Source: Saprospiraceae bacterium (lineage in GTDB: Bacteria > Bacteroidota > Bacteroidia > Chitinophagales > Saprospiraceae). Taken from it: a stretch of 57,553 bases of DNA. Position numbers and translations under genes: made by a program. The stretch covers positions 1 through 57,553 of the forward strand of contig JAIYAP010000080.1 in NCBI GenBank assembly GCA_027488935.1. Direction: 5' to 3'. Position 1 is the first letter of the stretch. Each line of letters begins with the position of its first letter. The notes beneath the pieces were generated by a model that was not told the origin of the DNA, did no database searches, and saw nothing but the letters and a program-made list of their open reading frames with translations. Below, piece by piece: positions 1 to 57,553 of the stretch.

Positions 1-272
1 ATGTAAGATAAATTACCGCAATTAACATTTCCACATACATCAGTTCTCCCTTGTAGCATAGGATAAAACGTTATGCCATCGTAAAATGAAATACCGTTGA
101 GAGTATCCGTTCCATTAAATTTAAAATCCCCGCCGACATATAAAATATTGTCAATGGTATCATTAAAAAGGCAAGTCGGAGGGCGGTTGAAGTTACCAAC
201 TTGTTGCCATTCTTGTGCGTAAAGCATCAAGGATAATCCTAAAAACAGTGTAATTGTAAAAATGTGTCTCAT
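1..272 (-). CDS. Secreted protein of unknown function, 3' end cut off by window edge
   Basis: Reading the minus strand from the ATG at 272 gives about 90 residues that stay open to the window edge. The N-terminus MRHIFTITLFLGLSLMLYAQ is a clear Sec signal peptide, ending in the YAQ cleavage context common in Bacteroidota. The mature part contains LYVGGDFKFNGTDTLNG, a pattern like one blade of the beta-propeller or kelch-like repeats often seen in large T9SS-secreted proteins. The C-terminus, which would show a sorting domain, lies outside the window. The gene is divergent from the hydrolase at 668. The family is unknown; secretion is well supported and the propeller fold is a guess. Confidence 0.7.
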   Translation of the reverse strand, partial: MRHIFTITLFLGLSLMLYAQEWQQVGNFNRPPTCLFNDTIDNILYVGGDFKFNGTDTLNGISFYDGITFYPMLQGRTDVCGNVNCGNLSY

Positions 273-667
273 GAGGTAAAGATTTTAGCCCCTGATCGAA
301 CAAACGCTTGAAGAGGACTTCCGTGTTAGTATATACGCTCTATATGGTTAAGCCTACTGCGGAAATGGGTGTTTGGGAAGGTGTAATCTTTCATGGTTTA
401 AAAGTTTTTGTAGAAATTAAATTATGAACAATAAATAATCGTGCGCATAATAATGATTCAAAATTATATCCTACAAACCATAACTGCAAGGCTCCTCGTT
501 CATAACAATAGTATTACTTAAAAATTTCACAATAAATTCATATCGAACATTGTACACACAAAAATCTAGTCTCAATATGACCCTTCCAACCAACGATAGC
601 TGTTAGCGCAACAGGGGCAGCCTTGGAGGTGGGAAGAAAGTAAAATATTGTTTTACCTTTACCCCCA
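273..667. other. Divergent intergenic region, no gene seen
   Basis: These 395 bases lie between the truncated secreted gene (minus) and the serine hydrolase (plus) and must hold both promoters. The only promoter-like string before the hydrolase is TACCTTTA at 655-662, one mismatch from TAnnTTTG and very close to the ATG. I see no convincing reading frame, RNA gene or long repeat. Confidence 0.5.
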
Positions 668-1879
668 ATGCAATACAGATCATCCATCCGCCTGATACCC
701 CCAGCCATTATTGTCCTGTGTTTATGCATGCTCCCTGATTGCGCCTATGCGCCAGCCTCGGAGCCGTATCAGAAATGGACCGACCAACCGGCACGAACAC
801 CATCGCCGGAAATCGCGCAATTGATCCAGTCTTACGATCGTTTTTTCCAGGAGGGCATGACGCAAACGGGCACACCGGGCGCTGCGGTCGTGCTGGTCAA
901 AGACGGTGAAATCATTTTTACCAAAGGATATGGCCTGCGGGAGACGGGCAAACCGGATTCGGTGGATGCCCACACGGTTTTTCGCATCGGCTCTTTGTCG
1001 AAGGGTTTTGCCGGGGTGCTCACGGGCATGATCACGCACAGCGGAAAGTTGCATTGGGATGATCCGGTACAGCAATTTTACCCCGAATTTACCCTTGCTG
1101 ACCCTAAACAGGCAAAGCGGGTGGCCGTCCGACATATTTTGTCGCAAACAACGGGCTTGCCTTACCACGCTTTTACCAACCTGATCGAACAGGGCTATTC
1201 TTTATCTACCATTGTACAGCAGTATTTCCCCAAAGCACGCCTAAGTGCCAAGGAAGGAGCATTTTACAGTTATCAGAATGCAGCTTTTTGTGTGATTGAG
1301 GAGGTTTTGCGCGGCGCTACTCAGTTGCCTTATCCGACCTTATTGCAACAACATATTTTTAATGCGTGTGGCATGGAAACGGCCTCTTGCGATTATGCCA
1401 GCATGGCGGCTTGTACCAATAAAGCCTTACCGCATTTTTCGACGGGTTACGGCTGGCGTACGGAACCAGTTTCGCCCCACTATTACGACTTTGCTGCGGC
1501 AGGCGGGGTAAATGCCAGCGCTACGGACATGGGCAAATGGCTGCAAATGCTGTTGGGCGGGTTCCCGGAGTTTGTTGACAATACCACCCTCGATGAGGTA
1601 TTTGCGCCGGTGATCAAAACCAGCAAAGAACGCCGCATTTTTCCACACTGGATTGGTCGAGATGATGCTTCGTACGCGATGGGCTGGCGGGTATTGCAAC
1701 GCGGCCCCGATACTTACCTGTACCACGGTGGTTACGTCAATGGCTATCGCGGCGAAATTGCCTTCAACCGCAAAGAAAATGTGGGTATTTGTGTCCTGTT
1801 TAATGGTTCCAGTGCGCTTTGCAGCCAGAGTGTGCCCCAATTTTTTGAACTTTATGATGCGCTGGTGCGGGCGCATTAA
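668..1879 (+). CDS. Serine hydrolase, class C beta-lactamase / penicillin-binding-protein-like family
   Basis: This 403-residue protein has the beta-lactamase (PF00144) fold signature. The SxxK motif is SLSK (Ser about 109, Lys about 112), the YxN motif is YQN in FYSYQNAAF (Tyr about 202), and HGG near residue 353 (LYHGGYVNGYRGE) replaces KTG. An N-terminal signal peptide (RLIPPAIIVLCLCML) sends it out of the cytoplasm. Family members are D-alanyl-D-alanine peptidases, esterases or beta-lactamases; the HGG box is commoner in esterase or peptidase members than in true AmpC enzymes, so the substrate is open. It converges with the ABC ATPase at 1876; the two 3' ends share four bases. Confidence 0.85.
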   Translation: MQYRSSIRLIPPAIIVLCLCMLPDCAYAPASEPYQKWTDQPARTPSPEIAQLIQSYDRFFQEGMTQTGTPGAAVVLVKDGEIIFTKGYGLRETGKPDSVDAHTVFRIGSLSKGFAGVLTGMITHSGKLHWDDPVQQFYPEFTLADPKQAKRVAVRHILSQTTGLPYHAFTNLIEQGYSLSTIVQQYFPKARLSAKEGAFYSYQNAAFCVIEEVLRGATQLPYPTLLQQHIFNACGMETASCDYASMAACTNKALPHFSTGYGWRTEPVSPHYYDFAAAGGVNASATDMGKWLQMLLGGFPEFVDNTTLDEVFAPVIKTSKERRIFPHWIGRDDASYAMGWRVLQRGPDTYLYHGGYVNGYRGEIAFNRKENVGICVLFNGSSALCSQSVPQFFELYDALVRAH

Positions 1880-2535
1880 AGCCTTCCATCTAAAAGACGC
1901 AACACCCGATTGCCGTATTTGGCATTCTCTTCTGAATGGGTCACCTGAATAATGGTAACGCCCTCTTCGTGGTTCAATTTTTTGAACAATTCCATGATTT
2001 CTTTAGCCTGGGCACTTTGCAAATTACCCGTGGGCTCGTCGGCCAGAATCAATTTCGGTCGACCAATCAGTGCGCGTGCAATACCCACCAATTGTTGTTG
2101 TCCACCCGATAACTGATTGGGGAACAAATCTTTTTTGGCCACCATATTAAAACGGTCCAGCAAATCAGCAATACGGCTTTTGCGTTCGGCGGAGGGTACT
2201 TTTTTGTATAATAAAGGCGTTTCCAGGTTTTCGTACACCGTCAAATCATCAAGGAGGTGATAGGCCTGAAACACAAAACCGATGTATTGCTGGTACAATT
2301 CGGAGCGTCGGCGTTCATTGAATTTATGTACCGCTTCATCCAAAAACCAATATTCTCCTGCAGTGGATGCTTCCAGCATGCCGATAATATTCAGCAGCGT
2401 ACTTTTCCCGGCGCCGGAGGGGCCCATAATACTTACAAATTCGCCCTCGGCAATATGGGCATTTACATAGCGCAGTACATAACTTTTAGTTGCGCCATTT
2501 TGGTGGTATCGCTCGATATCTTGTAATCTGATCAT
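1876..2535 (-). CDS. ABC transporter ATP-binding protein (MacB/LolD type)
   Basis: This 219-residue stand-alone ATPase has Walker A GPSGAGKST (about 38-46), a Q-loop (FVFQAYHLLDDLTV), signature LSGGQQQLVGIARAL (about 141) and Walker B LILADEPTGNL (about 165). Its length and sequence match the MacB/LolD/FtsE-like group that works with FtsX/MacB-type permeases. It is last of three minus-strand genes (adaptor 4708, ATPase 3421, this one), 208 bases after the previous ATPase. No permease is present in the set. It probably powers export or lipoprotein-type trafficking, but the substrate cannot be read. The residue after GGQQQ is Leu rather than the usual Arg, a small deviation from its neighbour. 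Confidence 0.88.
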   Translation of the reverse strand: MIRLQDIERYHQNGATKSYVLRYVNAHIAEGEFVSIMGPSGAGKSTLLNIIGMLEASTAGEYWFLDEAVHKFNERRRSELYQQYIGFVFQAYHLLDDLTVYENLETPLLYKKVPSAERKSRIADLLDRFNMVAKKDLFPNQLSGGQQQLVGIARALIGRPKLILADEPTGNLQSAQAKEIMELFKKLNHEEGVTIIQVTHSEENAKYGNRVLRLLDGRL

Positions 2536-2743
2536 GGGAAATGGGATGATATAGTCAACGCAAAATGGTTATGAAAACAGTTGGCTTCTAATCCTTTGAA
2601 AATCAAGTTTTTTATCCATCCATCCTTCAAATCCATTAAAATCTTGGTATAAATGGCCGCCAGCATACGCCAGTCGAGGTGGAAAAACGGCTGGAAATCA
2701 GTAGGTTCGGAAAAACAGACTGCGCACGTGACGGCCAAAAGCT

Positions 2744-3421
2744 TTAAACATGGAAATTTTCGGTTACCACCCGGCCGTCAAACAAATTGATGATCCGGTG
2801 GGCAAAACCCGCATCGTGGGGCGAGTGCGTTACCATAATGATGGTGGTTCCCGCCTGGTTGAGTTGGGTGAGCAGGTTCATCACTTCCAGGCCATTGGCA
2901 GAGTCGAGGTTACCCGTCGGTTCATCCGCCAGAATTACCTTGGGATTGGCCACGACTGCCCGCGCGATGGCCACGCGTTGTTGTTGTCCGCCCGACAATT
3001 GCTGGGGGAAGTGGTTGCGGCGGTGCATGATGTTCATGCGTTCGAGCACAGCTTCTACCTTTTTTTTGCGGTCGGAAGCGGGTACTTTCATGTACAGAAG
3101 CGGTAATTCTACATTTTCAAACACCGTCAATTCATCAATCAGGTTAAACGACTGGAATACAAAACCGATGTTGCCTTTGCGGTGGTTGGCGCGGTTGCGT
3201 TCGCTCATCTTGGCTACTTCGGCGCCAAAGAACGCGTATTCGCCTTCGGAAGGGCTGTCGAGCAGACCCAAAATATTGAGCAAGGTGGATTTACCACAAC
3301 CGGAAGGGCCCATAATGGCCACGAATTCACCGGGTTGTATTTCGACGTTGATGCCGTTCAGGGCGGTCGTTTCTACTTCGTCCGTAGAGAAGATTTTATG
3401 CAAATTAGTGGTACGGATCAT
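2744..3421 (-). CDS. ABC transporter ATP-binding protein (MacB/LolD type)
   Basis: This is a 225-residue nucleotide-binding subunit. Walker A is GPSGCGKST, the Q-loop is FVFQSFNLIDELTVFENV, the signature is LSGGQQQRVAIARAV, Walker B is VILADEPTGNLDS and the switch His is in MVTHSPHD. It resembles the ATPase at 1876 but is clearly a diverged paralogue, so the transporter may use a heterodimeric motor or the two may serve different permeases. It starts 39 bases after the adaptor gene and is almost certainly co-transcribed with it. In related Bacteroidota clusters such ATPases sit beside MacB/FtsX permeases, which are absent here. Confidence 0.9.
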   Translation of the reverse strand: MIRTTNLHKIFSTDEVETTALNGINVEIQPGEFVAIMGPSGCGKSTLLNILGLLDSPSEGEYAFFGAEVAKMSERNRANHRKGNIGFVFQSFNLIDELTVFENVELPLLYMKVPASDRKKKVEAVLERMNIMHRRNHFPQQLSGGQQQRVAIARAVVANPKVILADEPTGNLDSANGLEVMNLLTQLNQAGTTIIMVTHSPHDAGFAHRIINLFDGRVVTENFHV

Positions 3422-3460
3422 GTTATTTAGATTTTTTGATTGACTCGAAATGGCTGATTA

Positions 3461-4708
3461 TTAAAACATTAGAACATCTTTGTCTCCGAAATTATCATAG
3501 GACGATGTGATGACTTGTTCGCCAACCTGCAAACCGTCCAGGATTTCGTAAAACTGTGGATTTTTTCGGCCGAGGGTAATGCTGCGTTTTTCGGCACGGT
3601 TGCCCGAAGCGTTCAGTACATACACCCAACTGCCGCCTGTTTTACTGAAAAACCCACCGGTTGGCAAGAGCAGGGCATCGGTGGGTTTGCCCAATTGAAG
3701 GCGCACCGGTACCGACAAACCACGCCGGATACCTTCCGGGACAGGCTCCACAAAACGCATATCCACCTCAAATCGGCCGTTGCGGACTTCCGGGTAAACC
3801 TTGGAAACACTCAGGCGCACGGCTTTTCCATTAAAATCGAAATAGCCTTCCAGTCCGGGGAAAATGCGGGAAATGTAGTGTTCGTCAATTTCCACCTTCA
3901 TTTTAAAGCCGCTCAGGTCGTCAATTTGACCCAGGTTTTGGCCGGTAGCGATACTTTGTCCTACCTCCACATCTACCCGGGAAAGCAGGCCCGAAACCTG
4001 GGCTTTGACATTCAGGCTGGACAAATTATTTTTCATCAGGCTCAGGTTCACTTTGGTGCGGTCGAGGGTGCCTTCCAGTTGTTTGATTTGCGTGACGCTG
4101 TTTTCTTCCTGAAACTGTTGATTTTCAATTTCAATGGCCTTTTGCTGCTGCAATCGGTCGAGCGTATTTTTTGTTTTAATCAAATCCTGCTCGGGAATAA
4201 TACGGTCGGCAAATAATTTTGCGTTGCGCTCGTATTCATCTTTTGCCTGTCGAATTTGGTATTCCAAGTCGGAAAGGGTGCGTTTGAGGGTAAATTTGTT
4301 TTGTCGCAATTGCAAACGCGTATTTTCCAGGTTGTTGATGAGGTCGTACATTTCCGTTTCGCGGTTGACATAATCGAGGGTGAGGCGCTGGTTTTCGAGT
4401 TTCAGGATGAGATCGCCTTCTTTAACCGAAGCGCCGCCATCGAGGTATTTTTGGGCTACATAACCGCCTTCAATGGCATCCAATTGATAGGTTTTGAGCG
4501 GTTGTACCACGCCGGTCACCACAATAAACTCATCAAATACCCCCCGTTGGGCAACGGAAATGGTGAGTTTTTCCCGGTCGACATTCAGTGTGCTTTTGTT
4601 GTTTGAAAACCAGAAACTGTAAACAGCAAAAGCCGTAAATGCCAGGATTCCCGCGCCCCCCAGGATGCGTTGCCAGGTCCATCGTTTTTTCTTGATAATT
4701 TTGTCCAT
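3461..4708 (-). CDS. Efflux periplasmic adaptor subunit (HlyD/MacA family)
   Basis: This 415-residue membrane-fusion protein has a membrane anchor at about residues 15-32 (ILGGAGILAFTAFAVYSF). Then come a first biotinyl-lipoyl half (ISVAQRGVFDEFIVVTGVV), a long alpha-helical hairpin rich in Glu, Lys and Gln at about 105-220, the second lipoyl half (VSGLLSRVDVEVGQSI) and the beta-barrel and membrane-proximal domains. Such adaptors link an inner-membrane ABC transporter to an outer-membrane channel. It is first of the three-gene minus-strand unit and divergent from the NtrC-type regulator at 4987, which probably controls it (see the candidate sigma-54 promoter at 4758-4773). No outer-membrane factor or permease gene is nearby. 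Confidence 0.9.
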   Translation of the reverse strand: MDKIIKKKRWTWQRILGGAGILAFTAFAVYSFWFSNNKSTLNVDREKLTISVAQRGVFDEFIVVTGVVQPLKTYQLDAIEGGYVAQKYLDGGASVKEGDLILKLENQRLTLDYVNRETEMYDLINNLENTRLQLRQNKFTLKRTLSDLEYQIRQAKDEYERNAKLFADRIIPEQDLIKTKNTLDRLQQQKAIEIENQQFQEENSVTQIKQLEGTLDRTKVNLSLMKNNLSSLNVKAQVSGLLSRVDVEVGQSIATGQNLGQIDDLSGFKMKVEIDEHYISRIFPGLEGYFDFNGKAVRLSVSKVYPEVRNGRFEVDMRFVEPVPEGIRRGLSVPVRLQLGKPTDALLLPTGGFFSKTGGSWVYVLNASGNRAEKRSITLGRKNPQFYEILDGLQVGEQVITSSYDNFGDKDVLMF

Positions 4709-4757
4709 GAAAAGTCTTTAAAATTGATCCCGTTCAGGTTGTATGTTTGTATTGTAA

Positions 4758-4773
4758 AGGGAAGGTCGTGCCA
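4758..4773 (-). promoter_or_regulatory. Candidate sigma-54 promoter of the adaptor/ATPase operon
   Basis: The minus strand reads TGGCACGACCTTCCCT. The -24 part TGGCACG matches the sigma-54 consensus (TGGCACGnnnnTTGCW) exactly; the -12 part is TCCCT, with CC where GC is expected. Transcription would begin near 4746, about 38 bases before the adaptor ATG. The divergent gene encodes a sigma-54-type activator, which raises its plausibility. The weak -12 box keeps confidence moderate. Confidence 0.4.
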
Positions 4774-4836
4774 TTTTTTCTACTGCATGTAAATCAATGA
4801 TTTAGCGCAAAACCGTTGTTCAAATTTGTCCACCTG

Positions 4837-4852
4837 CGAACACAAGTGTCCG
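4837..4852. promoter_or_regulatory. Palindrome, possible enhancer (upstream activating) site
   Basis: CGAACACAAGTGTCCG is an inverted repeat with 7-base arms (one mismatch) around AA. It lies roughly midway between the candidate sigma-54 promoters at 4758-4773 and 4905-4920, where an NtrC-type activator would bind. Short palindromes arise by chance, so this is context-based inference. Confidence 0.3.
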
Positions 4853-4904
4853 AAAATGAACAGTGAATATTCTTTTTTTGATTGATTTGCATCGAGTTAC
4901 GCAC

Positions 4905-4920
4905 AGGCATTGTCTTTGCC
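4905..4920 (+). promoter_or_regulatory. Candidate promoter of the regulator operon (sigma-54 or housekeeping reading)
   Basis: AGGCATTGTCTTTGCC has GG and GC separated by exactly 10 bases and a full TTGC -12 core, so it can be read as a sigma-54 promoter. The same bases contain TGTCTTTG, one mismatch from the Bacteroidota -7 element TAnnTTTG, with TTTG about 21 bases upstream as a -33 element. Sequence alone does not decide between the two. Either would start transcription 50-70 bases before the ATG at 4987. Confidence 0.4.
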
Positions 4921-4986
4921 GGTATACAACAGACTTGTTGCGGTGTAGCGTAACAAATCTAATCAACCAACCAAGTTAAAACATCC

Positions 4987-6357
4987 ATGACCGAAGCACA
5001 TATTTTAATTGTTGATGACAATCCGGGGGTATTAAGCGCCGGAAAGTTATTTTTAAAACGGCATTTTGCGGTCGTTGAAACGGCAAAAGATCCTGAAGCG
5101 ATTCCGCAAATATTGCAAGATCAGCGCTATGATGTGATTTTGTTGGACATGAATTTTAACCGCAACAAAAATACGGGTCAGGAAGGCTTGCTGTGGCTGG
5201 ACCGGATTTTGGACATTGATCCGACGGCGGTGGTGGTACTTATCACGGCTTATGGCGATGTAGACCTTGCGGTGCGGGCCATCAAAAAAGGCGCGACCGA
5301 TTTTGTGCTCAAGCCCTGGGACAATGAAAAACTGTTGGCAACGCTTACGTCGGCCTTGCGCTTGAAAAACAGCAAAGACGAAAATACCCAGTTAAAATCG
5401 CGGCAAGTAGGCCGAAATCTGGCAGAAGTGCGCGATTTACCTCCGATTATTTTTCGCAGCAAGGCCATGCAGTCGGTATTGGACACCATCGAACAGGTAG
5501 CAGGAACGGATGCCAATGTGCTGCTGTTAGGCGAAAATGGCACCGGGAAAGACCTGGTAGCGCAGGCCATTCACGCACAATCGAAGCGGGCGACAGAGAA
5601 TTTTGTCAAAGTAGACCTGGGTGCCATTACAGAAACCCTGTTTGAAAGCGAGTTGTTTGGGCATATCAAAGGCGCGTTTACCGATGCGCGGGAAGATCGC
5701 CCCGGCCGGTTTGAGGCAGCCGATGGCGGCACTATTTTTTTGGATGAAATTGGCAATTTGCCCCTGGGTTTGCAGGCAAAAATGCTCACGGTTTTACAAA
5801 ATCGCACTGTGACGCGGGTTGGCTCCAACAAAGTAAAACCGATTGATGTTCGGGTGATTGTGGCCACCAACCAAAACCTGTTTGAAGCCGTGAAACAGCG
5901 CAGTTTCCGCCAGGATTTGCTTTACAGGATCAATACCATTGAGATACAACTGCCTGCTTTGCGCGACCGGCCCGATGATATTGAGCCGCTGGCACTCCAT
6001 TTTTTGCAGTTATTTTCACAAAAATACGGTCGAAATGTGCATGCTTTCAGTCAGGCACTGCTCAAAGAAATGTATCGGTACACCTGGCCGGGCAATATTC
6101 GCGAATTGCAACATGCTGTAGAGCGCGCTGTGATCATGGCGAAACAGGAGCAACTGCAACCAGAGGATTTCTTTTTTCGCGAAAAAAACGAACATGCTGA
6201 TACGCTTGACTACATGAGCATGAACCTGGATGAGATGGAAAAACAATTGATTATCAAAGCATTGAGCAAACATTACGGCAATATTACCGAAGCAGCGCAA
6301 GAACTTGGACTTACCCGCGCATCGCTTTACCGCCGTTTGGAAAAATACAATTTATAA
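4987..6357 (+). CDS. Sigma-54-dependent response regulator (NtrC family)
   Basis: This 456-residue protein has three domains. An N-terminal receiver carries acidic residues in LIVDDN and the phospho-acceptor Asp about 54 in VILLDMNFN. A central AAA+ domain has Walker A GENGTGKD (about 182-189) and Walker B GGTIFLDEIGNL. A C-terminal Fis-type helix-turn-helix is ITEAAQELGLTRASLYRRLE. The sigma-54 contact loop reads GAFTDA rather than GAFTGA (about 229-234), a variant I associate with Bacteroidota homologues. It should activate sigma-54 promoters when phosphorylated by the kinase at 7269, most likely including the divergent adaptor/ATPase operon. It is separated from that kinase by a bestrophin gene. 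Confidence 0.92.
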   Translation: MTEAHILIVDDNPGVLSAGKLFLKRHFAVVETAKDPEAIPQILQDQRYDVILLDMNFNRNKNTGQEGLLWLDRILDIDPTAVVVLITAYGDVDLAVRAIKKGATDFVLKPWDNEKLLATLTSALRLKNSKDENTQLKSRQVGRNLAEVRDLPPIIFRSKAMQSVLDTIEQVAGTDANVLLLGENGTGKDLVAQAIHAQSKRATENFVKVDLGAITETLFESELFGHIKGAFTDAREDRPGRFEAADGGTIFLDEIGNLPLGLQAKMLTVLQNRTVTRVGSNKVKPIDVRVIVATNQNLFEAVKQRSFRQDLLYRINTIEIQLPALRDRPDDIEPLALHFLQLFSQKYGRNVHAFSQALLKEMYRYTWPGNIRELQHAVERAVIMAKQEQLQPEDFFFREKNEHADTLDYMSMNLDEMEKQLIIKALSKHYGNITEAAQELGLTRASLYRRLEKYNL

Positions 6358-6384
6358 AAACATCAAGCCTTTTCTGACCACGAC

Positions 6385-7263
6385 ATGATTGCACATGATC
6401 CGCAAAAATGGGTGCTAGCGCCTACACATTTCGACCGTTCTGACACCATTCGGAAGTTATTTCCCTGGATTTTGCTGGTTTGCGCTTATTCCGGCGGCAT
6501 CGCCTGGCTGGAACTTTCCTATTGGAAACTGAGCGAACAAAGCCAGGTACGCAACCTCACCATTATGCATACCTTATTGGGGTTTGTGATCTCCTTTTTA
6601 TTGGTTTTTCGCACCAATACGGCCTACGAACGCTGGTGGGAAGGTCGAAAACTGTGGGGTAATCTGGTCAACAGCAGCCGGAATCTTGCCATGAAATTGG
6701 CGAGTATGTTGCCAGAAGGAGATCCCAATCGCAATTATTTCCAGAAATTGATACCGGCTTATGCGATGGCCTTAAAAGATCATTTGCGGGCCGAAAAAAC
6801 ACGGATTGAGTTGTTTGAAGACTTACCTACGCACGTACAGGAAAGCCTCGACCTCGAAAAACACGTCCCCAATCAGTTGGCCCTGGCCATGTTACAATTG
6901 ACCAATCAATTGGTCACTGAAGAGCAAATAACGGGGTTTCAATTCCTTTCCCTTAACAATGAACTCCAAGCCTTCACCGATGTATGCGGGGCATGTGAAC
7001 GGATCAAAAACACGCCAATTCCCTATTCTTACAGTGTTTTTATCAAAAAATTCATCCTGATTTATGTCGCCACTTTGCCATTCAGCCTGGTTTTTATCCT
7101 GGGTTATTTGGTGATTCCGGTGGTTGCGTTTGTTTTTTATGTGTTGGCCAGTCTTGAATTGATTGCCGTAGAAATTGAGGAACCATTCGGGGGGGACGAC
7201 AATGATTTGCCGCTGGGAAAAATCGCGCGGAACATTGAGGTACACATTCATGAAATTATTTAA
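6385..7263 (+). CDS. Bestrophin-family (YneE/UPF0187) membrane channel protein
   Basis: The 292-residue protein carries the bestrophin hallmark FRTNTAYERWWEGRKLWG near residues 73-90 and a second conserved stretch, EIEEPFGGDDNDLPL, near the C-terminus. Four hydrophobic segments can be seen: about 27-44, 52-72, and two in tandem at about 218-258. Bacterial bestrophins form pentameric ion channels in the cytoplasmic membrane; cation or anion selectivity cannot be told here. The gene starts 27 bases after the NtrC-type regulator and ends 5 bases before the kinase, so all three are probably one transcript. Its place inside a two-component operon is unusual. Confidence 0.88.
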   Translation: MIAHDPQKWVLAPTHFDRSDTIRKLFPWILLVCAYSGGIAWLELSYWKLSEQSQVRNLTIMHTLLGFVISFLLVFRTNTAYERWWEGRKLWGNLVNSSRNLAMKLASMLPEGDPNRNYFQKLIPAYAMALKDHLRAEKTRIELFEDLPTHVQESLDLEKHVPNQLALAMLQLTNQLVTEEQITGFQFLSLNNELQAFTDVCGACERIKNTPIPYSYSVFIKKFILIYVATLPFSLVFILGYLVIPVVAFVFYVLASLELIAVEIEEPFGGDDNDLPLGKIARNIEVHIHEII

Positions 7264-7268
7264 ACCGG

Positions 7269-8609
7269 ATGTTCAATTTTCGATCTTTTACGTTGGCATT
7301 GAGTGTGCGTATTGGCTTGTTGGCTGCCTCGGTTGGCGGATCCGTTGCGCTTTTTTGCGGCGATTTTCCGGTTATTTGGAGTTTGCCTTTTGCGGGTTTG
7401 GCCCTTTTTATTGCCCACAATTTGTTTTACTATGTCAATGATACCAATCGGCGTTTGGCGCGTTTTTTTGAAAGTGTACGGTATACTGATTTTGCGATCC
7501 GATTTTCGGCAGGAAAAGAAAAAGGTGCGTCTTTTGAAGCCGTAAACCGCCAGTTTAATGAGGTTTTAGAGGCTTTTCGGCAAACGCGGGCAGAAAAAGA
7601 GACCAATTTGCTGTTCATGAACACCATTGTGCAGCATTTGGGGACTGGCATTTTGGCTTTTGATGTTCAAAACGGGGTATTATTGTCCAATAGTGCGGCT
7701 TTTCAACTGCTGGGTATTTACCGGCTGCACCATTTGCATGATTTGCCTGCCAGCCACCATGCGTTGCTGGAGTTTGTGCAAAACTTGCAGGCCAAAGGCA
7801 AGTTGTTGTACCAGCCAGAATCTGGTCGGCAAATTGCGGTACAAGGTGTTATTTTAAATTTACAGGGCCGGGTGGTGCGCTTGCTTACGTTGCAAAACAT
7901 TCATCCGGAGTTACAGAAAAAAGAATTAGAAGCCTGGCGCGACCTGACGCGGGTATTGCGGCATGAAATCATGAATTCGGTCACCCCGATTGTTTCGCTG
8001 GTGGAGACCATGCAGGATATGTTGCGTTCGGATTTGAAACCTTTTAGTCCGGCGGGCGCGACCGATGACCTGGAAGAGGCGCTGGAAGTGGTAGCCACAC
8101 GCAGCCGCAGTTTGGTCGATTTTGTAGAGGCCTATCGCAGTTTTACGGCCATTCCGATGCCACGGACGCAAGTGATTTCGGCGCAACGGCTGTTAGACAA
8201 TGTGGCGGCACTGGCCTTGGCCGACAAAAAAGAAAATCCCGTACAACTTTTGCTTACCGTAGAGCCACCCGATTTGATGCTTTCGGCCGATCCGGGCCAG
8301 TTGGAAATGGTGTTGCTGAACCTGATTAAAAATGCACGGGAGGCGTTTAAATCGGTAACGCCCGAAAACGCTATCACCTTGCGGGCGGGTGCCAACAACA
8401 AAGGACGGGCTTACATCATGGTGGAGGACAATGGCCCGGGTATTGAACCTGGCCTGTTGGAAGAGATTTTTATTCCGTTTTTCACCACCAAGCTTACCGG
8501 ATCGGGGGTTGGGCTGAGTATTTCGAAACAAATTATGCAGTTGCATGGTGGCGATATCCGGGTGCATACCGATATTGGGCGTGGGGCGCGGTTTGTGTTG
8601 GAGTTTTAA
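7269..8609 (+). CDS. Sensor histidine kinase (NtrY/AtoS-like), partner of the NtrC-type regulator
   Basis: In this 446-residue kinase two N-terminal transmembrane helices (about 8-30 and 35-54) enclose only a very short loop, so it lacks a real periplasmic sensor. A HAMP/PAS-like cytosolic part follows at about 60-210. The HisKA H-box is LRHEIMNSVTP (His about 232). The ATPase domain has N-box LLNLIKNAREA, G1 VEDNGPGI and G2 GVGLSISKQIM. It is the last gene of the regulator-bestrophin-kinase unit. With almost no external domain it may sense the membrane, an ion or a cytosolic cue, possibly through the adjacent channel (inference). A strong hairpin follows its stop codon. Confidence 0.9.
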   Translation: MFNFRSFTLALSVRIGLLAASVGGSVALFCGDFPVIWSLPFAGLALFIAHNLFYYVNDTNRRLARFFESVRYTDFAIRFSAGKEKGASFEAVNRQFNEVLEAFRQTRAEKETNLLFMNTIVQHLGTGILAFDVQNGVLLSNSAAFQLLGIYRLHHLHDLPASHHALLEFVQNLQAKGKLLYQPESGRQIAVQGVILNLQGRVVRLLTLQNIHPELQKKELEAWRDLTRVLRHEIMNSVTPIVSLVETMQDMLRSDLKPFSPAGATDDLEEALEVVATRSRSLVDFVEAYRSFTAIPMPRTQVISAQRLLDNVAALALADKKENPVQLLLTVEPPDLMLSADPGQLEMVLLNLIKNAREAFKSVTPENAITLRAGANNKGRAYIMVEDNGPGIEPGLLEEIFIPFFTTKLTGSGVGLSISKQIMQLHGGDIRVHTDIGRGARFVLEF

Positions 8610-8613
8610 ACTC

Positions 8614-8728
8614 CTACGTCGGAAGCGTCCCCCCCCCACGTCGGAAGGGTCCCCCCACGTCGGAAGCGTTCGAAACGCTTCCGACGTGGGGGGACCCTTC
8701 CGACGTGGGGGGACCCTTCCGACGTGGG
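8614..8728. repeat. Large palindromic repeat / bidirectional terminator-type hairpin
   Basis: A unit reading ACGTCGGAAGSGT followed by a C-run occurs three times (from about 8616, 8638, 8656) and then three times inverted. The core arms 8637-8670 and 8674-8707 pair perfectly over 34 bases around a 3-base loop CGA. Outer copies extend the stem with a C-run length difference (9 versus 6). It fills the gap between the convergent kinase (ends 8609) and helicase (ends 8735) genes, so it likely blocks read-through in both directions; there is no classic T-run. It may belong to a dispersed extragenic palindrome family. Confidence 0.85.
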
Positions 8729-8734
8729 GGGGGA

Positions 8735-11700
8735 TTATCCATCATCCAACCCGTCTTCTTCCCCCAGTGGCGATCGTTGTATTTCTAGGTCCCGGTGCAT
8801 TTTACACCAAACGCAATCTTCCTTTCCGCAGCCCTCCCGAAACGCATGGGCTTGTATTTTCTGATAAGTTTCCTTGATCAATTGCTGCATCCAGAATACC
8901 TGTTCACCCGTAATGACCACTTCCGAATGCACAAAATCACCCTTTTTATCGGGCTCCAACCAGGCAATCACGCTGCTGCCCACTTGCTCCGGGTAAATAC
9001 GCGCTTCCTCCAACAAAATTTTATAAAAAGCCAATTGCCGCCAGTATTCACCACCCAGGACTTCAACTTCATTGGGGGGCGCTACTTTTTTAGCGTCCGG
9101 CACGCCGGTTTTATAATCGACCACGCGCAAATGATTGTCCTGCCATTCAATTTTATCTAAAACACCGGTTAGCGGCACGCCCGCAAGTTCTACCCGGTCT
9201 ATTCGGCGCTCCACCACGGCCCGTTTGCGCCAGTAAGGCACCTGTTCGAGCGCATAGCGGTTCAGATGTTGCTTACCTAGGTTGAGGCGCTGTACAAATC
9301 CTTGCTGGCCGAAATAGCCGCGCATGCGCTCCATTTGTTGTTCAAAAATATTTTGCAAAATCCCTGCACCCGGAAATTCCTGCTTGGGATCGGCTTTCAT
9401 GCGCAAAAAATAATGCCGCAACGCTTCATGGATCGCCTGTCCGTAAGCCGCCGCCTCGCGCATGGTTTCAGGAATGCGCAATAAATCGGCATAATAAAAA
9501 GCAATCGGGCAGCGCAAATACCGATTGAGGGCTGTGATACTCAGGGTATAATCCTTTAATAGTTCGTTCAAAACGGCTTCCTCCGGCAAGGCAATCACCG
9601 GTTTTATTGGCTCCAGGAGTAAACTGCGCTGCGCATCCACCAAAATACCCGCATCTGCGGCGATTATTTGTTTCGGCAGGCCCGTTTCATCGATAAAACC
9701 TACCTGCGAGAGCGCTTTCCCATTCCAATCGGCCAAACTAAACGACATGGATAAATGCCGCTTCGCGCGGGTCATGGCCACATAAAACAAGCGACGACGC
9801 GCTTCCGTGGCATCTTCTTCACCCGACAACGTGAGGGTTTCGGGCAACGCAAACCGGTTGCTGCCCTGGCGCGCACTGGGCTCCCAATCCTCTGTGGTAC
9901 AATTGATTAAGAAAACATGTTCAAACTCAAGTCCCTTTGCAGCATGGGCCGTAAGCAATTGAATACCTGTTCCAGCGCCTACGTTTTGTTGCAACTGGAG
10001 GGCCAACTTGTTATCATCCATACTGTCCAGCAACCGCAAAAGCCGCTCCAAGGTAAAACGCGGGTTGCGCGCAATTTCATTGCCCACAAAATCGAGGAAA
10101 CTATGCAGTACTTGTAACCACCAAACTTTGTCAGGTTGGTCGAGCGCCCATTGTAACAATCCGCTTTGGCGGTACAATTGTTCGATCAAAGCAGGTAATG
10201 CCATATTCAGACAATCGGCCACCCACTGGTTCAAGGTACGCAAAACGGAATAAGCATCCGAAAAAGGCGCATAAAGTGGCGTGGGCGCTGCATTTTTGCT
10301 AAAATTTCTAAAAAAAGCGCCTTTTTGAACCGATTCGGCGGATGCTTCGGGCGCGCGCAATTGGATGGCCAACTGTGCCAGTTCTAAGGGATCAAGTCCC
10401 CACCAGGGGGCATGCAATAATCGGAACAACCGATGGTCACCACTGAAAGGCACATTGGATTCGTCGCTCAAATACCGCAACAGTTCTCGAAACTGCTGCA
10501 TAACAGGCAAATCCAGCAAATTAACAGGCCGTTTGGTGGTGTATGCAATGCCTTTTTTATCCAACAATTGCATCAAACGCACGGCTTCTTTGTGGCGCGC
10601 ATACAGCACCGCAATTTCCTTTGGATCGACACCCTGTTGAAGCAGTGTTGCAATTTGGTCCACTACCGCCGCCGTTTCATGCAGGCGATTTTCATAAACC
10701 TGAATGGTCGCACCGTTTTTTGCCTTGGTAAAGGCCTGTAATTTTTTTTGCTCAAACGTTGCGCCTAATGCCCGTACGGCGCGTAAAGTATTGTTTTCGA
10801 TGACCATAGAGGCCGCATCGAGGATTTCCTGGGTAGAGCGGTAGTTGATTTCCAGGACAACCGATTGCAGCGCGGGCTTAAATTTATGGTAAAATTCCAG
10901 CAAATTGGCCAATCGGGCACCTTGAAACTCGTAGATACTCTGATCGTCATCGCCCACAATAAACACATTGGGTGATTCCCAAAAATCGAGCAAGTGGTGC
11001 AACAATTGATTTTGCGCCCCATTGGTATCCTGGTACTCATCTACCAAAAAATATTGATACCGCTCCTGATAATTGCGCAACAGGGCCTCATTGGTTTCGA
11101 AAGCCTTCAGCACCCAAAGCATCATATCCTCGTACTCATAGCGCCCGGTGCGTTGGAGGGCTTGCTGGTAACGCGGATAAAGATCGGCAGCAGCCTTCAA
11201 GCGGGTCATTTTTTCGGTAATATCCTTGACTTTTGCGGTCTTGGGTGCGCCTTTTTTACCGAAACGGCTATTTATTTGGTAAATATAATCGGGATGTTCG
11301 GGCAGGCCCGTCAGAAACTCGTCCACTTTTCGGAGCACAAATCCGGGTGTCCAGCCTTCTTTTTTCATTACTGAAAACAATTCTTTCAGTTGTTTTTCAT
11401 AGAAGAAGGCCTGTTTTTTACCCTCACGCAACAGGTGGTCGGCAGGTAGATTTTCCAGCAATTGCCGAATCACCTCCACCCTTTCCAGGTCGCTGAGGGG
11501 TTCCAGATCACCCCGCCCAAATAGTTCGATGTTTTCCTGAATGACGCGGTTGCAAAAAGCGTGGAAGGTAAAAACAGGAACGCGGTGGGCTTCCGGGCCA
11601 ATGATGCTCAAAAGGCGTTCGCGCATGGCCCGCGCACCGGCATCGGTAAAAGTAAGGCAAAGAATATTTTGTGCCCGGGCATCGGTATCGAGCAAAATTT

Positions 11701-11860
11701 TGCCGATCCGGGTGGCGAGTACGTGGGTTTTGCCGGTTCCGGGACCTGCAATTACCAAAACAGGGCCTTCCGTTTGGTCGACGGCCTTTTTTTGTGCTGG
11801 ATTGAGTTGCTTCAGCGCATCCAGAAACGCTGCATTGTATTGCTGGAGGGGCGTTTCCAT
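8735..11860 (-). CDS. UvrD/Rep-type DNA helicase fused to an Fe-S PD-(D/E)XK nuclease
   Basis: This protein of about 1041 residues is a superfamily 1 helicase. Motif I is AGPGTGKT (about 35-42), motif II DEYQDTN (about 273), motif III GDDDQSIYEFQGA, motif V LLTAHAAKGLEFEHVFL and motif VI FYVAMTRAK. The C-terminal 260 residues are a RecB/AddB/Cas4-like nuclease with active-site VDYKTG (about 911). One cysteine in YLRCPIAFYY (about 780) and three in GCGKEDCVWC (about 1015) form the usual 4Fe-4S staple. It should act in DNA end processing or repair. I take the ATG at 11860, which overlaps the epimerase stop as TAATG, not the more upstream in-frame ATG at 11938. Confidence 0.9.
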   Translation of the reverse strand: METPLQQYNAAFLDALKQLNPAQKKAVDQTEGPVLVIAGPGTGKTHVLATRIGKILLDTDARAQNILCLTFTDAGARAMRERLLSIIGPEAHRVPVFTFHAFCNRVIQENIELFGRGDLEPLSDLERVEVIRQLLENLPADHLLREGKKQAFFYEKQLKELFSVMKKEGWTPGFVLRKVDEFLTGLPEHPDYIYQINSRFGKKGAPKTAKVKDITEKMTRLKAAADLYPRYQQALQRTGRYEYEDMMLWVLKAFETNEALLRNYQERYQYFLVDEYQDTNGAQNQLLHHLLDFWESPNVFIVGDDDQSIYEFQGARLANLLEFYHKFKPALQSVVLEINYRSTQEILDAASMVIENNTLRAVRALGATFEQKKLQAFTKAKNGATIQVYENRLHETAAVVDQIATLLQQGVDPKEIAVLYARHKEAVRLMQLLDKKGIAYTTKRPVNLLDLPVMQQFRELLRYLSDESNVPFSGDHRLFRLLHAPWWGLDPLELAQLAIQLRAPEASAESVQKGAFFRNFSKNAAPTPLYAPFSDAYSVLRTLNQWVADCLNMALPALIEQLYRQSGLLQWALDQPDKVWWLQVLHSFLDFVGNEIARNPRFTLERLLRLLDSMDDNKLALQLQQNVGAGTGIQLLTAHAAKGLEFEHVFLINCTTEDWEPSARQGSNRFALPETLTLSGEEDATEARRRLFYVAMTRAKRHLSMSFSLADWNGKALSQVGFIDETGLPKQIIAADAGILVDAQRSLLLEPIKPVIALPEEAVLNELLKDYTLSITALNRYLRCPIAFYYADLLRIPETMREAAAYGQAIHEALRHYFLRMKADPKQEFPGAGILQNIFEQQMERMRGYFGQQGFVQRLNLGKQHLNRYALEQVPYWRKRAVVERRIDRVELAGVPLTGVLDKIEWQDNHLRVVDYKTGVPDAKKVAPPNEVEVLGGEYWRQLAFYKILLEEARIYPEQVGSSVIAWLEPDKKGDFVHSEVVITGEQVFWMQQLIKETYQKIQAHAFREGCGKEDCVWCKMHRDLEIQRSPLGEEDGLDDG

Positions 11861-12270
11861 TACATTGCCGGATCGATGGACTGGCAGAGTTCGACGAGTA
11901 CGCCGTTCGTCGTTTTGGGGTGTAAAAACACCACCCATTTGTTGTCGGCGCCGCGCTTTGGCTCCTTATTGAGGGGCGTAAACCCTTCTTTTTCAAGGCG
12001 TTCTACTTCGGCGTGGATATCGTCTACTTCAAAAGCAATGTGGTGGATGCCTTCGCCGCGTTTTTCAATAAATTTGGCAATCGGGCTTTCCGGGTCGGAA
12101 GCTTCCAGCAATTCAATTTTGCTTTGACCGATTTGAAAAAAAGAAGTAGCCACTTTTTCAGAGGCCACCGTTTCTACTTTAAAATGCGGAATGCCCAACA
12201 ATTTATGAAAAAGCGCATTGCTTTCTTCCATGTTGCGTACGGCAATGCCGATATGGTCTATTTGTTTCAT
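11860..12270 (-). CDS. mce: Methylmalonyl-CoA epimerase
   Basis: A 136-residue vicinal-oxygen-chelate protein. It opens with DHIGIAVRNMEESNALFHKL and carries the second-module GIHHIAFEVDDI and a terminal LVELCQ, which supply the His and Glu metal ligands of methylmalonyl-CoA epimerases. It interconverts the 2R and 2S forms of methylmalonyl-CoA in propionate metabolism. The start overlaps the upstream SPOR gene by four bases (ATGA) and the stop overlaps the helicase start by one (TAATG), so all three are translationally coupled. The neighbours share no metabolic theme with it. Length and motifs are typical of the family. Confidence 0.9.
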   Translation of the reverse strand: MKQIDHIGIAVRNMEESNALFHKLLGIPHFKVETVASEKVATSFFQIGQSKIELLEASDPESPIAKFIEKRGEGIHHIAFEVDDIHAEVERLEKEGFTPLNKEPKRGADNKWVVFLHPKTTNGVLVELCQSIDPAM

Positions 12271-13337
12271 TTTTGCTTGATCCAGATTTCTTTTGCACCG
12301 GTAAGGTCCTGCAAAGCAATCATTTTTTGCTGAATATCTTGCATATTTTGATAATGAAACTGTACACCTACTTGATACCCTTTTTTCTGGGAAAGATACA
12401 CGTCATACCCGGCCTTTTTCAGGGTTTGGATCGTGCGATCGGCATTGGCTTTTTCCTGCAAGGTGGCAATGATCAAAACACAGAGGCGGCCTTTTTTAGT
12501 GTCCTTCAGTGTTTCACGGCGCGCATCTTCTACTTTTTGGGCCACCGACTCCTTCACTTGTTGGTCTAAGTCTTCGCCTTTGGGGGTAGAAGGTTCTTTC
12601 AGAGCAGGCGCCACATTGGTTTTGCTTGCTTTTGCAGGCTCGGGTGTAACAGCACTACTTTTCTCCGTTTTTTCTTTTTCCAGTTTGGCGACAGGCGATT
12701 TAACAGGTTTATGTTCCCGCAACCACCAAACGCCTGCAATAATGCCCAATAAAAGCAACAACGACCCTATTGCACCCCACAGCGAAATACGGCCAGCGGG
12801 TTTGGCAGGTGATGTCTTGTACACGGGCAAATCGGGGGCTGCCACAGGCTTACTTGCATTGACCGCCGTAGCCATTGGAATCAAATCGGGCGCTTTTTCG
12901 GAAACCTCCCGCGAACGGGCTATTGGCGAAAACTGCAAGGGTGGAAGTCCAAAAGACTCGGTGCTATAATTGGTAGCATCGGGCAAAAACTGGATTTTTT
13001 GTACATAATTTTTATACAAACGGCCCACCCCGGGTAACGTTACGATTTCGCGTTGATTCAATAAATCGCGCATTTTTTCCACAAAATCGGCCAAGGCGCG
13101 CCGTGCATCTTCGTCTGGGATGCCATGCGTGCTGGCAATATCTTCCACTAAAATACCATCATCGAGGGTCAGGTTTTCGCTAAAAGTGAGGGATTTATGC
13201 GGTGGATTAACCACGCCACCTACATAATCGACGTTAGCGGTAGACTTCACGGCGGTGAAACCACCAAAATCCGGAATATGGAGGGTGTCATGGAGAAACA
13301 ACAGTTTTTCTATATGTGCAGGAATATCAATTTGCAT
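12267..13337 (-). CDS. HU-CCDC81/SPOR-domain membrane protein
   Basis: This 356-residue protein has two N-terminal HU-CCDC81-like modules, the first with FGGFTAVKSTANVDYVGGV and the second with ITVLPGVGRLY-like residues (REIVTLPGVGRLYKN). A proline-rich linker leads to one transmembrane helix at about 186-206 (LWGAIGSLLLLLGIIAGVWW). A Lys/Glu/Pro-rich spacer follows, then a C-terminal SPOR domain (LCVLIIATLQEKANADRTI onward). SPOR domains bind denuded peptidoglycan at division sites. The architecture is typical of Bacteroidota, with the HU-like part in the cytosol and SPOR in the periplasm. It is first of the minus-strand operon with mce and the helicase. Confidence 0.85.
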   Translation of the reverse strand: MQIDIPAHIEKLLFLHDTLHIPDFGGFTAVKSTANVDYVGGVVNPPHKSLTFSENLTLDDGILVEDIASTHGIPDEDARRALADFVEKMRDLLNQREIVTLPGVGRLYKNYVQKIQFLPDATNYSTESFGLPPLQFSPIARSREVSEKAPDLIPMATAVNASKPVAAPDLPVYKTSPAKPAGRISLWGAIGSLLLLLGIIAGVWWLREHKPVKSPVAKLEKEKTEKSSAVTPEPAKASKTNVAPALKEPSTPKGEDLDQQVKESVAQKVEDARRETLKDTKKGRLCVLIIATLQEKANADRTIQTLKKAGYDVYLSQKKGYQVGVQFHYQNMQDIQQKMIALQDLTGAKEIWIKQK

Positions 13338-13494
13338 AATACAAAAATCAAATGTGGGGAAAGGTACAGGTTAAAAAAGCAACCCCGAAAAGCAAAACTG
13401 TCTTGGTACGGACGATTAAAATGAACGAATTAAAACGTATTGCAATTTTGCTGCCAAAATCGATGCAAAAGTAGGCCTTTCTTAAATTAGTATG

Positions 13495-13502
13495 TAATTT
13501 TG
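13495..13502 (+). promoter_or_regulatory. -7 promoter element of the Nudix-type regulator gene
   Basis: TAATTTTG is an exact TAnnTTTG match, 26 bases before the ATG at 13529. No clear TTTG -33 element stands 19-21 bases upstream, so the call rests on the -7 box and position. Confidence 0.5.
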
Positions 13503-13528
13503 CCCCCTACTACAGACAACAAATTAAA

Positions 13529-14224
13529 ATGAGCGAAGTCGAAAGCTTCTTTAAATCGGCTTTTTCGGTTGACAATGTCATATTTGGGTTCGACGAAGGA
13601 GATCTCAAGGTGCTTTTGATTCAACGGGGAGCGGCGCCTTACAAAGGTAAATGGGCGCTTCCGGGCGATCTGGTGTATCCGAACGAAGATCTTGATACCG
13701 CTGCAGCGAGGGTATTGGAGCAGTTAACCGGGTTGCGCAACGTTTACCTCGAACAGGTAAAGACATTCGGAGCCGTAGACCGCCACCCGCTTGGCCGCGT
13801 CATTACGATCGCTTATTATTCTTTGATTAAAATTTCTGATTATGCGGTCACGCCTGCCTCTTTTGCGCAATCAGCCAAATGGCATTCCGTTTCCAAAGTT
13901 TCCGAGCTCGCATTCGACCACAACGAAATCCTGGATAGTTGCCTCAAACGCCTCAAACGCAAGGTACGGATGTCGCCTGTAGGCTTTGAATTGCTCCCGC
14001 CTAAATTCACCCTCACCGAATTGCAACACCTTTACGAATCCGTCCTGAACCCCGTCAATGGGCTGGATAAACGCAATTTCCGAAAAAAGATCCTGTCCAT
14101 GAACTTGCTGGTAGAACTCACCGAGTCGCAAGCAGGCGTGGCACATCGACCAGCCAAACTATACCAGTTTGATCAGGACAAATACGAGGAATTCGTTGCG
14201 GAAGGGTTTAGTTTTGATATTTAG
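13529..14224 (+). CDS. Nudix-fold transcriptional regulator (NrtR/AraR-like) with winged helix
   Basis: In this 231-residue protein the first 140 residues have a Nudix fold (VLLIQRGAAPYKGKWALPGD). The Nudix box at about 46-68 is degenerate: RVLEQLTGL replaces REUxEExGU, so the metal-binding Glu residues are mostly lost and hydrolysis is unlikely. The C-terminal 85 residues (LTELQHLYESVLNPVNGLDK, NFRKKILSMNLLVEL) match the winged helix of NrtR/AraR-type regulators, which bind a small molecule through the Nudix domain. The ligand is unknown: ADP-ribose for NrtR, arabinose for Bacteroides AraR. No obvious target operon lies next to it. Confidence 0.82.
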   Translation: MSEVESFFKSAFSVDNVIFGFDEGDLKVLLIQRGAAPYKGKWALPGDLVYPNEDLDTAAARVLEQLTGLRNVYLEQVKTFGAVDRHPLGRVITIAYYSLIKISDYAVTPASFAQSAKWHSVSKVSELAFDHNEILDSCLKRLKRKVRMSPVGFELLPPKFTLTELQHLYESVLNPVNGLDKRNFRKKILSMNLLVELTESQAGVAHRPAKLYQFDQDKYEEFVAEGFSFDI

Positions 14225-14306
14225 TGATAAGTGAGGAGTGAGGAGTGAGGAGTGAGGAGTGATAAGTGATAAGTGAGGAGTGATAAGTGAGGAGTGATAA
14301 GTGATA
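14223..14306. repeat. Heptamer tandem repeat (AGTGATA / AGTGAGG)
   Basis: About twelve 7-base units, each AGTGATA or AGTGAGG, follow one another immediately after the regulator's stop codon; the first unit overlaps the TAG. The tract is purine-rich on the plus strand and would be expected to vary in copy number by slippage. Confidence 0.85.
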
Positions 14307-14368
14307 AATCCGTGTTTAATTAATTAATAATCAAAAAAATACAAAGAACAAAATAATTAATAAAACTA

Positions 14369-14565
14369 GACTTCGGAGAAATAACGCATTTATATAAAAG
14401 CCTGAAGGGCTGACATGATTATAAAATCCTACCGACTTCGGAGAAGTCGCGCATTTGTAGAAAACAACAAACAACCGATGCCTTCTGACTTCGGAGAAGT
14501 CATGCATTTGTAGAAAACAACAACCAACCAATTCCTTCTGACTTCGGAGAAGTCATGCATTTGTA
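14369..14565. repeat. Interspersed extragenic repeat cluster with small palindromes
   Basis: Four copies of GACTTCGGAGAA followed by a GCATTT(A/G)TA tail start at 14369, 14434, 14487 and 14540. Copies 2-4 contain the hairpin GACTTC-GGA-GAAGTC and lie exactly 53 bases apart. A related degenerate unit (GCCTGAAGGGCTGACATGAT) sits at about 14400. Intervals are partly conserved (GTAGAAAACAACAA), so this is a decaying repeat family, not a CRISPR array. Confidence 0.8.
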
Positions 14566-14571
14566 TCAATT

Positions 14572-14642
14572 GGCATGCCCAAATTTAGTTGATTTGTGCG
14601 TTGATATTCAACTCCTTTTTGTCAACCATATTTGGGCATGCC
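14572..14642. repeat. Nested inverted repeat between convergent genes
   Basis: Arms 14572-14592 and 14622-14642 are inverted copies matching at 19 of 21 positions. A second small palindrome, GTTGATATTCAAC (14600-14612), lies in the loop, and the right arm runs into the perfect 16-base palindrome TTTGGGCATGCCCAAA. It could fold into a branched structure or mark a lost mobile element. A short run of ACAACTATCA-type repeats (14646-14685) follows and reaches the end of the T9SS gene. Confidence 0.7.
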
Positions 14643-14677
14643 CAAACTAACAACTAACAACTATCAACTATCAACTA

Positions 14678-16849
14678 TCAATTAAACAATATTTTTCCCG
14701 AACCCGTTACCGCGCCTGCTTCCACCATGCGGAAAAGATACATACCCGCAGGTAAATTGGAGCGCTCCAAAACACCGTTGGCGCCGGGTGCGATTTCCAA
14801 AACATGCGCCAATTTTCCATCAAGATGGTATAATTCCAGGCGGGTCACCACAGCCGTGGGTGTATTGCGCTGAAAAACGCAACGGTCTGCGGCGGGATTT
14901 CCAAGCACATTCCACCGAGTAAGGGCTGTTTTAGGCTGACTGACCTGTACCGACAACCGACCAATGTTATGCCATACGGTATCGGTAATGATGGGTGCAT
15001 TAAAATCAAAATAAATGGCCGCTGCATTTTGAATCAATGTACCATCGGGCAAATCGGCTGCCTGATCGATAAAAAACTGAAACCAGCCACTGGAGGCCGC
15101 CTTATTGGTGAAGGTATCCGGCAAAATGATCGGATCAAAAACAACCTCTAAGGTTTGATTTAGCAATTGCCAGGTGTACGGATGAGACGCTGCGCCCGGA
15201 CGGAAATGCAATGGATTCAGGGTAGGCGGCAATACATCGCGCAACAACACCCTGAATGCGGTATCGTTGCCGGTATTTTGGAAATGAATAACGTATTCTA
15301 AAGGGGCATTGGCAGGCAAAATATGGTCTGGTCCCACGCCAGTTGGGAAGGCAAACTTGCCATTCGGATCATAGGAGCCCACCACGTCCCGGCATTTTTT
15401 ATCATGGTCCAGGTCGGGATCATCCAACCAGTACATATTGGCTTGTCCGGGCGTCAAGCCGCTGCAACCTTCTATAAATACCGTTGTGCGTGCACCGGTA
15501 TCATCGCGGTCCGATTCCAGGCGCCAGGTTTCGCCCGCAGCAGGATAGGAAAGGGTGAAAGATGCCCCATTGTCGAGGGTATAGGTTTGGGTAGCAACGA
15601 GTTGATCGTTTTTATACACCTGGTATTTAAAGGGAGTTAGGGTAGGCGCACCGCCTTTGTTGGTCAGGGTAAATTGCACCGTGGAGTCGCCGACACATTC
15701 GGCTTGTAGCCTTATTTTAGGGTGGGAAATGGCTATCTCCGGGCAAGGATTGCTTATTTTTACATAAGACTCGAAACAAAGGGTACGTCCAAACAGGCCG
15801 TTGTTACATGGAGGCCGCACTAAAAAAGTTAAATTATTGAATTCTAAGGGGCTCAAATTGCCCACTTCAAAAATCAACGTATCGCCTTGTTGCGTAAAGG
15901 GATAATTTTCAGGCTTTTCTAAAATTTCAAGTTCATTGGGAATCACGACCGCCACCCGCATGTTTTCGGCCGGAATCGTGCCGTAATTGCCGTATTTCAC
16001 CACTAATTTGCTGGTAAGGCAGGCGCGTAAAAAAGGCGCAGTGCCCAGTTCAACACTGGCGATAGGGCATTGTACCAAGGGCTTTAGGACAAAATTGACG
16101 GTATCGGTTTGCTGAAGGGAATCGACCGACACAAGCACCGAGTCCGTACATACTTCCCAGGCGCCACCGGGTATGGGCAAAACCGAAATTACCACATCAC
16201 TGGTATCCTGTTGGTAAAAATTAAAAGATCCATCTGCCTGGGTGGGTATCACAAACCCATAATTTCCTGTTTTTACAATCGACACATTGGGTGCGGGCAA
16301 ATCAGTGGAATCGGAGAGGCAATCATCATTTTGATCGATTCGGACCGTGCCAGTTATCTTTCCGCCGGAGGTAGCGTCTCCAATGCCGGAAGTAACAATA
16401 AAATTATAATCACAGGCATCTGAAACCCATCCGTCTATGATCAAAAAATACTGCTTTCCCGCTACCAGACCGGGATGTGACAATTGCAGAGGAATGGAAG
16501 CGCTGCCTGCACCACCCGGGTTGCAAGTAAACGCATCCGCTGTGCAAGATTCCATTAAAGCAATTTGAACGCCATCCCCGTTCGCACAATTAGAAGCGAT
16601 TACGGTCACATCAAGCGGATCACCAGATGCTATAAATCCGAACCATTGGTCATTGTGGAGGGCAATTTGGCCGCAAACAACTAAATTAGAAGAATCAAAA
16701 GTAGCAAACGTATTATTCCAGGTTTTGCTTTCCAATGCGTCTTTATCAAACAGGCAAATATTGGCAGTTTCACAACTTTCAGCAGGAAAACACTGGGAAA
16801 ACAACAGGTGGGTGGTAAACAGCAAAGGTAAGAGAAGCAGGTTTTTCAT
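14678..16849 (-). CDS. Large T9SS-secreted surface protein with DUF11/DUF7619-like domains
   Basis: This protein of about 723 residues begins with the signal peptide MKNLLLLPLLFTTHLLFSQ; I take the ATG at 16849, since the nine residues upstream do not fit a signal. A galactose-binding-like N-terminal part (to about 165) is followed by an SdrD-B/CNA-B-like module (ITGTVRIDQNDDCLSDSTD), two beta-sandwich repeats and a DUF7619-type module (GSYDPNGKFAFPTGV, EYVIHFQNTGNDTAF). A type A T9SS sorting tail with PAGMYLFRMVEAG ends the protein. It should be exported by T9SS and displayed or released; adhesion or matrix roles are guesses. A good promoter lies at 16874-16905. Confidence 0.85.
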   Translation of the reverse strand: MKNLLLLPLLFTTHLLFSQCFPAESCETANICLFDKDALESKTWNNTFATFDSSNLVVCGQIALHNDQWFGFIASGDPLDVTVIASNCANGDGVQIALMESCTADAFTCNPGGAGSASIPLQLSHPGLVAGKQYFLIIDGWVSDACDYNFIVTSGIGDATSGGKITGTVRIDQNDDCLSDSTDLPAPNVSIVKTGNYGFVIPTQADGSFNFYQQDTSDVVISVLPIPGGAWEVCTDSVLVSVDSLQQTDTVNFVLKPLVQCPIASVELGTAPFLRACLTSKLVVKYGNYGTIPAENMRVAVVIPNELEILEKPENYPFTQQGDTLIFEVGNLSPLEFNNLTFLVRPPCNNGLFGRTLCFESYVKISNPCPEIAISHPKIRLQAECVGDSTVQFTLTNKGGAPTLTPFKYQVYKNDQLVATQTYTLDNGASFTLSYPAAGETWRLESDRDDTGARTTVFIEGCSGLTPGQANMYWLDDPDLDHDKKCRDVVGSYDPNGKFAFPTGVGPDHILPANAPLEYVIHFQNTGNDTAFRVLLRDVLPPTLNPLHFRPGAASHPYTWQLLNQTLEVVFDPIILPDTFTNKAASSGWFQFFIDQAADLPDGTLIQNAAAIYFDFNAPIITDTVWHNIGRLSVQVSQPKTALTRWNVLGNPAADRCVFQRNTPTAVVTRLELYHLDGKLAHVLEIAPGANGVLERSNLPAGMYLFRMVEAGAVTGSGKILFN

Positions 16850-16873
16850 CGTATTATGGATTGAGTTATGTGC

Positions 16874-16905
16874 CAAAGATAAATCAATCCAATGATACTG
16901 CCCAA
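16874..16905 (-). promoter_or_regulatory. Promoter of the T9SS surface-protein gene (-33/-7)
   Basis: The minus strand has TTG at 16905-16903, a 21-base spacer and TATCTTTG at 16881-16874, an exact TAnnTTTG -7 element. The ATG at 16849 is about 25 bases further on. Confidence 0.6.
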
Positions 16906-16937
16906 TGTCCTTTTGCTGCTTTTTGGCAAATCAGCAA

Positions 16938-17828
16938 TTAAGCTTTTTCAATCTTCACAGAAGTCATGGTCAAAGCGCCGCCCACGGCCGAGTCGTTGAA
17001 AAAAGTCGGTTTTTCGTCCTTATCCTGTAAAGCCAGTACATACAACAGGGGCAAATAATGCTCCGGGGTAGGAATCGCCAAATCAAACGCTTTACCCTGC
17101 GCCTTGAAATTAATCAAATCGGTATGATCGCCGGAAAGGATACGCGCCTTCATTTTATCATTGGCTTCTATCGCCCAATCGAAGCCAAAACCGGTTTCAT
17201 TGAGGCGATTCCAGGCTACTTTACCGAGGTTATGCACCATATTGCCACTGCCAATAATGAGTACCCCTTTTTTGCGCAAGGCCGATAATTGGCGCGCCAG
17301 ATCGTAATGGTACTGCGCTGGCTGTGTATAATCGAGGCTTAATTGAATCACCGGGACATCGGCCTTGGGGTACAAATGCTTGATGACCGACCATGCGCCG
17401 TGATCGAGGCCCCATTGTTCGTCCAATCCCAAGGCGGTTTTCGTAACCAGGTTTTGCATTTCTTTGGCCAATGCGGGGCTGCCGGGCGCTGGATATTCTA
17501 CATCAAACAAGGCCTGTGGAAATCCGCCAAAGTCGTGGATGGTGGGCGGTTTTTCCATCGCGGTGACAAACGTGCCCTTGGTTTCCCAATGCGCTGATAC
17601 ACAAACAATTGCATTGGGCGTTGGAATACCCTCCCCCATTTTTCGAAAACCGCGTACAAATTCATTTTCATCAATGGCATTCATGGGACTACCGTGCCCC
17701 ATAAACAACACCGGCATTTGCTCGGTATCGCGAAAGGATTCGGCCATTTTGTTTAAACTGTTCAATTTCATGGCTGCTCCGGCTACTGGCAAAATTGCCA
17801 GGGTTTTGAGAAAATGCTTGCGCTTCAT
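16938..17828 (-). CDS. ygiD: Extradiol ring-cleavage (4,5-DOPA dioxygenase-like) protein, YgiD family
   Basis: This 296-residue member of the LigB/YgiD class III extradiol dioxygenases has metal-ligand motifs VLFMGHGSP (His about 45), VSAHWE (about 80) and LDHGAWSVIKHLYP (about 145). YgiD of E. coli opens the ring of L-DOPA-type catechols. An N-terminal hydrophobic stretch, KHFLKTLAILPVAGAAMK, looks like a signal or anchor that E. coli YgiD lacks; Bacteroidota homologues often carry it. The true substrate is unknown. It is followed by a separate minus-strand gene set (peptidase, serC) and is probably transcribed alone. Confidence 0.85.
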   Translation of the reverse strand: MKRKHFLKTLAILPVAGAAMKLNSLNKMAESFRDTEQMPVLFMGHGSPMNAIDENEFVRGFRKMGEGIPTPNAIVCVSAHWETKGTFVTAMEKPPTIHDFGGFPQALFDVEYPAPGSPALAKEMQNLVTKTALGLDEQWGLDHGAWSVIKHLYPKADVPVIQLSLDYTQPAQYHYDLARQLSALRKKGVLIIGSGNMVHNLGKVAWNRLNETGFGFDWAIEANDKMKARILSGDHTDLINFKAQGKAFDLAIPTPEHYLPLLYVLALQDKDEKPTFFNDSAVGGALTMTSVKIEKA

Positions 17829-17882
17829 GGACTAATCTTTTATTTCAATGCTGCATTGGCCTATTCACAAGACCAATTCCAA

Positions 17883-18629
17883 TCAAAAATCACACGCATT
17901 TCTATGCTTTTTCAACCATTTCTCCTTCTCCTGATAATCGGGCATATGCTTTTCAACCAAAGCCCAAAACCGATCCGAATGGTTGAGTTCCACTAAATGC
18001 GCCAATTCGTGCAAAATCACATAGTCCTGGACTTCTTTGGGGGCAAAAAGCAGGCGGGTAGATAAATTGACATTGCCTTTGGAGGAACAACTACCCCAAT
18101 TGGAATGGTTGTATTTAAGGTTGACACTCTGAACTGGCTGCTTAAAAGTGCGGTCGTTCCATTCCAGCACCCGGTGCGTAATTTCGGCCTGAAAATCGCG
18201 TGCCACAATGCGGCTGAGCAAGGTTTTGGTCACCCGCGAACGTTGCCAGTCATTCAATTTGGGGTTAATTTCCAAACTAATGGTATCGCCAATCATTTTC
18301 GCAGTGTTGGTCGCCCGGTCTTTGAAGGCAATATCCAGCACATATTTTCGGTTGCCTACGTTCAGAATTTCGCCGTGCTGATGAATTTTCCCAAAAAAAG
18401 CCGCGCGTAATTCGGGCTTTTGCGCCAATGCGCCCTTGACCCAATCCCGGCAGGCATCCAAATGCTCCTGAATGGTGCTTTCGGTAGCATTGACGGGCAG
18501 GCGCATCCGGATGGAACGCGAACTCAAACTGTAACGATGCCCACGCAACAAATCCAACGCGATCGTTACTGGAAGCGCCGTGCCGTCAATATGTATTAAT
18601 CGTTTGATTGTTCTCTTTTTATGAAGCAT
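17883..18629 (-). CDS. YgjP-type zinc metallopeptidase (DUF45/SprT-like)
   Basis: This protein of about 248 residues has the zinc motif ILHELAHLVELNHSDRFW (HExxH about 195) and a third metal ligand, His in NHSDRF. NSNWGSC-like residues (YNHSNWGSCSSKGNVNLSTR) before it are the YgjP family signature. It is a predicted soluble metallopeptidase of unknown substrate. I choose the ATG at 18629, one base past the serC stop, over the in-frame ATG at 18650 that would overlap serC; the coupling suggests co-expression. Confidence 0.82.
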   Translation of the reverse strand: MLHKKRTIKRLIHIDGTALPVTIALDLLRGHRYSLSSRSIRMRLPVNATESTIQEHLDACRDWVKGALAQKPELRAAFFGKIHQHGEILNVGNRKYVLDIAFKDRATNTAKMIGDTISLEINPKLNDWQRSRVTKTLLSRIVARDFQAEITHRVLEWNDRTFKQPVQSVNLKYNHSNWGSCSSKGNVNLSTRLLFAPKEVQDYVILHELAHLVELNHSDRFWALVEKHMPDYQEKEKWLKKHRNACDF

Positions 18630-18630
18630 T

Positions 18631-19707
18631 TTATCCTTTGCGACGTGCAAAATCCTGCATCAAATCCACCAAAGCTTGTACACTTGATTTTTGCATCGCA
18701 TTGTACGTGCTCGCGCGGAAACCACCCACCGACCGATGCCCTTGCAGGCCGACCATGCCGTTGGCTTCTGTTTCTGCCAAAAACTCTTTTTCGAGGGCCG
18801 CATATTTCTCCTCCATCACATAACAAATATTCATCAAGGAGCGGTCTTCCTTCGCAACGGTGCCTTTGAACAGTGGATTTGCGTCAATTTCAGTATATAA
18901 CAGCGCTGCTTTCGTTTTGTTTTTCCGCTGAATCGCTGGTAGTCCACCTTGTTTTTTCAACCAACGTAGGGTCAGCATGGAAACATAAATCGGGAAAACC
19001 GGCGGTGTGTTGTACAGCGAGTTTTCTTTGATAAACGTGCGGTAATCCAACATAGCAGGCATATAGCGTTTTACCGTGCCCAGCATGTCTTCGCGCACAA
19101 TCACCACGGTCGTGCCGGCCGGACCCAGGTTTTTTTGCGCCCCCGCATAGATCAAACCGAATGGGGAAACATCCACCGGACGGCTTAAAAAATCGGAAGA
19201 CATGTCACACACAATCGGCACCGGAGATTTTGGAAATTTGTGCAATTGAGTTCCAAAAATGGTGTTATTGCTGGTCAGATGCAGGTATTTAGCCTCTTTT
19301 GGTATTTTATAACCCTTTGGAATAAAGGTGTAATTTTGGTCTTTTGAAGAAGCCAATACTTCTACCTTGCCAAAACCTTTTGCTTCTTTGATGGCTTTGT
19401 TGGCCCAGGTACCAGTGTCAGTGTATACCGCCGTTTCATCTTCATTGAGCAGATTCATGGGTGCCATAAAAAACTGGGTGCTGGCGCCGCCAGTGAGCCA
19501 AAGCACCTTATATTCGGGTGGCAAACTCAGAATTTCGGTCATCAATGCATTGGCCTCTTCAATCACCGCCGTAAATTCTGGTCCGCGGTGCGAAAGTTCC
19601 AGTAAACTAAGGTCGATGCCCTGGTAATTGGCAACTGCTTTTGCCGCTTCTTTGAGTACGGGTGCTGGTAAAATGGCAGGACCTGCCGAGAAATTGTGTT
19701 TTTTCAT
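18631..19707 (-). CDS. serC: Phosphoserine aminotransferase
   Basis: This 358-residue class V aminotransferase begins MKKHNFSAGPAILPAPVL, the standard SerC start; the reading frame extends 70 residues further upstream, but that part is not SerC-like. The PLP lysine is in AGAQKNLGPAG (about 194), and GHRSVGGFRASTYNA near the C-terminus is also typical. It converts 3-phosphohydroxypyruvate to phosphoserine in serine synthesis and also serves pyridoxal-phosphate synthesis. No serA or serB lies in the window. A -7 element (TACTTTTG) stands 35-42 bases upstream, and the YgjP-type peptidase gene follows after one base. Confidence 0.95.
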   Translation of the reverse strand: MKKHNFSAGPAILPAPVLKEAAKAVANYQGIDLSLLELSHRGPEFTAVIEEANALMTEILSLPPEYKVLWLTGGASTQFFMAPMNLLNEDETAVYTDTGTWANKAIKEAKGFGKVEVLASSKDQNYTFIPKGYKIPKEAKYLHLTSNNTIFGTQLHKFPKSPVPIVCDMSSDFLSRPVDVSPFGLIYAGAQKNLGPAGTTVVIVREDMLGTVKRYMPAMLDYRTFIKENSLYNTPPVFPIYVSMLTLRWLKKQGGLPAIQRKNKTKAALLYTEIDANPLFKGTVAKEDRSLMNICYVMEEKYAALEKEFLAETEANGMVGLQGHRSVGGFRASTYNAMQKSSVQALVDLMQDFARRKG

Positions 19708-19741
19708 GGAAGTGCGATATAGATCGTGCTTGGTTCGGGCG

Positions 19742-19749
19742 CAAAAGTA
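19742..19749 (-). promoter_or_regulatory. serC: -7 promoter element of serC
   Basis: The minus strand reads TACTTTTG, an exact TAnnTTTG match, 35 bases before the serC ATG. No TTTG -33 box is seen at the standard distance. Confidence 0.5.
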
Positions 19750-19797
19750 AGGGTTTGTAGCGGAACTTTGGGTTGTGGGGTTTTTGTCGGCATCTTT

Positions 19798-19829
19798 TTT
19801 GACTTTAAGGTTACTGTAACAGACCTTTG
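19798..19829 (+). promoter_or_regulatory. Promoter of the DinB-like gene (-33/-7)
   Basis: TTTG at 19798-19801, a 20-base spacer and GACCTTTG at 19822-19829 match the Bacteroidota TTTG-N19-21-TAnnTTTG layout, with one mismatch in the -7 box. The ATG at 19861 lies 31 bases downstream. Confidence 0.55.
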
Positions 19830-19860
19830 CGGTACCTAATATCTTACCTAACATCTGAAC

Positions 19861-20313
19861 ATGAAAAACATCTTTGAAGCCGCTGTGACCGACGAAATTA
19901 TCGATCGGATCAACCATTTAACCCCTGAAACCAAAGCGCTTTGGGGCACCATGACCGTAGATCAAATGCTGGCGCACTGCTGCGTGACCTACGAAATGTT
20001 GTATGAAGACAAGCACCCCAAACCAGGGGCTTTTATGAAACTCATCTTGCGTTTGCTGGTAAAGTCGACGGTTGTAAATGAAAAACCGTATAAAAAACTG
20101 TCTCGAACAGCCCCTGCGTTTCTTATCCAGGGAACCCGTGATTTTGAGGCCGAAAAAGCGCGTTTGATTGATTTTATGCAACGTACCCAGCAATTGGGTG
20201 GCGCTTATTTTGCCAACAAGGAATCACATTCATTTGGCAGCCTGAAAACCCAGGAGTGGAATAACATGTTTTACAAGCATTTGGACCATCATTTGTTGCA
20301 GTTTGGAGTGTAA
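19861..20313 (+). CDS. DinB-superfamily protein (DUF1569-like)
   Basis: A 150-residue predicted four-helix-bundle protein. Histidines placed as in DinB/YfiT metal sites lie in MTVDQMLAHCCVTYEML (about 40) and in YKHLDHHLLQFGV at the C-terminus; these groups often bind zinc or nickel. DUF1569 proteins have no assigned function; thiol-dependent transferase activity is known for other DinB branches. It stands alone on the plus strand, tail-to-tail with the AraC regulator (8-base gap), under a good promoter. Confidence 0.7.
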   Translation: MKNIFEAAVTDEIIDRINHLTPETKALWGTMTVDQMLAHCCVTYEMLYEDKHPKPGAFMKLILRLLVKSTVVNEKPYKKLSRTAPAFLIQGTRDFEAEKARLIDFMQRTQQLGGAYFANKESHSFGSLKTQEWNNMFYKHLDHHLLQFGV

Positions 20314-20321
20314 ATGCCTTT

Positions 20322-21179
20322 TTAAACCCCAAAAAACTTCTTATAAGCCAATGGATTGCAGCCCATTGCCTTTTTAAATTCCTGGTTAAAATACGAAACA
20401 TTGCCAAAGCCACTCTCAAAACAAATATCCGCGACCGGTTTGTCGGTGGTGGTCAGCAATTGACAGGCGTGTTTCACCCGAAATTCGGTCAGCACATCGA
20501 CCAACGTTTTACGGGTTATTTTTTTGAAATAGCGGCAAAAGGAACTGGGCGTCAGATTGGCCACGGCTGCCATTTGCTCCAAGCTAATATCCTCCCGATA
20601 ATGGGCAATTAAATAGGCGTATACCCGCTGAAAACGCTCGGTTTCGGCCGCAGAAGGCACGAAATGCAAAAACTGCGGATCAATTTGTTCCACCGTGTCG
20701 GAAAGCGCAATCATTTGTAATATTTCGATTAAAAGCAAAAACTGCTGTAAAGGGCTGGCATTCAACCCATTTTTCATTTTTTCTGCCACTGCTTGTCGTG
20801 CGTTGCCTTTTACCCAAATACCCGCACCCGCTTTTTGAAATAAGCTTCGAATGGCACCCATTTCTGGCATTTCCCAAAATTTGGGTCCGGTAAAATCATG
20901 CTGAAACTGGATTACCCAGGCATGCACTTGCGGACCTTCAACTTCGGAAGGCTCCGTAAGCCAGGTATGAGGCAAATTGGGGCCCAACAGCACCAAATCC
21001 CCGGATTCAAAATTGGCCACTTGCCTGCCTACCAAACGCCGTCCTTGCCCCTGCTCAATGTACGTCAATTCGAGGGCCGGATGAAAATGAAAGGGCGCAT
21101 CAAAACGCGTATTGCTGAATTGACGATAGCGTATGGAACGTTCGTCTGAGGCTGAAATTTGTTCGAATATAGCCCGCAT
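20322..21179 (-). CDS. AraC-family transcriptional regulator
   Basis: This 285-residue protein has an N-terminal cupin-like ligand domain (FHFHPALELTYIEQGQGRRL, GDLVLLGPNLPHTW) and a C-terminal double helix-turn-helix of AraC type. The latter has ISLEQMAAVANLTPSSFCRY and the second helix VADICFESGFGNVSYFNQEF. Homologues with this cupin usually regulate sugar use. The nearest candidate target is the glycan operon that starts at 22264, but a divergent amidase gene lies between, so the link is only positional. Confidence 0.88.
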   Translation of the reverse strand: MRAIFEQISASDERSIRYRQFSNTRFDAPFHFHPALELTYIEQGQGRRLVGRQVANFESGDLVLLGPNLPHTWLTEPSEVEGPQVHAWVIQFQHDFTGPKFWEMPEMGAIRSLFQKAGAGIWVKGNARQAVAEKMKNGLNASPLQQFLLLIEILQMIALSDTVEQIDPQFLHFVPSAAETERFQRVYAYLIAHYREDISLEQMAAVANLTPSSFCRYFKKITRKTLVDVLTEFRVKHACQLLTTTDKPVADICFESGFGNVSYFNQEFKKAMGCNPLAYKKFFGV

Positions 21180-21405
21180 TTGCCGCTATTTTACCTTTAA
21201 AAATTGTATTTTAAGTTTTAAAAGATAAAATTACACCATTATTTGCAAATTTTATGGTAGTACATGCTTCAAAATCGCCGTTTTTTTGTCCTATCAATCT
21301 GCCTTATTCATTCATCATTGCTTTGATCATGACCACCACCACTTTGCCAGCGCTCGATGCTGCTTATACCCTCAGCAATGACCAAAAAAAATTAATACTG
21401 CGAAA

Positions 21406-22161
21406 ATGTTGATCGCCATCGCCCAAATTTTTTGTCAGGACGGTGATCATGCCGGCAACGTACAACGCATCGAACAAGCCATGCAATCGGCCAAAGCCCA
21501 GGGCGCAACGCTGGTGCTGTTCCCTGAATCGGTGTTGTATGGCTGGCTGAACCCGGAAGCCCATGAAAAAGCCAGCCCTATTCCCGGCCCCGACAGCGAT
21601 TTGTTGTGCCAAATGGCAAAAACCTATCAAATACACCTTTGTATTGGTATAGATGAAAAAGACGGCGATCAACTGTTTGGCAGTGCAATCCTGATCGACG
21701 ATCAGGGTAAATTATTGGCTAAACACCGCAAAATCAATGTGTTGCCCGAATTAATGACGCCGCCTTATTCCCCTGGAAATACGGTTACCAGCATGCAAAC
21801 CCGTTTGGGCACTATTGGCTTGCTGGTTTGCGCGGATTCTTTTCAGGAAGAAAATCTGGTGGCAATGCAGCATTTGCAACCCGATTTGTTGCTCATCCCT
21901 TACGGTTGGGCAGCCCCGGAAGCAGCCTGGCCTGACCACGGATTGGCGTTGCAAAAAGTGGTACAACACGCTGCCCAAGTGGTCGGCTGTTCTGTAGTAG
22001 GGGCCGATTTGGTGGGAACGCTTACCAATGGTCCCTGGCAAGGTCAGATATACGGTGGCCAAAGTGTGGCCTGCAACAAAAAAGGCGTAATAATTGCGCG
22101 AGGGAAGGACCGGGAACCCGATTTAGTGGTTTTTTCGGTACCGATGGAATCTGATCTTTAA
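21406..22161 (+). CDS. Carbon-nitrogen hydrolase (nitrilase superfamily)
   Basis: This 251-residue amidase-type protein has the Glu-Lys-Cys triad visible: VLFPESVLYGW (Glu about 42), LAKHRKINVLPE (Lys about 109) and IGLLVCADSFQEE (Cys about 143). These enzymes hydrolyse amides or nitriles in the cytoplasm; the substrate cannot be inferred. Lack of a signal peptide fits. It is divergent from the AraC regulator, and the glycan operon begins about 100 bases after its end; co-transcription is possible but not clear. Confidence 0.85.
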   Translation: MLIAIAQIFCQDGDHAGNVQRIEQAMQSAKAQGATLVLFPESVLYGWLNPEAHEKASPIPGPDSDLLCQMAKTYQIHLCIGIDEKDGDQLFGSAILIDDQGKLLAKHRKINVLPELMTPPYSPGNTVTSMQTRLGTIGLLVCADSFQEENLVAMQHLQPDLLLIPYGWAAPEAAWPDHGLALQKVVQHAAQVVGCSVVGADLVGTLTNGPWQGQIYGGQSVACNKKGVIIARGKDREPDLVVFSVPMESDL

Positions 22162-22263
22162 ACTGCGAATTGTGCCCGCTCGAAGATTTAGCCCATGCAT
22201 TTGCCGATATGCATGCTGGGAAAAATGCAAAAGGCGTATTGGTTTTTTAAATTCAACTACACC

Positions 22264-24135
22264 ATGTCCAAAATCAACTTTATTGCCCGTTTTTTCCTGC
22301 TCGGTATATTTCTTTGTCAGGCAAACCTTTATGCACAAATCACCTTGAACCATGTTGAGCCCGGCAATTGGTGGGTTGGCATGCGCAATCCGGCCTTGCA
22401 AATTTTGGTGCATGGTGCCGGAATTGGCGCAACAAACCCACAAGTTCAATATCCGGGCGTGAAAATCGTCAAAGTGCATCGTGCTGACAGCAAAAACTAC
22501 CTGTTTATTGATCTTTTAATTGATAAAAACACAAAACCAGGCACGTTTCCCCTAGAATTTAAAAAAGACGGAAAAACGCAGGCATCTTATCCCTACACCT
22601 TAGCCGCTCGAGCAATGCCTGCCGATCAAATCCGCGGATTTGACGCTTCCGACGTGGTGTACATGATTACGCCCGACCGGTTTGCAAATGGCAATCCTGA
22701 AAACGACGTGGTAACCGGCATGCGGGAAATCAACGTAGATCGCAAGGCGCCTGGCGGTCGACATGGCGGCGACATCCAGGGTATGATCGATCACTTAGAT
22801 TATATTTCCGACATGGGTTTTACGGCCATTTGGCCTAATCCGCTGCTCGAAAATGACATGGAGGCTTATTCCTACCACGGTTATTCCATTACCAACCATT
22901 ATAAAGTTGATCCACGGTTTGGCACTTTGGATGATTATAAAGCACTGGCCACCAAGGCACGCGCAAAAGGTCTGAAACTTATATTCGACGGTGTTATCAA
23001 TCATATAGGCTTGAATTACTGGTGGATGCAGGATTTGCCCTTTAAAAACTGGATCAACAGCCTGGATACATTTGGCTATACGAACCACCGCCGCACCGTT
23101 AATGAAGATCCGTATGCCTCCAAGGCCGATAAAAACAGCATGGCCAAAGGCTGGTTTGCCCCTACCATGCCCGATTTGAACGCGCAAAACCCGTTTTTGG
23201 CCACGTATTTGATCCAAAACTCCATTTGGTGGATCGAAACCCTGCATTTAGGCGGTATTCGACAGGATACGTATTGTTATTCGGACAAAACATTTTTGCA
23301 AAATTGGAGCTGTAGCATCATGCAGGAATATCCCAATTTCAGCATCGTAGGGGAAGAATGGACCCTCAATCCTTTGATCGCATCCTATTGGCAGCAAGGC
23401 AAAAAGAACAGCGACGGTTATACTGGCTGTTTGAAAAGCACAATGGATTTTCCTTTGCAATCGTCCTTGGTAAAAGCGTTGAAGGAGCCGGAAGACCCTA
23501 ATTTTTCCAAAGGTATGTGCAATTTGTATGAGGCACTGGCCAATGATATTGTGTATGCCAACCCGAATGCCTTGCTAGTATTTGGTGATAACCACGATAT
23601 GGACCGCATTTTTACCCAACTTGACCAGGATTATGGTCTGGCGCGCATGGCCCTCACGTATTTATTGACCATTCGCGGTATTCCACAACTATATTATGGC
23701 GCTGAAATTTACATGGACAACACGGGGTATCCGGGCAACCACGGGATCATCCGCTCCGATTTTCCAGGCGGCTGGAAGGGCGATGCGGTAAATGCCTTTA
23801 CAGGGCAAGGATTGTTACAGGTACAGCAACAATACCAGGATTACCTTAAAAAACTGCTGAACTGGCGCAAAAACAACCCTGTAATTTCCAATGGCGCCAC
23901 CCTGCATTTTGCCCCGGTAAAAGGCGTGTATGTTTATTTCCGGTATAATGCGACCAAAACGGTCATGGTTATCATGAATAAAAATGCCGATCCCGTAAAT
24001 GTGGAAACCAAGGCTTTTGCTGAAATTTTGCAAGGAAAAACCAAAGCAACCGAAATCGCCACCCGCATTTCGGTGCGTTTACAAGATCCCATTCCAATTT
24101 TTCCTAAATCTGCGATGGTTTTTGAAATTGATTAA
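22264..24135 (+). CDS. Secreted GH13 alpha-amylase (cyclomaltodextrinase/neopullulanase, SusA-like)
   Basis: This 623-residue protein starts at the ATG at 22264 with signal peptide SKINFIARFFLLGIFLCQ and cleavage near LYAQ. It has an N-terminal cyclomaltodextrinase-type beta domain (LNHVEPGNWWVGMRNPALQ), the (beta/alpha)8 barrel and a C-terminal beta domain. The catalytic Asp is in RQDTYCYSD (about 333), the acid Glu in VGEEW (about 363) and the third Asp in FGDNHDMDR (about 444). It should cleave alpha-1,4 glucans or cyclodextrins in the periplasm. It leads a tight operon with an esterase-like protein and a GH92 mannosidase. No SusC/SusD pair is in the window. Confidence 0.92.
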   Translation: MSKINFIARFFLLGIFLCQANLYAQITLNHVEPGNWWVGMRNPALQILVHGAGIGATNPQVQYPGVKIVKVHRADSKNYLFIDLLIDKNTKPGTFPLEFKKDGKTQASYPYTLAARAMPADQIRGFDASDVVYMITPDRFANGNPENDVVTGMREINVDRKAPGGRHGGDIQGMIDHLDYISDMGFTAIWPNPLLENDMEAYSYHGYSITNHYKVDPRFGTLDDYKALATKARAKGLKLIFDGVINHIGLNYWWMQDLPFKNWINSLDTFGYTNHRRTVNEDPYASKADKNSMAKGWFAPTMPDLNAQNPFLATYLIQNSIWWIETLHLGGIRQDTYCYSDKTFLQNWSCSIMQEYPNFSIVGEEWTLNPLIASYWQQGKKNSDGYTGCLKSTMDFPLQSSLVKALKEPEDPNFSKGMCNLYEALANDIVYANPNALLVFGDNHDMDRIFTQLDQDYGLARMALTYLLTIRGIPQLYYGAEIYMDNTGYPGNHGIIRSDFPGGWKGDAVNAFTGQGLLQVQQQYQDYLKKLLNWRKNNPVISNGATLHFAPVKGVYVYFRYNATKTVMVIMNKNADPVNVETKAFAEILQGKTKATEIATRISVRLQDPIPIFPKSAMVFEID

Positions 24136-24168
24136 ATTAACTTGGCAGGGTATTTACAATCCAACTAC

Positions 24169-25935
24169 ATGAAATTCGAACATTTAGCCCTTTGCTTCCT
24201 CCTTTTTAGCGTTACCGCACGTGCACAAGACCTGCCGCAAGTTTCCGCAGGCAGCATTCAGCGCATCGAAAATTTCGCTTCCAAATACGTGGATGCCCGC
24301 AATATTGATGTCTGGATGCCCGCCGATTATGCCCCCGGCAAAAAATACAATGTGGTGTATATGCACGATGGGCAAATGTTGTTTGATGCTTCGAAAACCT
24401 GGAATCAGCAGGAATGGAACGTAGATGAGACGTTTACCCAATTAATGCAGGCCAAAAAAATAGAGCGCTGCATCGTGGTCGGTATTTGGAGCAACGGCCA
24501 ATACCGCCATTCCGAATATTTTCCGCAGGCGTTTTTAAATACAATTTCGCCGGCCTTTAAAGATGCATTTACAGCAAAGGAACTGCAAAATAAGCCCCAA
24601 TCGGATGCTTATTTGAAGTTTATTGTGGAAGAATTAAAGCCGTATATCGATCGGAATTTTGCTACTTACCCCGATAAAGACGCAACTTTTATCATGGGTT
24701 CGAGTATGGGTGGACTGATTTCCATGTACGCCATTTCGGAATACCCGGAAGTATTCGGCGGGGCGGCTTGCTTGTCGATTGCCTGGGTGGCAAAGACGCA
24801 GAAAAACTTCGAACTGCCTTTGGCGGCTTTCAATTATTTACAAAAAAAGACGCCTTCGCCATTTGGACATAAAATATACATGGACCACGGTACCACCGAA
24901 ATGGATACGATGTACGGCGTTTACCAGGACTTTGTGGATATTTTGATGCAAAACAAAGGTTTTGGCCCTGGAAACTTCAAAAGTGCGGTCTATCCCGGCA
25001 CCGGGCACAATGAAAAAGACTGGGCCGCGCGTTTGTCTATTCCTGTTCAATATTTGTTGGGAAAGCCGCCGTTGCAGCAGGTTGCGTTCGGAAAACTTGA
25101 TCATTATGCTGATTTTCAGTCGAAATACGTGACCGAACGCAACGTGGATGTGTGGTTGCCCGAAAATTACGACCCGGCAAAAAAATACCCGGTTTTGTAC
25201 ATGCACGATGGACAAATGCTTTTCGACCCCAATATATCCTGGAACAAAAACAGCTGGAATGTAGATGATGTATTGACCGATTTATCACGGGCACAAAAAG
25301 TGAAAGACGTAATCGTGGTGGGCATTTGGAACGGCGGAAAAACCCGACATGCCGATTATTTCCCGCAAAAGCCCTTTGAAAGCTTGTCTGCTGAGAAAAA
25401 AGAAATGATGTACGCGGCGGCCCGGGCAGGCGGCGCATCCGTTTTTAACCATTATGAAATTCACTCGGACGATTACCTGAAATTTATCGTCACCGAACTG
25501 AAGCCTTTTATCGATAAAACCTACCCTACCCTGCCCGACCGCAAAAACACCTTTGTCGCCGGTAGCAGCATGGGTGGCTTGATTTCGCTGTATGCGATCT
25601 GCGAATATCCCGAAGTTTTTGGCGGGGCGGCCTGCCTGAGTACCCATTGGCCGGGCATTTTTACCCTCGAAAACAACCCCTTTCCGGCTGCTTATCAGGA
25701 TTATTTGCGCCTTTATTTGCCCAATCCGAAAACCCACAGCATCTATTTTGATTGCGGCGATCAAACGCTGGATGCGATGTACCCAGCGATTCAGAAACAA
25801 GTGGACGCCCTGATGCGCGTGAAAGGCTTTACGGCAAAAAACTGGATGACCCAATACTTTCCCGGGGAAGATCACAGCGAAAGGGCCTGGAACAAACGAT
25901 TGGATGTTCCGATGTTATTTTTGCTAAAAAAGTAA
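24169..25935 (+). CDS. Secreted tandem-domain esterase (EstD/Esterase D-like, duplicated)
   Basis: This protein of about 588 residues has a signal peptide ending at TARAQ and two alpha/beta-hydrolase domains of the putative-esterase family (PF00756). They are clear internal duplicates: RNIDVWMPADY versus RNVDVWLPENY, and YMHDGQMLFD in both. Nucleophile motif GSSMGGLIS occurs at about 178 and 467, and the His motifs are GTGHNEKDWA and GEDHSERAW. Each copy therefore looks catalytically intact. Single-domain relatives remove acyl groups from glycans or process iron-enterobactin. Operon position suggests deacylation of a polysaccharide. The next gene starts 3 bases after the stop codon. Confidence 0.88.
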   Translation: MKFEHLALCFLLFSVTARAQDLPQVSAGSIQRIENFASKYVDARNIDVWMPADYAPGKKYNVVYMHDGQMLFDASKTWNQQEWNVDETFTQLMQAKKIERCIVVGIWSNGQYRHSEYFPQAFLNTISPAFKDAFTAKELQNKPQSDAYLKFIVEELKPYIDRNFATYPDKDATFIMGSSMGGLISMYAISEYPEVFGGAACLSIAWVAKTQKNFELPLAAFNYLQKKTPSPFGHKIYMDHGTTEMDTMYGVYQDFVDILMQNKGFGPGNFKSAVYPGTGHNEKDWAARLSIPVQYLLGKPPLQQVAFGKLDHYADFQSKYVTERNVDVWLPENYDPAKKYPVLYMHDGQMLFDPNISWNKNSWNVDDVLTDLSRAQKVKDVIVVGIWNGGKTRHADYFPQKPFESLSAEKKEMMYAAARAGGASVFNHYEIHSDDYLKFIVTELKPFIDKTYPTLPDRKNTFVAGSSMGGLISLYAICEYPEVFGGAACLSTHWPGIFTLENNPFPAAYQDYLRLYLPNPKTHSIYFDCGDQTLDAMYPAIQKQVDALMRVKGFTAKNWMTQYFPGEDHSERAWNKRLDVPMLFLLKK

Positions 25936-25938
25936 AAT

Positions 25939-28074
25939 ATGCGCTATTACAGCCTGGCTTTAATTGCTTTTATGTGCTTTTTCAAGGAAAATTCCCTTGA
26001 AAATACACACAATCCGTCACCCGATTATACGCAATTTGTCAACCCTTTTATTGGCACCGATGGCACTGGGCACACTTTCCCTGGTCCTTGCATGCCCTTT
26101 GGTATGGTGCAACCCGGGCCCGACAACCGCGATGAAGGCTGGGATTACACCAGTGGGTATCAATATCAGGATAGCATAATCATGGGTTTTTCACAAACAC
26201 GCGCCAATGGTACCGGCATCAGTGAGTTTGGCGATGTATTGTTGCAGCCATTTACGGTCAATAAAAAAGACCATTTTGAAGAATCTTACTTAAAATCGAG
26301 CGAAACGGCCACGCCCGGATACTATCGGGTGAGCCTGAAAAACAAGGTAAAAGTGGAACTGACGGCTACAGAAAGGGTTGCTTTTCATCAATACACGTAT
26401 CCCAACCGGAATGCAAATTTACTGGTGGATTTACAGCATGGTCTGCGTTTTCTCACCGATTCACTGGTTTTGGAAAGTGCGGTTCAAATTGAAAACACGC
26501 GCACGATTTCCGGATATTGTCACACCAAAAACTGGGTAGACAAAAAGTATTATTTTGTTCTAAATTTCAACCAGCCGTTTGCTTCACACATTCAATTGGC
26601 CAGAAAACCTAAGGAAAACGCGCCGCGTTACATCTTGAAATTTGATTTGCCGGATAAAATATTGAACATCAAAGTATCATTATCCAGCGTAAATGTAGAG
26701 GGTGCTAAAAAAAACATGGAAGTCGAATTGCCGGGCTGGGATTTTAAGGCCACGGTTGCGCATGCCAAACAGGTTTGGAACACCTATTTAAGCCGTATTG
26801 AAATAGAAGCCGATAAAAAGCAGAAGACCATCTTTTACAGTTGCTTATACCGACTTTTCCTCCAACCCTCCAATATCGCCGATGTAGACAGCCTTTATCG
26901 CGGCCCCGATGATAAAATACACCTGGCGGTAAATGGGGAATACTATTCGACCCTTTCCTTGTGGGACACCCACCGTGCCGCGCATCCCTTGTACACCCTG
27001 ATTGCACCCGAACGCGTGGATGGATTTGTGCGCAGCATGGTCGCACACGCGCAAACAGCAGGTTTTTTGCCTATTTGGACCGCCTGGGGTCAGGATAACT
27101 ATTGCATGATTGGCAACCACGCCATCCCGGTGATGGCCGATGCTTATCGAAAGGGATTTAAAGGGTTTGATGCCGAGCAGGCTTTGCAGGAAATGGTCAA
27201 ATCCAGCACCCAAAACCACTTCAACAGCAACTGGACTTTGCTCAACCAATATGGCTATTATCCCTTCGACAGTTTGGATAATGAAGCCGTGTCGCGCACC
27301 CTCGAACATGGGGTGGATGACGCCGCCATTGCACAAATGGCTGAAAACATGGGCAAAAAAGAAATAGCCGAGCAATTTCAAAAACGCGCGGCCTATTACC
27401 AAAACCTATACGACCCAACTACCCGCCAAATGCGCGGAAAAGACAGCAAGGGGCATTGGCGCAGTCCGTTTAATCCGCTGATGGCCACCTCGCCCATGAA
27501 CAATCCGGGCGACTATACCGAAGCAAATGCCTGGCAATATTTCTGGACGCCCGCCCTGCACGATGTACCTGGTATGGTGCAATTATTAGGGGGTAAAAAG
27601 GGGTTTGCCGAGCAATTGGATAGTTTTTTTACAATCAAAGCCCTTCATCCAAACAAACACCTCGGGCAGGAAGCCATGATTGGCCAATATGCGCACGGCA
27701 ACGAACCCAGCCATCATATCGCTTATTTGTATGCCTTTACGGATCATCCTGAAAAAGGCCGCGCCTTGTTGCACCGTATTTATCAGGAATTTTACGACGA
27801 CACCCCACAAGGCATGATTGGCAACGACGATTGCGGGCAAATGAGTGCCTGGTACATTTTCACCACCCTCGGTTTTTATCCGGTGAATCCTTTTGATGGC
27901 GCTTTTGTGCTGGGTGCAGCGCAGGTGAAAAACGCGGTGGTGCATGTGGGGAAAGGAAAAGCCTTGCGGATCGAACAAAAAGGCGGACAACCGGCTTTGA
28001 ATGGCAAATTAATACCGCAACCAAGCGTCCGTTACGAGGAATTAACCGGAGGGAACGCAGTTTTGACTTTTTAG
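25939..28074 (+). CDS. GH92 alpha-1,2-mannosidase-like glycoside hydrolase
   Basis: This 711-residue protein has the GH92 hallmarks: FVNPFIGTDGTGHTFPG, PFGMVQPGPDN and GFSQTRANGTGISEFGDVLL near the start. GQYAHGNEPSHHIAYLY (about 585-600) and GNDDCGQMSAWYIFTTLGF (about 627) supply the calcium-dependent catalytic groups. An N-terminal hydrophobic stretch (YYSLALIAFMCFF) should direct export. GH92 enzymes trim alpha-mannosides of N-glycans or mannan by inversion. It is last of the GH13-esterase-GH92 operon; the mix of starch-type and mannan-type enzymes is less common than single-substrate loci. A repeat region follows. Confidence 0.92.
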   Translation: MRYYSLALIAFMCFFKENSLENTHNPSPDYTQFVNPFIGTDGTGHTFPGPCMPFGMVQPGPDNRDEGWDYTSGYQYQDSIIMGFSQTRANGTGISEFGDVLLQPFTVNKKDHFEESYLKSSETATPGYYRVSLKNKVKVELTATERVAFHQYTYPNRNANLLVDLQHGLRFLTDSLVLESAVQIENTRTISGYCHTKNWVDKKYYFVLNFNQPFASHIQLARKPKENAPRYILKFDLPDKILNIKVSLSSVNVEGAKKNMEVELPGWDFKATVAHAKQVWNTYLSRIEIEADKKQKTIFYSCLYRLFLQPSNIADVDSLYRGPDDKIHLAVNGEYYSTLSLWDTHRAAHPLYTLIAPERVDGFVRSMVAHAQTAGFLPIWTAWGQDNYCMIGNHAIPVMADAYRKGFKGFDAEQALQEMVKSSTQNHFNSNWTLLNQYGYYPFDSLDNEAVSRTLEHGVDDAAIAQMAENMGKKEIAEQFQKRAAYYQNLYDPTTRQMRGKDSKGHWRSPFNPLMATSPMNNPGDYTEANAWQYFWTPALHDVPGMVQLLGGKKGFAEQLDSFFTIKALHPNKHLGQEAMIGQYAHGNEPSHHIAYLYAFTDHPEKGRALLHRIYQEFYDDTPQGMIGNDDCGQMSAWYIFTTLGFYPVNPFDGAFVLGAAQVKNAVVHVGKGKALRIEQKGGQPALNGKLIPQPSVRYEELTGGNAVLTF

Positions 28075-28095
28075 CAAAAATTGCGTCTGTGTAAG

Positions 28096-28425
28096 CCATC
28101 ACATAACATCTTGTAACCCCAGACTTCAGTCTGGGGAAGGAGAGGTACCACACACAACATCCTGTAACCCCCGACTTCAGCCAGATGGAGGAGCGCTTCC
28201 CAACATACTACCCCTCACTTCGGTCAGAGGGAGGACTGCATCATACTTCCCATCAGATACGTTGGATGCAGTGTATTACCTTGCCAAGATGGGAGATGTG
28301 ATGGGGTGGGTGCCATGTCCCCTGACTGAAGTCAGGGGTTACAAGATGTTAGATGTGATGGCGTGGTGTGATGCTGCCCCTTACAGATGCTACGGTGTTA
28401 CAAGATGTTAGATGTGATGGCGTGG
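28096..28425. repeat. MITE-like repeat region with inverted ends
   Basis: Left end 28096-28136 and right end 28318-28361 are near-perfect inverted copies of a sequence like CCATCACAT-ACATCTTGTAAC. Each includes a hairpin: CCCCAGACTTCAGTCTGGGG on the left and CCCCTGACTGAAGTCAGGGG on the right. The right end is repeated as a 29-base direct copy (28338-28366 and 28397-28425). Degenerate versions lie inside (about 28152, 28205). No transposase is encoded, so it is a non-autonomous element or dispersed repeat. It lies directly before the TetR promoter. Confidence 0.75.
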
Positions 28426-28462
28426 GGCCTATTGGAATTTTTTATCGCAATCAAACATTTAT

Positions 28463-28484
28463 TGAACAATGTTCATTACCTTTG
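28463..28484 (+). promoter_or_regulatory. TetR promoter with palindromic operator
   Basis: TGAACAATGTTCA (28463-28475) is a perfect 13-base palindrome apart from its central base. It ends 1 base before TACCTTTG (28477-28484), an exact TAnnTTTG -7 element. A repressor bound here would block polymerase. The same palindrome recurs at 29136-29148, before the next gene, so it is very likely the TetR binding site. Confidence 0.7.
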
Positions 28485-28499
28485 CGCCACCACACCACC

Positions 28500-29117
28500 A
28501 TGAGCATATCCGATCGAAAAATAAAAGAAAAGGAAGCCCTGCGCGACCTTATCCTGCAAGCAGCCCGCCGACTGTTTGTCGCTAAAGGTATTGAACAAAC
28601 CACCATACGCAACATCGCCGATGCGGTGGATTACAGCGTCGGAACCGTGTATGTGTATTTTAAGGATAAAACGGATATCCTGCACGCGCTACATTCGGAG
28701 GGCTTTACTGAATTAGGAAACCAGTTTAAAGTATTGTTTGCCGTGGCCGATCCGATGGAAAGATTACGGGCAATGGGCCGAATTTACATCCATTTTGCGC
28801 TCGAAAACCCCGATATGTATGATTTGATGTTCACCTTGAAAGCGCCGATGGATTACCTGGAAGATGAAAAAAACGCCGATTGGAACGAAGGAAAGTCTAC
28901 ATTTTCTGCCCTGAAAACAACTGTCCAGGATTGTATCAACGCCGGACATTTTAAAAACCACCAACTCGAACCCCTGAGTTTTATGATCTGGAGCCTTGTG
29001 CATGGCATGTGTAGTTTGCACAACAGCCAACGCAGCAAAGGCGTACACCTTGAAAATCCCGATTCCATTGTAGAACAGGGCTATGCGGCTTTTTTGCAAA
29101 TCATGGAAATTTTGTGA
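28500..29117 (+). CDS. TetR/AcrR-family transcriptional regulator
   Basis: The start at 28500 follows the -7 element by 16 bases and gives 205 residues. The N-terminal helix-turn-helix is LFVAKGIEQTTIRNIADAV followed by GTVYVYFKDKTDILHAL, the canonical TetR pattern. The C-terminal ligand domain (about 70-205, QDCINAGHFKNHQLEPLSFM) resembles that of WHG-type TetR proteins. It most likely represses itself and the DUF2147-SDR-membrane protein genes downstream through TGAACAWTGTTCA. The ligand is unknown. Confidence 0.9.
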   Translation: MSISDRKIKEKEALRDLILQAARRLFVAKGIEQTTIRNIADAVDYSVGTVYVYFKDKTDILHALHSEGFTELGNQFKVLFAVADPMERLRAMGRIYIHFALENPDMYDLMFTLKAPMDYLEDEKNADWNEGKSTFSALKTTVQDCINAGHFKNHQLEPLSFMIWSLVHGMCSLHNSQRSKGVHLENPDSIVEQGYAAFLQIMEIL

Positions 29118-29135
29118 TTTTTTTTGCCCTTAAAA

Positions 29136-29166
29136 TGAACATTGTTCAAAAATAAAATGTTGTTCA
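29136..29166 (+). promoter_or_regulatory. Second TetR-type operator before the DUF2147 gene
   Basis: TGAACATTGTTCA (29136-29148) repeats the palindrome at 28463 with only the centre base changed. A further half site TTGTTCA lies at 29160-29166. The position, 44-56 bases before the ATG at 29192, suits repression of the downstream genes. Confidence 0.65.
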
Positions 29167-29191
29167 AAAAAACAAAACCAATTCTTCGCTT

Positions 29192-29632
29192 ATGTTACAA
29201 TTACCCGTCTTTAAACGACTTGCTTTCTTGGTACTATTCTTGGTTGCCGGGAACACATGCGCTTTTTCGCAAAACAAACCCGATGATATTCTGGGTGAAT
29301 GGCTGGGGCCCAACAAAGACAGTCGCGTATTGATTTACAAACAAGGCAACACGTATTCCGGTAAAATTACCTGGGGCACCGGCAGTGATCCCAAAGACAT
29401 CAAAAATCCTGACCCAGCCCTGCGCAGCCGGGAATTAATCGGGACGGTTATCCTTAACGGATTTCAATTTGATGGCCAATACACCTGGGAAAAAGGCACC
29501 ATTTATGATCCGCGCTCGGGCAGCACTTACAATTGCACCATGCGCCTGAAAGATGCCAATAACCTGAACATCCGAGGTTACATCGGCATCTCTCTTTTTG
29601 GTCGAACTGAAATCTGGACGCGTGTCCAATAA
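29192..29632 (+). CDS. Secreted DUF2147-family protein
   Basis: This 146-residue protein has a signal peptide (FKRLAFLVLFLVAGNTCAFS, cleaved near SQ) and one DUF2147 domain: DDILGEWLGPNKDSRVLIYK, YSGKITWGTGSDPKD, GTIYDPRSGSTYNCTMRLKD and LFGRTEIWTRV. DUF2147 proteins are predicted lipocalin-like beta-barrels in the periplasm with no proven function. It is the first gene after tetR, behind an operator of its own, and 23 bases before the SDR gene. I expect it to respond to the same ligand. Confidence 0.85.
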   Translation: MLQLPVFKRLAFLVLFLVAGNTCAFSQNKPDDILGEWLGPNKDSRVLIYKQGNTYSGKITWGTGSDPKDIKNPDPALRSRELIGTVILNGFQFDGQYTWEKGTIYDPRSGSTYNCTMRLKDANNLNIRGYIGISLFGRTEIWTRVQ

Positions 29633-29655
29633 CATCAAAATCAAGTAATTATATC

Positions 29656-30435
29656 ATGCAAGAACTTATCCTGCTCACAGGCGCCTCCACCGGTTTAGGC
29701 GCTGAAATGGCCCGTTTGCTTGCGGCCGAAAAAATGAACCTAGTCTTGGTAGCCCGCAACCAGGAAAAACTGGAAGCGCTGCGTTCCGAATTGCAAACCC
29801 AACATGGCATCACAGTGCATGTTTTTGCAACAGATTTATCGCAAACAGCCAACGTCATTGCCCTTTATCAGGATATTAAAGACCGCAATTTACAAGTCAC
29901 CATGTTGGTCAACAATGCCGGCAGCGGTCTGTACGGGCATTTTGACAGCACGGATCTCAATCAGGAATTGGCGATGATTCAACTTAATATCGCTTCAGTG
30001 GTAACGCTCAGCAAGCTTTTTTTACAAGATATGAAAGCGCGCAATTATGGTAAAATCATGAACATCAGCTCCATTCTGGCCTTTTTGCCATTTCCGTATT
30101 ACTCCGTTTATTCGGCCACCAAAGCCTTTGTCTTATCATTTACCGAAACCTTGCGCGCCGAAATGGAGGGCACCAAGGTTCAAATCAGCGCATTTTGCCC
30201 AGGTCCCATTGATACGCCTTTCAACACGGCAGAAATGTTGAAAACCAATGGCTACAAAGCCAATCCGCCCGCCGATCCGAAATGGGTGGCCCGAAAAGCG
30301 GTGCAACATTTGCTGCAAGGAAGCGGGGTAAAAGTACCCGGCGTGATGAACTGGATTTTAACCAGCACCCCGCGCTTTTCTCCCCGTTGGCTGACCCTCA
30401 AAATCAACAAGAATTTGGCCACCCAGGCTTCATAA
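29656..30435 (+). CDS. Short-chain dehydrogenase/reductase (SDR)
   Basis: The 259-residue protein is a classical SDR. The cofactor motif is LLTGASTGLGAEMARLL (residues 7-23), NNAGSGLYG follows, and the catalytic tetrad includes Ser in NISSILAFLPF, Tyr about 152 and Lys about 156 in YSVYSATKAF. An Asp-Leu pair after beta3 (VFATDLSQ) is present. It reduces or oxidises a hydroxyl/carbonyl of an unknown small molecule with NAD(P)H. It belongs to the TetR regulon, between DUF2147 and a seven-helix membrane protein, hinting at lipophilic substrates. Confidence 0.88.
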   Translation: MQELILLTGASTGLGAEMARLLAAEKMNLVLVARNQEKLEALRSELQTQHGITVHVFATDLSQTANVIALYQDIKDRNLQVTMLVNNAGSGLYGHFDSTDLNQELAMIQLNIASVVTLSKLFLQDMKARNYGKIMNISSILAFLPFPYYSVYSATKAFVLSFTETLRAEMEGTKVQISAFCPGPIDTPFNTAEMLKTNGYKANPPADPKWVARKAVQHLLQGSGVKVPGVMNWILTSTPRFSPRWLTLKINKNLATQAS

Positions 30436-30468
30436 TCCCTTCTTTCTGAACATTTTCCATCCTTTTTT

Positions 30469-31242
30469 ATGACCTACTTTTTTGAAACCCTGAAAACCCG
30501 CAACGAAGCCTTGTTCTATTTTGGACTGCTTTGTTTAATTGGTGCCGTTATTTGTCTCCTGCTCGCGCGCGTACAACCCACGCAGGTGTTGGGCACAAAT
30601 GCCTGGTATAAACCGTTTAAATTTTTAATGTCATCGACCATTTTTGTTTGGACGATGTCCTGGTACCTGGGATATTTGCCGCAAGGAACCGACCTAAACG
30701 TGTATGCCTGGGGCATGATCCTGTTCTTGGCTTTTGAAAACGGGTATATCGTGGTACAGGCCGGGCGCGGGGAATTATCACATTTTAATGTAAGCAGTCC
30801 TTTTTATGCGGCAATGTTCAACCTGATGGCCTTGGCCGCAGTGGGCATTGCCTTGTGGACGGTCGTGATTGGTGTGCGGTTTTTCACGGGTACTTTTCCC
30901 GATTTGCCGATCGCTTATTTATGGGGTATCCGCATGGGCATCCTGTTGTTTGCGCTTTTTGCCTTGCAAGGACTTGCGATGGGCGGCCGACTTTCGCACA
31001 ATGTGGGTGCGCCGGAAGGCATGTTCACGGAAGGCATTCCGATCCTCAATTGGAGCAGAAAATATGGTGATTTGCGGGTAGCGCATTTCCTGGGTATGCA
31101 CGCTTTGCAAATTTTGCCTTTGTTGGCCTATTATCTGTTGCGCAATGTTACGATGACCGTGGTCGTGGGTATATTGTATGGGGCTTATACTACGTTTACG
31201 TTTTTGCAGGCGCTGGCGGGGAAGCCCTGGATGCGGTTTTGA
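30469..31242 (+). CDS. Seven-helix integral membrane protein of unknown function
   Basis: This 257-residue protein is almost entirely hydrophobic, with about seven membrane segments: around 16-34, 51-70, 78-96, 111-137, 148-170, 205-222 and 226-246. Conserved-looking polar groups inside or near the membrane are NAWYKPFKFLMSS, HFNVSSPFYAAMF and RVAHFLGMHALQILP. The His and Glu residues in these are of interest. I do not recognise the family. It is the last gene of the TetR regulon, and a strong inverted repeat follows. Confidence 0.75.
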   Translation: MTYFFETLKTRNEALFYFGLLCLIGAVICLLLARVQPTQVLGTNAWYKPFKFLMSSTIFVWTMSWYLGYLPQGTDLNVYAWGMILFLAFENGYIVVQAGRGELSHFNVSSPFYAAMFNLMALAAVGIALWTVVIGVRFFTGTFPDLPIAYLWGIRMGILLFALFALQGLAMGGRLSHNVGAPEGMFTEGIPILNWSRKYGDLRVAHFLGMHALQILPLLAYYLLRNVTMTVVVGILYGAYTTFTFLQALAGKPWMRF

Positions 31243-31252
31243 GTGCTCATTT

Positions 31253-31337
31253 TACACCACGGATTACACGGATTGACACAGATTTATAGTTTGTGTTTTT
31301 TAAAAAATCTGTGTTAATCTGTGTAATCTGTGGTGTA
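31253..31337. repeat. Long inverted repeat, terminator-like
   Basis: Arms 31253-31285 and 31305-31337 pair over 33 bases with three mismatches around a 19-base loop. The arms are of the ACCACAGATTACACAGATT type, which I recognise as a widely dispersed extragenic palindrome in many bacteria. It probably ends the TetR regulon transcript and marks the border to the AT-rich stretch downstream. Confidence 0.8.
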
Positions 31338-31446
31338 TATTTTCTTGTTAAGATAATCGAAAGTATGCGAAAATAGCATTATGTTTTTTAAGCACTACTC
31401 AATGAATAATTTTATGGTTAGCGTTATTTGTAGCGTTTCGCACAAT

Positions 31447-31599
31447 TTATTCAGGTTTAATTTTAACAATTTTATTATCACGCAAAACAACCAGTTCACT
31501 GTTTTGGGCTTTCTTAAATTCTAAGAGCTTTTCATACACTTTTTCAAGCCCTTTTAGAATTTTATTTTTCTCTTCTATTTGAATTTCAAATATTGTCAT
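31447..31599 (-). CDS. Small 50-residue protein overlapping the zeta-type toxin, candidate antitoxin
   Basis: The ATG at 31599 lies 14 bases inside the toxin gene's 3' end in another frame, and the frame ends at TAA 31447-31449. The product starts MTIFEIQIEEKNKILKGLEK and ends VLRDNKIVKIKPE: a charged helix followed by a short beta element, with many Lys and Glu. The overlap implies translational coupling. Context and size fit an antitoxin placed after the toxin, and I recall similar small proteins beside Bacteroidota zeta-toxin genes, but this is not proven. Alternatively it is an uncharacterised accessory protein. Confidence 0.6.
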   Translation of the reverse strand: MTIFEIQIEEKNKILKGLEKVYEKLLEFKKAQNSELVVLRDNKIVKIKPE

Positions 31600-32170
31600 T
31601 ATATTTTTTTAAAAGGTTAAATTTCTCTTGATTCACAATGTTCAACAAACCGTCAATTTGTTTGTCCGCCAATAATTCGTGTTTCCCTTCTGAATTGTCA
31701 AAAATTAAAGCTCCGTGTACAATTGGAAGATAAACTTCAAATAAGTTTTCAATTCCTCTGATGTATCTTCGCTCAATAATCTCTGGTTCTATATTGTGTC
31801 CGCCTTCTAAAACTCTTGTTTTTACGCGTTCTTTAGCTAATTCAATGTTTTGAAGCCAAAAGAATAACAAGGTTACTCGATAGCCTTTATCTTTCGCATC
31901 AATAATCTTGCCTTTATAACTTTTCGTTGATAATGTGGTTTCAAATGCAAAGTTTTGGTTTTCAGCAAGTAAATTATCTATTCTATTAAGCATTATTCTT
32001 CCCGCTTCAAACGATACTTTTTCGGGCTGAAAAGGAGATAGCCCTTTTGCGATTTCATCGGCATTGACAAATTCTTTACAATCCAAAATCTCAGGCAAAA
32101 TCGTAAATGAGGCAGTCGTTTTACCAGCTCCGTTGCAACCTGCAATTATGTAAAGTTTTTTGTCGTTCAT
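31586..32170 (-). CDS. Zeta-toxin-like P-loop kinase
   Basis: In this 194-residue protein the Walker A is AGCNGAGKTT (residues 10-19), followed by VNADEIAKGLSP (the Asp expected as catalytic base), Arg-rich RIMLNRI and NFAFETTLST. The later KERVKTRVLEGGHNI region fits the COG4185/zeta-toxin family. Zeta toxins phosphorylate UDP-N-acetylglucosamine, while some COG4185 members act on other small molecules. The protein overlaps the 50-residue gene at its 3' end. A TAAGTTTG -7 element ends 5 bases before its ATG, so the transcript may be leaderless. Confidence 0.8.
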   Translation of the reverse strand: MNDKKLYIIAGCNGAGKTTASFTILPEILDCKEFVNADEIAKGLSPFQPEKVSFEAGRIMLNRIDNLLAENQNFAFETTLSTKSYKGKIIDAKDKGYRVTLLFFWLQNIELAKERVKTRVLEGGHNIEPEIIERRYIRGIENLFEVYLPIVHGALIFDNSEGKHELLADKQIDGLLNIVNQEKFNLLKKYNDNI

Positions 32171-32174
32171 AGTA

Positions 32175-32182
32175 CAAACTTA
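32175..32182 (-). promoter_or_regulatory. -7 promoter element very close to the toxin start
   Basis: The minus strand reads TAAGTTTG, an exact TAnnTTTG match. The expected start point, 4-7 bases downstream, is about at the ATG at 32170, suggesting a leaderless message. No -33 box is clear. Confidence 0.45.
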
Positions 32183-32575
32183 CAAATTATTTCCGTTTAT
32201 TTTTTGCTATACTTTAGGGGAATCAGTCATGTTAGCATATTGTCTGATGTGTAAACATATCCACATGCAACGACACTCAAACAAAAGTAAATCAACCACG
32301 GCAAAGATCCAAATGATTGTTCATTATTGTTTTAAATCATTCGTATTAAACAAATTGTATTGATGGTATTTTCGCATTTTGTCTTACAACAGATTAGCAA
32401 CCTTAGGATGACCATCGTGGCGGGTGTTTTGCACGAGGATCAAACTTATTTTTTTTAAATATGTTAAAATTTACGTAATCCGTGGCAAAATTTCCTACAC
32501 CAGAATGAACCAACAAAGCCCCCAACAGCGTTTCCAATAAAGCGCAATATTGCAACACCACAAATCACCGGCACC
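32183..32575. other. AT-rich intergenic region, no gene seen
   Basis: These 393 bases separate the toxin (minus) from the SIMPL-domain gene (plus). A 67-codon frame on the plus strand has low-complexity, Lys/Ser/His-rich composition and no recognised features, so I do not call it. I see no RNA gene or long repeat. Confidence 0.5.
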
Positions 32576-33301
32576 ATGCATATCCAAGCACTTTTGATCG
32601 CACTTCTGATCGCCAATCTGAGCTTAAACGCCCAAACGAAATCCGAAATACCTGAATTTGTACCCTATATCGAATCGACTGGCACCGCTGAACTTATGGT
32701 TGTCCCAGATCAAATTTACCTGCGCATTAGTTTGCAAGAAAGATACCAAAATAAAACAAAGATCACCGTAGATGCGCAGGAAACCGAACTCAAAACGGCC
32801 CTTTCAACCCTCGGAATTCCCACCGACAAACTTTCCCTGGCAGACGCCCATGCCAATTTTGTAAAAATGCGCAGAAACCAAAAAGCGGTACTTACACGCA
32901 AAGATTATGAATTGCTTTTGCCTGACGCTGAAACCTTAGGAAAGGTACTCGATGCATTGGATAACCTGAAAGTTGCCGATGCCTTTGTAAATGATGTAAG
33001 TCACTCAAAAAGAGACAGTTTGCAAAAGACCGTTCGTATCAAAGCAATCCAGGATGCTAAAGAAAAAGCGGATTACCTGCTCAACGCCATTGGGGAACAA
33101 ACGGGTAAGCCATTGATCGTCAATGTGATCAATGATGTACCCTATTCAAAGGGCAACGAAATAAATATAAAAGGTAGTCGCGATAAGGTGACGAATTATT
33201 ACATCGACGGCGTTCGAGTGCATGCAGATGGGGAAGATGAAATCCAGTTTCAGAAAATACGAATTTACGTTACTGCTTATGTGAAGTTTGGGATAAAATA
33301 G
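32576..33301 (+). CDS. Secreted SIMPL-domain (DUF541) protein
   Basis: The 241-residue protein has signal peptide MHIQALLIALLIANLSLNAQ and a SIMPL (DUF541/BP26-like) domain: STGTAELMVVPDQIYLRISL, DAQETELKTALSTLGIPTDK and AIQDAKEKADYLLNAIGEQT. The last segment is the typical helix with repeated Ala/Lys. SIMPL proteins are periplasmic or outer-membrane proteins of uncertain role; the best studied, BP26, forms channel-like oligomers. It ends 3 bases before the convergent gene at 33305 and seems to be transcribed alone. Confidence 0.85.
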   Translation: MHIQALLIALLIANLSLNAQTKSEIPEFVPYIESTGTAELMVVPDQIYLRISLQERYQNKTKITVDAQETELKTALSTLGIPTDKLSLADAHANFVKMRRNQKAVLTRKDYELLLPDAETLGKVLDALDNLKVADAFVNDVSHSKRDSLQKTVRIKAIQDAKEKADYLLNAIGEQTGKPLIVNVINDVPYSKGNEINIKGSRDKVTNYYIDGVRVHADGEDEIQFQKIRIYVTAYVKFGIK

Positions 33302-33304
33302 GGG

Positions 33305-33862
33305 TCAAAAGTGTGCGTTGTTTTGCCCGCCTATATGATGTTTCAGTTTTTGTCCCATACCTCGTGTTACATAACTGGTGACACCTTCTTCCATCTTTTG
33401 ACCATTAGATAAGTAGTCAATTTTTATGGAGCAGTCTCCCGTGATGCCAACCCAAACAGTTTGACTTTCACCGGCTTCTAATTTGTCAATGTGTCCAGCG
33501 CCACAACCCAATATATTTATGTCCGTTAAAGTTGCTGGTGTTGCGTTTGTAAATGTTACGCACATGGTGTCTAATAGCCTCATTGTAATCCAACAATAAA
33601 ACAACATAACTGGAATATTGAGCAACATTAAACCGCAAGTAGCAAATAGTTTTTTTCGGTTGTCTTTGTCTTTATTAGCTTTTAATACGATTGAGGTTAA
33701 AATGCCCATATTTATAAGCCCGGCCAATGCTATATAGGCATAACCAATTAAAAGTAATTCGATTGAGGGAGTTAGGACGTAAGAGCCGAAAATGACAGTC
33801 CCAAGCAAGCAAGAAATTAGGGCTGTTTGCTGTCCTAGTTTTATGTGTTGTTGTGTTGTCAT
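33305..33862 (-). CDS. Membrane protein of unknown function
   Basis: This 185-residue protein has three hydrophobic helices (about 13-33, 35-58 and 74-98) and then a soluble C-terminal half, probably on the outer side, with MCVTFTNATPATLTDINILG and cysteines in GCGAGH and GDCSIKI. The C-terminal half could be a small beta domain. I do not recognise a family. It is AT-rich and unusual in codon feel compared with the glycan operon, and it heads a series of minus-strand orphan genes up to 35940. Confidence 0.6.
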   Translation of the reverse strand: MTTQQHIKLGQQTALISCLLGTVIFGSYVLTPSIELLLIGYAYIALAGLINMGILTSIVLKANKDKDNRKKLFATCGLMLLNIPVMLFYCWITMRLLDTMCVTFTNATPATLTDINILGCGAGHIDKLEAGESQTVWVGITGDCSIKIDYLSNGQKMEEGVTSYVTRGMGQKLKHHIGGQNNAHF

Positions 33863-33984
33863 GTGAATGGATGTTAACGGTTTTAGGCTTTACAAAGGTG
33901 GCATCTGGCGCCATAGATGTTGATTCGAATTCACTCTAATGCCAAATTATTCTGCTAGATGCTGGCGTAACACTTCTCTTACCT

Positions 33985-34407
33985 TCAATTGCTCTTTATT
34001 CCGAGTTCTATCTGTTCGCAATGAATTCTTATTAGTCGTCCATTTTCAAAAAAGTAAAGAATGTCATCTCCATCATTTGGTTTTGATTGTGGGATAATGC
34101 TATCATTTATTCCTCTTTCAGTCGAAGGGAAAAATGTAATTTCTCCTAAACAACGACTGTCTTCAAATGTGCTTTTTTCGTCTTGGCCAATTACGCTCAG
34201 GAAAGTCACGCTTTTATGTGTTAAAACCAGACTTGAAACCTCGTTTTTGTCAACCCAGTCACCGCTTAATTTGGTCCAATATAGTTTAATCTCTCTTTCT
34301 GCCACATTATAGTCAAAACCTGCAAAATCAAAATTGTTATGAAGGTCGATGAATCGTCCTTCCATACTTAATGCGTGATTGTCGATTATGTCAAAATTTA
34401 CTTCCAT
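33985..34407 (-). CDS. Small soluble protein of unknown function
   Basis: The frame begins with a TTG at 34413, but the first ATG (34407) gives 140 residues starting MEVNFDIIDNHALSM. There is no signal peptide or membrane helix. Aromatic and acidic residues dominate (NNFDFAGFDYNVAEREIKLYW), suggesting a compact beta-rich fold. It ends with ENGRLIRIHCEQIELGIK. I do not know the family. It is separated by 8 bases from the upstream DUF998-like gene and may be co-transcribed with it. Confidence 0.6.
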   Translation of the reverse strand: MEVNFDIIDNHALSMEGRFIDLHNNFDFAGFDYNVAEREIKLYWTKLSGDWVDKNEVSSLVLTHKSVTFLSVIGQDEKSTFEDSRCLGEITFFPSTERGINDSIIPQSKPNDGDDILYFFENGRLIRIHCEQIELGIKSN

Positions 34408-34415
34408 ATTCAAGG

Positions 34416-35033
34416 TTAACTCTTCAGTTTAATATGCGCAAAATCTTCCACATCCGTAAAATACTCAAGACCTAAAATTAAAAAGATCGCACTAATAGCA
34501 TTTACTTTTGCAACAATTGGCAATAAATTCCAATTACTTGAGGTGTGTATGTAAACAGCATAAAAGAAAATAAGTAGGCAAATAGTATTGTATATTTTAA
34601 AAAAATGAAGTTTTGTCATAAAAATAAAGACCGTGATAGCAACGATACAGTTCCAAAATAAAAAATTTGAAATATTGAGCATTAAATCATGTAAAGGTGT
34701 TACGATTAAGAATGTAAAAGGCATAATGAGTATGCCAGAATACTTGATAATATTTTTAAAATTCTTTTCGGGTATTTTCTTTGACATGTTAACAAAAAAA
34801 ATAGCACAGCTTATGGAATAGACAAACATGCCTAAATAGGCCCAAATTCTGGAGGTGTTTGGGGAGCCATTCAACGCTTTTGCTTCAAACAAGTTACTGA
34901 TATAATTTTTTGACCAGTCAAAACCAACCGCATTTTTGTCTTGATAGGTGCCTCCTGGATAAATTGAAATCGCTATGAGCAGCAAAATCAATGAAAAGGT
35001 CATTGCTATTAAAACGGAATACTTCTTAATCAT
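34416..35033 (-). CDS. Six-helix membrane protein, DUF998-like
   Basis: In this 205-residue protein about six hydrophobic segments are visible, the first at residues 8-26. The motif YPGGTYQDKNAVGFDWSKNY followed by ISNLF, just after helix 1, resembles the DUF998 membrane family (which typically has a conserved loop there), but the match is weak by eye. Several charged residues sit in loops; no catalytic motif stands out. It lies in the AT-rich orphan cluster and precedes the small protein at 34407 by 8 bases. Confidence 0.55.
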   Translation of the reverse strand: MIKKYSVLIAMTFSLILLLIAISIYPGGTYQDKNAVGFDWSKNYISNLFEAKALNGSPNTSRIWAYLGMFVYSISCAIFFVNMSKKIPEKNFKNIIKYSGILIMPFTFLIVTPLHDLMLNISNFLFWNCIVAITVFIFMTKLHFFKIYNTICLLIFFYAVYIHTSSNWNLLPIVAKVNAISAIFLILGLEYFTDVEDFAHIKLKS

Positions 35034-35091
35034 TTTCTCAATTTCTGATTTCGTGAATATGATTGTGCGTCGTGTTGCAATGACTCAGTTC

Positions 35092-35940
35092 CTAGGTTGC
35101 AAATTCACGTTTCTTGAAGTTTGTCAATAACGCTATCCCTAACCAATACAATAGTAAAAATGGTATCCCTGGAATAAAGAATAGAAATAACAGCTCAAAG
35201 CCTTTCGGAATGTTCATTTCAGTAATATAAATAACGGTTGCTGAAGTAATACCTAATAAACTAAATATAATGACTAAAATGGGGCTCCATATTTTGATTT
35301 GTCGCAATTTATAGAGATGCAATGAAAGCCAAATGATGGATATGAATTGAATATACCGCCCAATTACGCCAATTCTAATGATACTAAAATTGTCATAATT
35401 TTTGCCAAATTCTTCCACACTTTTACCCTGGTCTATCCATGCTCTCAGCCCTTCCGGATATAAATAATGGTGTGTGAACTCCCAAAATAATTCTGCAAAG
35501 GCAAGGATAAAAACAAGGGCTACGATCCCTTTTATTGAGTTTTTAATTTTTAAGGAATCACTCCTAAATAGCAATAAAATAAAAACGCCAAACAGTATCG
35601 CTGCGATGAAGAGCAAAATGTACCTTAAATGTTCCCGCTCAGGGTGTTCAAGCATTTTAAGACTGAGATCAGGCGGTGCAACTAAGCCAATAATACCTAT
35701 AATTGGGCATATTAGTAAAAAAAGTAGTATTCCTATGCTTTCAAAAGGTGGGAGAAAATATTTGGAAATTAGTAATACCGTGGAGGTAATAACAATTGAA
35801 ACAACAGTCAGGATTATAACATAAGTCTGAAAACTGTTACTTTCCATATAGGGCGAATATTTGCCTATTAAAGTCCCTGTCAAAAATGGAAGTATAAATA
35901 AGATTAAGACAGCTAGGGTTGTTAGTATTTTGTTTTTCAT
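35092..35940 (-). CDS. Polytopic membrane protein of unknown function
   Basis: About 282 residues from the ATG at 35940 (MKNKILTTLAVLILFILP); the frame could start 21 bases earlier, but this start begins with a good hydrophobic segment. Seven to eight membrane helices can be counted, with short loops and a larger central loop (LYPEGLRAWIDQGKSVEEF). A positively charged tail (TNFKKREFAT) should face the cytosol. No family recognised. It is transcribed away from the cytochrome gene at 36247. Confidence 0.55.
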   Translation of the reverse strand: MKNKILTTLAVLILFILPFLTGTLIGKYSPYMESNSFQTYVIILTVVSIVITSTVLLISKYFLPPFESIGILLFLLICPIIGIIGLVAPPDLSLKMLEHPEREHLRYILLFIAAILFGVFILLLFRSDSLKIKNSIKGIVALVFILAFAELFWEFTHHYLYPEGLRAWIDQGKSVEEFGKNYDNFSIIRIGVIGRYIQFISIIWLSLHLYKLRQIKIWSPILVIIFSLLGITSATVIYITEMNIPKGFELLFLFFIPGIPFLLLYWLGIALLTNFKKREFAT

Positions 35941-36246
35941 TGGTCGGTTTTTAAAAATCAAGGATTGAGGTGCTTTAGGAGTTGTGTAAAATCACTGCTT
36001 GTGTGTAAATATACGAAGAAGTAATCCCCTCATCAACAAAGATAATTCTCACAGGCAAAACCACCAAGCATTTGTATCTTGGGTTTTAAACACCTGAAGA
36101 CCCATACCACAAATCCCTATTTCACCACACTACCAATGATAAAAACTACCCTCCATTCAAATAACAATACACTTTCGCCACGCAACCCTACTGCGATATT
36201 ACGCGTTTAGCTTGTTGCATCCGATTACCTACCAACACCATAAACG
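35941..36246. other. Divergent intergenic region, no gene seen
   Basis: About 306 bases between the membrane protein (minus) and the cytochrome-like gene (plus). TATCTTGG at about 36077 is one mismatch from a -7 box. Nothing else convincing is visible. Confidence 0.4.
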
Positions 36247-36903
36247 ATGAAACTACCGCTTTTTTTGGGCCTTTTACTGCTTTTGGCCGTAATAACTACC
36301 CCTTTTTGTACCCGCGAACACATCCAGGACCTAAGCGGGGTTTGCTTCGAAAGCAAAGTGCTCCCCGTTTTTCAGTCTAATTGCACCCAAAGTGGTTGTC
36401 ACAATAGCCAGGACAGAGAAGCCGGTTATGACTTTACGACCTATGAAAGTATTGTAAAAAACGGCATCCAACCTGGCGATTACCGTAAAAGCGACGTGTA
36501 CCGGGTGATGGTCGCAGTGGCAGGTCGCATGCCACCCGCTCCCTACAACCGGCTCAGCGATGCGCAATTGACCAATGTGGCTCAATGGATTAACGACGGC
36601 GCCTTAAATACCACTTGCGTGGATACGATGACTTGCAACACTACGGATACTAAATATAGCACGGCCGTAAAACCCATCCTCGATACCTATTGTAATGGCT
36701 GCCACGGAACGGCTTCAGGCTCAGGCAACATCAGTTATGCCACTTTCAGCGGGGTAAAAGCCACGGTTTCGGATGGCACCCTCCTGCAATCGATTGAACA
36801 TACCGGCGGCATTTCACCCATGCCTCAAAACGGCAATAAACTGTCCGATTGCAATATTTCCATCATCAAAGGCTGGATCGATGCCGGCGCGCCCAATAAC
36901 TGA
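36247..36903 (+). CDS. Cytochrome c-like lipoprotein with two heme motifs (one CX4CH)
   Basis: This 218-residue protein has an N-terminal hydrophobic segment ending in TTPFC, a possible lipobox. Two cytochrome c-like modules follow: VFQSNCTQSGCHNSQ contains CTQSGCH (CX4CH) and DTYCNGCHG contains CNGCH (CX2CH). A Met in each, in GRMPPAP and GISPMPQNG, can serve as the distal ligand. It is related to planctomycete-type cytochrome c domains (PSD). It likely carries electrons in the periplasm. The DUF5777 gene follows after 18 bases. Confidence 0.85.
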   Translation: MKLPLFLGLLLLLAVITTPFCTREHIQDLSGVCFESKVLPVFQSNCTQSGCHNSQDREAGYDFTTYESIVKNGIQPGDYRKSDVYRVMVAVAGRMPPAPYNRLSDAQLTNVAQWINDGALNTTCVDTMTCNTTDTKYSTAVKPILDTYCNGCHGTASGSGNISYATFSGVKATVSDGTLLQSIEHTGGISPMPQNGNKLSDCNISIIKGWIDAGAPNN

Positions 36904-36921
36904 CCCTAAAACTTAGACAAA

Positions 36922-37824
36922 ATGAGAATTTCAATATACATCCTGCTGCTGCTTTGTCTTGCCGGACAAGCCCAGGCACAGAAAAAAGACCCCAACGAAG
37001 ATCTACTCAGCCTCCTGGGCGAAGATCAAACCACGGAACACGTCCAATATGCCTTCAAAAGTCCAAGGGTGATCAATTCCCACAGCATGGAAATGCTGCA
37101 CAAAGGGACGATGGATTTTCGCATTTTACACCGATTTGGTCCTGTTTCTGGCGGCGCTTACCAACTTTTCGGGCTCGATCAAGCCAGTATGCGGCTTGGC
37201 CTCGATTATGGCATCAGCCCGAACTTTATGATTGGTGTGGGCCGAAGCACCTCCAAAAAAGAAGTAGACGGTTTTGTCAAATACCGTTTTTTGTGGCAAT
37301 CAACCGGTAAAAGAACCATGCCCGTTTCGTTGGTGTGGGTGAGTGGTATTACCATCAATGGCCTGAAAGATGTGACCGGGGTGGAAACGATCCCAACCAC
37401 TTTTTCACGACGCCTGGGTTATTACCACAGTATCATCCTTGGCCGTAAATTCAATGAATGGGTTACCGTACAATTTGCGCCGACCCTTGTACATAATAAT
37501 ATCGTAGAAAATAACCTGACACCCAATGATTTATTCGCAATCGGTTTTGGCGGCCGGGTAAAAGTGACCAAGCGCATGGCGATCACCTGGGATTATAGTT
37601 ACCTGCTCAACCGGTTCCCCGCTAATGTCAATTACAACCCGCTTTCGATTGGAGTGGATATCGAAACCGGTGGTCACGTGTTCCAACTGCACTTTTCCAA
37701 TGCAACCGGTATGAATGAACGCGCCTTTATTACCGATGCAAATGGCAACTGGTTTAAAGGTCAAATTCGATTCGGATTCAACCTTTCGCGGATTTTCCAG
37801 ATTGTGAAACCGCAGGAACTATAA
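36922..37824 (+). CDS. DUF5777-family outer-membrane beta-barrel-like protein
   Basis: The 300-residue protein begins with signal peptide MRISIYILLLLCLAGQAQAQ. The mature part alternates polar and hydrophobic residues typical of a beta-barrel (GGRVKVTKRMAITWDYSYLL, FQLHFSNATGMNERAFI) and includes LHKGTMDFRILHRFGPVSGG, which I link to DUF5777. In other Bacteroidota, DUF5777 genes lie next to cytochrome-like and YceI genes, as here. The role is unknown; it may carry redox partners or lipophilic quinone-like substrates across the outer membrane (inference). A good terminator follows. Confidence 0.8.
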   Translation: MRISIYILLLLCLAGQAQAQKKDPNEDLLSLLGEDQTTEHVQYAFKSPRVINSHSMEMLHKGTMDFRILHRFGPVSGGAYQLFGLDQASMRLGLDYGISPNFMIGVGRSTSKKEVDGFVKYRFLWQSTGKRTMPVSLVWVSGITINGLKDVTGVETIPTTFSRRLGYYHSIILGRKFNEWVTVQFAPTLVHNNIVENNLTPNDLFAIGFGGRVKVTKRMAITWDYSYLLNRFPANVNYNPLSIGVDIETGGHVFQLHFSNATGMNERAFITDANGNWFKGQIRFGFNLSRIFQIVKPQEL

Positions 37825-37842
37825 AACAGACCCGAAATTTCA

Positions 37843-37880
37843 CGCCGTTGTTGCCATTTTGAGGCATCAACGGCGTTTTT
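37843..37880 (+). terminator. Rho-independent terminator after the DUF5777 gene
   Basis: CGCCGTTGTTGCC (37843-37855) and GGCATCAACGGCG (37863-37875) pair with one mismatch around a 7-base loop, followed directly by TTTTT. This is a standard intrinsic terminator. Confidence 0.8.
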
Positions 37881-37897
37881 AATTTAAAAAACCGCCC

Positions 37898-37925
37898 TTT
37901 TACAATTCCTTTACATCGTTTTACA
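37898..37925 (+). promoter_or_regulatory. Three direct repeats of TTTACA, candidate winged-helix regulator site
   Basis: TTTACA occurs at 37899-37904, 37910-37915 and 37920-37925, spaced 11 and 10 bases. Direct repeats of about one helical turn are the usual binding mode of OmpR/PhoB-type winged helices, such as the C-terminal domain of the regulator at 39092. They stop about 32 bases before the -7 element, a normal place for an activator. The link is inference; AT-rich repeats could be chance. Confidence 0.4.
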
Positions 37926-37956
37926 CCCAAAAAACGCCCGGAATCATGACGGCTCC

Positions 37957-37964
37957 TACATTTG
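37957..37964 (+). promoter_or_regulatory. -7 promoter element of the lipoprotein/regulator operon
   Basis: TACATTTG is an exact TAnnTTTG match, 31 bases before the ATG at 37995. No strong -33 element is seen, which fits an activator-dependent promoter. Confidence 0.55.
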
Positions 37965-37994
37965 TTCCATTGTTTCACCAACCACTACAAAGTC

Positions 37995-39071
37995 ATGCAA
38001 ATCCATTTGATTGCCTTGTTAATATGTCTCCCTTCATTCTATTCCTGTCAGCAAGACCCCTTATCGGTCCAATCCCTGACGGCGAATCTCGGACAAAGCG
38101 CCGATAAAAACATGGAGGACGATGACGAACCCGACCCCGCAGCCACCTTGAATGTTATTTTTAAATCGGCGGATACAGGGGAAACCTGGCAGGATATCAG
38201 CGCCGGATTGCCCAATAGTATTTTCGTTGACGGCCTAACTTTCCAAAACAACACCCTCTTCGTATCGACCGAAAAAGGCTTGTACCACATGCGCACCAAT
38301 GTTTCCAAACCAACTTGGGAAAAAGAACTTTTCTTATACGGTCCTGTTTATGAATTGGTTTCAAATCCAAAAGGTATTCTTGCATGCGCGTATAATTCGG
38401 GTATTTTTCAAAACCTGAGTGGTACCGATATTTGGAAAGTACTCAGCAACAACTTGAAAGACAAAGCGATCCGCACAGCGATGTTCACCGCGGAAAATAC
38501 CTTGTTAGTGGGTACCGATCACGGCATTTTTAAATCAGTAAATGAGGGCAATAGCTGGAAAGCAGTGTATGAAGGCGGTATGATCTTCAATTTTGTGGAG
38601 ATCGATGGTGCCTTGATTGCAGGCGGGGAAAAGGGTGTTTTGCGCTCTACGGATGGCGGCGAAACCTGGGTTACCTCTTTGTACGAAAATATTATGTCCA
38701 AAAACACGGGACGTTTAGACGATCAGTTGTTCACCATCCAGGGCACCGAGGATATTGAAAAACCCAATCCGGGTGGCATTACCAACCGTTTGCGCGTGTC
38801 AAAAGACGGCGGAAAAAATTGGCAACGCCTGGAAAACAGCCTCTTCCCGATTCAGGATCAGTACGATATGGACGAAAGTTTGGCCGGTACCAAGGATCTT
38901 TTTGATATGGCGCAAGTGGGTAAGTATTTGTTTTGCAGTTTTGATACTGGCATTTACCGCACAGCCGACCAGGGCAAAACCTGGCAATTGGTCTTCAACG
39001 CCAAAGGAATGTCTTTCCGAATGTATGTTTCAGGTAACGTAATTTATGCCATACCGAGCGGTGGCTGTTAA
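37995..39071 (+). CDS. Lipoprotein with BNR/Asp-box beta-propeller repeats
   Basis: I take the ATG at 37995: MQIHLIALLICLPSFYSC is a lipoprotein signal with Cys at about 18, whereas the longer frame adds eleven unlikely residues. The 358-residue product has five Asp-box (BNR) repeats: SADTGETWQDI, SVNEGNSWKAV, STDGGETWVTS, SKDGGKNWQRL and TADQGKTWQLV. Together with the intervening YxNTLFV-type strands they point to a sialidase/sortilin-like propeller, without clear sialidase catalytic residues, so a binding role is likelier. It lies 20 bases before the membrane-anchored regulator at 39092. Confidence 0.82.
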   Translation: MQIHLIALLICLPSFYSCQQDPLSVQSLTANLGQSADKNMEDDDEPDPAATLNVIFKSADTGETWQDISAGLPNSIFVDGLTFQNNTLFVSTEKGLYHMRTNVSKPTWEKELFLYGPVYELVSNPKGILACAYNSGIFQNLSGTDIWKVLSNNLKDKAIRTAMFTAENTLLVGTDHGIFKSVNEGNSWKAVYEGGMIFNFVEIDGALIAGGEKGVLRSTDGGETWVTSLYENIMSKNTGRLDDQLFTIQGTEDIEKPNPGGITNRLRVSKDGGKNWQRLENSLFPIQDQYDMDESLAGTKDLFDMAQVGKYLFCSFDTGIYRTADQGKTWQLVFNAKGMSFRMYVSGNVIYAIPSGGC

Positions 39072-39091
39072 AAAAGTGCTATTTTTGAGGC

Positions 39092-39994
39092 ATGCGTACC
39101 GTCCGTTTTTTAAAAAATATGCGTTTTTGGCCACTTTTAGCCCTGTTTTTGGTTGCCTGGTTTTTGCCCGCGACGCCCAATGTGGCGCAAGATGATTTAT
39201 CGCCTGAAAAAGTGAATCTCGCGTTGCGCCGCACAGCCGATGGACTTTTGCGTGCCTCGGGCGATGGCAAAAGCCGCATTCCGGCGGTTAAGCAGGTGGA
39301 TCCGGAGGTTTGGCAAGTGATGCTGGAACATCCTTTTCAGTATGATTCGCTGCCGGCGCTTTTACAGGCCTCCCTGAATGTATACAACATCCAAACGCCC
39401 TATGAAGTGGCGGTGCGCAATTGCTTCGACGCCACCCTCGAACTGGGCTACCACCAATCGGATTATTTGGAACAAAAAAGCGTGCCTTGTGGCGGGCGCA
39501 TCATGCCGGAAGGTTGCCATTATTTAGAAATTACTTTTTTGGGCACAACGCCCCCTACCCCATCCTTTTGGGCCAATAAAGCCTGGATTATGTGGTTATT
39601 ATTGGGCATTTTGGCAGGTTTTGGTTTTTTCTGGTTGCAAAAAAAGCCAAAACCTGCCGCCTCAATCGCCAATGCTACTACCGACTGGCTGGAATTTGGT
39701 CAATCCAAATTGGATGTGGCCGGTCAGGTACTCCTGTGTGCGGGTACACGCGCGACGCTCACATTTCGGGAAACCAAATTGTTGCGGCTTTTTGCGGCAC
39801 GCCCTGACCAATTACTAGAACGCGATTTTATTTTGCAGGAAGTTTGGGCCGACGAGGGCGTTTTGGTAGGCCGCAGCGTCGACGTTTTTGTATCGCGCTT
39901 GCGCAAAAAACTTGCCGCCGATGTTACTGTTGGGATTGTGGCGGTGCATGGAGTTGGGTATCGGTTGGAGACTGGGAAGGGATTGACCCATTAG
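39092..39994 (+). CDS. Membrane-anchored transcription factor with periplasmic sensor and C-terminal OmpR-type winged helix
   Basis: This 300-residue protein has a hydrophobic N-terminal segment (about 11-27, FWPLLALFLVAWFLPAT) and a periplasmic domain of about 140 residues (ALRRTADGLLRASGDGKSR, HPFQYDSLPALLQASLNVYN). That domain has three Cys (NCFD, PCGGR, GCHYLE). A second helix (about 168-187, WIMWLLLGILAGFGFFW) leads to a cytoplasmic winged helix (LTFRETKLLRLFAARPDQLL, VGRSVDVFVSRLRKKL). It has no receiver domain, so it is a one-component transmembrane regulator. ToxR/CadC have the reverse order, winged helix first. The upstream lipoprotein is its likely partner. Confidence 0.85.
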   Translation: MRTVRFLKNMRFWPLLALFLVAWFLPATPNVAQDDLSPEKVNLALRRTADGLLRASGDGKSRIPAVKQVDPEVWQVMLEHPFQYDSLPALLQASLNVYNIQTPYEVAVRNCFDATLELGYHQSDYLEQKSVPCGGRIMPEGCHYLEITFLGTTPPTPSFWANKAWIMWLLLGILAGFGFFWLQKKPKPAASIANATTDWLEFGQSKLDVAGQVLLCAGTRATLTFRETKLLRLFAARPDQLLERDFILQEVWADEGVLVGRSVDVFVSRLRKKLAADVTVGIVAVHGVGYRLETGKGLTH

Positions 39995-39997
39995 ATT

Positions 39998-41893
39998 CTA
40001 ATACGGAGTACAAGTCTCACAATATTTTTCCTTTAACTCGGGATAATCTAGCAGTTGCATCCCAGCACCACCTTTATCATTGGGCAAAAAGAAATTACAA
40101 AATCTTTTTGGATTCAGATTAATTGCATTTAAAATGGAACTTTTAAAATTTTTAGACTTATAGTTGTCCGGGTGGTAGAACTGTAAATTAACATAATAAA
40201 AAACCAGATCTTCGTTCACATCAATTTGACCAATTCTTGGTTGTACTATCTCTTCCGCCCAATCAGCATGTGAATAGTAGGTAAAGTACTTGGCCAGGGA
40301 AAATATATCCTCATCGTTTAGCGCTATTTCATAATAAAGTGTCCGGATATAGTACAAGGAGGTATCCTTATCTTCATAATTAAATTGCGCCATGTCTTCT
40401 TCGCACTTTAAAATATTGTAGTTTATGAGCAATCTCTTAACCAGCGCATTATCAATATTTTGACCAGGAAGTTCTAATATTTCTTTCAGTAATATTTCCT
40501 GAATGGTTGAATCTTCGCCATTTTTCCACATAAAAAACCGTAATGCACAAATATTATAATTTATTTTTCCGTTCTGAGGATCGAGTTTTTGGATCTCTAA
40601 AAAATGCACTAAGGCTTCATATTCCGTAGTAGACTTTAAAAAATACTTATAAACTTCCCGATCGCTTAATAAAGTAGAAAAGGCTTTCGTTTTGGGCACT
40701 TCTGTTTTGTCTAAATAGTTGATTGGCAATTTATTATCCATAATTCGGGATAAAATTTCCTTCTGAATTTCTGCGGCCTTCGTTGTTTTTTTGTTGGAAA
40801 CCGCAGTTTTAAAATCTGCGAGTAATTGATTGTCACTTTTTGAAGCAACGGGTGACTTCGTTTCAATGTACATTTCAACAATTGCCTTTCTTTCTTTGGA
40901 TAAAATAGGTTCCAGGGTGTTTAAAATAGACTTATCGGTCAATTTTTGCTTAATTTCCAGTTTTGATAGTTCTTTAAAGTTGGAAAAACCTGTATCTTCT
41001 ATATCTTTAAAAAAATCAAGCCAGTTTTCAGCCGTAATGATTTTAACACGTGGCAGCTTGGGTTGATCCTTTTTCAATGCATCCAGCACCATACTTGCGC
41101 GCTTGTCCATTAAACCCTTATTTACCTTTTCTGAGCCATCCACTGATGAATAAGCTCGGATTTCAACCTCTTTGATCGAATATTTTTGAATGTCCATCGC
41201 ATCAAAAAATTTGGCAAGATATGCTTTGTCAAAACGCACGCTCCCTTTTTCAAAAGCAATTTCAAATTTGATCTTTTTTGAATAGATGAAAAAATCTTGA
41301 ATACTATCGGAGGATATTTTATTATTCAAAATTACCGTATCAGCAAACAAACCCATGGGTAGTAATTCCCACACATTTCTATCTATGTTTACAAAATTAG
41401 TATAATAACATATATCATTCCCGATAACAATGATCAAATTACCTTCCAATTGTTTTCTCTTTAAATCAGATGGCACTTGCCCAATTTTTATCTTTACTTC
41501 CCCATCGGCTAACTCATCATTGTTTTTAATTAAATCTTTCAGATAGGTTGGACGGATAACTTTCCCTTTTGGCAGCGCACTGCTATTACTTTTTCGGGAT
41601 GTAATATTGCACGTATACTTGTCTTTAGAAACCAAATCAACGGCAACGCCATAGGAATTGTCTTTAAATATTTTTTCGAACCATAATTTGTTATTCATTG
41701 AAAAATAGACACTACCATCATCCTCAATATCTATCCCAAATAATACCTCAATTGGCTTATTTGAAATTAATACATTAAGAATTTTAGCGGGTTTTTCTGC
41801 TCTTGCATCGACAAGATTAAAAGGTAGTTGGGTAAATATTGGATTCGTTACGATTAAAAATAAAATTGAGAGGATCGATGCTTTGGTGCTCAT
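39998..41893 (-). CDS. Secreted protein of unknown function with OmpA-like and TPR-like parts
   Basis: This 631-residue protein has a Sec signal peptide (ILSILFLIVTNPIFTQ). A beta-rich N-terminal part is followed at about 230-290 by a stretch with OmpA-C-like features: FEKGSVRFDKAYLAKFFDAM, then VEIRAYSSVDGSEKVNKGL and DKRASMVLDALK. The remaining 340 residues are alpha-helical with TPR-like periodicity (YEALVHFLEIQKLDPQNGK). A Cys pair ends the protein (YCETCTPY). The OmpA part might hold peptidoglycan, but key residues are partly different. AT-rich; ends 3 bases from the regulator gene. Confidence 0.65.
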   Translation of the reverse strand: MSTKASILSILFLIVTNPIFTQLPFNLVDARAEKPAKILNVLISNKPIEVLFGIDIEDDGSVYFSMNNKLWFEKIFKDNSYGVAVDLVSKDKYTCNITSRKSNSSALPKGKVIRPTYLKDLIKNNDELADGEVKIKIGQVPSDLKRKQLEGNLIIVIGNDICYYTNFVNIDRNVWELLPMGLFADTVILNNKISSDSIQDFFIYSKKIKFEIAFEKGSVRFDKAYLAKFFDAMDIQKYSIKEVEIRAYSSVDGSEKVNKGLMDKRASMVLDALKKDQPKLPRVKIITAENWLDFFKDIEDTGFSNFKELSKLEIKQKLTDKSILNTLEPILSKERKAIVEMYIETKSPVASKSDNQLLADFKTAVSNKKTTKAAEIQKEILSRIMDNKLPINYLDKTEVPKTKAFSTLLSDREVYKYFLKSTTEYEALVHFLEIQKLDPQNGKINYNICALRFFMWKNGEDSTIQEILLKEILELPGQNIDNALVKRLLINYNILKCEEDMAQFNYEDKDTSLYYIRTLYYEIALNDEDIFSLAKYFTYYSHADWAEEIVQPRIGQIDVNEDLVFYYVNLQFYHPDNYKSKNFKSSILNAINLNPKRFCNFFLPNDKGGAGMQLLDYPELKEKYCETCTPY

Positions 41894-42002
41894 ACTAAAT
41901 TATTTTAACTCATAAAGATGTGACTGAAAGCCCAAAAATAAGGGATTCTATCTTAAATAAAAGGCAATAGCCTATGTCCCACATATTTAAGACCAATTTA
42001 AT

Positions 42003-42031
42003 AAAAAAAGGTGGCCCGAAACCGGACCACC
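42003..42031 (-). terminator. katG: Rho-independent terminator of katG
   Basis: On the minus strand GGTGGTCCG (42031-42023) pairs with CGGGCCACC (42018-42010), with one G-T pair, around a 4-base GTTT loop, and is followed by a run of seven T. It lies about 40 bases after the katG stop codon. Confidence 0.75.
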
Positions 42032-42069
42032 CATAATTTATAACGAAAATTTCAAAAAATCTCCTAAAA

Positions 42070-44319
<2,250 letters not shown>

Positions 44320-44328
44320 TTACAAGTG

Positions 44329-44336
44329 CAAAATTA
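44329..44336 (-). promoter_or_regulatory. katG: -7 promoter element of katG
   Basis: The minus strand reads TAATTTTG, an exact TAnnTTTG match, 40 bases before the katG ATG. TTTG at 44363-44360 is 23 bases upstream and may be the -33 element with a slightly long spacer. Confidence 0.55.
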
Positions 44337-44337
44337 A

Positions 44338-44401
44338 GATAAATATCGTCTTTGAAAATCAAATTTTGATAGATATTATCTATTGATTGATAGGTGCTAT
44401 C
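44338..44401. promoter_or_regulatory. Three GATA-type palindromes in the katG promoter, candidate operators
   Basis: ATAGATATTATCTAT (44369-44383) is a perfect palindrome around one base. GATAAATATC (44338-44347) touches the -7 element and GATAGGTGCTATC (44389-44401) is a 5-base-arm inverted repeat. All three share GATA...TATC. They cover the core promoter and 50 bases upstream, where a peroxide regulator (PerR/Fur or OxyR type) would act. The sequence does not match the PerR box well, so the protein is unknown. Confidence 0.5.
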
Positions 44402-44417
44402 CAGCCACAAACAAAGA

Positions 44418-45089
44418 TTATCGTATGAAAAAAAACGCTAATCCAACTTGAGTATTCAGCACTTGGACCCGGCTAGTGTTTAGAAGACCTTTTGTTTGAT
44501 TGATGACGGCCTCAACATTGGGTGCATATAAATAAGGCGTATATCCAATTCCCAAAAAGGGCGCTATGGAATATTTGTTATTTAATCTGAGGCTGTAGCC
44601 TAATTTTACATCAATATTACCACCAATTCCATATGCTTTAGATCTTGCATTGTCATATTCAAATGGTTCAAAATTTATTCTTTTAAACAATGTACAGGAA
44701 CTTGCAGAAACGGTCAGATCGGTATACAATCCTTTTAAAATTGCAGCATAATTGAAATGAATAATGTATCCAAAATTTATAAAATGAAGATTTAAGGTAC
44801 TTTGAATTGGGTCGGGTCCGACGGAGCTTTGATAAAAGCCATAGGTTAACTGCAGTCCTTGGTTAAAATGTTTGGTTGGTCTGAAAAAATAATTTAAAGA
44901 TGCTTTTATACCAAACTTTATTAATGGCTGCTTTTGATTAACAAATGGTCGACTAAAATTATAAGTCTTGATCGCTCTATCCCATTGAGTGACATTTAAG
45001 TAATCTCCGGAAAGATTTACTTGCCAGGCTTGGGCTATACCGTGTTTATAAAAACAAAGAACGAATATAATGCAAATTAAATACTTCAT
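44418..45089 (-). CDS. Outer-membrane beta-barrel-like protein of unknown function
   Basis: The 223-residue protein has signal peptide MKYLICIIFVLCFYKHGIAQ. About eight amphipathic strands can be recognised (LIKFGIKASLNYFFRP, GLQLTYGFYQSSV, NFGYIIHFNYAAI, GGNIDVKLGYSLRL, YSIAPFLGIGYTPYLYA), and the last residues QVGLAFFFIR end in an aromatic-rich strand, as in outer-membrane porin-like barrels. The start ATG overlaps the amine oxidase stop as TAATG, so the two are translationally coupled. The function is not known. Confidence 0.65.
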   Translation of the reverse strand: MKYLICIIFVLCFYKHGIAQAWQVNLSGDYLNVTQWDRAIKTYNFSRPFVNQKQPLIKFGIKASLNYFFRPTKHFNQGLQLTYGFYQSSVGPDPIQSTLNLHFINFGYIIHFNYAAILKGLYTDLTVSASSCTLFKRINFEPFEYDNARSKAYGIGGNIDVKLGYSLRLNNKYSIAPFLGIGYTPYLYAPNVEAVINQTKGLLNTSRVQVLNTQVGLAFFFIR

Positions 45090-46426
45090 TATTGGGCGCC
45101 TTTTAAAATATCAATAACTGCTTTATAACCAGTTTCAATTGCGCCATGTACAGTTTGATGGTGCCCATTAAGATTCATTGCCTCTCCGGCGAAAAACAGT
45201 TTGTTATCAATAGATTGAGCAGCAGTTGTCCGGGCATTACCCATCCCAACGGTACTATAAGAATAAGCACCTCTGATAAAAGGGTTAGTGGTCCAGTTTT
45301 GAACAAATGAAGCGACAAATGAAGTGGTGGCTTTTCCATCATACATTGAGTCCAATTCCTTCAACAAGGCGGCTGTAATCGCCGCATCACTTCCGAGGGC
45401 ACTTAGCGCTGCGGCCTGGTCGCCCATAATAAAAGCTAGTAAAATATTGTCTTTACCCACTTTACCTACGCTTTCATCTGCGTAAGCAGCGCAAATGCTA
45501 CCCCCAATAATGTTTTCATCAAAAAACTTAGTACTAAATTTCAGAAAGACCTTCATCCCAGGATCCATTCCTATTTTTGAAAATGCACCTGTTTTTTCTG
45601 CACTGAGTTTTGGCAAAAAAGTAATTTCGCCAGATTTAAGGATCGTAATTGGCACTGTTATAATTACCTTATCTGCCTGATAAATATTATTTTTAGTATC
45701 TGTCACCACAACAGAAGACTGTACATAATCAATTTTAGTAACAATGGTATTGAGTTGTATTTTATCTTTTACTTTGACGGCAATTTGTTGGTCAATCAGG
45801 TCAAAATAGGTGACTTGGAATTTAAAATCATCATCACCGGAATTCCAGTTTTCTGATTCCAAGTTATTATGATAAACAGAAAGGTGTGCGGCTGCAGCCC
45901 CTTGATCGCCAGCAATATTCTCCACAATATATTTGTATGAACTGTCAAGCCCTTTTTGCATAGCATATTCTTGATAAGAAACATCCGGCAAGTTATCTTT
46001 TTCAAAAATATCAACACTTTTGGGTAATGTTTCAACTAGTTGATTATTGAACCAATATTTTTGCTTACTATCGTCTAGTGTAATTGCCGTTTTAGTCCTT
46101 TTAATTAAATCGCCAAGAATATTATTTTGTCCATGCAGCCATTGGGCTCCCAGATCAATCGGGAAATTTGCAAAATCGTTTACTGCTTCCAGTCTTCCCC
46201 CATATCTAGGTGATGCTTCTAAAATTTGAAAGTCAATCCCTTTTGATTTTAGGACATAAGCCGCATAAAGTCCTGCTGCACCTGCGCCAATAATTAGTAC
46301 ATTTCCTTTGAAATTTAAATTTTCAAATAAAACTTCTTTTTTGCACGCATAAACAAACCAAGAAGGTAGAAATAGGCCCCCAATTACTGGCAAAGTTGTT
46401 TTCTTTATAAAATGTCTTCTATTCAT
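45089..46426 (-). CDS. Flavin amine oxidase family protein, exported with twin-arginine leader
   Basis: From the ATG at 46426 the 445-residue product starts MNRRHFIKKTTLP. This contains the twin-arginine pattern RRHFIKK followed by a hydrophobic stretch and a Cys (WFVYAC), so Tat export, perhaps as a lipoprotein, is likely. The FAD motif is VLIIGAGAAGLYAAYVLKSK, followed by GGRLEAV; the C-terminal FAD loop is LFFAGEAMNLNGHHQTVHGA. It is similar to monoamine or polyamine oxidases; the substrate is open. The gene is coupled to a barrel protein. The longer frame begins with TTG at 46441 and is less likely. Confidence 0.85.
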   Translation of the reverse strand: MNRRHFIKKTTLPVIGGLFLPSWFVYACKKEVLFENLNFKGNVLIIGAGAAGLYAAYVLKSKGIDFQILEASPRYGGRLEAVNDFANFPIDLGAQWLHGQNNILGDLIKRTKTAITLDDSKQKYWFNNQLVETLPKSVDIFEKDNLPDVSYQEYAMQKGLDSSYKYIVENIAGDQGAAAAHLSVYHNNLESENWNSGDDDFKFQVTYFDLIDQQIAVKVKDKIQLNTIVTKIDYVQSSVVVTDTKNNIYQADKVIITVPITILKSGEITFLPKLSAEKTGAFSKIGMDPGMKVFLKFSTKFFDENIIGGSICAAYADESVGKVGKDNILLAFIMGDQAAALSALGSDAAITAALLKELDSMYDGKATTSFVASFVQNWTTNPFIRGAYSYSTVGMGNARTTAAQSIDNKLFFAGEAMNLNGHHQTVHGAIETGYKAVIDILKGAQ

Positions 46427-46541
46427 TTTTAGTGACTTCAAAGAATAATTGTTTTGCTTAAATGCCTAGAAAATGCCTTTCAATTCGAAAAATGGGCGTT
46501 TTACTTTCAATCCCTCCCAATTGAATCTCTAGTTATTGCGG

Positions 46542-46549
46542 CAAAACTA
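46542..46549 (-). promoter_or_regulatory. -7 promoter element upstream of the amine oxidase gene
   Basis: The minus strand reads TAGTTTTG, an exact TAnnTTTG match, about 115 bases before the ATG at 46426. No -33 element is clear. Confidence 0.4.
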
Positions 46550-46711
46550 CGTCTTTCCTTTTACAGCATGATACAATTATACTAAACGCCGCCTGAAAGG
46601 CTGCATTCATTGTCATGCTGAGCGCTGATTGTCAATGATTTAGGCCGAAGGCCATGCACAAAACAATACAGCGCGAAGTATATATCCACCCTGCAAATCC
46701 AAACAGCAGTA

Positions 46712-47281
46712 TCAAACCCATAACGCGCCCCGAAACCCCCGTGCTGCGTAATAACTCGATGCACCATTATGGTAAACAAACACATGATTATACCGCCGGT
46801 CGCAAAACAGCGCACCGTCCAGTTTTCGGATTGCCGCCGGCGTTTGTACCCAACTCGACGTTTTTGTGTCAAAATTGCCCAATTCCTGCAAGGCTCGGTA
46901 TTGCACCTCGGTTAAAAGTTCAATGCCCATTTCCGCGGCCATGTCAATCACCGTATTTTCCGGCTTGAATTCTTTCCTGGCTTCATGCGCTTCCCGGTCG
47001 AAACAAAGGCTTCTGCGGCCTTTCGGACTTTCGGCAGCACAATCATAAAAAACGAAAGCGTCCTTTTCCGGATCATAGCCAACTACATCCGGTTCACCGC
47101 CCGTGTTTTCCATGGCTTGGAGCGACCACAGTTTTGCAGCGTTTGCATCCAATTTGGCTTGTACATCGGCCCATACAAGCCCTATATGGCGTTGTTTGTT
47201 TTTATGAAAACGGTCCTGTAAGATTTTGAGCAGGGCTTCCCGTTCGGCCGGTGCTAGTTCCGTTTTGTGTTCGGTTGTCAT
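46712..47281 (-). CDS. DUF4256-family protein
   Basis: This 189-residue soluble protein has the DUF4256 signature throughout: LLKILQDRFHKNKQRHIGLV, VGYDPEKDAFVFYDCAAESP, GRRSLCFDREA and GIELLTEVQYRALQELGNFD, ending in CDRRYNHVFVYHNGASSYYA and GFRGALWV. The function is unknown; the many conserved aromatic and charged residues suggest an enzyme or a ligand-binding domain. No neighbour shares a theme. It is probably a single-gene unit, since the closest upstream gene (47478) ends about 200 bases away behind a likely terminator. Confidence 0.85.
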   Translation of the reverse strand: MTTEHKTELAPAEREALLKILQDRFHKNKQRHIGLVWADVQAKLDANAAKLWSLQAMENTGGEPDVVGYDPEKDAFVFYDCAAESPKGRRSLCFDREAHEARKEFKPENTVIDMAAEMGIELLTEVQYRALQELGNFDTKTSSWVQTPAAIRKLDGALFCDRRYNHVFVYHNGASSYYAARGFRGALWV

Positions 47282-47377
47282 TTTTATTGATTTTTCGCCT
47301 TATTTATCTTTGCAAAGATGAGAAAATCAACAAAATATTTGCTAACATTAAGCGCTACCGCAATGTAAAATAAAAGA

Positions 47378-47402
47378 GGCCACCTCATTGAAAGAGGTAA
47401 CC
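47378..47402 (-). terminator. Probable terminator after the DUF2383 gene
   Basis: On the minus strand GGTTACCTC and GAGGTGGCC form a stem (7 of 9 pairs) around TTTCAAT, followed by TCTTTTATTTT. It lies about 75 bases after the stop codon of the gene at 47478-47936. Confidence 0.5.
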
Positions 47403-47477
47403 CCAAAGTATTACTTGTTGAAATCGCATTTGAAATTTCCTAAAATCATTCAGATAACGGCAAAATCAGCATAGTCC

Positions 47478-47936
47478 TTATGCCACCGGAATCGAATCCA
47501 GCAAAGATTTTACCTTATCATGGTCGGCCTTCAACAATTTGTGCTGCGCGCTAAGCATCGCAATTTGAGTTGGGTTCAAGTATTCTGAATCTTTGTCAAG
47601 GGCATTTTCATAGGTTGCCTTTGCTACATCCTCCCCATATTCGCAAGAGTCTAAAATTGTCTTGCGGTCTTTTCCCATAAAGGTGGTTTTTACATCCATC
47701 CAAACCCGGAAAAATTTGCCCGTTAGTTTGGTACTCTCTGTAGGCGTGCCACCCAGTTCAATTACTTCTGCCCACAACTCCTTGTTGCAATGCTGGCTTG
47801 TTTTGGCCAGTTCGTTGAAAAAATTTTTTAAATCGTTTTCGTCTGTTTCGTTTGAAGCGGTCTGGTACCCTTCCAATCTGTCGTTGTTAATCTGAATGAG
47901 CGTGTTAAGCACATCAATCGTTTTTTGATTGTCCAT
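47478..47936 (-). CDS. PA2169-family (DUF2383) four-helix-bundle protein
   Basis: This 152-residue helical protein has the PA2169/DUF2383 pattern: TIDVLNTLIQINNDRLEGYQ, LKNFFNELAKTSQHCNKEL, GRT-like GGTPTESTKLTGKFFRVWMD, DRKTILDSCEYGEDVAKATY and QIAMLSAQHKLLKADHDKVK. The placement of Glu and His (QHCNKELW, SAQHKLLKADHD) resembles a ferritin-like di-metal site. The function is unknown; homologues are often stress-induced. An exact -7 element, TACTTTTG (minus), lies at 48045-48038, about 100 bases upstream. Confidence 0.85.
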   Translation of the reverse strand: MDNQKTIDVLNTLIQINNDRLEGYQTASNETDENDLKNFFNELAKTSQHCNKELWAEVIELGGTPTESTKLTGKFFRVWMDVKTTFMGKDRKTILDSCEYGEDVAKATYENALDKDSEYLNPTQIAMLSAQHKLLKADHDKVKSLLDSIPVA

Positions 47937-48037
47937 TATTCTTGTTGTTAAAGTGTTTATTTACAGGACATTAGTGCATCTGACCACCAGTAGGTTACAT
48001 CAGGTTCGTGCACAATGCAGTAAGCCTTGTACACTTA

Positions 48038-48045
48038 CAAAAGTA
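48038..48045 (-). promoter_or_regulatory. -7 promoter element of the DUF2383 gene
   Basis: The minus strand reads TACTTTTG, an exact TAnnTTTG match, 102 bases before the ATG at 47936, implying a leader of roughly 95 bases. Confidence 0.45.
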
Positions 48046-48200
48046 CCGTTCACAAGGATTTTCGATATTACACAATTGCACAAAATAGTTACATAATTCA
48101 CGCTATTCAAACCTACAAATTATGATAAATGCACATTGGAGATTAAAACTAAACGCCTTACATCTCAAAAAGAACAGGTGCTACTTTTCAAGTCTAGTCC

Positions 48201-49226
48201 TTAAGCCAAAAACACCCGTTGCGCCAGCCGTTGCCCAGCATGTTCATCGTGGGTAGGCAGGTAAATTGTCTTCCGCTGGCCAGCATATTCCAACAGATTT
48301 TTATAGGTCTGCCGCGTTTTTTGATAGTCCGCATTTACGCCAGCCAATTCGCTTTTTATAACTTGTTCCTGGTTGTAAGAACTGTCGCCCGCAAAAATGA
48401 TATCAAAATCGTCTGTTTTAAACAAAATGGAACTATGTCCGTGTGTATGCCCCGGCGTAGGAATGTACAACAAATCCTCGGATGCAGTAATCGGATACGC
48501 CTCATCGAAAACATTGATTCTGTTGGATTTATATTTAACTTTATTGGGCTTAAACCAGCTGGGAAAAGTGCTTGGCATATTGTTGTTCGGATGATTGAAT
48601 TCATAATCACCCACAATGATTTCCTGTTTGGGGAAAAACTTTAACCCGTCGGTGTGATCGAGGTGCAGGTGGGTTAATGCGACTAATTTGACGTCTTCGA
48701 GTTTCAAGTTTACCTTATCAAACTGATAGTTCAATTCATCTTGAGGTGCGATATCAAATTTACAAGCATGTTTAAACTGAAATCTTATAAATCCGCTTTC
48801 TTTAGCAAGATAGGTATCCAAGTCTTTTATCCCGGCATTTTCGCCCGTGTCTATGACCAATAAGCCTTCTGGATGTTCTATCACCCAAACCCAAATGGGT
48901 AAGTAATCGGTGTAATGCTGGTCTAAAAGGATATTTAATTTGGCTAATTCTCCAAAGCCTTTTTTCGTTCTAAAATTTGTTTTTACTGCAACCGTTCCGG
49001 TACATAAAGCGTGGATTTTCACATCATTACCCTTTAATTTTACGGTAGTGGTAACGTTTTGGTAGCTTGGAATCGATTTCATGTTGTTGCTTTTTTGAAA
49101 AGGTAAGATGGATGGGTTTGAAAGGGTAGAAGGGGTTGCCAGCAGTTGATTGTTGAGCAAACTGGTTCCAGCGATGGTTAATGCTGTGAATTTGGCGGCG
49201 TCTGTAAGAAATTTTCTTCGTTCCAT
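48201..49226 (-). CDS. Exported MBL-fold metallohydrolase (lactonase-like)
   Basis: The 341-residue protein begins MERRKFLTDAAKFTALTIAG, a twin-arginine-type leader. The metallo-beta-lactamase fold is complete: VIDTGENAG, LTHLHLDHTDG (about 184-194), TPGHTHGHSS, IFAGDSSYN and YLPTHDEHAGQRL, giving a two-metal site. Overall features resemble N-acyl-homoserine lactonase-like (AttM/AiiA) branches, but the substrate is not determined by this. It is preceded on the same strand by the Crp/Fnr-type regulator gene (gap 81 bases). Confidence 0.82.
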   Translation of the reverse strand: MERRKFLTDAAKFTALTIAGTSLLNNQLLATPSTLSNPSILPFQKSNNMKSIPSYQNVTTTVKLKGNDVKIHALCTGTVAVKTNFRTKKGFGELAKLNILLDQHYTDYLPIWVWVIEHPEGLLVIDTGENAGIKDLDTYLAKESGFIRFQFKHACKFDIAPQDELNYQFDKVNLKLEDVKLVALTHLHLDHTDGLKFFPKQEIIVGDYEFNHPNNNMPSTFPSWFKPNKVKYKSNRINVFDEAYPITASEDLLYIPTPGHTHGHSSILFKTDDFDIIFAGDSSYNQEQVIKSELAGVNADYQKTRQTYKNLLEYAGQRKTIYLPTHDEHAGQRLAQRVFLA

Positions 49227-49307
49227 TGTTTAATTGTTGAATGATGGAACAAAAGTATGGTGGCCTTACAGACCGAAACGATAACAAAAGATAAGAAGTG
49301 AAAGAGG

Positions 49308-49886
49308 TTACTTTTTTGCAACCCGATTTCGGATGCGGCTCAAGGAAACCGGTGTAATCCCTAAATACGTGGCGATTTGATGCTGCGGAACTCGATGGAG
49401 TAATTCCGGCCTTTCTTTTAATAAATTCAAGTACCGTTCTTCCGGACTATCCAAAATTTGGGCGGTAAATAATTCATGCAGGGAAACAAACCGTTCTTCC
49501 AATACTTTCCGCACAAACTCATTCATTTTTGGGAACTCTATAAATAATGCCTGCAACGCTTTGTACGAAATCGCAAGGACCTGGCAGTCTTCTATCGTTT
49601 CAATGGCATGTCTGCTGGTTTTTTGGGTAATAAAACTGTCGTACGCGCCAGCAAACATTTTTTCTGTAAAAAAGTACGCGGAAACATCAACCCCATCTTT
49701 TTCGTAAAAAAGCCGGATGCAGCCGTTCAAGATAAAATACACCTCCTTTGCCGTTGACCCTGCCTCTAGGAGTGTAGTTTTCTTTTTAAAATTTTTGGGC
49801 TCAAAATATTGTAATACAATACCTATTTCAAGGTCAGTAAAGCCCGTCATTTGTTTTATTGCTTGCAGGATATCTTTTGGCACCAT
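49308..49886 (-). CDS. Crp/Fnr-family transcriptional regulator
   Basis: The 192-residue protein has a cyclic-nucleotide-binding-like domain (AGSTAKEVYFILNGCIRLFY, VSAYFFTEKMFAG) and a short C-terminal helix-turn-helix (RVPQHQIATYLGITPVSLSR). Ligand residues of cAMP-binding CRP are not preserved, and no Fe-S cysteines of FNR are seen; such short Bacteroidota members have unknown signals. It lies between the MBL hydrolase (same strand) and the divergent alcohol dehydrogenase at 50078, so either could be a target. Confidence 0.85.
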   Translation of the reverse strand: MVPKDILQAIKQMTGFTDLEIGIVLQYFEPKNFKKKTTLLEAGSTAKEVYFILNGCIRLFYEKDGVDVSAYFFTEKMFAGAYDSFITQKTSRHAIETIEDCQVLAISYKALQALFIEFPKMNEFVRKVLEERFVSLHELFTAQILDSPEERYLNLLKERPELLHRVPQHQIATYLGITPVSLSRIRNRVAKK

Positions 49887-50077
49887 CTTAAGCGGTCGTT
49901 TATCGTTGAAAGCAGGCGCTTGGGCGAGTTTCGAAGCTAAAATAAGTAGTTTTTTACTTCGATGAGGCTAATATTATCTTCTGTTTCTGTAAAATTGGTA
50001 GGAAATCCAGTAATTTATATAACAACTTGTTCATTTATTGCGCTGACCTTTGCGGCAGAAAACTAAAAAAATAAAAT

Positions 50078-51130
50078 ATGAATACTGTTAACGTAAAAGC
50101 GTTTGGTACCCCGGCAAAAGATGCCGACTTAAAACCAATGAACATTGCCCGCAGAAATGTAACGCCCAATGATGTTGAAATAGACATCTTGTATTGCGGC
50201 GTATGTCATTCCGACTTACATACTGCCCGAAACGATTGGGGTGGAACGATTTATCCTGCTGTTCCCGGCCATGAAATTATTGGCAGGGTTACGAAAATCG
50301 GGAATGAGATCACCAAATTTAAGGTAGGCGATTTGGTAGGAGTGGGCTGTTTGGTTGATTCTTGTCAAACTTGTAACAGCTGCAAGCAAGATTTGGAGCA
50401 ATATTGTTTGAATGGATTTACAGGCACCTACAACGGCAATGACAAACATTTGGGCGGACAAACGTTTGGCGGGTATTCGGAAAAAGTAATCGTTCGACAG
50501 GAGTTTGTCTTGCATATTCCAGAAAATTTAGATGCAGCGGCAGCAGCACCTTTATTATGTGCAGGTGTTACGACCTGGTCGCCCTTGAAACATTGGAATG
50601 TAAAAGCAGGCAGCAAAGTTGCAGTAGTTGGTTTGGGCGGTTTGGGCCACATGGCGATCAAACTTGCCAAAGGCTTGGGCGCATCGGTTACGTTGTTTTC
50701 CAGAACACCCGGAAAAATACAGGACGCGATAGACCTTGGCGCCGATGAGGTTGTGATCTCTACCGATGCTGACCAAATGAAAGCGGTACAAGGAAAGTTT
50801 GATTTGATTATTGATACCGTTCCTTCTATACATGATATCAATCCGTATGTAGCAACATTATCCATCAGCGGCACCTTGGTGATCGTGGGTTACCTAGGCG
50901 GATTGGATCCCGTTTTAAATACGGTGCCCATGATTTTAGGAAGAAAATCGGTGGCAGGTTCTGTAATTGGTGGCATTGCTGAAACGCAAGAAATGCTTGA
51001 TTTTTGTGGAAAACACAACATCGTTTCTGACATTGAAGTAATTAAGATCCAGGATATCAATGAAGCCTATGAACGAATGCTGAAAAGTGATGTGAAATAT
51101 CGGTTTGTGATTGATATGGCGAGTTTATAA
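50078..51130 (+). CDS. Zinc-dependent alcohol dehydrogenase (YahK/cinnamyl-type)
   Basis: The 350-residue medium-chain dehydrogenase has catalytic zinc ligands in YCGVCHSDLHTARNDWG and PAVPGHEIIGRV. A structural zinc lobe with four Cys is GCLVDSCQTCNSCKQDLEQY. The cofactor motif is VAVVGLGGLGHMAIKLAKG, and the overall pattern fits the YahK/AdhC cinnamyl-alcohol dehydrogenase group, which reduces broad aldehydes with NADPH. GACCTTTG at 50045-50052 is a likely -7 element. The 3' end overlaps the convergent hydrolase gene by six bases (51125-51130). Confidence 0.92.
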   Translation: MNTVNVKAFGTPAKDADLKPMNIARRNVTPNDVEIDILYCGVCHSDLHTARNDWGGTIYPAVPGHEIIGRVTKIGNEITKFKVGDLVGVGCLVDSCQTCNSCKQDLEQYCLNGFTGTYNGNDKHLGGQTFGGYSEKVIVRQEFVLHIPENLDAAAAAPLLCAGVTTWSPLKHWNVKAGSKVAVVGLGGLGHMAIKLAKGLGASVTLFSRTPGKIQDAIDLGADEVVISTDADQMKAVQGKFDLIIDTVPSIHDINPYVATLSISGTLVIVGYLGGLDPVLNTVPMILGRKSVAGSVIGGIAETQEMLDFCGKHNIVSDIEVIKIQDINEAYERMLKSDVKYRFVIDMASL

Positions 51131-52291
51131 GCCAATACCGCTTTTCAGAACCTTTTTCCAGTATTTGTTATTGATTTTTATAAAATAAATGCCATTGGAA
51201 AGTGCGGAACAATCCAACGTTACACTACGGTCTACCGCATCAAACAAATAGGTCTCTACAAGTTGCATCATACCATTGTAAAGTTCCAAACGCTGTATTT
51301 GCCCCGGTTGCATTTCTAAGGTGAGTTCACCCGAAAAAGGATTTGGATAAACTTTGACTGCATCCGGGGAAAAATACACGTCTGTTGTGCCTGAAACACA
51401 GGCGATGGACTGGTTTTGCCGATAACCGATCCGTGTGCTCACCGATAATGAATCCTGAAATTCCTTTGCCTTTTGACAATCATTTTTGAGATAATAGGCC
51501 AGCCAAATCTTCAAAAAATCATGGGTAACTGCCTGTTGTGCAGATAGAGCAATGGTTGGTTTGGGCGTGCAGGTGCTTTCTCCAAAATTGCAGGCAAAAT
51601 TTGAATTTGCGAAATAGCAATGTCCGCCGCCTGTGATGAACACTTGCGTTTTGTAAGCCGCTGCCGTGGAATCATACATAATGTCCTGATGCTGTGCAGG
51701 CGGCGCAACGCAGTCATTGACGCCACTGAACAATAAGGTTGGAACTGAAACCTGGTTTGCCGCAGTAATCGACGACGGATTTGTATTGGCGCCGGCAAAC
51801 GAAACCATCGTGGTAATTGCTGTATTATTTTGAGCCGCTAAAAAAGCACTTCCGCCCCCCATCGAGTGCCCCATGATGGCCGATGTGGTGCCAATACTCG
51901 TTTTCGGAATCGTGGTTCCGGCGCCATTACCCTGTATTTTGGAAATGAGCAATTTGAGATCTTTCCCAAAGTCGGCATGGTTTGGTAAAATAGAGCCTTC
52001 CGTCTTTGGAAAAGCCAGGATATAGCCTTCGGGCACCAGCGCCTCCCAAAAATTTTGGTAAGCACTCCAGACCATCACAAACCCATGACCAAAAGTGATC
52101 AACGGAAAAACGCCGGGCGCGATGGGTGTGTTATCTCCTGCAGATATCGCCGGATAATAAATCTCTGTTGCAATAGCGCGGTTGTTGCGCGTTGAATCCA
52201 CAAACGTAACGGTTGTATGCCCGATTTGCTGTGCTGATATTTTGGAACAGAGGGATATTGTAATAAGAATTACCGTGATTTTGTGTTGCAT
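51125..52291 (-). CDS. T9SS-exported alpha/beta hydrolase (chlorophyllase/PETase-like fold)
   Basis: This 388-residue protein has a Sec signal peptide (VILITISLCSKISAQ), an alpha/beta-hydrolase domain with IMGHSMGGGSAFLA as nucleophile elbow (Ser about 145), an Asp in SGVNDCVAPP and a His in ITGGGHCYFAN, giving a complete triad. Cys pairs (NDC, ACVSG) may form disulfides. The C-terminal 75 residues are a T9SS type A sorting domain (VYPNPFSGELTLE, LSNGIYFIKI). Such enzymes hydrolyse esters outside the cell. The substrate is not known. Confidence 0.88.
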   Translation of the reverse strand: MQHKITVILITISLCSKISAQQIGHTTVTFVDSTRNNRAIATEIYYPAISAGDNTPIAPGVFPLITFGHGFVMVWSAYQNFWEALVPEGYILAFPKTEGSILPNHADFGKDLKLLISKIQGNGAGTTIPKTSIGTTSAIMGHSMGGGSAFLAAQNNTAITTMVSFAGANTNPSSITAANQVSVPTLLFSGVNDCVAPPAQHQDIMYDSTAAAYKTQVFITGGGHCYFANSNFACNFGESTCTPKPTIALSAQQAVTHDFLKIWLAYYLKNDCQKAKEFQDSLSVSTRIGYRQNQSIACVSGTTDVYFSPDAVKVYPNPFSGELTLEMQPGQIQRLELYNGMMQLVETYLFDAVDRSVTLDCSALSNGIYFIKINNKYWKKVLKSGIGL

Positions 52292-52456
52292 GCAGTTGAA
52301 AGAATTTTGAAATATAAAGTGACGCCTTTCTCTTACCCAACAAGTCTATTGGTAAAGGTAACAAGAATCCCAGTAAAAAAACCAAACCACATCATCATGC
52401 GGTTGTTTGTTCTTGCCAAGCCACCTACCTTTACAACCAACATTGAAATGAATCAC

Positions 52457-52464
52457 TATATTTG
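52457..52464 (+). promoter_or_regulatory. -7 promoter element abutting the LuxR-type regulator start
   Basis: TATATTTG is an exact TAnnTTTG match and ends 5 bases before the ATG at 52470; TTTA at 52432-52435 is about 21 bases upstream as a -33 box. The expected start point falls on the ATG, so the message may be leaderless. Confidence 0.5.
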
Positions 52465-52469
52465 CCCAC

Positions 52470-53111
52470 ATGGAATTTATTCACATAGCCCTTATCGAGG
52501 ACGATCCCGTCATTCGAGAAAGTTTAACCACTTACTTAGGCGCCCACCCGGCCATTGAAATCAGCGTGGTGGCCGACAGTGTAGAGCAATTTTTGGAACA
52601 AGTGCAACCAGCATCCCGACCCCTGCAAGCCGATCTGCTCTTGCTCGACATTGGCCTTCCCGGCATGACGGGCTTAGAGGGTATTCGCCATATTCGGCAA
52701 AAATGCCCCGATATGGACATCGTGATGCTGACCACCTTTGAAGACGACGACAAAATATTCAAGGCCTTGTGTTCCGGGGCTTGTTCTTACATCACCAAAC
52801 GCACCCCCCTCAACACCATTCAGGAGGCCGTTTTTACCATCCATCGAGGAGGGTCGTATATGTCGCCGTCTATTGCGCGCAAGGTGGTGCAGCATTTTAT
52901 GCCCAAAGCACCTAAAGCGGACGATGTGCTCTCGCCCCGCCAACAGCAGATTGTGCAAGGCTTGGTGGATGGCCTGAGTTATAAAATGATCGCCGACAAA
53001 CTGAGTATTTCCATTGACACGGTGCGCGACCACATCAAGCACATTTACAGGGCCTTGGAGGTCAACAGCAAAGTAGAAGTAATCCGATTGTCGCTCGATG
53101 GGAAAATTTGA
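52470..53111 (+). CDS. Response regulator, NarL/LuxR type
   Basis: This 213-residue protein has an N-terminal receiver (IALIEDDPVIRESL, phospho-Asp about 57 in LLLLDIGLPGMTGLEG) and a C-terminal LuxR-type helix-turn-helix (LSPRQQQIVQGLVDGLSYKM, IADKLSISIDTVRDHIKHIY). The receiver begins right at the ATG, so the start cannot be further downstream. It pairs with the Reg_prop sensor kinase at 53816 (HisKA_3 type, the usual partner class), with one orphan gene between them. A -7 element lies just before the start. Confidence 0.92.
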   Translation: MEFIHIALIEDDPVIRESLTTYLGAHPAIEISVVADSVEQFLEQVQPASRPLQADLLLLDIGLPGMTGLEGIRHIRQKCPDMDIVMLTTFEDDDKIFKALCSGACSYITKRTPLNTIQEAVFTIHRGGSYMSPSIARKVVQHFMPKAPKADDVLSPRQQQIVQGLVDGLSYKMIADKLSISIDTVRDHIKHIYRALEVNSKVEVIRLSLDGKI

Positions 53112-53134
53112 TTCAACAACAAACCTTTTATTAT

Positions 53135-53791
53135 ATGTCAGAAATTTCATACACGCTTGGTTCGGGCGAAGGCTCATTTGGACGTGCTGTCCATGTAGGC
53201 GGTCAACACGTTCAACAAATTAAGTCAACCGCGCTGTTATCGGCCTTTTTTGGGCGCGATTACTTAGCCAATTTGCTGGGGCAGCCAGGTAGTATGGGTC
53301 TGCGCATATACCCGGCGTTTGACAGTACCGGACAGTTTTCGCTGTTGGCAATCGCCACGGACGGCAGTCAAGGCGACATGGCTTCCAATTGTTATGTGGC
53401 AGAAGGACAGGGAAGGGCCAATCACATGACGGGGCAGCAAGCAAGCGGTATGTTGAGCGAATTAAACAGGGTGATGGCACAGGCTGCACAGGAAGGTCGG
53501 GGTAATTCGATGCCGTTGTTTGCTGCAGCGGGTGCCGAGGGCACCTCGTATGCGAAGGCGAATTTCAAAAGCTCCGACATCAACGGTATCTTGAATTCGG
53601 GCGCTCAAGGCATTCTTTTTTACTCCACCAGAATTATTCTGAACGATGGCAGCCAATCTGTTAGTACTTTGGCAGCAGTGGGGGTAGATGGTTCGGGCAA
53701 TGAAAGTGGAGAGGCCCTGATCAGCACCTTGCCCTGCCCGCCTCATTGTGCCGGTGGCGGTTATATTAATAATCTCTCCAGAAATAGCTAA
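53135..53791 (+). CDS. Protein of unknown function between response regulator and kinase
   Basis: I use the ATG at 53135 (the longer frame starts with TTG at 53108 inside the regulator stop), giving 218 residues. It has no signal peptide or membrane helix. Glycine- and serine-rich segments are joined by GRDYLANLLGQPGSMGLRIY and TGQFSLLAIATDGSQGDM, and the C-terminus ends with the Cys pair LPCPPHCAGG. I faintly recognise this LLxQPGxxGLRxY plus VATDxxGND pattern as an uncharacterised family of Bacteroidota, but cannot name it. It probably belongs to the same operon as the regulator and kinase. Confidence 0.7.
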   Translation: MSEISYTLGSGEGSFGRAVHVGGQHVQQIKSTALLSAFFGRDYLANLLGQPGSMGLRIYPAFDSTGQFSLLAIATDGSQGDMASNCYVAEGQGRANHMTGQQASGMLSELNRVMAQAAQEGRGNSMPLFAAAGAEGTSYAKANFKSSDINGILNSGAQGILFYSTRIILNDGSQSVSTLAAVGVDGSGNESGEALISTLPCPPHCAGGGYINNLSRNS

Positions 53792-53815
53792 GAGCATGTA
53801 CACTTTTTTTGAACC

Positions 53816-56788
53816 GTGAACCTGCGCAAAACATCCTTTTTCCGATGCTGGACCATGCTTGGGTTCCTGGCAATGCTCCACGGCATCTGCCACGGCCAGT
53901 CGTTTCAGTTTTTTCATCGGTTGTCGCCCAACGAAGGTTTATCACAAGGCACCAATGCCTTTGTTTTTCAGGATTCGAGGGGTTTTGTGTGGCTCAGTTC
54001 TATTGATGGATTGAACCGCTTCGATGGTAAATCGGTGAAAACCTATAAAGCCGATGGGCAAAACGGACTGTCAGGCAACATCATCACGGGCAATTTTTTT
54101 GAAGATGCCTCGGCCAACTTGTGGTTTGCTACCCACGAGGGGATTCATTGTTATGTGCGGGAAAAAGATCGTTTTGAACATTTTCAACTCTTGGACGCGC
54201 AAGGGAAAACGATCGAACAGGAGTATTTTGTCTTTTATTTGGATCAGCAGCAACAGTTGTGGGTTCGGGCAAGCGGGTACCTGTATTTGTTTGATATCCT
54301 GACACGGCAAGGCAGGTTGATCTGCCCCCTCAGCGGGCGCAGGCAATATGTGATTTGTGATACTCAGGGTGTTGTAACCAAAGTAGTGTCTGCTAACATT
54401 CCGCCCACACAGCCTGGTATCCTGGTACTTGATATGGCCAACCAAGGCCAGGCTACTTCTTTTTTGACAAACCTCGCGGGGCGGTCTTTTGGCGCATATT
54501 GCGAAAGTGCCGAACGTTGGTGGGTGGCCATGACAACGGGCCTGACAGCCTTTTACCCGCAAAATGGCAAAGCCGTTTGCTACGAAAAGTATGATAATCA
54601 CCCAGTTGGAGAGGTTTGGGCGGTTGCGCCCCTGCGCGATTCCATTTTATTGGTATCAACGTCCCTAAAAGGCTTTTTACTCTTTGATAAAAGCCAACAG
54701 CGGTTTATCCGGCAAATACCGGCTGCACCCGATCGAAAGCCAGGCTTGGGCCTGCGCAACATCAGCGCTTTTTATGTAGACAAACAGGAGAATCTTTGGG
54801 TTTCCAGTCCGCGCAATGGCGTAAATTTTACGCAGTTGCGCAAACAAAAGTTTGAAAAAAAGGAAGTACTACAAGGTATGCCCATGACCTCCGTTTTTCA
54901 AACAAAAGACGGCGCAGTGTGGTGCAATGGCCCGGCAGACACGGTGTTCCGCTTTTCACCCGACGGCTTGCAATCGGAACGTTTGGCCCTGGAATACCCA
55001 AAATCTGAGGTACTGCCCGGTAGAGTCGAGTATTTTTTTGAGGATTCCCGGGGCGATTTATGGGCTTGCCATCAGCAATTTTTGTTCCGCTGGAACCCCT
55101 CAAGACGCGTTTTCCAATACTTCGGCCCGCTGCCGGATTATGTATTGCAGGTGTTTCACTTGCCAAGTGGCCCGTTGTTGTTTTCCACGTATAGTGGCAT
55201 TTATACGGTCCGACGCGACGACAAAGGCCTGTTTTTTGAAAAAGCCGATTTTTTGGGTCAATACCAGTCCGAAGCCGCGACGGCTTTGTTCGAAGATCGG
55301 CAAAAACGCATTTATTTGGCCCTGGATGCCAGCCGTATCGCCATTTTGGAAAAAAAACAGGTGCATTACGAACAAGTGGGCGTCCTGGAAGACATCGGTT
55401 ATGCCCGTGCTTTTTGCGAACAAGGCAATACCTTATGGGTAGCGACCAGCACGGGCATTTTGAAAATCAATACCGACGACCTTCATTTCGAAAAACTCAA
55501 TGAGGCGGAACACGGCGCGCCCTCGGAAAACTATTACAGCATCGTGCCCGACCGGCAAGGCTATTTTTGGCTGAGTTGTAACCGGGGCATCATCCGTTAC
55601 CATCCCGAAAAAAAGACGTTTCACCGCTATACACTTGCCGACGGCCTGCAGGACAACGAGTTCAATACCAATGCTTTCCTGCTTCAATCCAACGGACGCA
55701 TCTGGATGGGCGGCAATCAGGGCATGAATGTATTTGATCCCGACCACATACAGGCACTGTCTAACTTGCCCAAAGTGCAACTCACCCGCCTGTTGGTCAA
55801 CGACGAACCGTTTGAAACGCCGGTGCAGGTGGGCGAACTGCGCGAACTGACGCTCAAGTACCGCGAAAACACCTTTTCTTTCGATTTTGTAGCCCTGGAA
55901 TTCAGCGACCCGGGTGCCAATACCTTTCGCTACCAATTAGAAAATTACGACAAAGGCTGGGTAGATGCCGGAGCAAACGGATTTGCGCGCTATGCCAACC
56001 TGCCGCCCGGGAATTACACTTTTAAGGTAAAAGCCGCCAATTCCGATGGTGTATGGAACGATACCCCCACAGAATTGCACATCCGCGTACTGACGCCCTG
56101 GTGGCAGAGTTGGTGGTTTTATCTGATTTGCATCATCACGGCGGGTGGGCTGATTTATGGCGGGTTTTGGTTTCGCCTGCAACAGGCCCTGCGCCTCGAG
56201 CGCCTGCGTGTGAAAATATCGAGCGACCTGCACGACGATGTGGGTACCCTGCTGGCGGGCCTTGCCATGCAATCGGAGGCCTTGGCCATTACCGCTCCCG
56301 AAAAGGACAAGGGTAAACTTCAGCGCATCAGCGAAATCAGCCGCAACGCCATGGCCCACATGCGCGATACCGTTTGGGCCATCGATGCCCGCAAAGACAA
56401 ATGGGAAAACCTGCTCGACCGGATGCGCGAACACGCTGAGGAAACCCTCGTACCCCGGGATATGCGCTTCGATCTTACGGTGGAAAACATTACCCTCCAA
56501 CATAATATCCCTGTAGAACTTCGCCAAAACCTATACCTGATTTATAAAGAAGCGATCACTAACGCTGCCAAACACTCCAACGGCGACATGGTGCGCGTCC
56601 TTCTGAAAAAAACACCCACCGGTGGCCTCGCGCTGCGCATTTGCGACAACGGTACCAACGCCGAAAAAAACTACAAAACCACCGGTTCCGGCACGTCGAA
56701 TATGCAAATGCGGGCCAAAAAGATTGGCGGTACGCTGGAAATTGGCCGGGAAGCGGAGTGGTATTGTGTGGTGTTGCGGGTAGGATAA
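53816..56788 (+). CDS. Hybrid-like sensor histidine kinase with Reg_prop propeller and Y_Y_Y domain
   Basis: This 990-residue protein starts at GTG (53816), which retains the basic head NLRK before the signal segment; an ATG at 53855 would lose it. Its parts are a signal peptide, a periplasmic two-component-regulator propeller of about 14 blades (GLSQGTNAFVFQDSRGFVWL, ENLWVSSPRNGVNF), a Y_Y_Y domain (VALEFSDPGANTFRYQLENY), one transmembrane helix (about 763-787), a HisKA_3 domain with His about 805 in SSDLHDDVGTLLAG, and an HATPase with EAITNAAKHS. It lacks the receiver and AraC parts of many hybrid types and so should signal to the LuxR-type regulator at 52470. The ligand is unknown, though carbohydrates are typical for this family. 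Confidence 0.93.
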   Translation: MNLRKTSFFRCWTMLGFLAMLHGICHGQSFQFFHRLSPNEGLSQGTNAFVFQDSRGFVWLSSIDGLNRFDGKSVKTYKADGQNGLSGNIITGNFFEDASANLWFATHEGIHCYVREKDRFEHFQLLDAQGKTIEQEYFVFYLDQQQQLWVRASGYLYLFDILTRQGRLICPLSGRRQYVICDTQGVVTKVVSANIPPTQPGILVLDMANQGQATSFLTNLAGRSFGAYCESAERWWVAMTTGLTAFYPQNGKAVCYEKYDNHPVGEVWAVAPLRDSILLVSTSLKGFLLFDKSQQRFIRQIPAAPDRKPGLGLRNISAFYVDKQENLWVSSPRNGVNFTQLRKQKFEKKEVLQGMPMTSVFQTKDGAVWCNGPADTVFRFSPDGLQSERLALEYPKSEVLPGRVEYFFEDSRGDLWACHQQFLFRWNPSRRVFQYFGPLPDYVLQVFHLPSGPLLFSTYSGIYTVRRDDKGLFFEKADFLGQYQSEAATALFEDRQKRIYLALDASRIAILEKKQVHYEQVGVLEDIGYARAFCEQGNTLWVATSTGILKINTDDLHFEKLNEAEHGAPSENYYSIVPDRQGYFWLSCNRGIIRYHPEKKTFHRYTLADGLQDNEFNTNAFLLQSNGRIWMGGNQGMNVFDPDHIQALSNLPKVQLTRLLVNDEPFETPVQVGELRELTLKYRENTFSFDFVALEFSDPGANTFRYQLENYDKGWVDAGANGFARYANLPPGNYTFKVKAANSDGVWNDTPTELHIRVLTPWWQSWWFYLICIITAGGLIYGGFWFRLQQALRLERLRVKISSDLHDDVGTLLAGLAMQSEALAITAPEKDKGKLQRISEISRNAMAHMRDTVWAIDARKDKWENLLDRMREHAEETLVPRDMRFDLTVENITLQHNIPVELRQNLYLIYKEAITNAAKHSNGDMVRVLLKKTPTGGLALRICDNGTNAEKNYKTTGSGTSNMQMRAKKIGGTLEIGREAEWYCVVLRVG

Positions 56789-57158
56789 TAGCAGGCGGGC
56801 AAACAACGTTTAACTTCTAGTTATTTAAAAAGAAATTAAAATAATGTAAATTAATATATTATATATAGTTAAAATAATTTATTTGTCTAGACCTGTAGAT
56901 AAGACGCGCACCTGCGCACCATAACAGGAGGCTCAACAACTCGCCTCGTTTCCATTTTCTTAAGGCGTAAAAGCACCAATAAAAAGTCTGCATTAGCGAA
57001 AGCCCATAATGCGCTTCCTGAGATCCGCCAAGCAGATTTCAGGGTTTTCCATGCGAGCACCACATGCCCCCCCATGCTCATGTGGTTGATGGGCCTTCCG
57101 ATTGTCCTGACCTTTGTATCATTCAAACAAACAATTTTTCAAAGCCAAATCGAACACC
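56789..57158. other. Intergenic region, AT-rich then GC-rich, no gene seen
   Basis: About 370 bases. The first 100 are very AT-rich (repeated TTAATATATTATATA). The remainder has normal composition and contains a 79-codon minus-strand frame with no recognised features, which I do not call. A promoter-like TTG-N20-GACCTTTG (57086-57116) precedes the gene at 57159. Confidence 0.5.
57086..57116 (+). promoter_or_regulatory. Promoter of the terminal small membrane-protein gene (-33/-7)
   Basis: TTG at 57086-57088, a 20-base spacer and GACCTTTG (57109-57116, one mismatch from TAnnTTTG) form a Bacteroidota-type promoter. The ATG at 57159 is about 42 bases downstream. Confidence 0.45.
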
Positions 57159-57553
57159 ATGTTAAACAATCTTTTTTTCACAGCCTTGTTGAGTGTTGCC
57201 AGCATCACTGCGCTTTCCGCTCAAGCACCTGCACAGATCGCCACTACACGAATAGAACATTCTGAACTGACCGCCACGGTGGACAATATGGAACAAATTG
57301 CACTTTTTACGCTGGCTGGCGTCATTGTTTTGGCAGGCATATTTTTTATCTTCTATGTAGTAAAGTCCTGCTCCGGCTTGAACCGTACGAAGCATAAAAT
57401 CCGCCACAATTTTATCCATTTAATGTTTCTGGCAGTCGGGCTGTGTTCGGTCGGCAGTAGCTGCACTTCCTTGCAGCAGGCATTGGCCACCGAAACATAT
57501 ACCATCGAAAAGGCTGAAACGCGCAGCTGTCCATTAGGCCAACATGATGACTA
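57159..57553 (+). CDS. Small exported membrane protein of unknown function, truncated by window edge
   Basis: The frame from ATG 57159 stays open to the window edge, giving at least 131 residues. It has a signal peptide (NNLFFTALLSVASITALSAQ), a short linker, a transmembrane helix at about 48-68 (IALFTLAGVIVLAGIFFIFY) followed by basic residues, and a second hydrophobic segment ending in SVGSSC (about 101). The second segment could be a helix, or a lipoprotein signal of an artificial start at MFLAVGLCSVGSSC. The family is unknown and the C-terminus is outside the window. Confidence 0.6.
   Translation, partial: MLNNLFFTALLSVASITALSAQAPAQIATTRIEHSELTATVDNMEQIALFTLAGVIVLAGIFFIFYVVKSCSGLNRTKHKIRHNFIHLMFLAVGLCSVGSSCTSLQQALATETYTIEKAETRSCPLGQHDD

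Follow-up and report, generated by a model that had tools for sequence, protein, structure and literature searches.

A putative transmembrane one-component activator of Saprospiraceae with a kinase-type sensor, an RprY-like winged helix and a three-repeat operator

The window, a stretch of 57,553 nucleotides of a Saprospiraceae bacterium (contig JAIYAP010000080.1 of assembly GCA_027488935.1), harbours a propeller lipoprotein gene followed by a gene for a membrane-bound regulator, with a three-repeat operator in front of the pair (Table 1). The explanation that best accounts for the data as a whole, and which we consider quite probable, is that the 39092 product is a transmembrane one-component activator acting via this operator and that the propeller is mainly an output. 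The comparisons described below suggest that the regulator switches on the adjacent lipoprotein gene and a few other envelope genes through the three-repeat site. Judging from the relatives of its two ends, the regulator is probably an abridged, single-protein form of a two-protein signalling system.

Table 1 Features of the regulator locus (positions in the window)
Feature	Position	Strand	Basis
Operator: three direct TTTACA repeats (37899-37904, 37910-37915, 37920-37925)	37898..37925	+	positions; kept upstream of partner genes
TACATTTG, Bacteroidota-type -7 promoter element, starts 31 nt past operator end	37957..37964	+	spacing scans of operator sites
Lipoprotein, 358 aa, five Asp boxes, beta-propeller	37995..39071	+	frame, Pfam, motif positions, predicted structure
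Membrane-anchored one-component regulator, 300 aa	39092..39994	+	frame, Pfam, protein search
First membrane segment, about residues 10-33	39119..39190	+	hydropathy, limits approximate
Periplasmic sensor domain, residues 34-155, histidine-kinase sensor homologue; Cys111, Cys133, Cys142	39191..39556	+	sequence comparison
Second membrane segment, about residues 160-183	39569..39640	+	hydropathy maximum for window from residue 164; limits approximate
OmpR/RprY-type winged helix, residues 219-292	39746..39967	+	Pfam, NCBIfam

The order of parts in the regulator can be read directly from its sequence: a membrane segment, a periplasmic domain, a second membrane segment and a C-terminal OmpR-type winged helix. 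This layout, with three cysteines in the periplasmic part, had been proposed in the initial annotation and was confirmed by hydropathy and by a Pfam Trans_reg_C match (1.1e-17); a fourth cysteine, Cys216, lies past the second hydrophobic segment. In regulators of the ToxR/CadC type the cytoplasmic winged helix is N-terminal and the periplasmic domain C-terminal. In the 39092 product, by contrast, Trans_reg_C covers residues 219-292 of 300, behind two membrane segments, and the sensor is of the histidine kinase kind; the inverted topology noted earlier was thus right, and the protein falls outside the ToxR/CadC family. The Pfam scan of the regulator gave nothing but Trans_reg_C above cut-off, and the protein lacks the HisKA/HATPase and receiver domains by which two-component and hybrid two-component proteins are recognized. 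A predicted transmembrane region and a predicted DNA-binding domain are, however, both present in the same protein, the combination by which transmembrane transcription regulators (TTRs) are defined where Demey et al. (2023, PMC10269533) introduce them.

ATG 37995 is the likely start of the lipoprotein, and its frame ends 20 nt before the regulator ATG. The protein has a lipobox (FYSC, with Cys18), a Pfam BNR/Asp-box match (1.3e-08) and five [ST]x[DN]xGxxW boxes at residues 58, 181, 218, 269 and 323; the reported succession of a lipoprotein with five Asp boxes and, 20 bases later, a membrane protein was borne out by the frames and the motif scan. An AlphaFold2 model of the lipoprotein, built with 14 sequences, had a mean pLDDT of 78.0, with values below 50 in 58 of 340 residues. 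By our reading of the predicted strand order it would form seven blades, the last one closed by an N-terminal strand. Foldseek comparison of the model with the PDB returned DAIP (5fzp, 6fhp) and sortilin as top matches (E 5e-12 to about 1e-8). With a lipobox and several S/T-x-D-x-G-x-x-W boxes in a propeller fold, the protein belongs with the Asp-box/BNR beta-propeller lipoproteins. All 14 aligned propellers end in the same two residues, Gly-Cys. The stretch 36247-37824, 5' of the operator, encodes a cytochrome c-type protein and, 18 nt further on, a DUF5777 membrane beta-barrel (1.8e-93).

Both ends of the regulator have relatives among two-component proteins. The periplasmic domain aligned with residues 26-158 of kinase P0003 of the same genome (hhalign 96.7%, E 4e-10, with a single kinase sequence as target), which carries HisKA and HATPase_c. 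For the winged helix the best NCBIfam model was RprY (71 bits; next 53.7). The RprY equivalog (NF051850) requires a whole-protein score above 370, and the regulator, with 71 bits from the winged helix only, is not itself an RprY. Kinases sharing the sensor stood directly beside a response regulator gene in five of five loci (L233-L237, of 21 kinase-sized places), and for these response regulators the best NCBIfam model was again RprY, at 213-243 bits, below the cut-off of 370, a shortfall due in part to truncation of the gene in the fetched stretch. The window's own genome encodes the kinase on one contig and the nearest RprY-like regulator on another. This response regulator scored 237 bits for RprY (below cut-off), and its winged helix was the best match to that of the membrane protein among eleven response regulators compared. 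Since the sensor resembles a kinase sensor and the winged helix resembles RprY, the two ends of a two-component system are present in one protein without the phosphotransfer parts. It is thus a kinase-sensor/response-regulator chimera, like Rsp, with a DNA-binding domain similar to that of the regulator of its related kinase.

The sensor cysteines follow a distinct pattern. Cys133 was present in all 45 periplasmic domains compared, and Cys111 and Cys142 were jointly present in 40 and jointly absent in 5, never one alone. From this we infer a C111-C142 disulfide next to a free Cys133 in a C-x-G-R-like motif. The predicted structure of the periplasmic domain is confident (pLDDT 90.9), and structure comparison of this model gave no clear structural relative.

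The three TTTACA repeats described earlier before the lipoprotein gene were found as stated, at spacings of 11 and 10. The operator was searched for with the pattern TTTTACA-N6-TTACA-N3-TTTTACA, which has 19 fixed positions in 28 bp. The window's 6.28-Mb genome has one exact match, that of the window itself, and two with 2 mismatches. Over the 37 same-genus genomes (own included) 92 matches with at most 2 mismatches were found versus 13 for a reversed-pattern control. The operator is therefore more than a chance occurrence. At the same threshold, sites were found in 38 of 60 genomes scanned (own included).

The geometry downstream of the operator is conserved as well. Within the 85 nt read past the operator, strict TAnnTTTG, the Bacteroides promoter element, starts at one place only: at 31-33 nt, in 44 of the 74 sites. 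Of the 79 sites with at most one mismatch, 66 have TTTG at offset 35 or 36, whereas each of the other 73 offsets has it 0.3 times on average. With 2-mismatch sites included, TTTG was at 35/36 for 38 of 41 propellers, 16 of 16 small proteins, 6 of 10 reg_prop lipoproteins, 3 of 4 TPR/S41 lipoproteins, 2 of 3 regulators, 1 of 3 serine hydrolases and 4 of 12 sites with another or no target; propeller, small protein and regulator were assigned by profile and the remaining classes by sequence motif. As several unrelated target families share this position, it does not merely reflect the descent of one promoter, and a TTTG fixed at 35/36 after the operator fits an activator. No -33 element stands out in the stretches read downstream of the operators, which fits activation and is also compatible with repression. 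The propeller ATG is mostly 66-76 nt past the operator, and this distance is more variable for other targets, partly from start choice.

When the 60 genomes, that of the window among them, were searched at the protein level, 32 had the regulator: 30 of the 37 genus genomes (own included), plus G044 and G045 from two other families. Relatives with names come from metagenome-assembled Saprospiraceae, Chitinophagales and other Bacteroidetes. Gene neighbourhoods were compared at 29 same-genus loci, the window included (G015 was dropped as a fragment, G023 is cut by a contig end and G005 was kept despite an internal stop). Within 1 kb of the regulator a propeller was found in 13 of these, a small secreted protein in 14 and either of the two in 25. 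An operator with at most 2 mismatches lay within 1.6 kb of the regulator in 26 of the 29, and in all ten further loci that remained of 22 after eleven were dropped as the same contigs as the G-genomes and one as a fragment. The ten comprise seven with a propeller, one with the small secreted protein and two, L114 and L122, with a divergent lipoprotein, which in L114 is a Reg_prop propeller. The propeller is upstream or downstream of the regulator depending on the locus. Among the 29 loci, no site was found near the regulator in G013 and G005, and G036 had only a 3-mismatch site; G004 has 2-mismatch sites only. The regulator match of G005 (G005:C5:62141-62926), with an in-frame TAG and no operator nearby, is perhaps a decaying copy. 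G045, of another family and with a regulator 29% identical, has a 1-mismatch site directly before the regulator.

Presence of the operator also follows presence of the regulator. Of the 36 same-genus relatives, 29 have the regulator and 7 do not; a site with at most one mismatch was found in 27 of the former and 2 of the latter (p 1e-3), these two genomes being 76% and 79% complete. For same-genus genomes at least 90% complete the figures are 21 of 22 versus 0 of 5 (p 7e-5); the genomes are related, so that in both comparisons counts are not independent and p-values are optimistic, and the absences may represent one clade. Six genomes with the regulator (G004, G009, G016, G031, G044 and G045) gave no propeller match at E <= 1e-10, where 34 of 44 propeller candidates were scored in G009, 34 of 50 in G016 and 34 of 41 in G031; the completeness of G009 is 82% and that of G016 84%. 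The association of operator and secreted partner with the regulator, together with the fixed spacing between repeats and promoter, makes the autoregulation proposed earlier for the pair likely. About 2 kb from the window's regulator, at 42070-44289 on the minus strand, a catalase-peroxidase-like protein is encoded, presumably KatG. A close homologue is found near the regulator in G004 (L075, also L118) and another on the G023 contig holding the regulator's end (L119), and in no other locus of L068-L129.

The downstream gene was read for every same-genus site with at most one mismatch and for a minority of the 2-mismatch and out-of-genus sites. Propeller lipoproteins, the small secreted protein, Reg_prop lipoproteins, serine hydrolases and other envelope proteins were found there. 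Propellers adjoining the regulator have an operator with the window's spacing upstream, and 8 of the 9 orphan propellers examined, whose fetched stretches contain no regulator, are preceded by an operator of their own. For the small secreted protein an operator was upstream in 13 of 15 entries (at most 2 mismatches, counted over the three hexamers); the remaining two, L080 and L095, have a site elsewhere in the locus. Members of this family are about 137 aa long (L085:8062-8469 plus 15 more entries, L121 duplicating L078), and the one scanned gave no Pfam match. A Pfam check of one example per class found Reg_prop in L114 (3e-38), the Beta-lactamase family together with TPR in L101 (4e-51), Peptidase_S41 with weak TPR in L176 (4e-16) and an outer-membrane barrel in L178 (3e-25). 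At L101:6160-6233 two exact operators stand back to back, one directed to a propeller and the other to a divergent Beta-lactamase-family (serine hydrolase) gene.

Within its own genome, the operon of the window is alone in having a close operator site. From a 2-mismatch operator at G000:C53:63855-63882 (L203:5856) it is 76 nt to a lipoprotein-like frame of 128 aa that has a reg_prop-type motif and is possibly a second target; the other 2-mismatch site (C62) has no likely target downstream. Two or more sites with at most one mismatch were found in 21 of the 36 same-genus relatives. The earlier description of a self-contained pair holds in that regulator and TTTACA repeats belong together, and is too strong for the family.

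Homologues are also found more widely in the phylum. When 395 phylum genomes (own included) were searched with a periplasmic-domain profile, 39 gave matches. Judged by the length of the open frame (282-325 aa), 27 of the matching places, in 25 genomes of six families, are one-component homologues; the remaining 21 are kinase-sized (414-438 aa). The winged helix was present in the 23 distant one-component loci aligned. Upstream regions were taken from these 23 and from G044 and G045; L216 was dropped as no frame was called, and second copies in G208 and G216 were left out. In 15 of these 25 regions a triple TT[TG]ACA at 10/11 spacing beat 99% of dinucleotide shuffles and 10 failed at this 1% level, by a score that was widened to TT[TG]ACA after the sequences had been viewed and was applied alike to the shuffles. 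The repeats of L218 and L223 beat 95% of shuffles, and all 17 better-scoring arrays point away from the regulator. Further up, before a small secreted protein, L209 and L211 have a site with 1 and 0 mismatches, respectively. Three TTTACA copies at 9 and 12 spacing, unrewarded by the score, are found in L213, L214 and L217, and the upstream regions of L210, L215 and L224 showed no clear array. Labelled by eye, the neighbours include a divergent Asp-box propeller (L213), a divergent serine-hydrolase-like gene (L221) and divergent proteins with reg_prop-like motifs (L223, L230). A picture of random neighbours and no shared promoter repeats across the homologues was looked for and not found. The assignment of the repeats to the membrane protein is supported: operator and secreted partner track the regulator within the genus, and arrays persist at many distant homologues. 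A bolder reading, rated at a little short of an even chance, is that this is a Bacteroidota family of collapsed two-component systems, in which a kinase sensor is fused to the winged helix of its RprY-like regulator, with triple TT(T/G)ACA operators, an interchangeable set of envelope targets and the invariant, probably unpaired Cys133 as a possible thiol/redox switch.

In the mechanism proposed, a periplasmic domain of the Bacteroidota kinase type is joined via a membrane helix straight to an RprY-like winged helix and, as kinase and receiver domains are lacking, there is presumably no phosphotransfer. On a periplasmic signal the regulator would bind the three TTTACA repeats on one face of the DNA as a head-to-tail array. 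The repeats end 31 nt before the -7 element, from where the bound protein would help RNA polymerase to start transcription. The transcripts would cover the propeller lipoprotein and the regulator's own gene as one operon, with the propeller mainly an output that may also have a feedback role in sensing. The link of the winged helix to the TTTACA motif is drawn from their association across genomes. It is conceivable, and we rate it as the least probable of the alternatives, that the array is read by another factor, e.g. an RprY-like response regulator, the membrane protein only riding along in the operon. Such a regulator, with a related winged helix, exists in the window's genome. However, a site with at most one mismatch was absent from all five same-genus genomes of at least 90% completeness without the membrane regulator, and the arrays follow the membrane regulator into other families and gene orders.

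Repression instead of activation of the secreted genes is unlikely, slightly less so than a foreign reader of the array. Winged-helix regulators can activate or repress. The Neisseria chimera Rsp is described as a repressor of pilA (PMC10269533). The operator, however, does not overlap the start site: it precedes the -7 element by a constant 31-32 nt, and no clear -33 element is apparent. Somewhat less improbable, though still doubtful, is that the propeller acts as a ligand receptor contacting the periplasmic domain, as ToxS and VtrC do for ToxR and VtrA; the initial annotation had assigned it such a receptor role. Propeller and regulator are adjacent and probably co-transcribed in many genomes, with the propeller on either side, a divergent propeller accompanies a homologue in another family (L213), and the invariant C-terminal Gly-Cys of the propellers could pair with the invariant Cys133. 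The receptor role is nevertheless not supported, in view of the six regulator genomes without a propeller match, the orphan propellers with their own operator and the other partners behind the operator; unrelated envelope proteins use the same promoter layout. An activator with the propeller mainly as output thus remains the preferred reading.

Literature searches of titles and abstracts returned no description of this regulator family or its operator. Among known systems RprX/RprY is close in that the winged helix is nearest to NCBIfam RprY and a kinase with the same sensor adjoins an RprY-like regulator in L233-L237. The 39092 product differs in having no kinase or receiver domain, and every RprY score seen was below the family cut-off. 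HTCS and SusR of Bacteroides are likewise single membrane proteins with a C-terminal DNA-binding domain, but HTCS have kinase and receiver domains and the DNA-binding domains of HTCS and SusR are of other kinds. In HTCS the reg_prop propeller is the sensor part, whereas in the present family propellers of the reg_prop and Asp-box types are lipoproteins in their own right, encoded downstream of the operator. PilR is of the NtrC type. Its DNA-binding domain joined to the PilS receptor constitutes Rsp of Neisseria gonorrhoeae (PMC10269533). Rsp is presented there as a kinase sensor region joined to the portion of a response regulator that binds DNA. The 39092 product is built alike, the DNA-binding domain being C-terminal in both; the two differ in parent system and DNA-binding fold, and the 39092 family spans at least six Bacteroidota families with a common operator type. 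The TTRs as defined in the same source are alike in joining a transmembrane region and a DNA-binding domain, and an origin of membrane-tethered regulators from two-component systems is named there as a possibility (PMC10269533).

In this compact family the operator is defined and its distance to the promoter fixed, each genome has only a handful of close sites, and kinases related to the regulator are encoded in the same genomes. This makes it testable how a membrane-tethered protein finds and fires its promoter, and whether such regulators came from two-component systems. It also gives the Asp-box and reg_prop lipoproteins a regulatory context.
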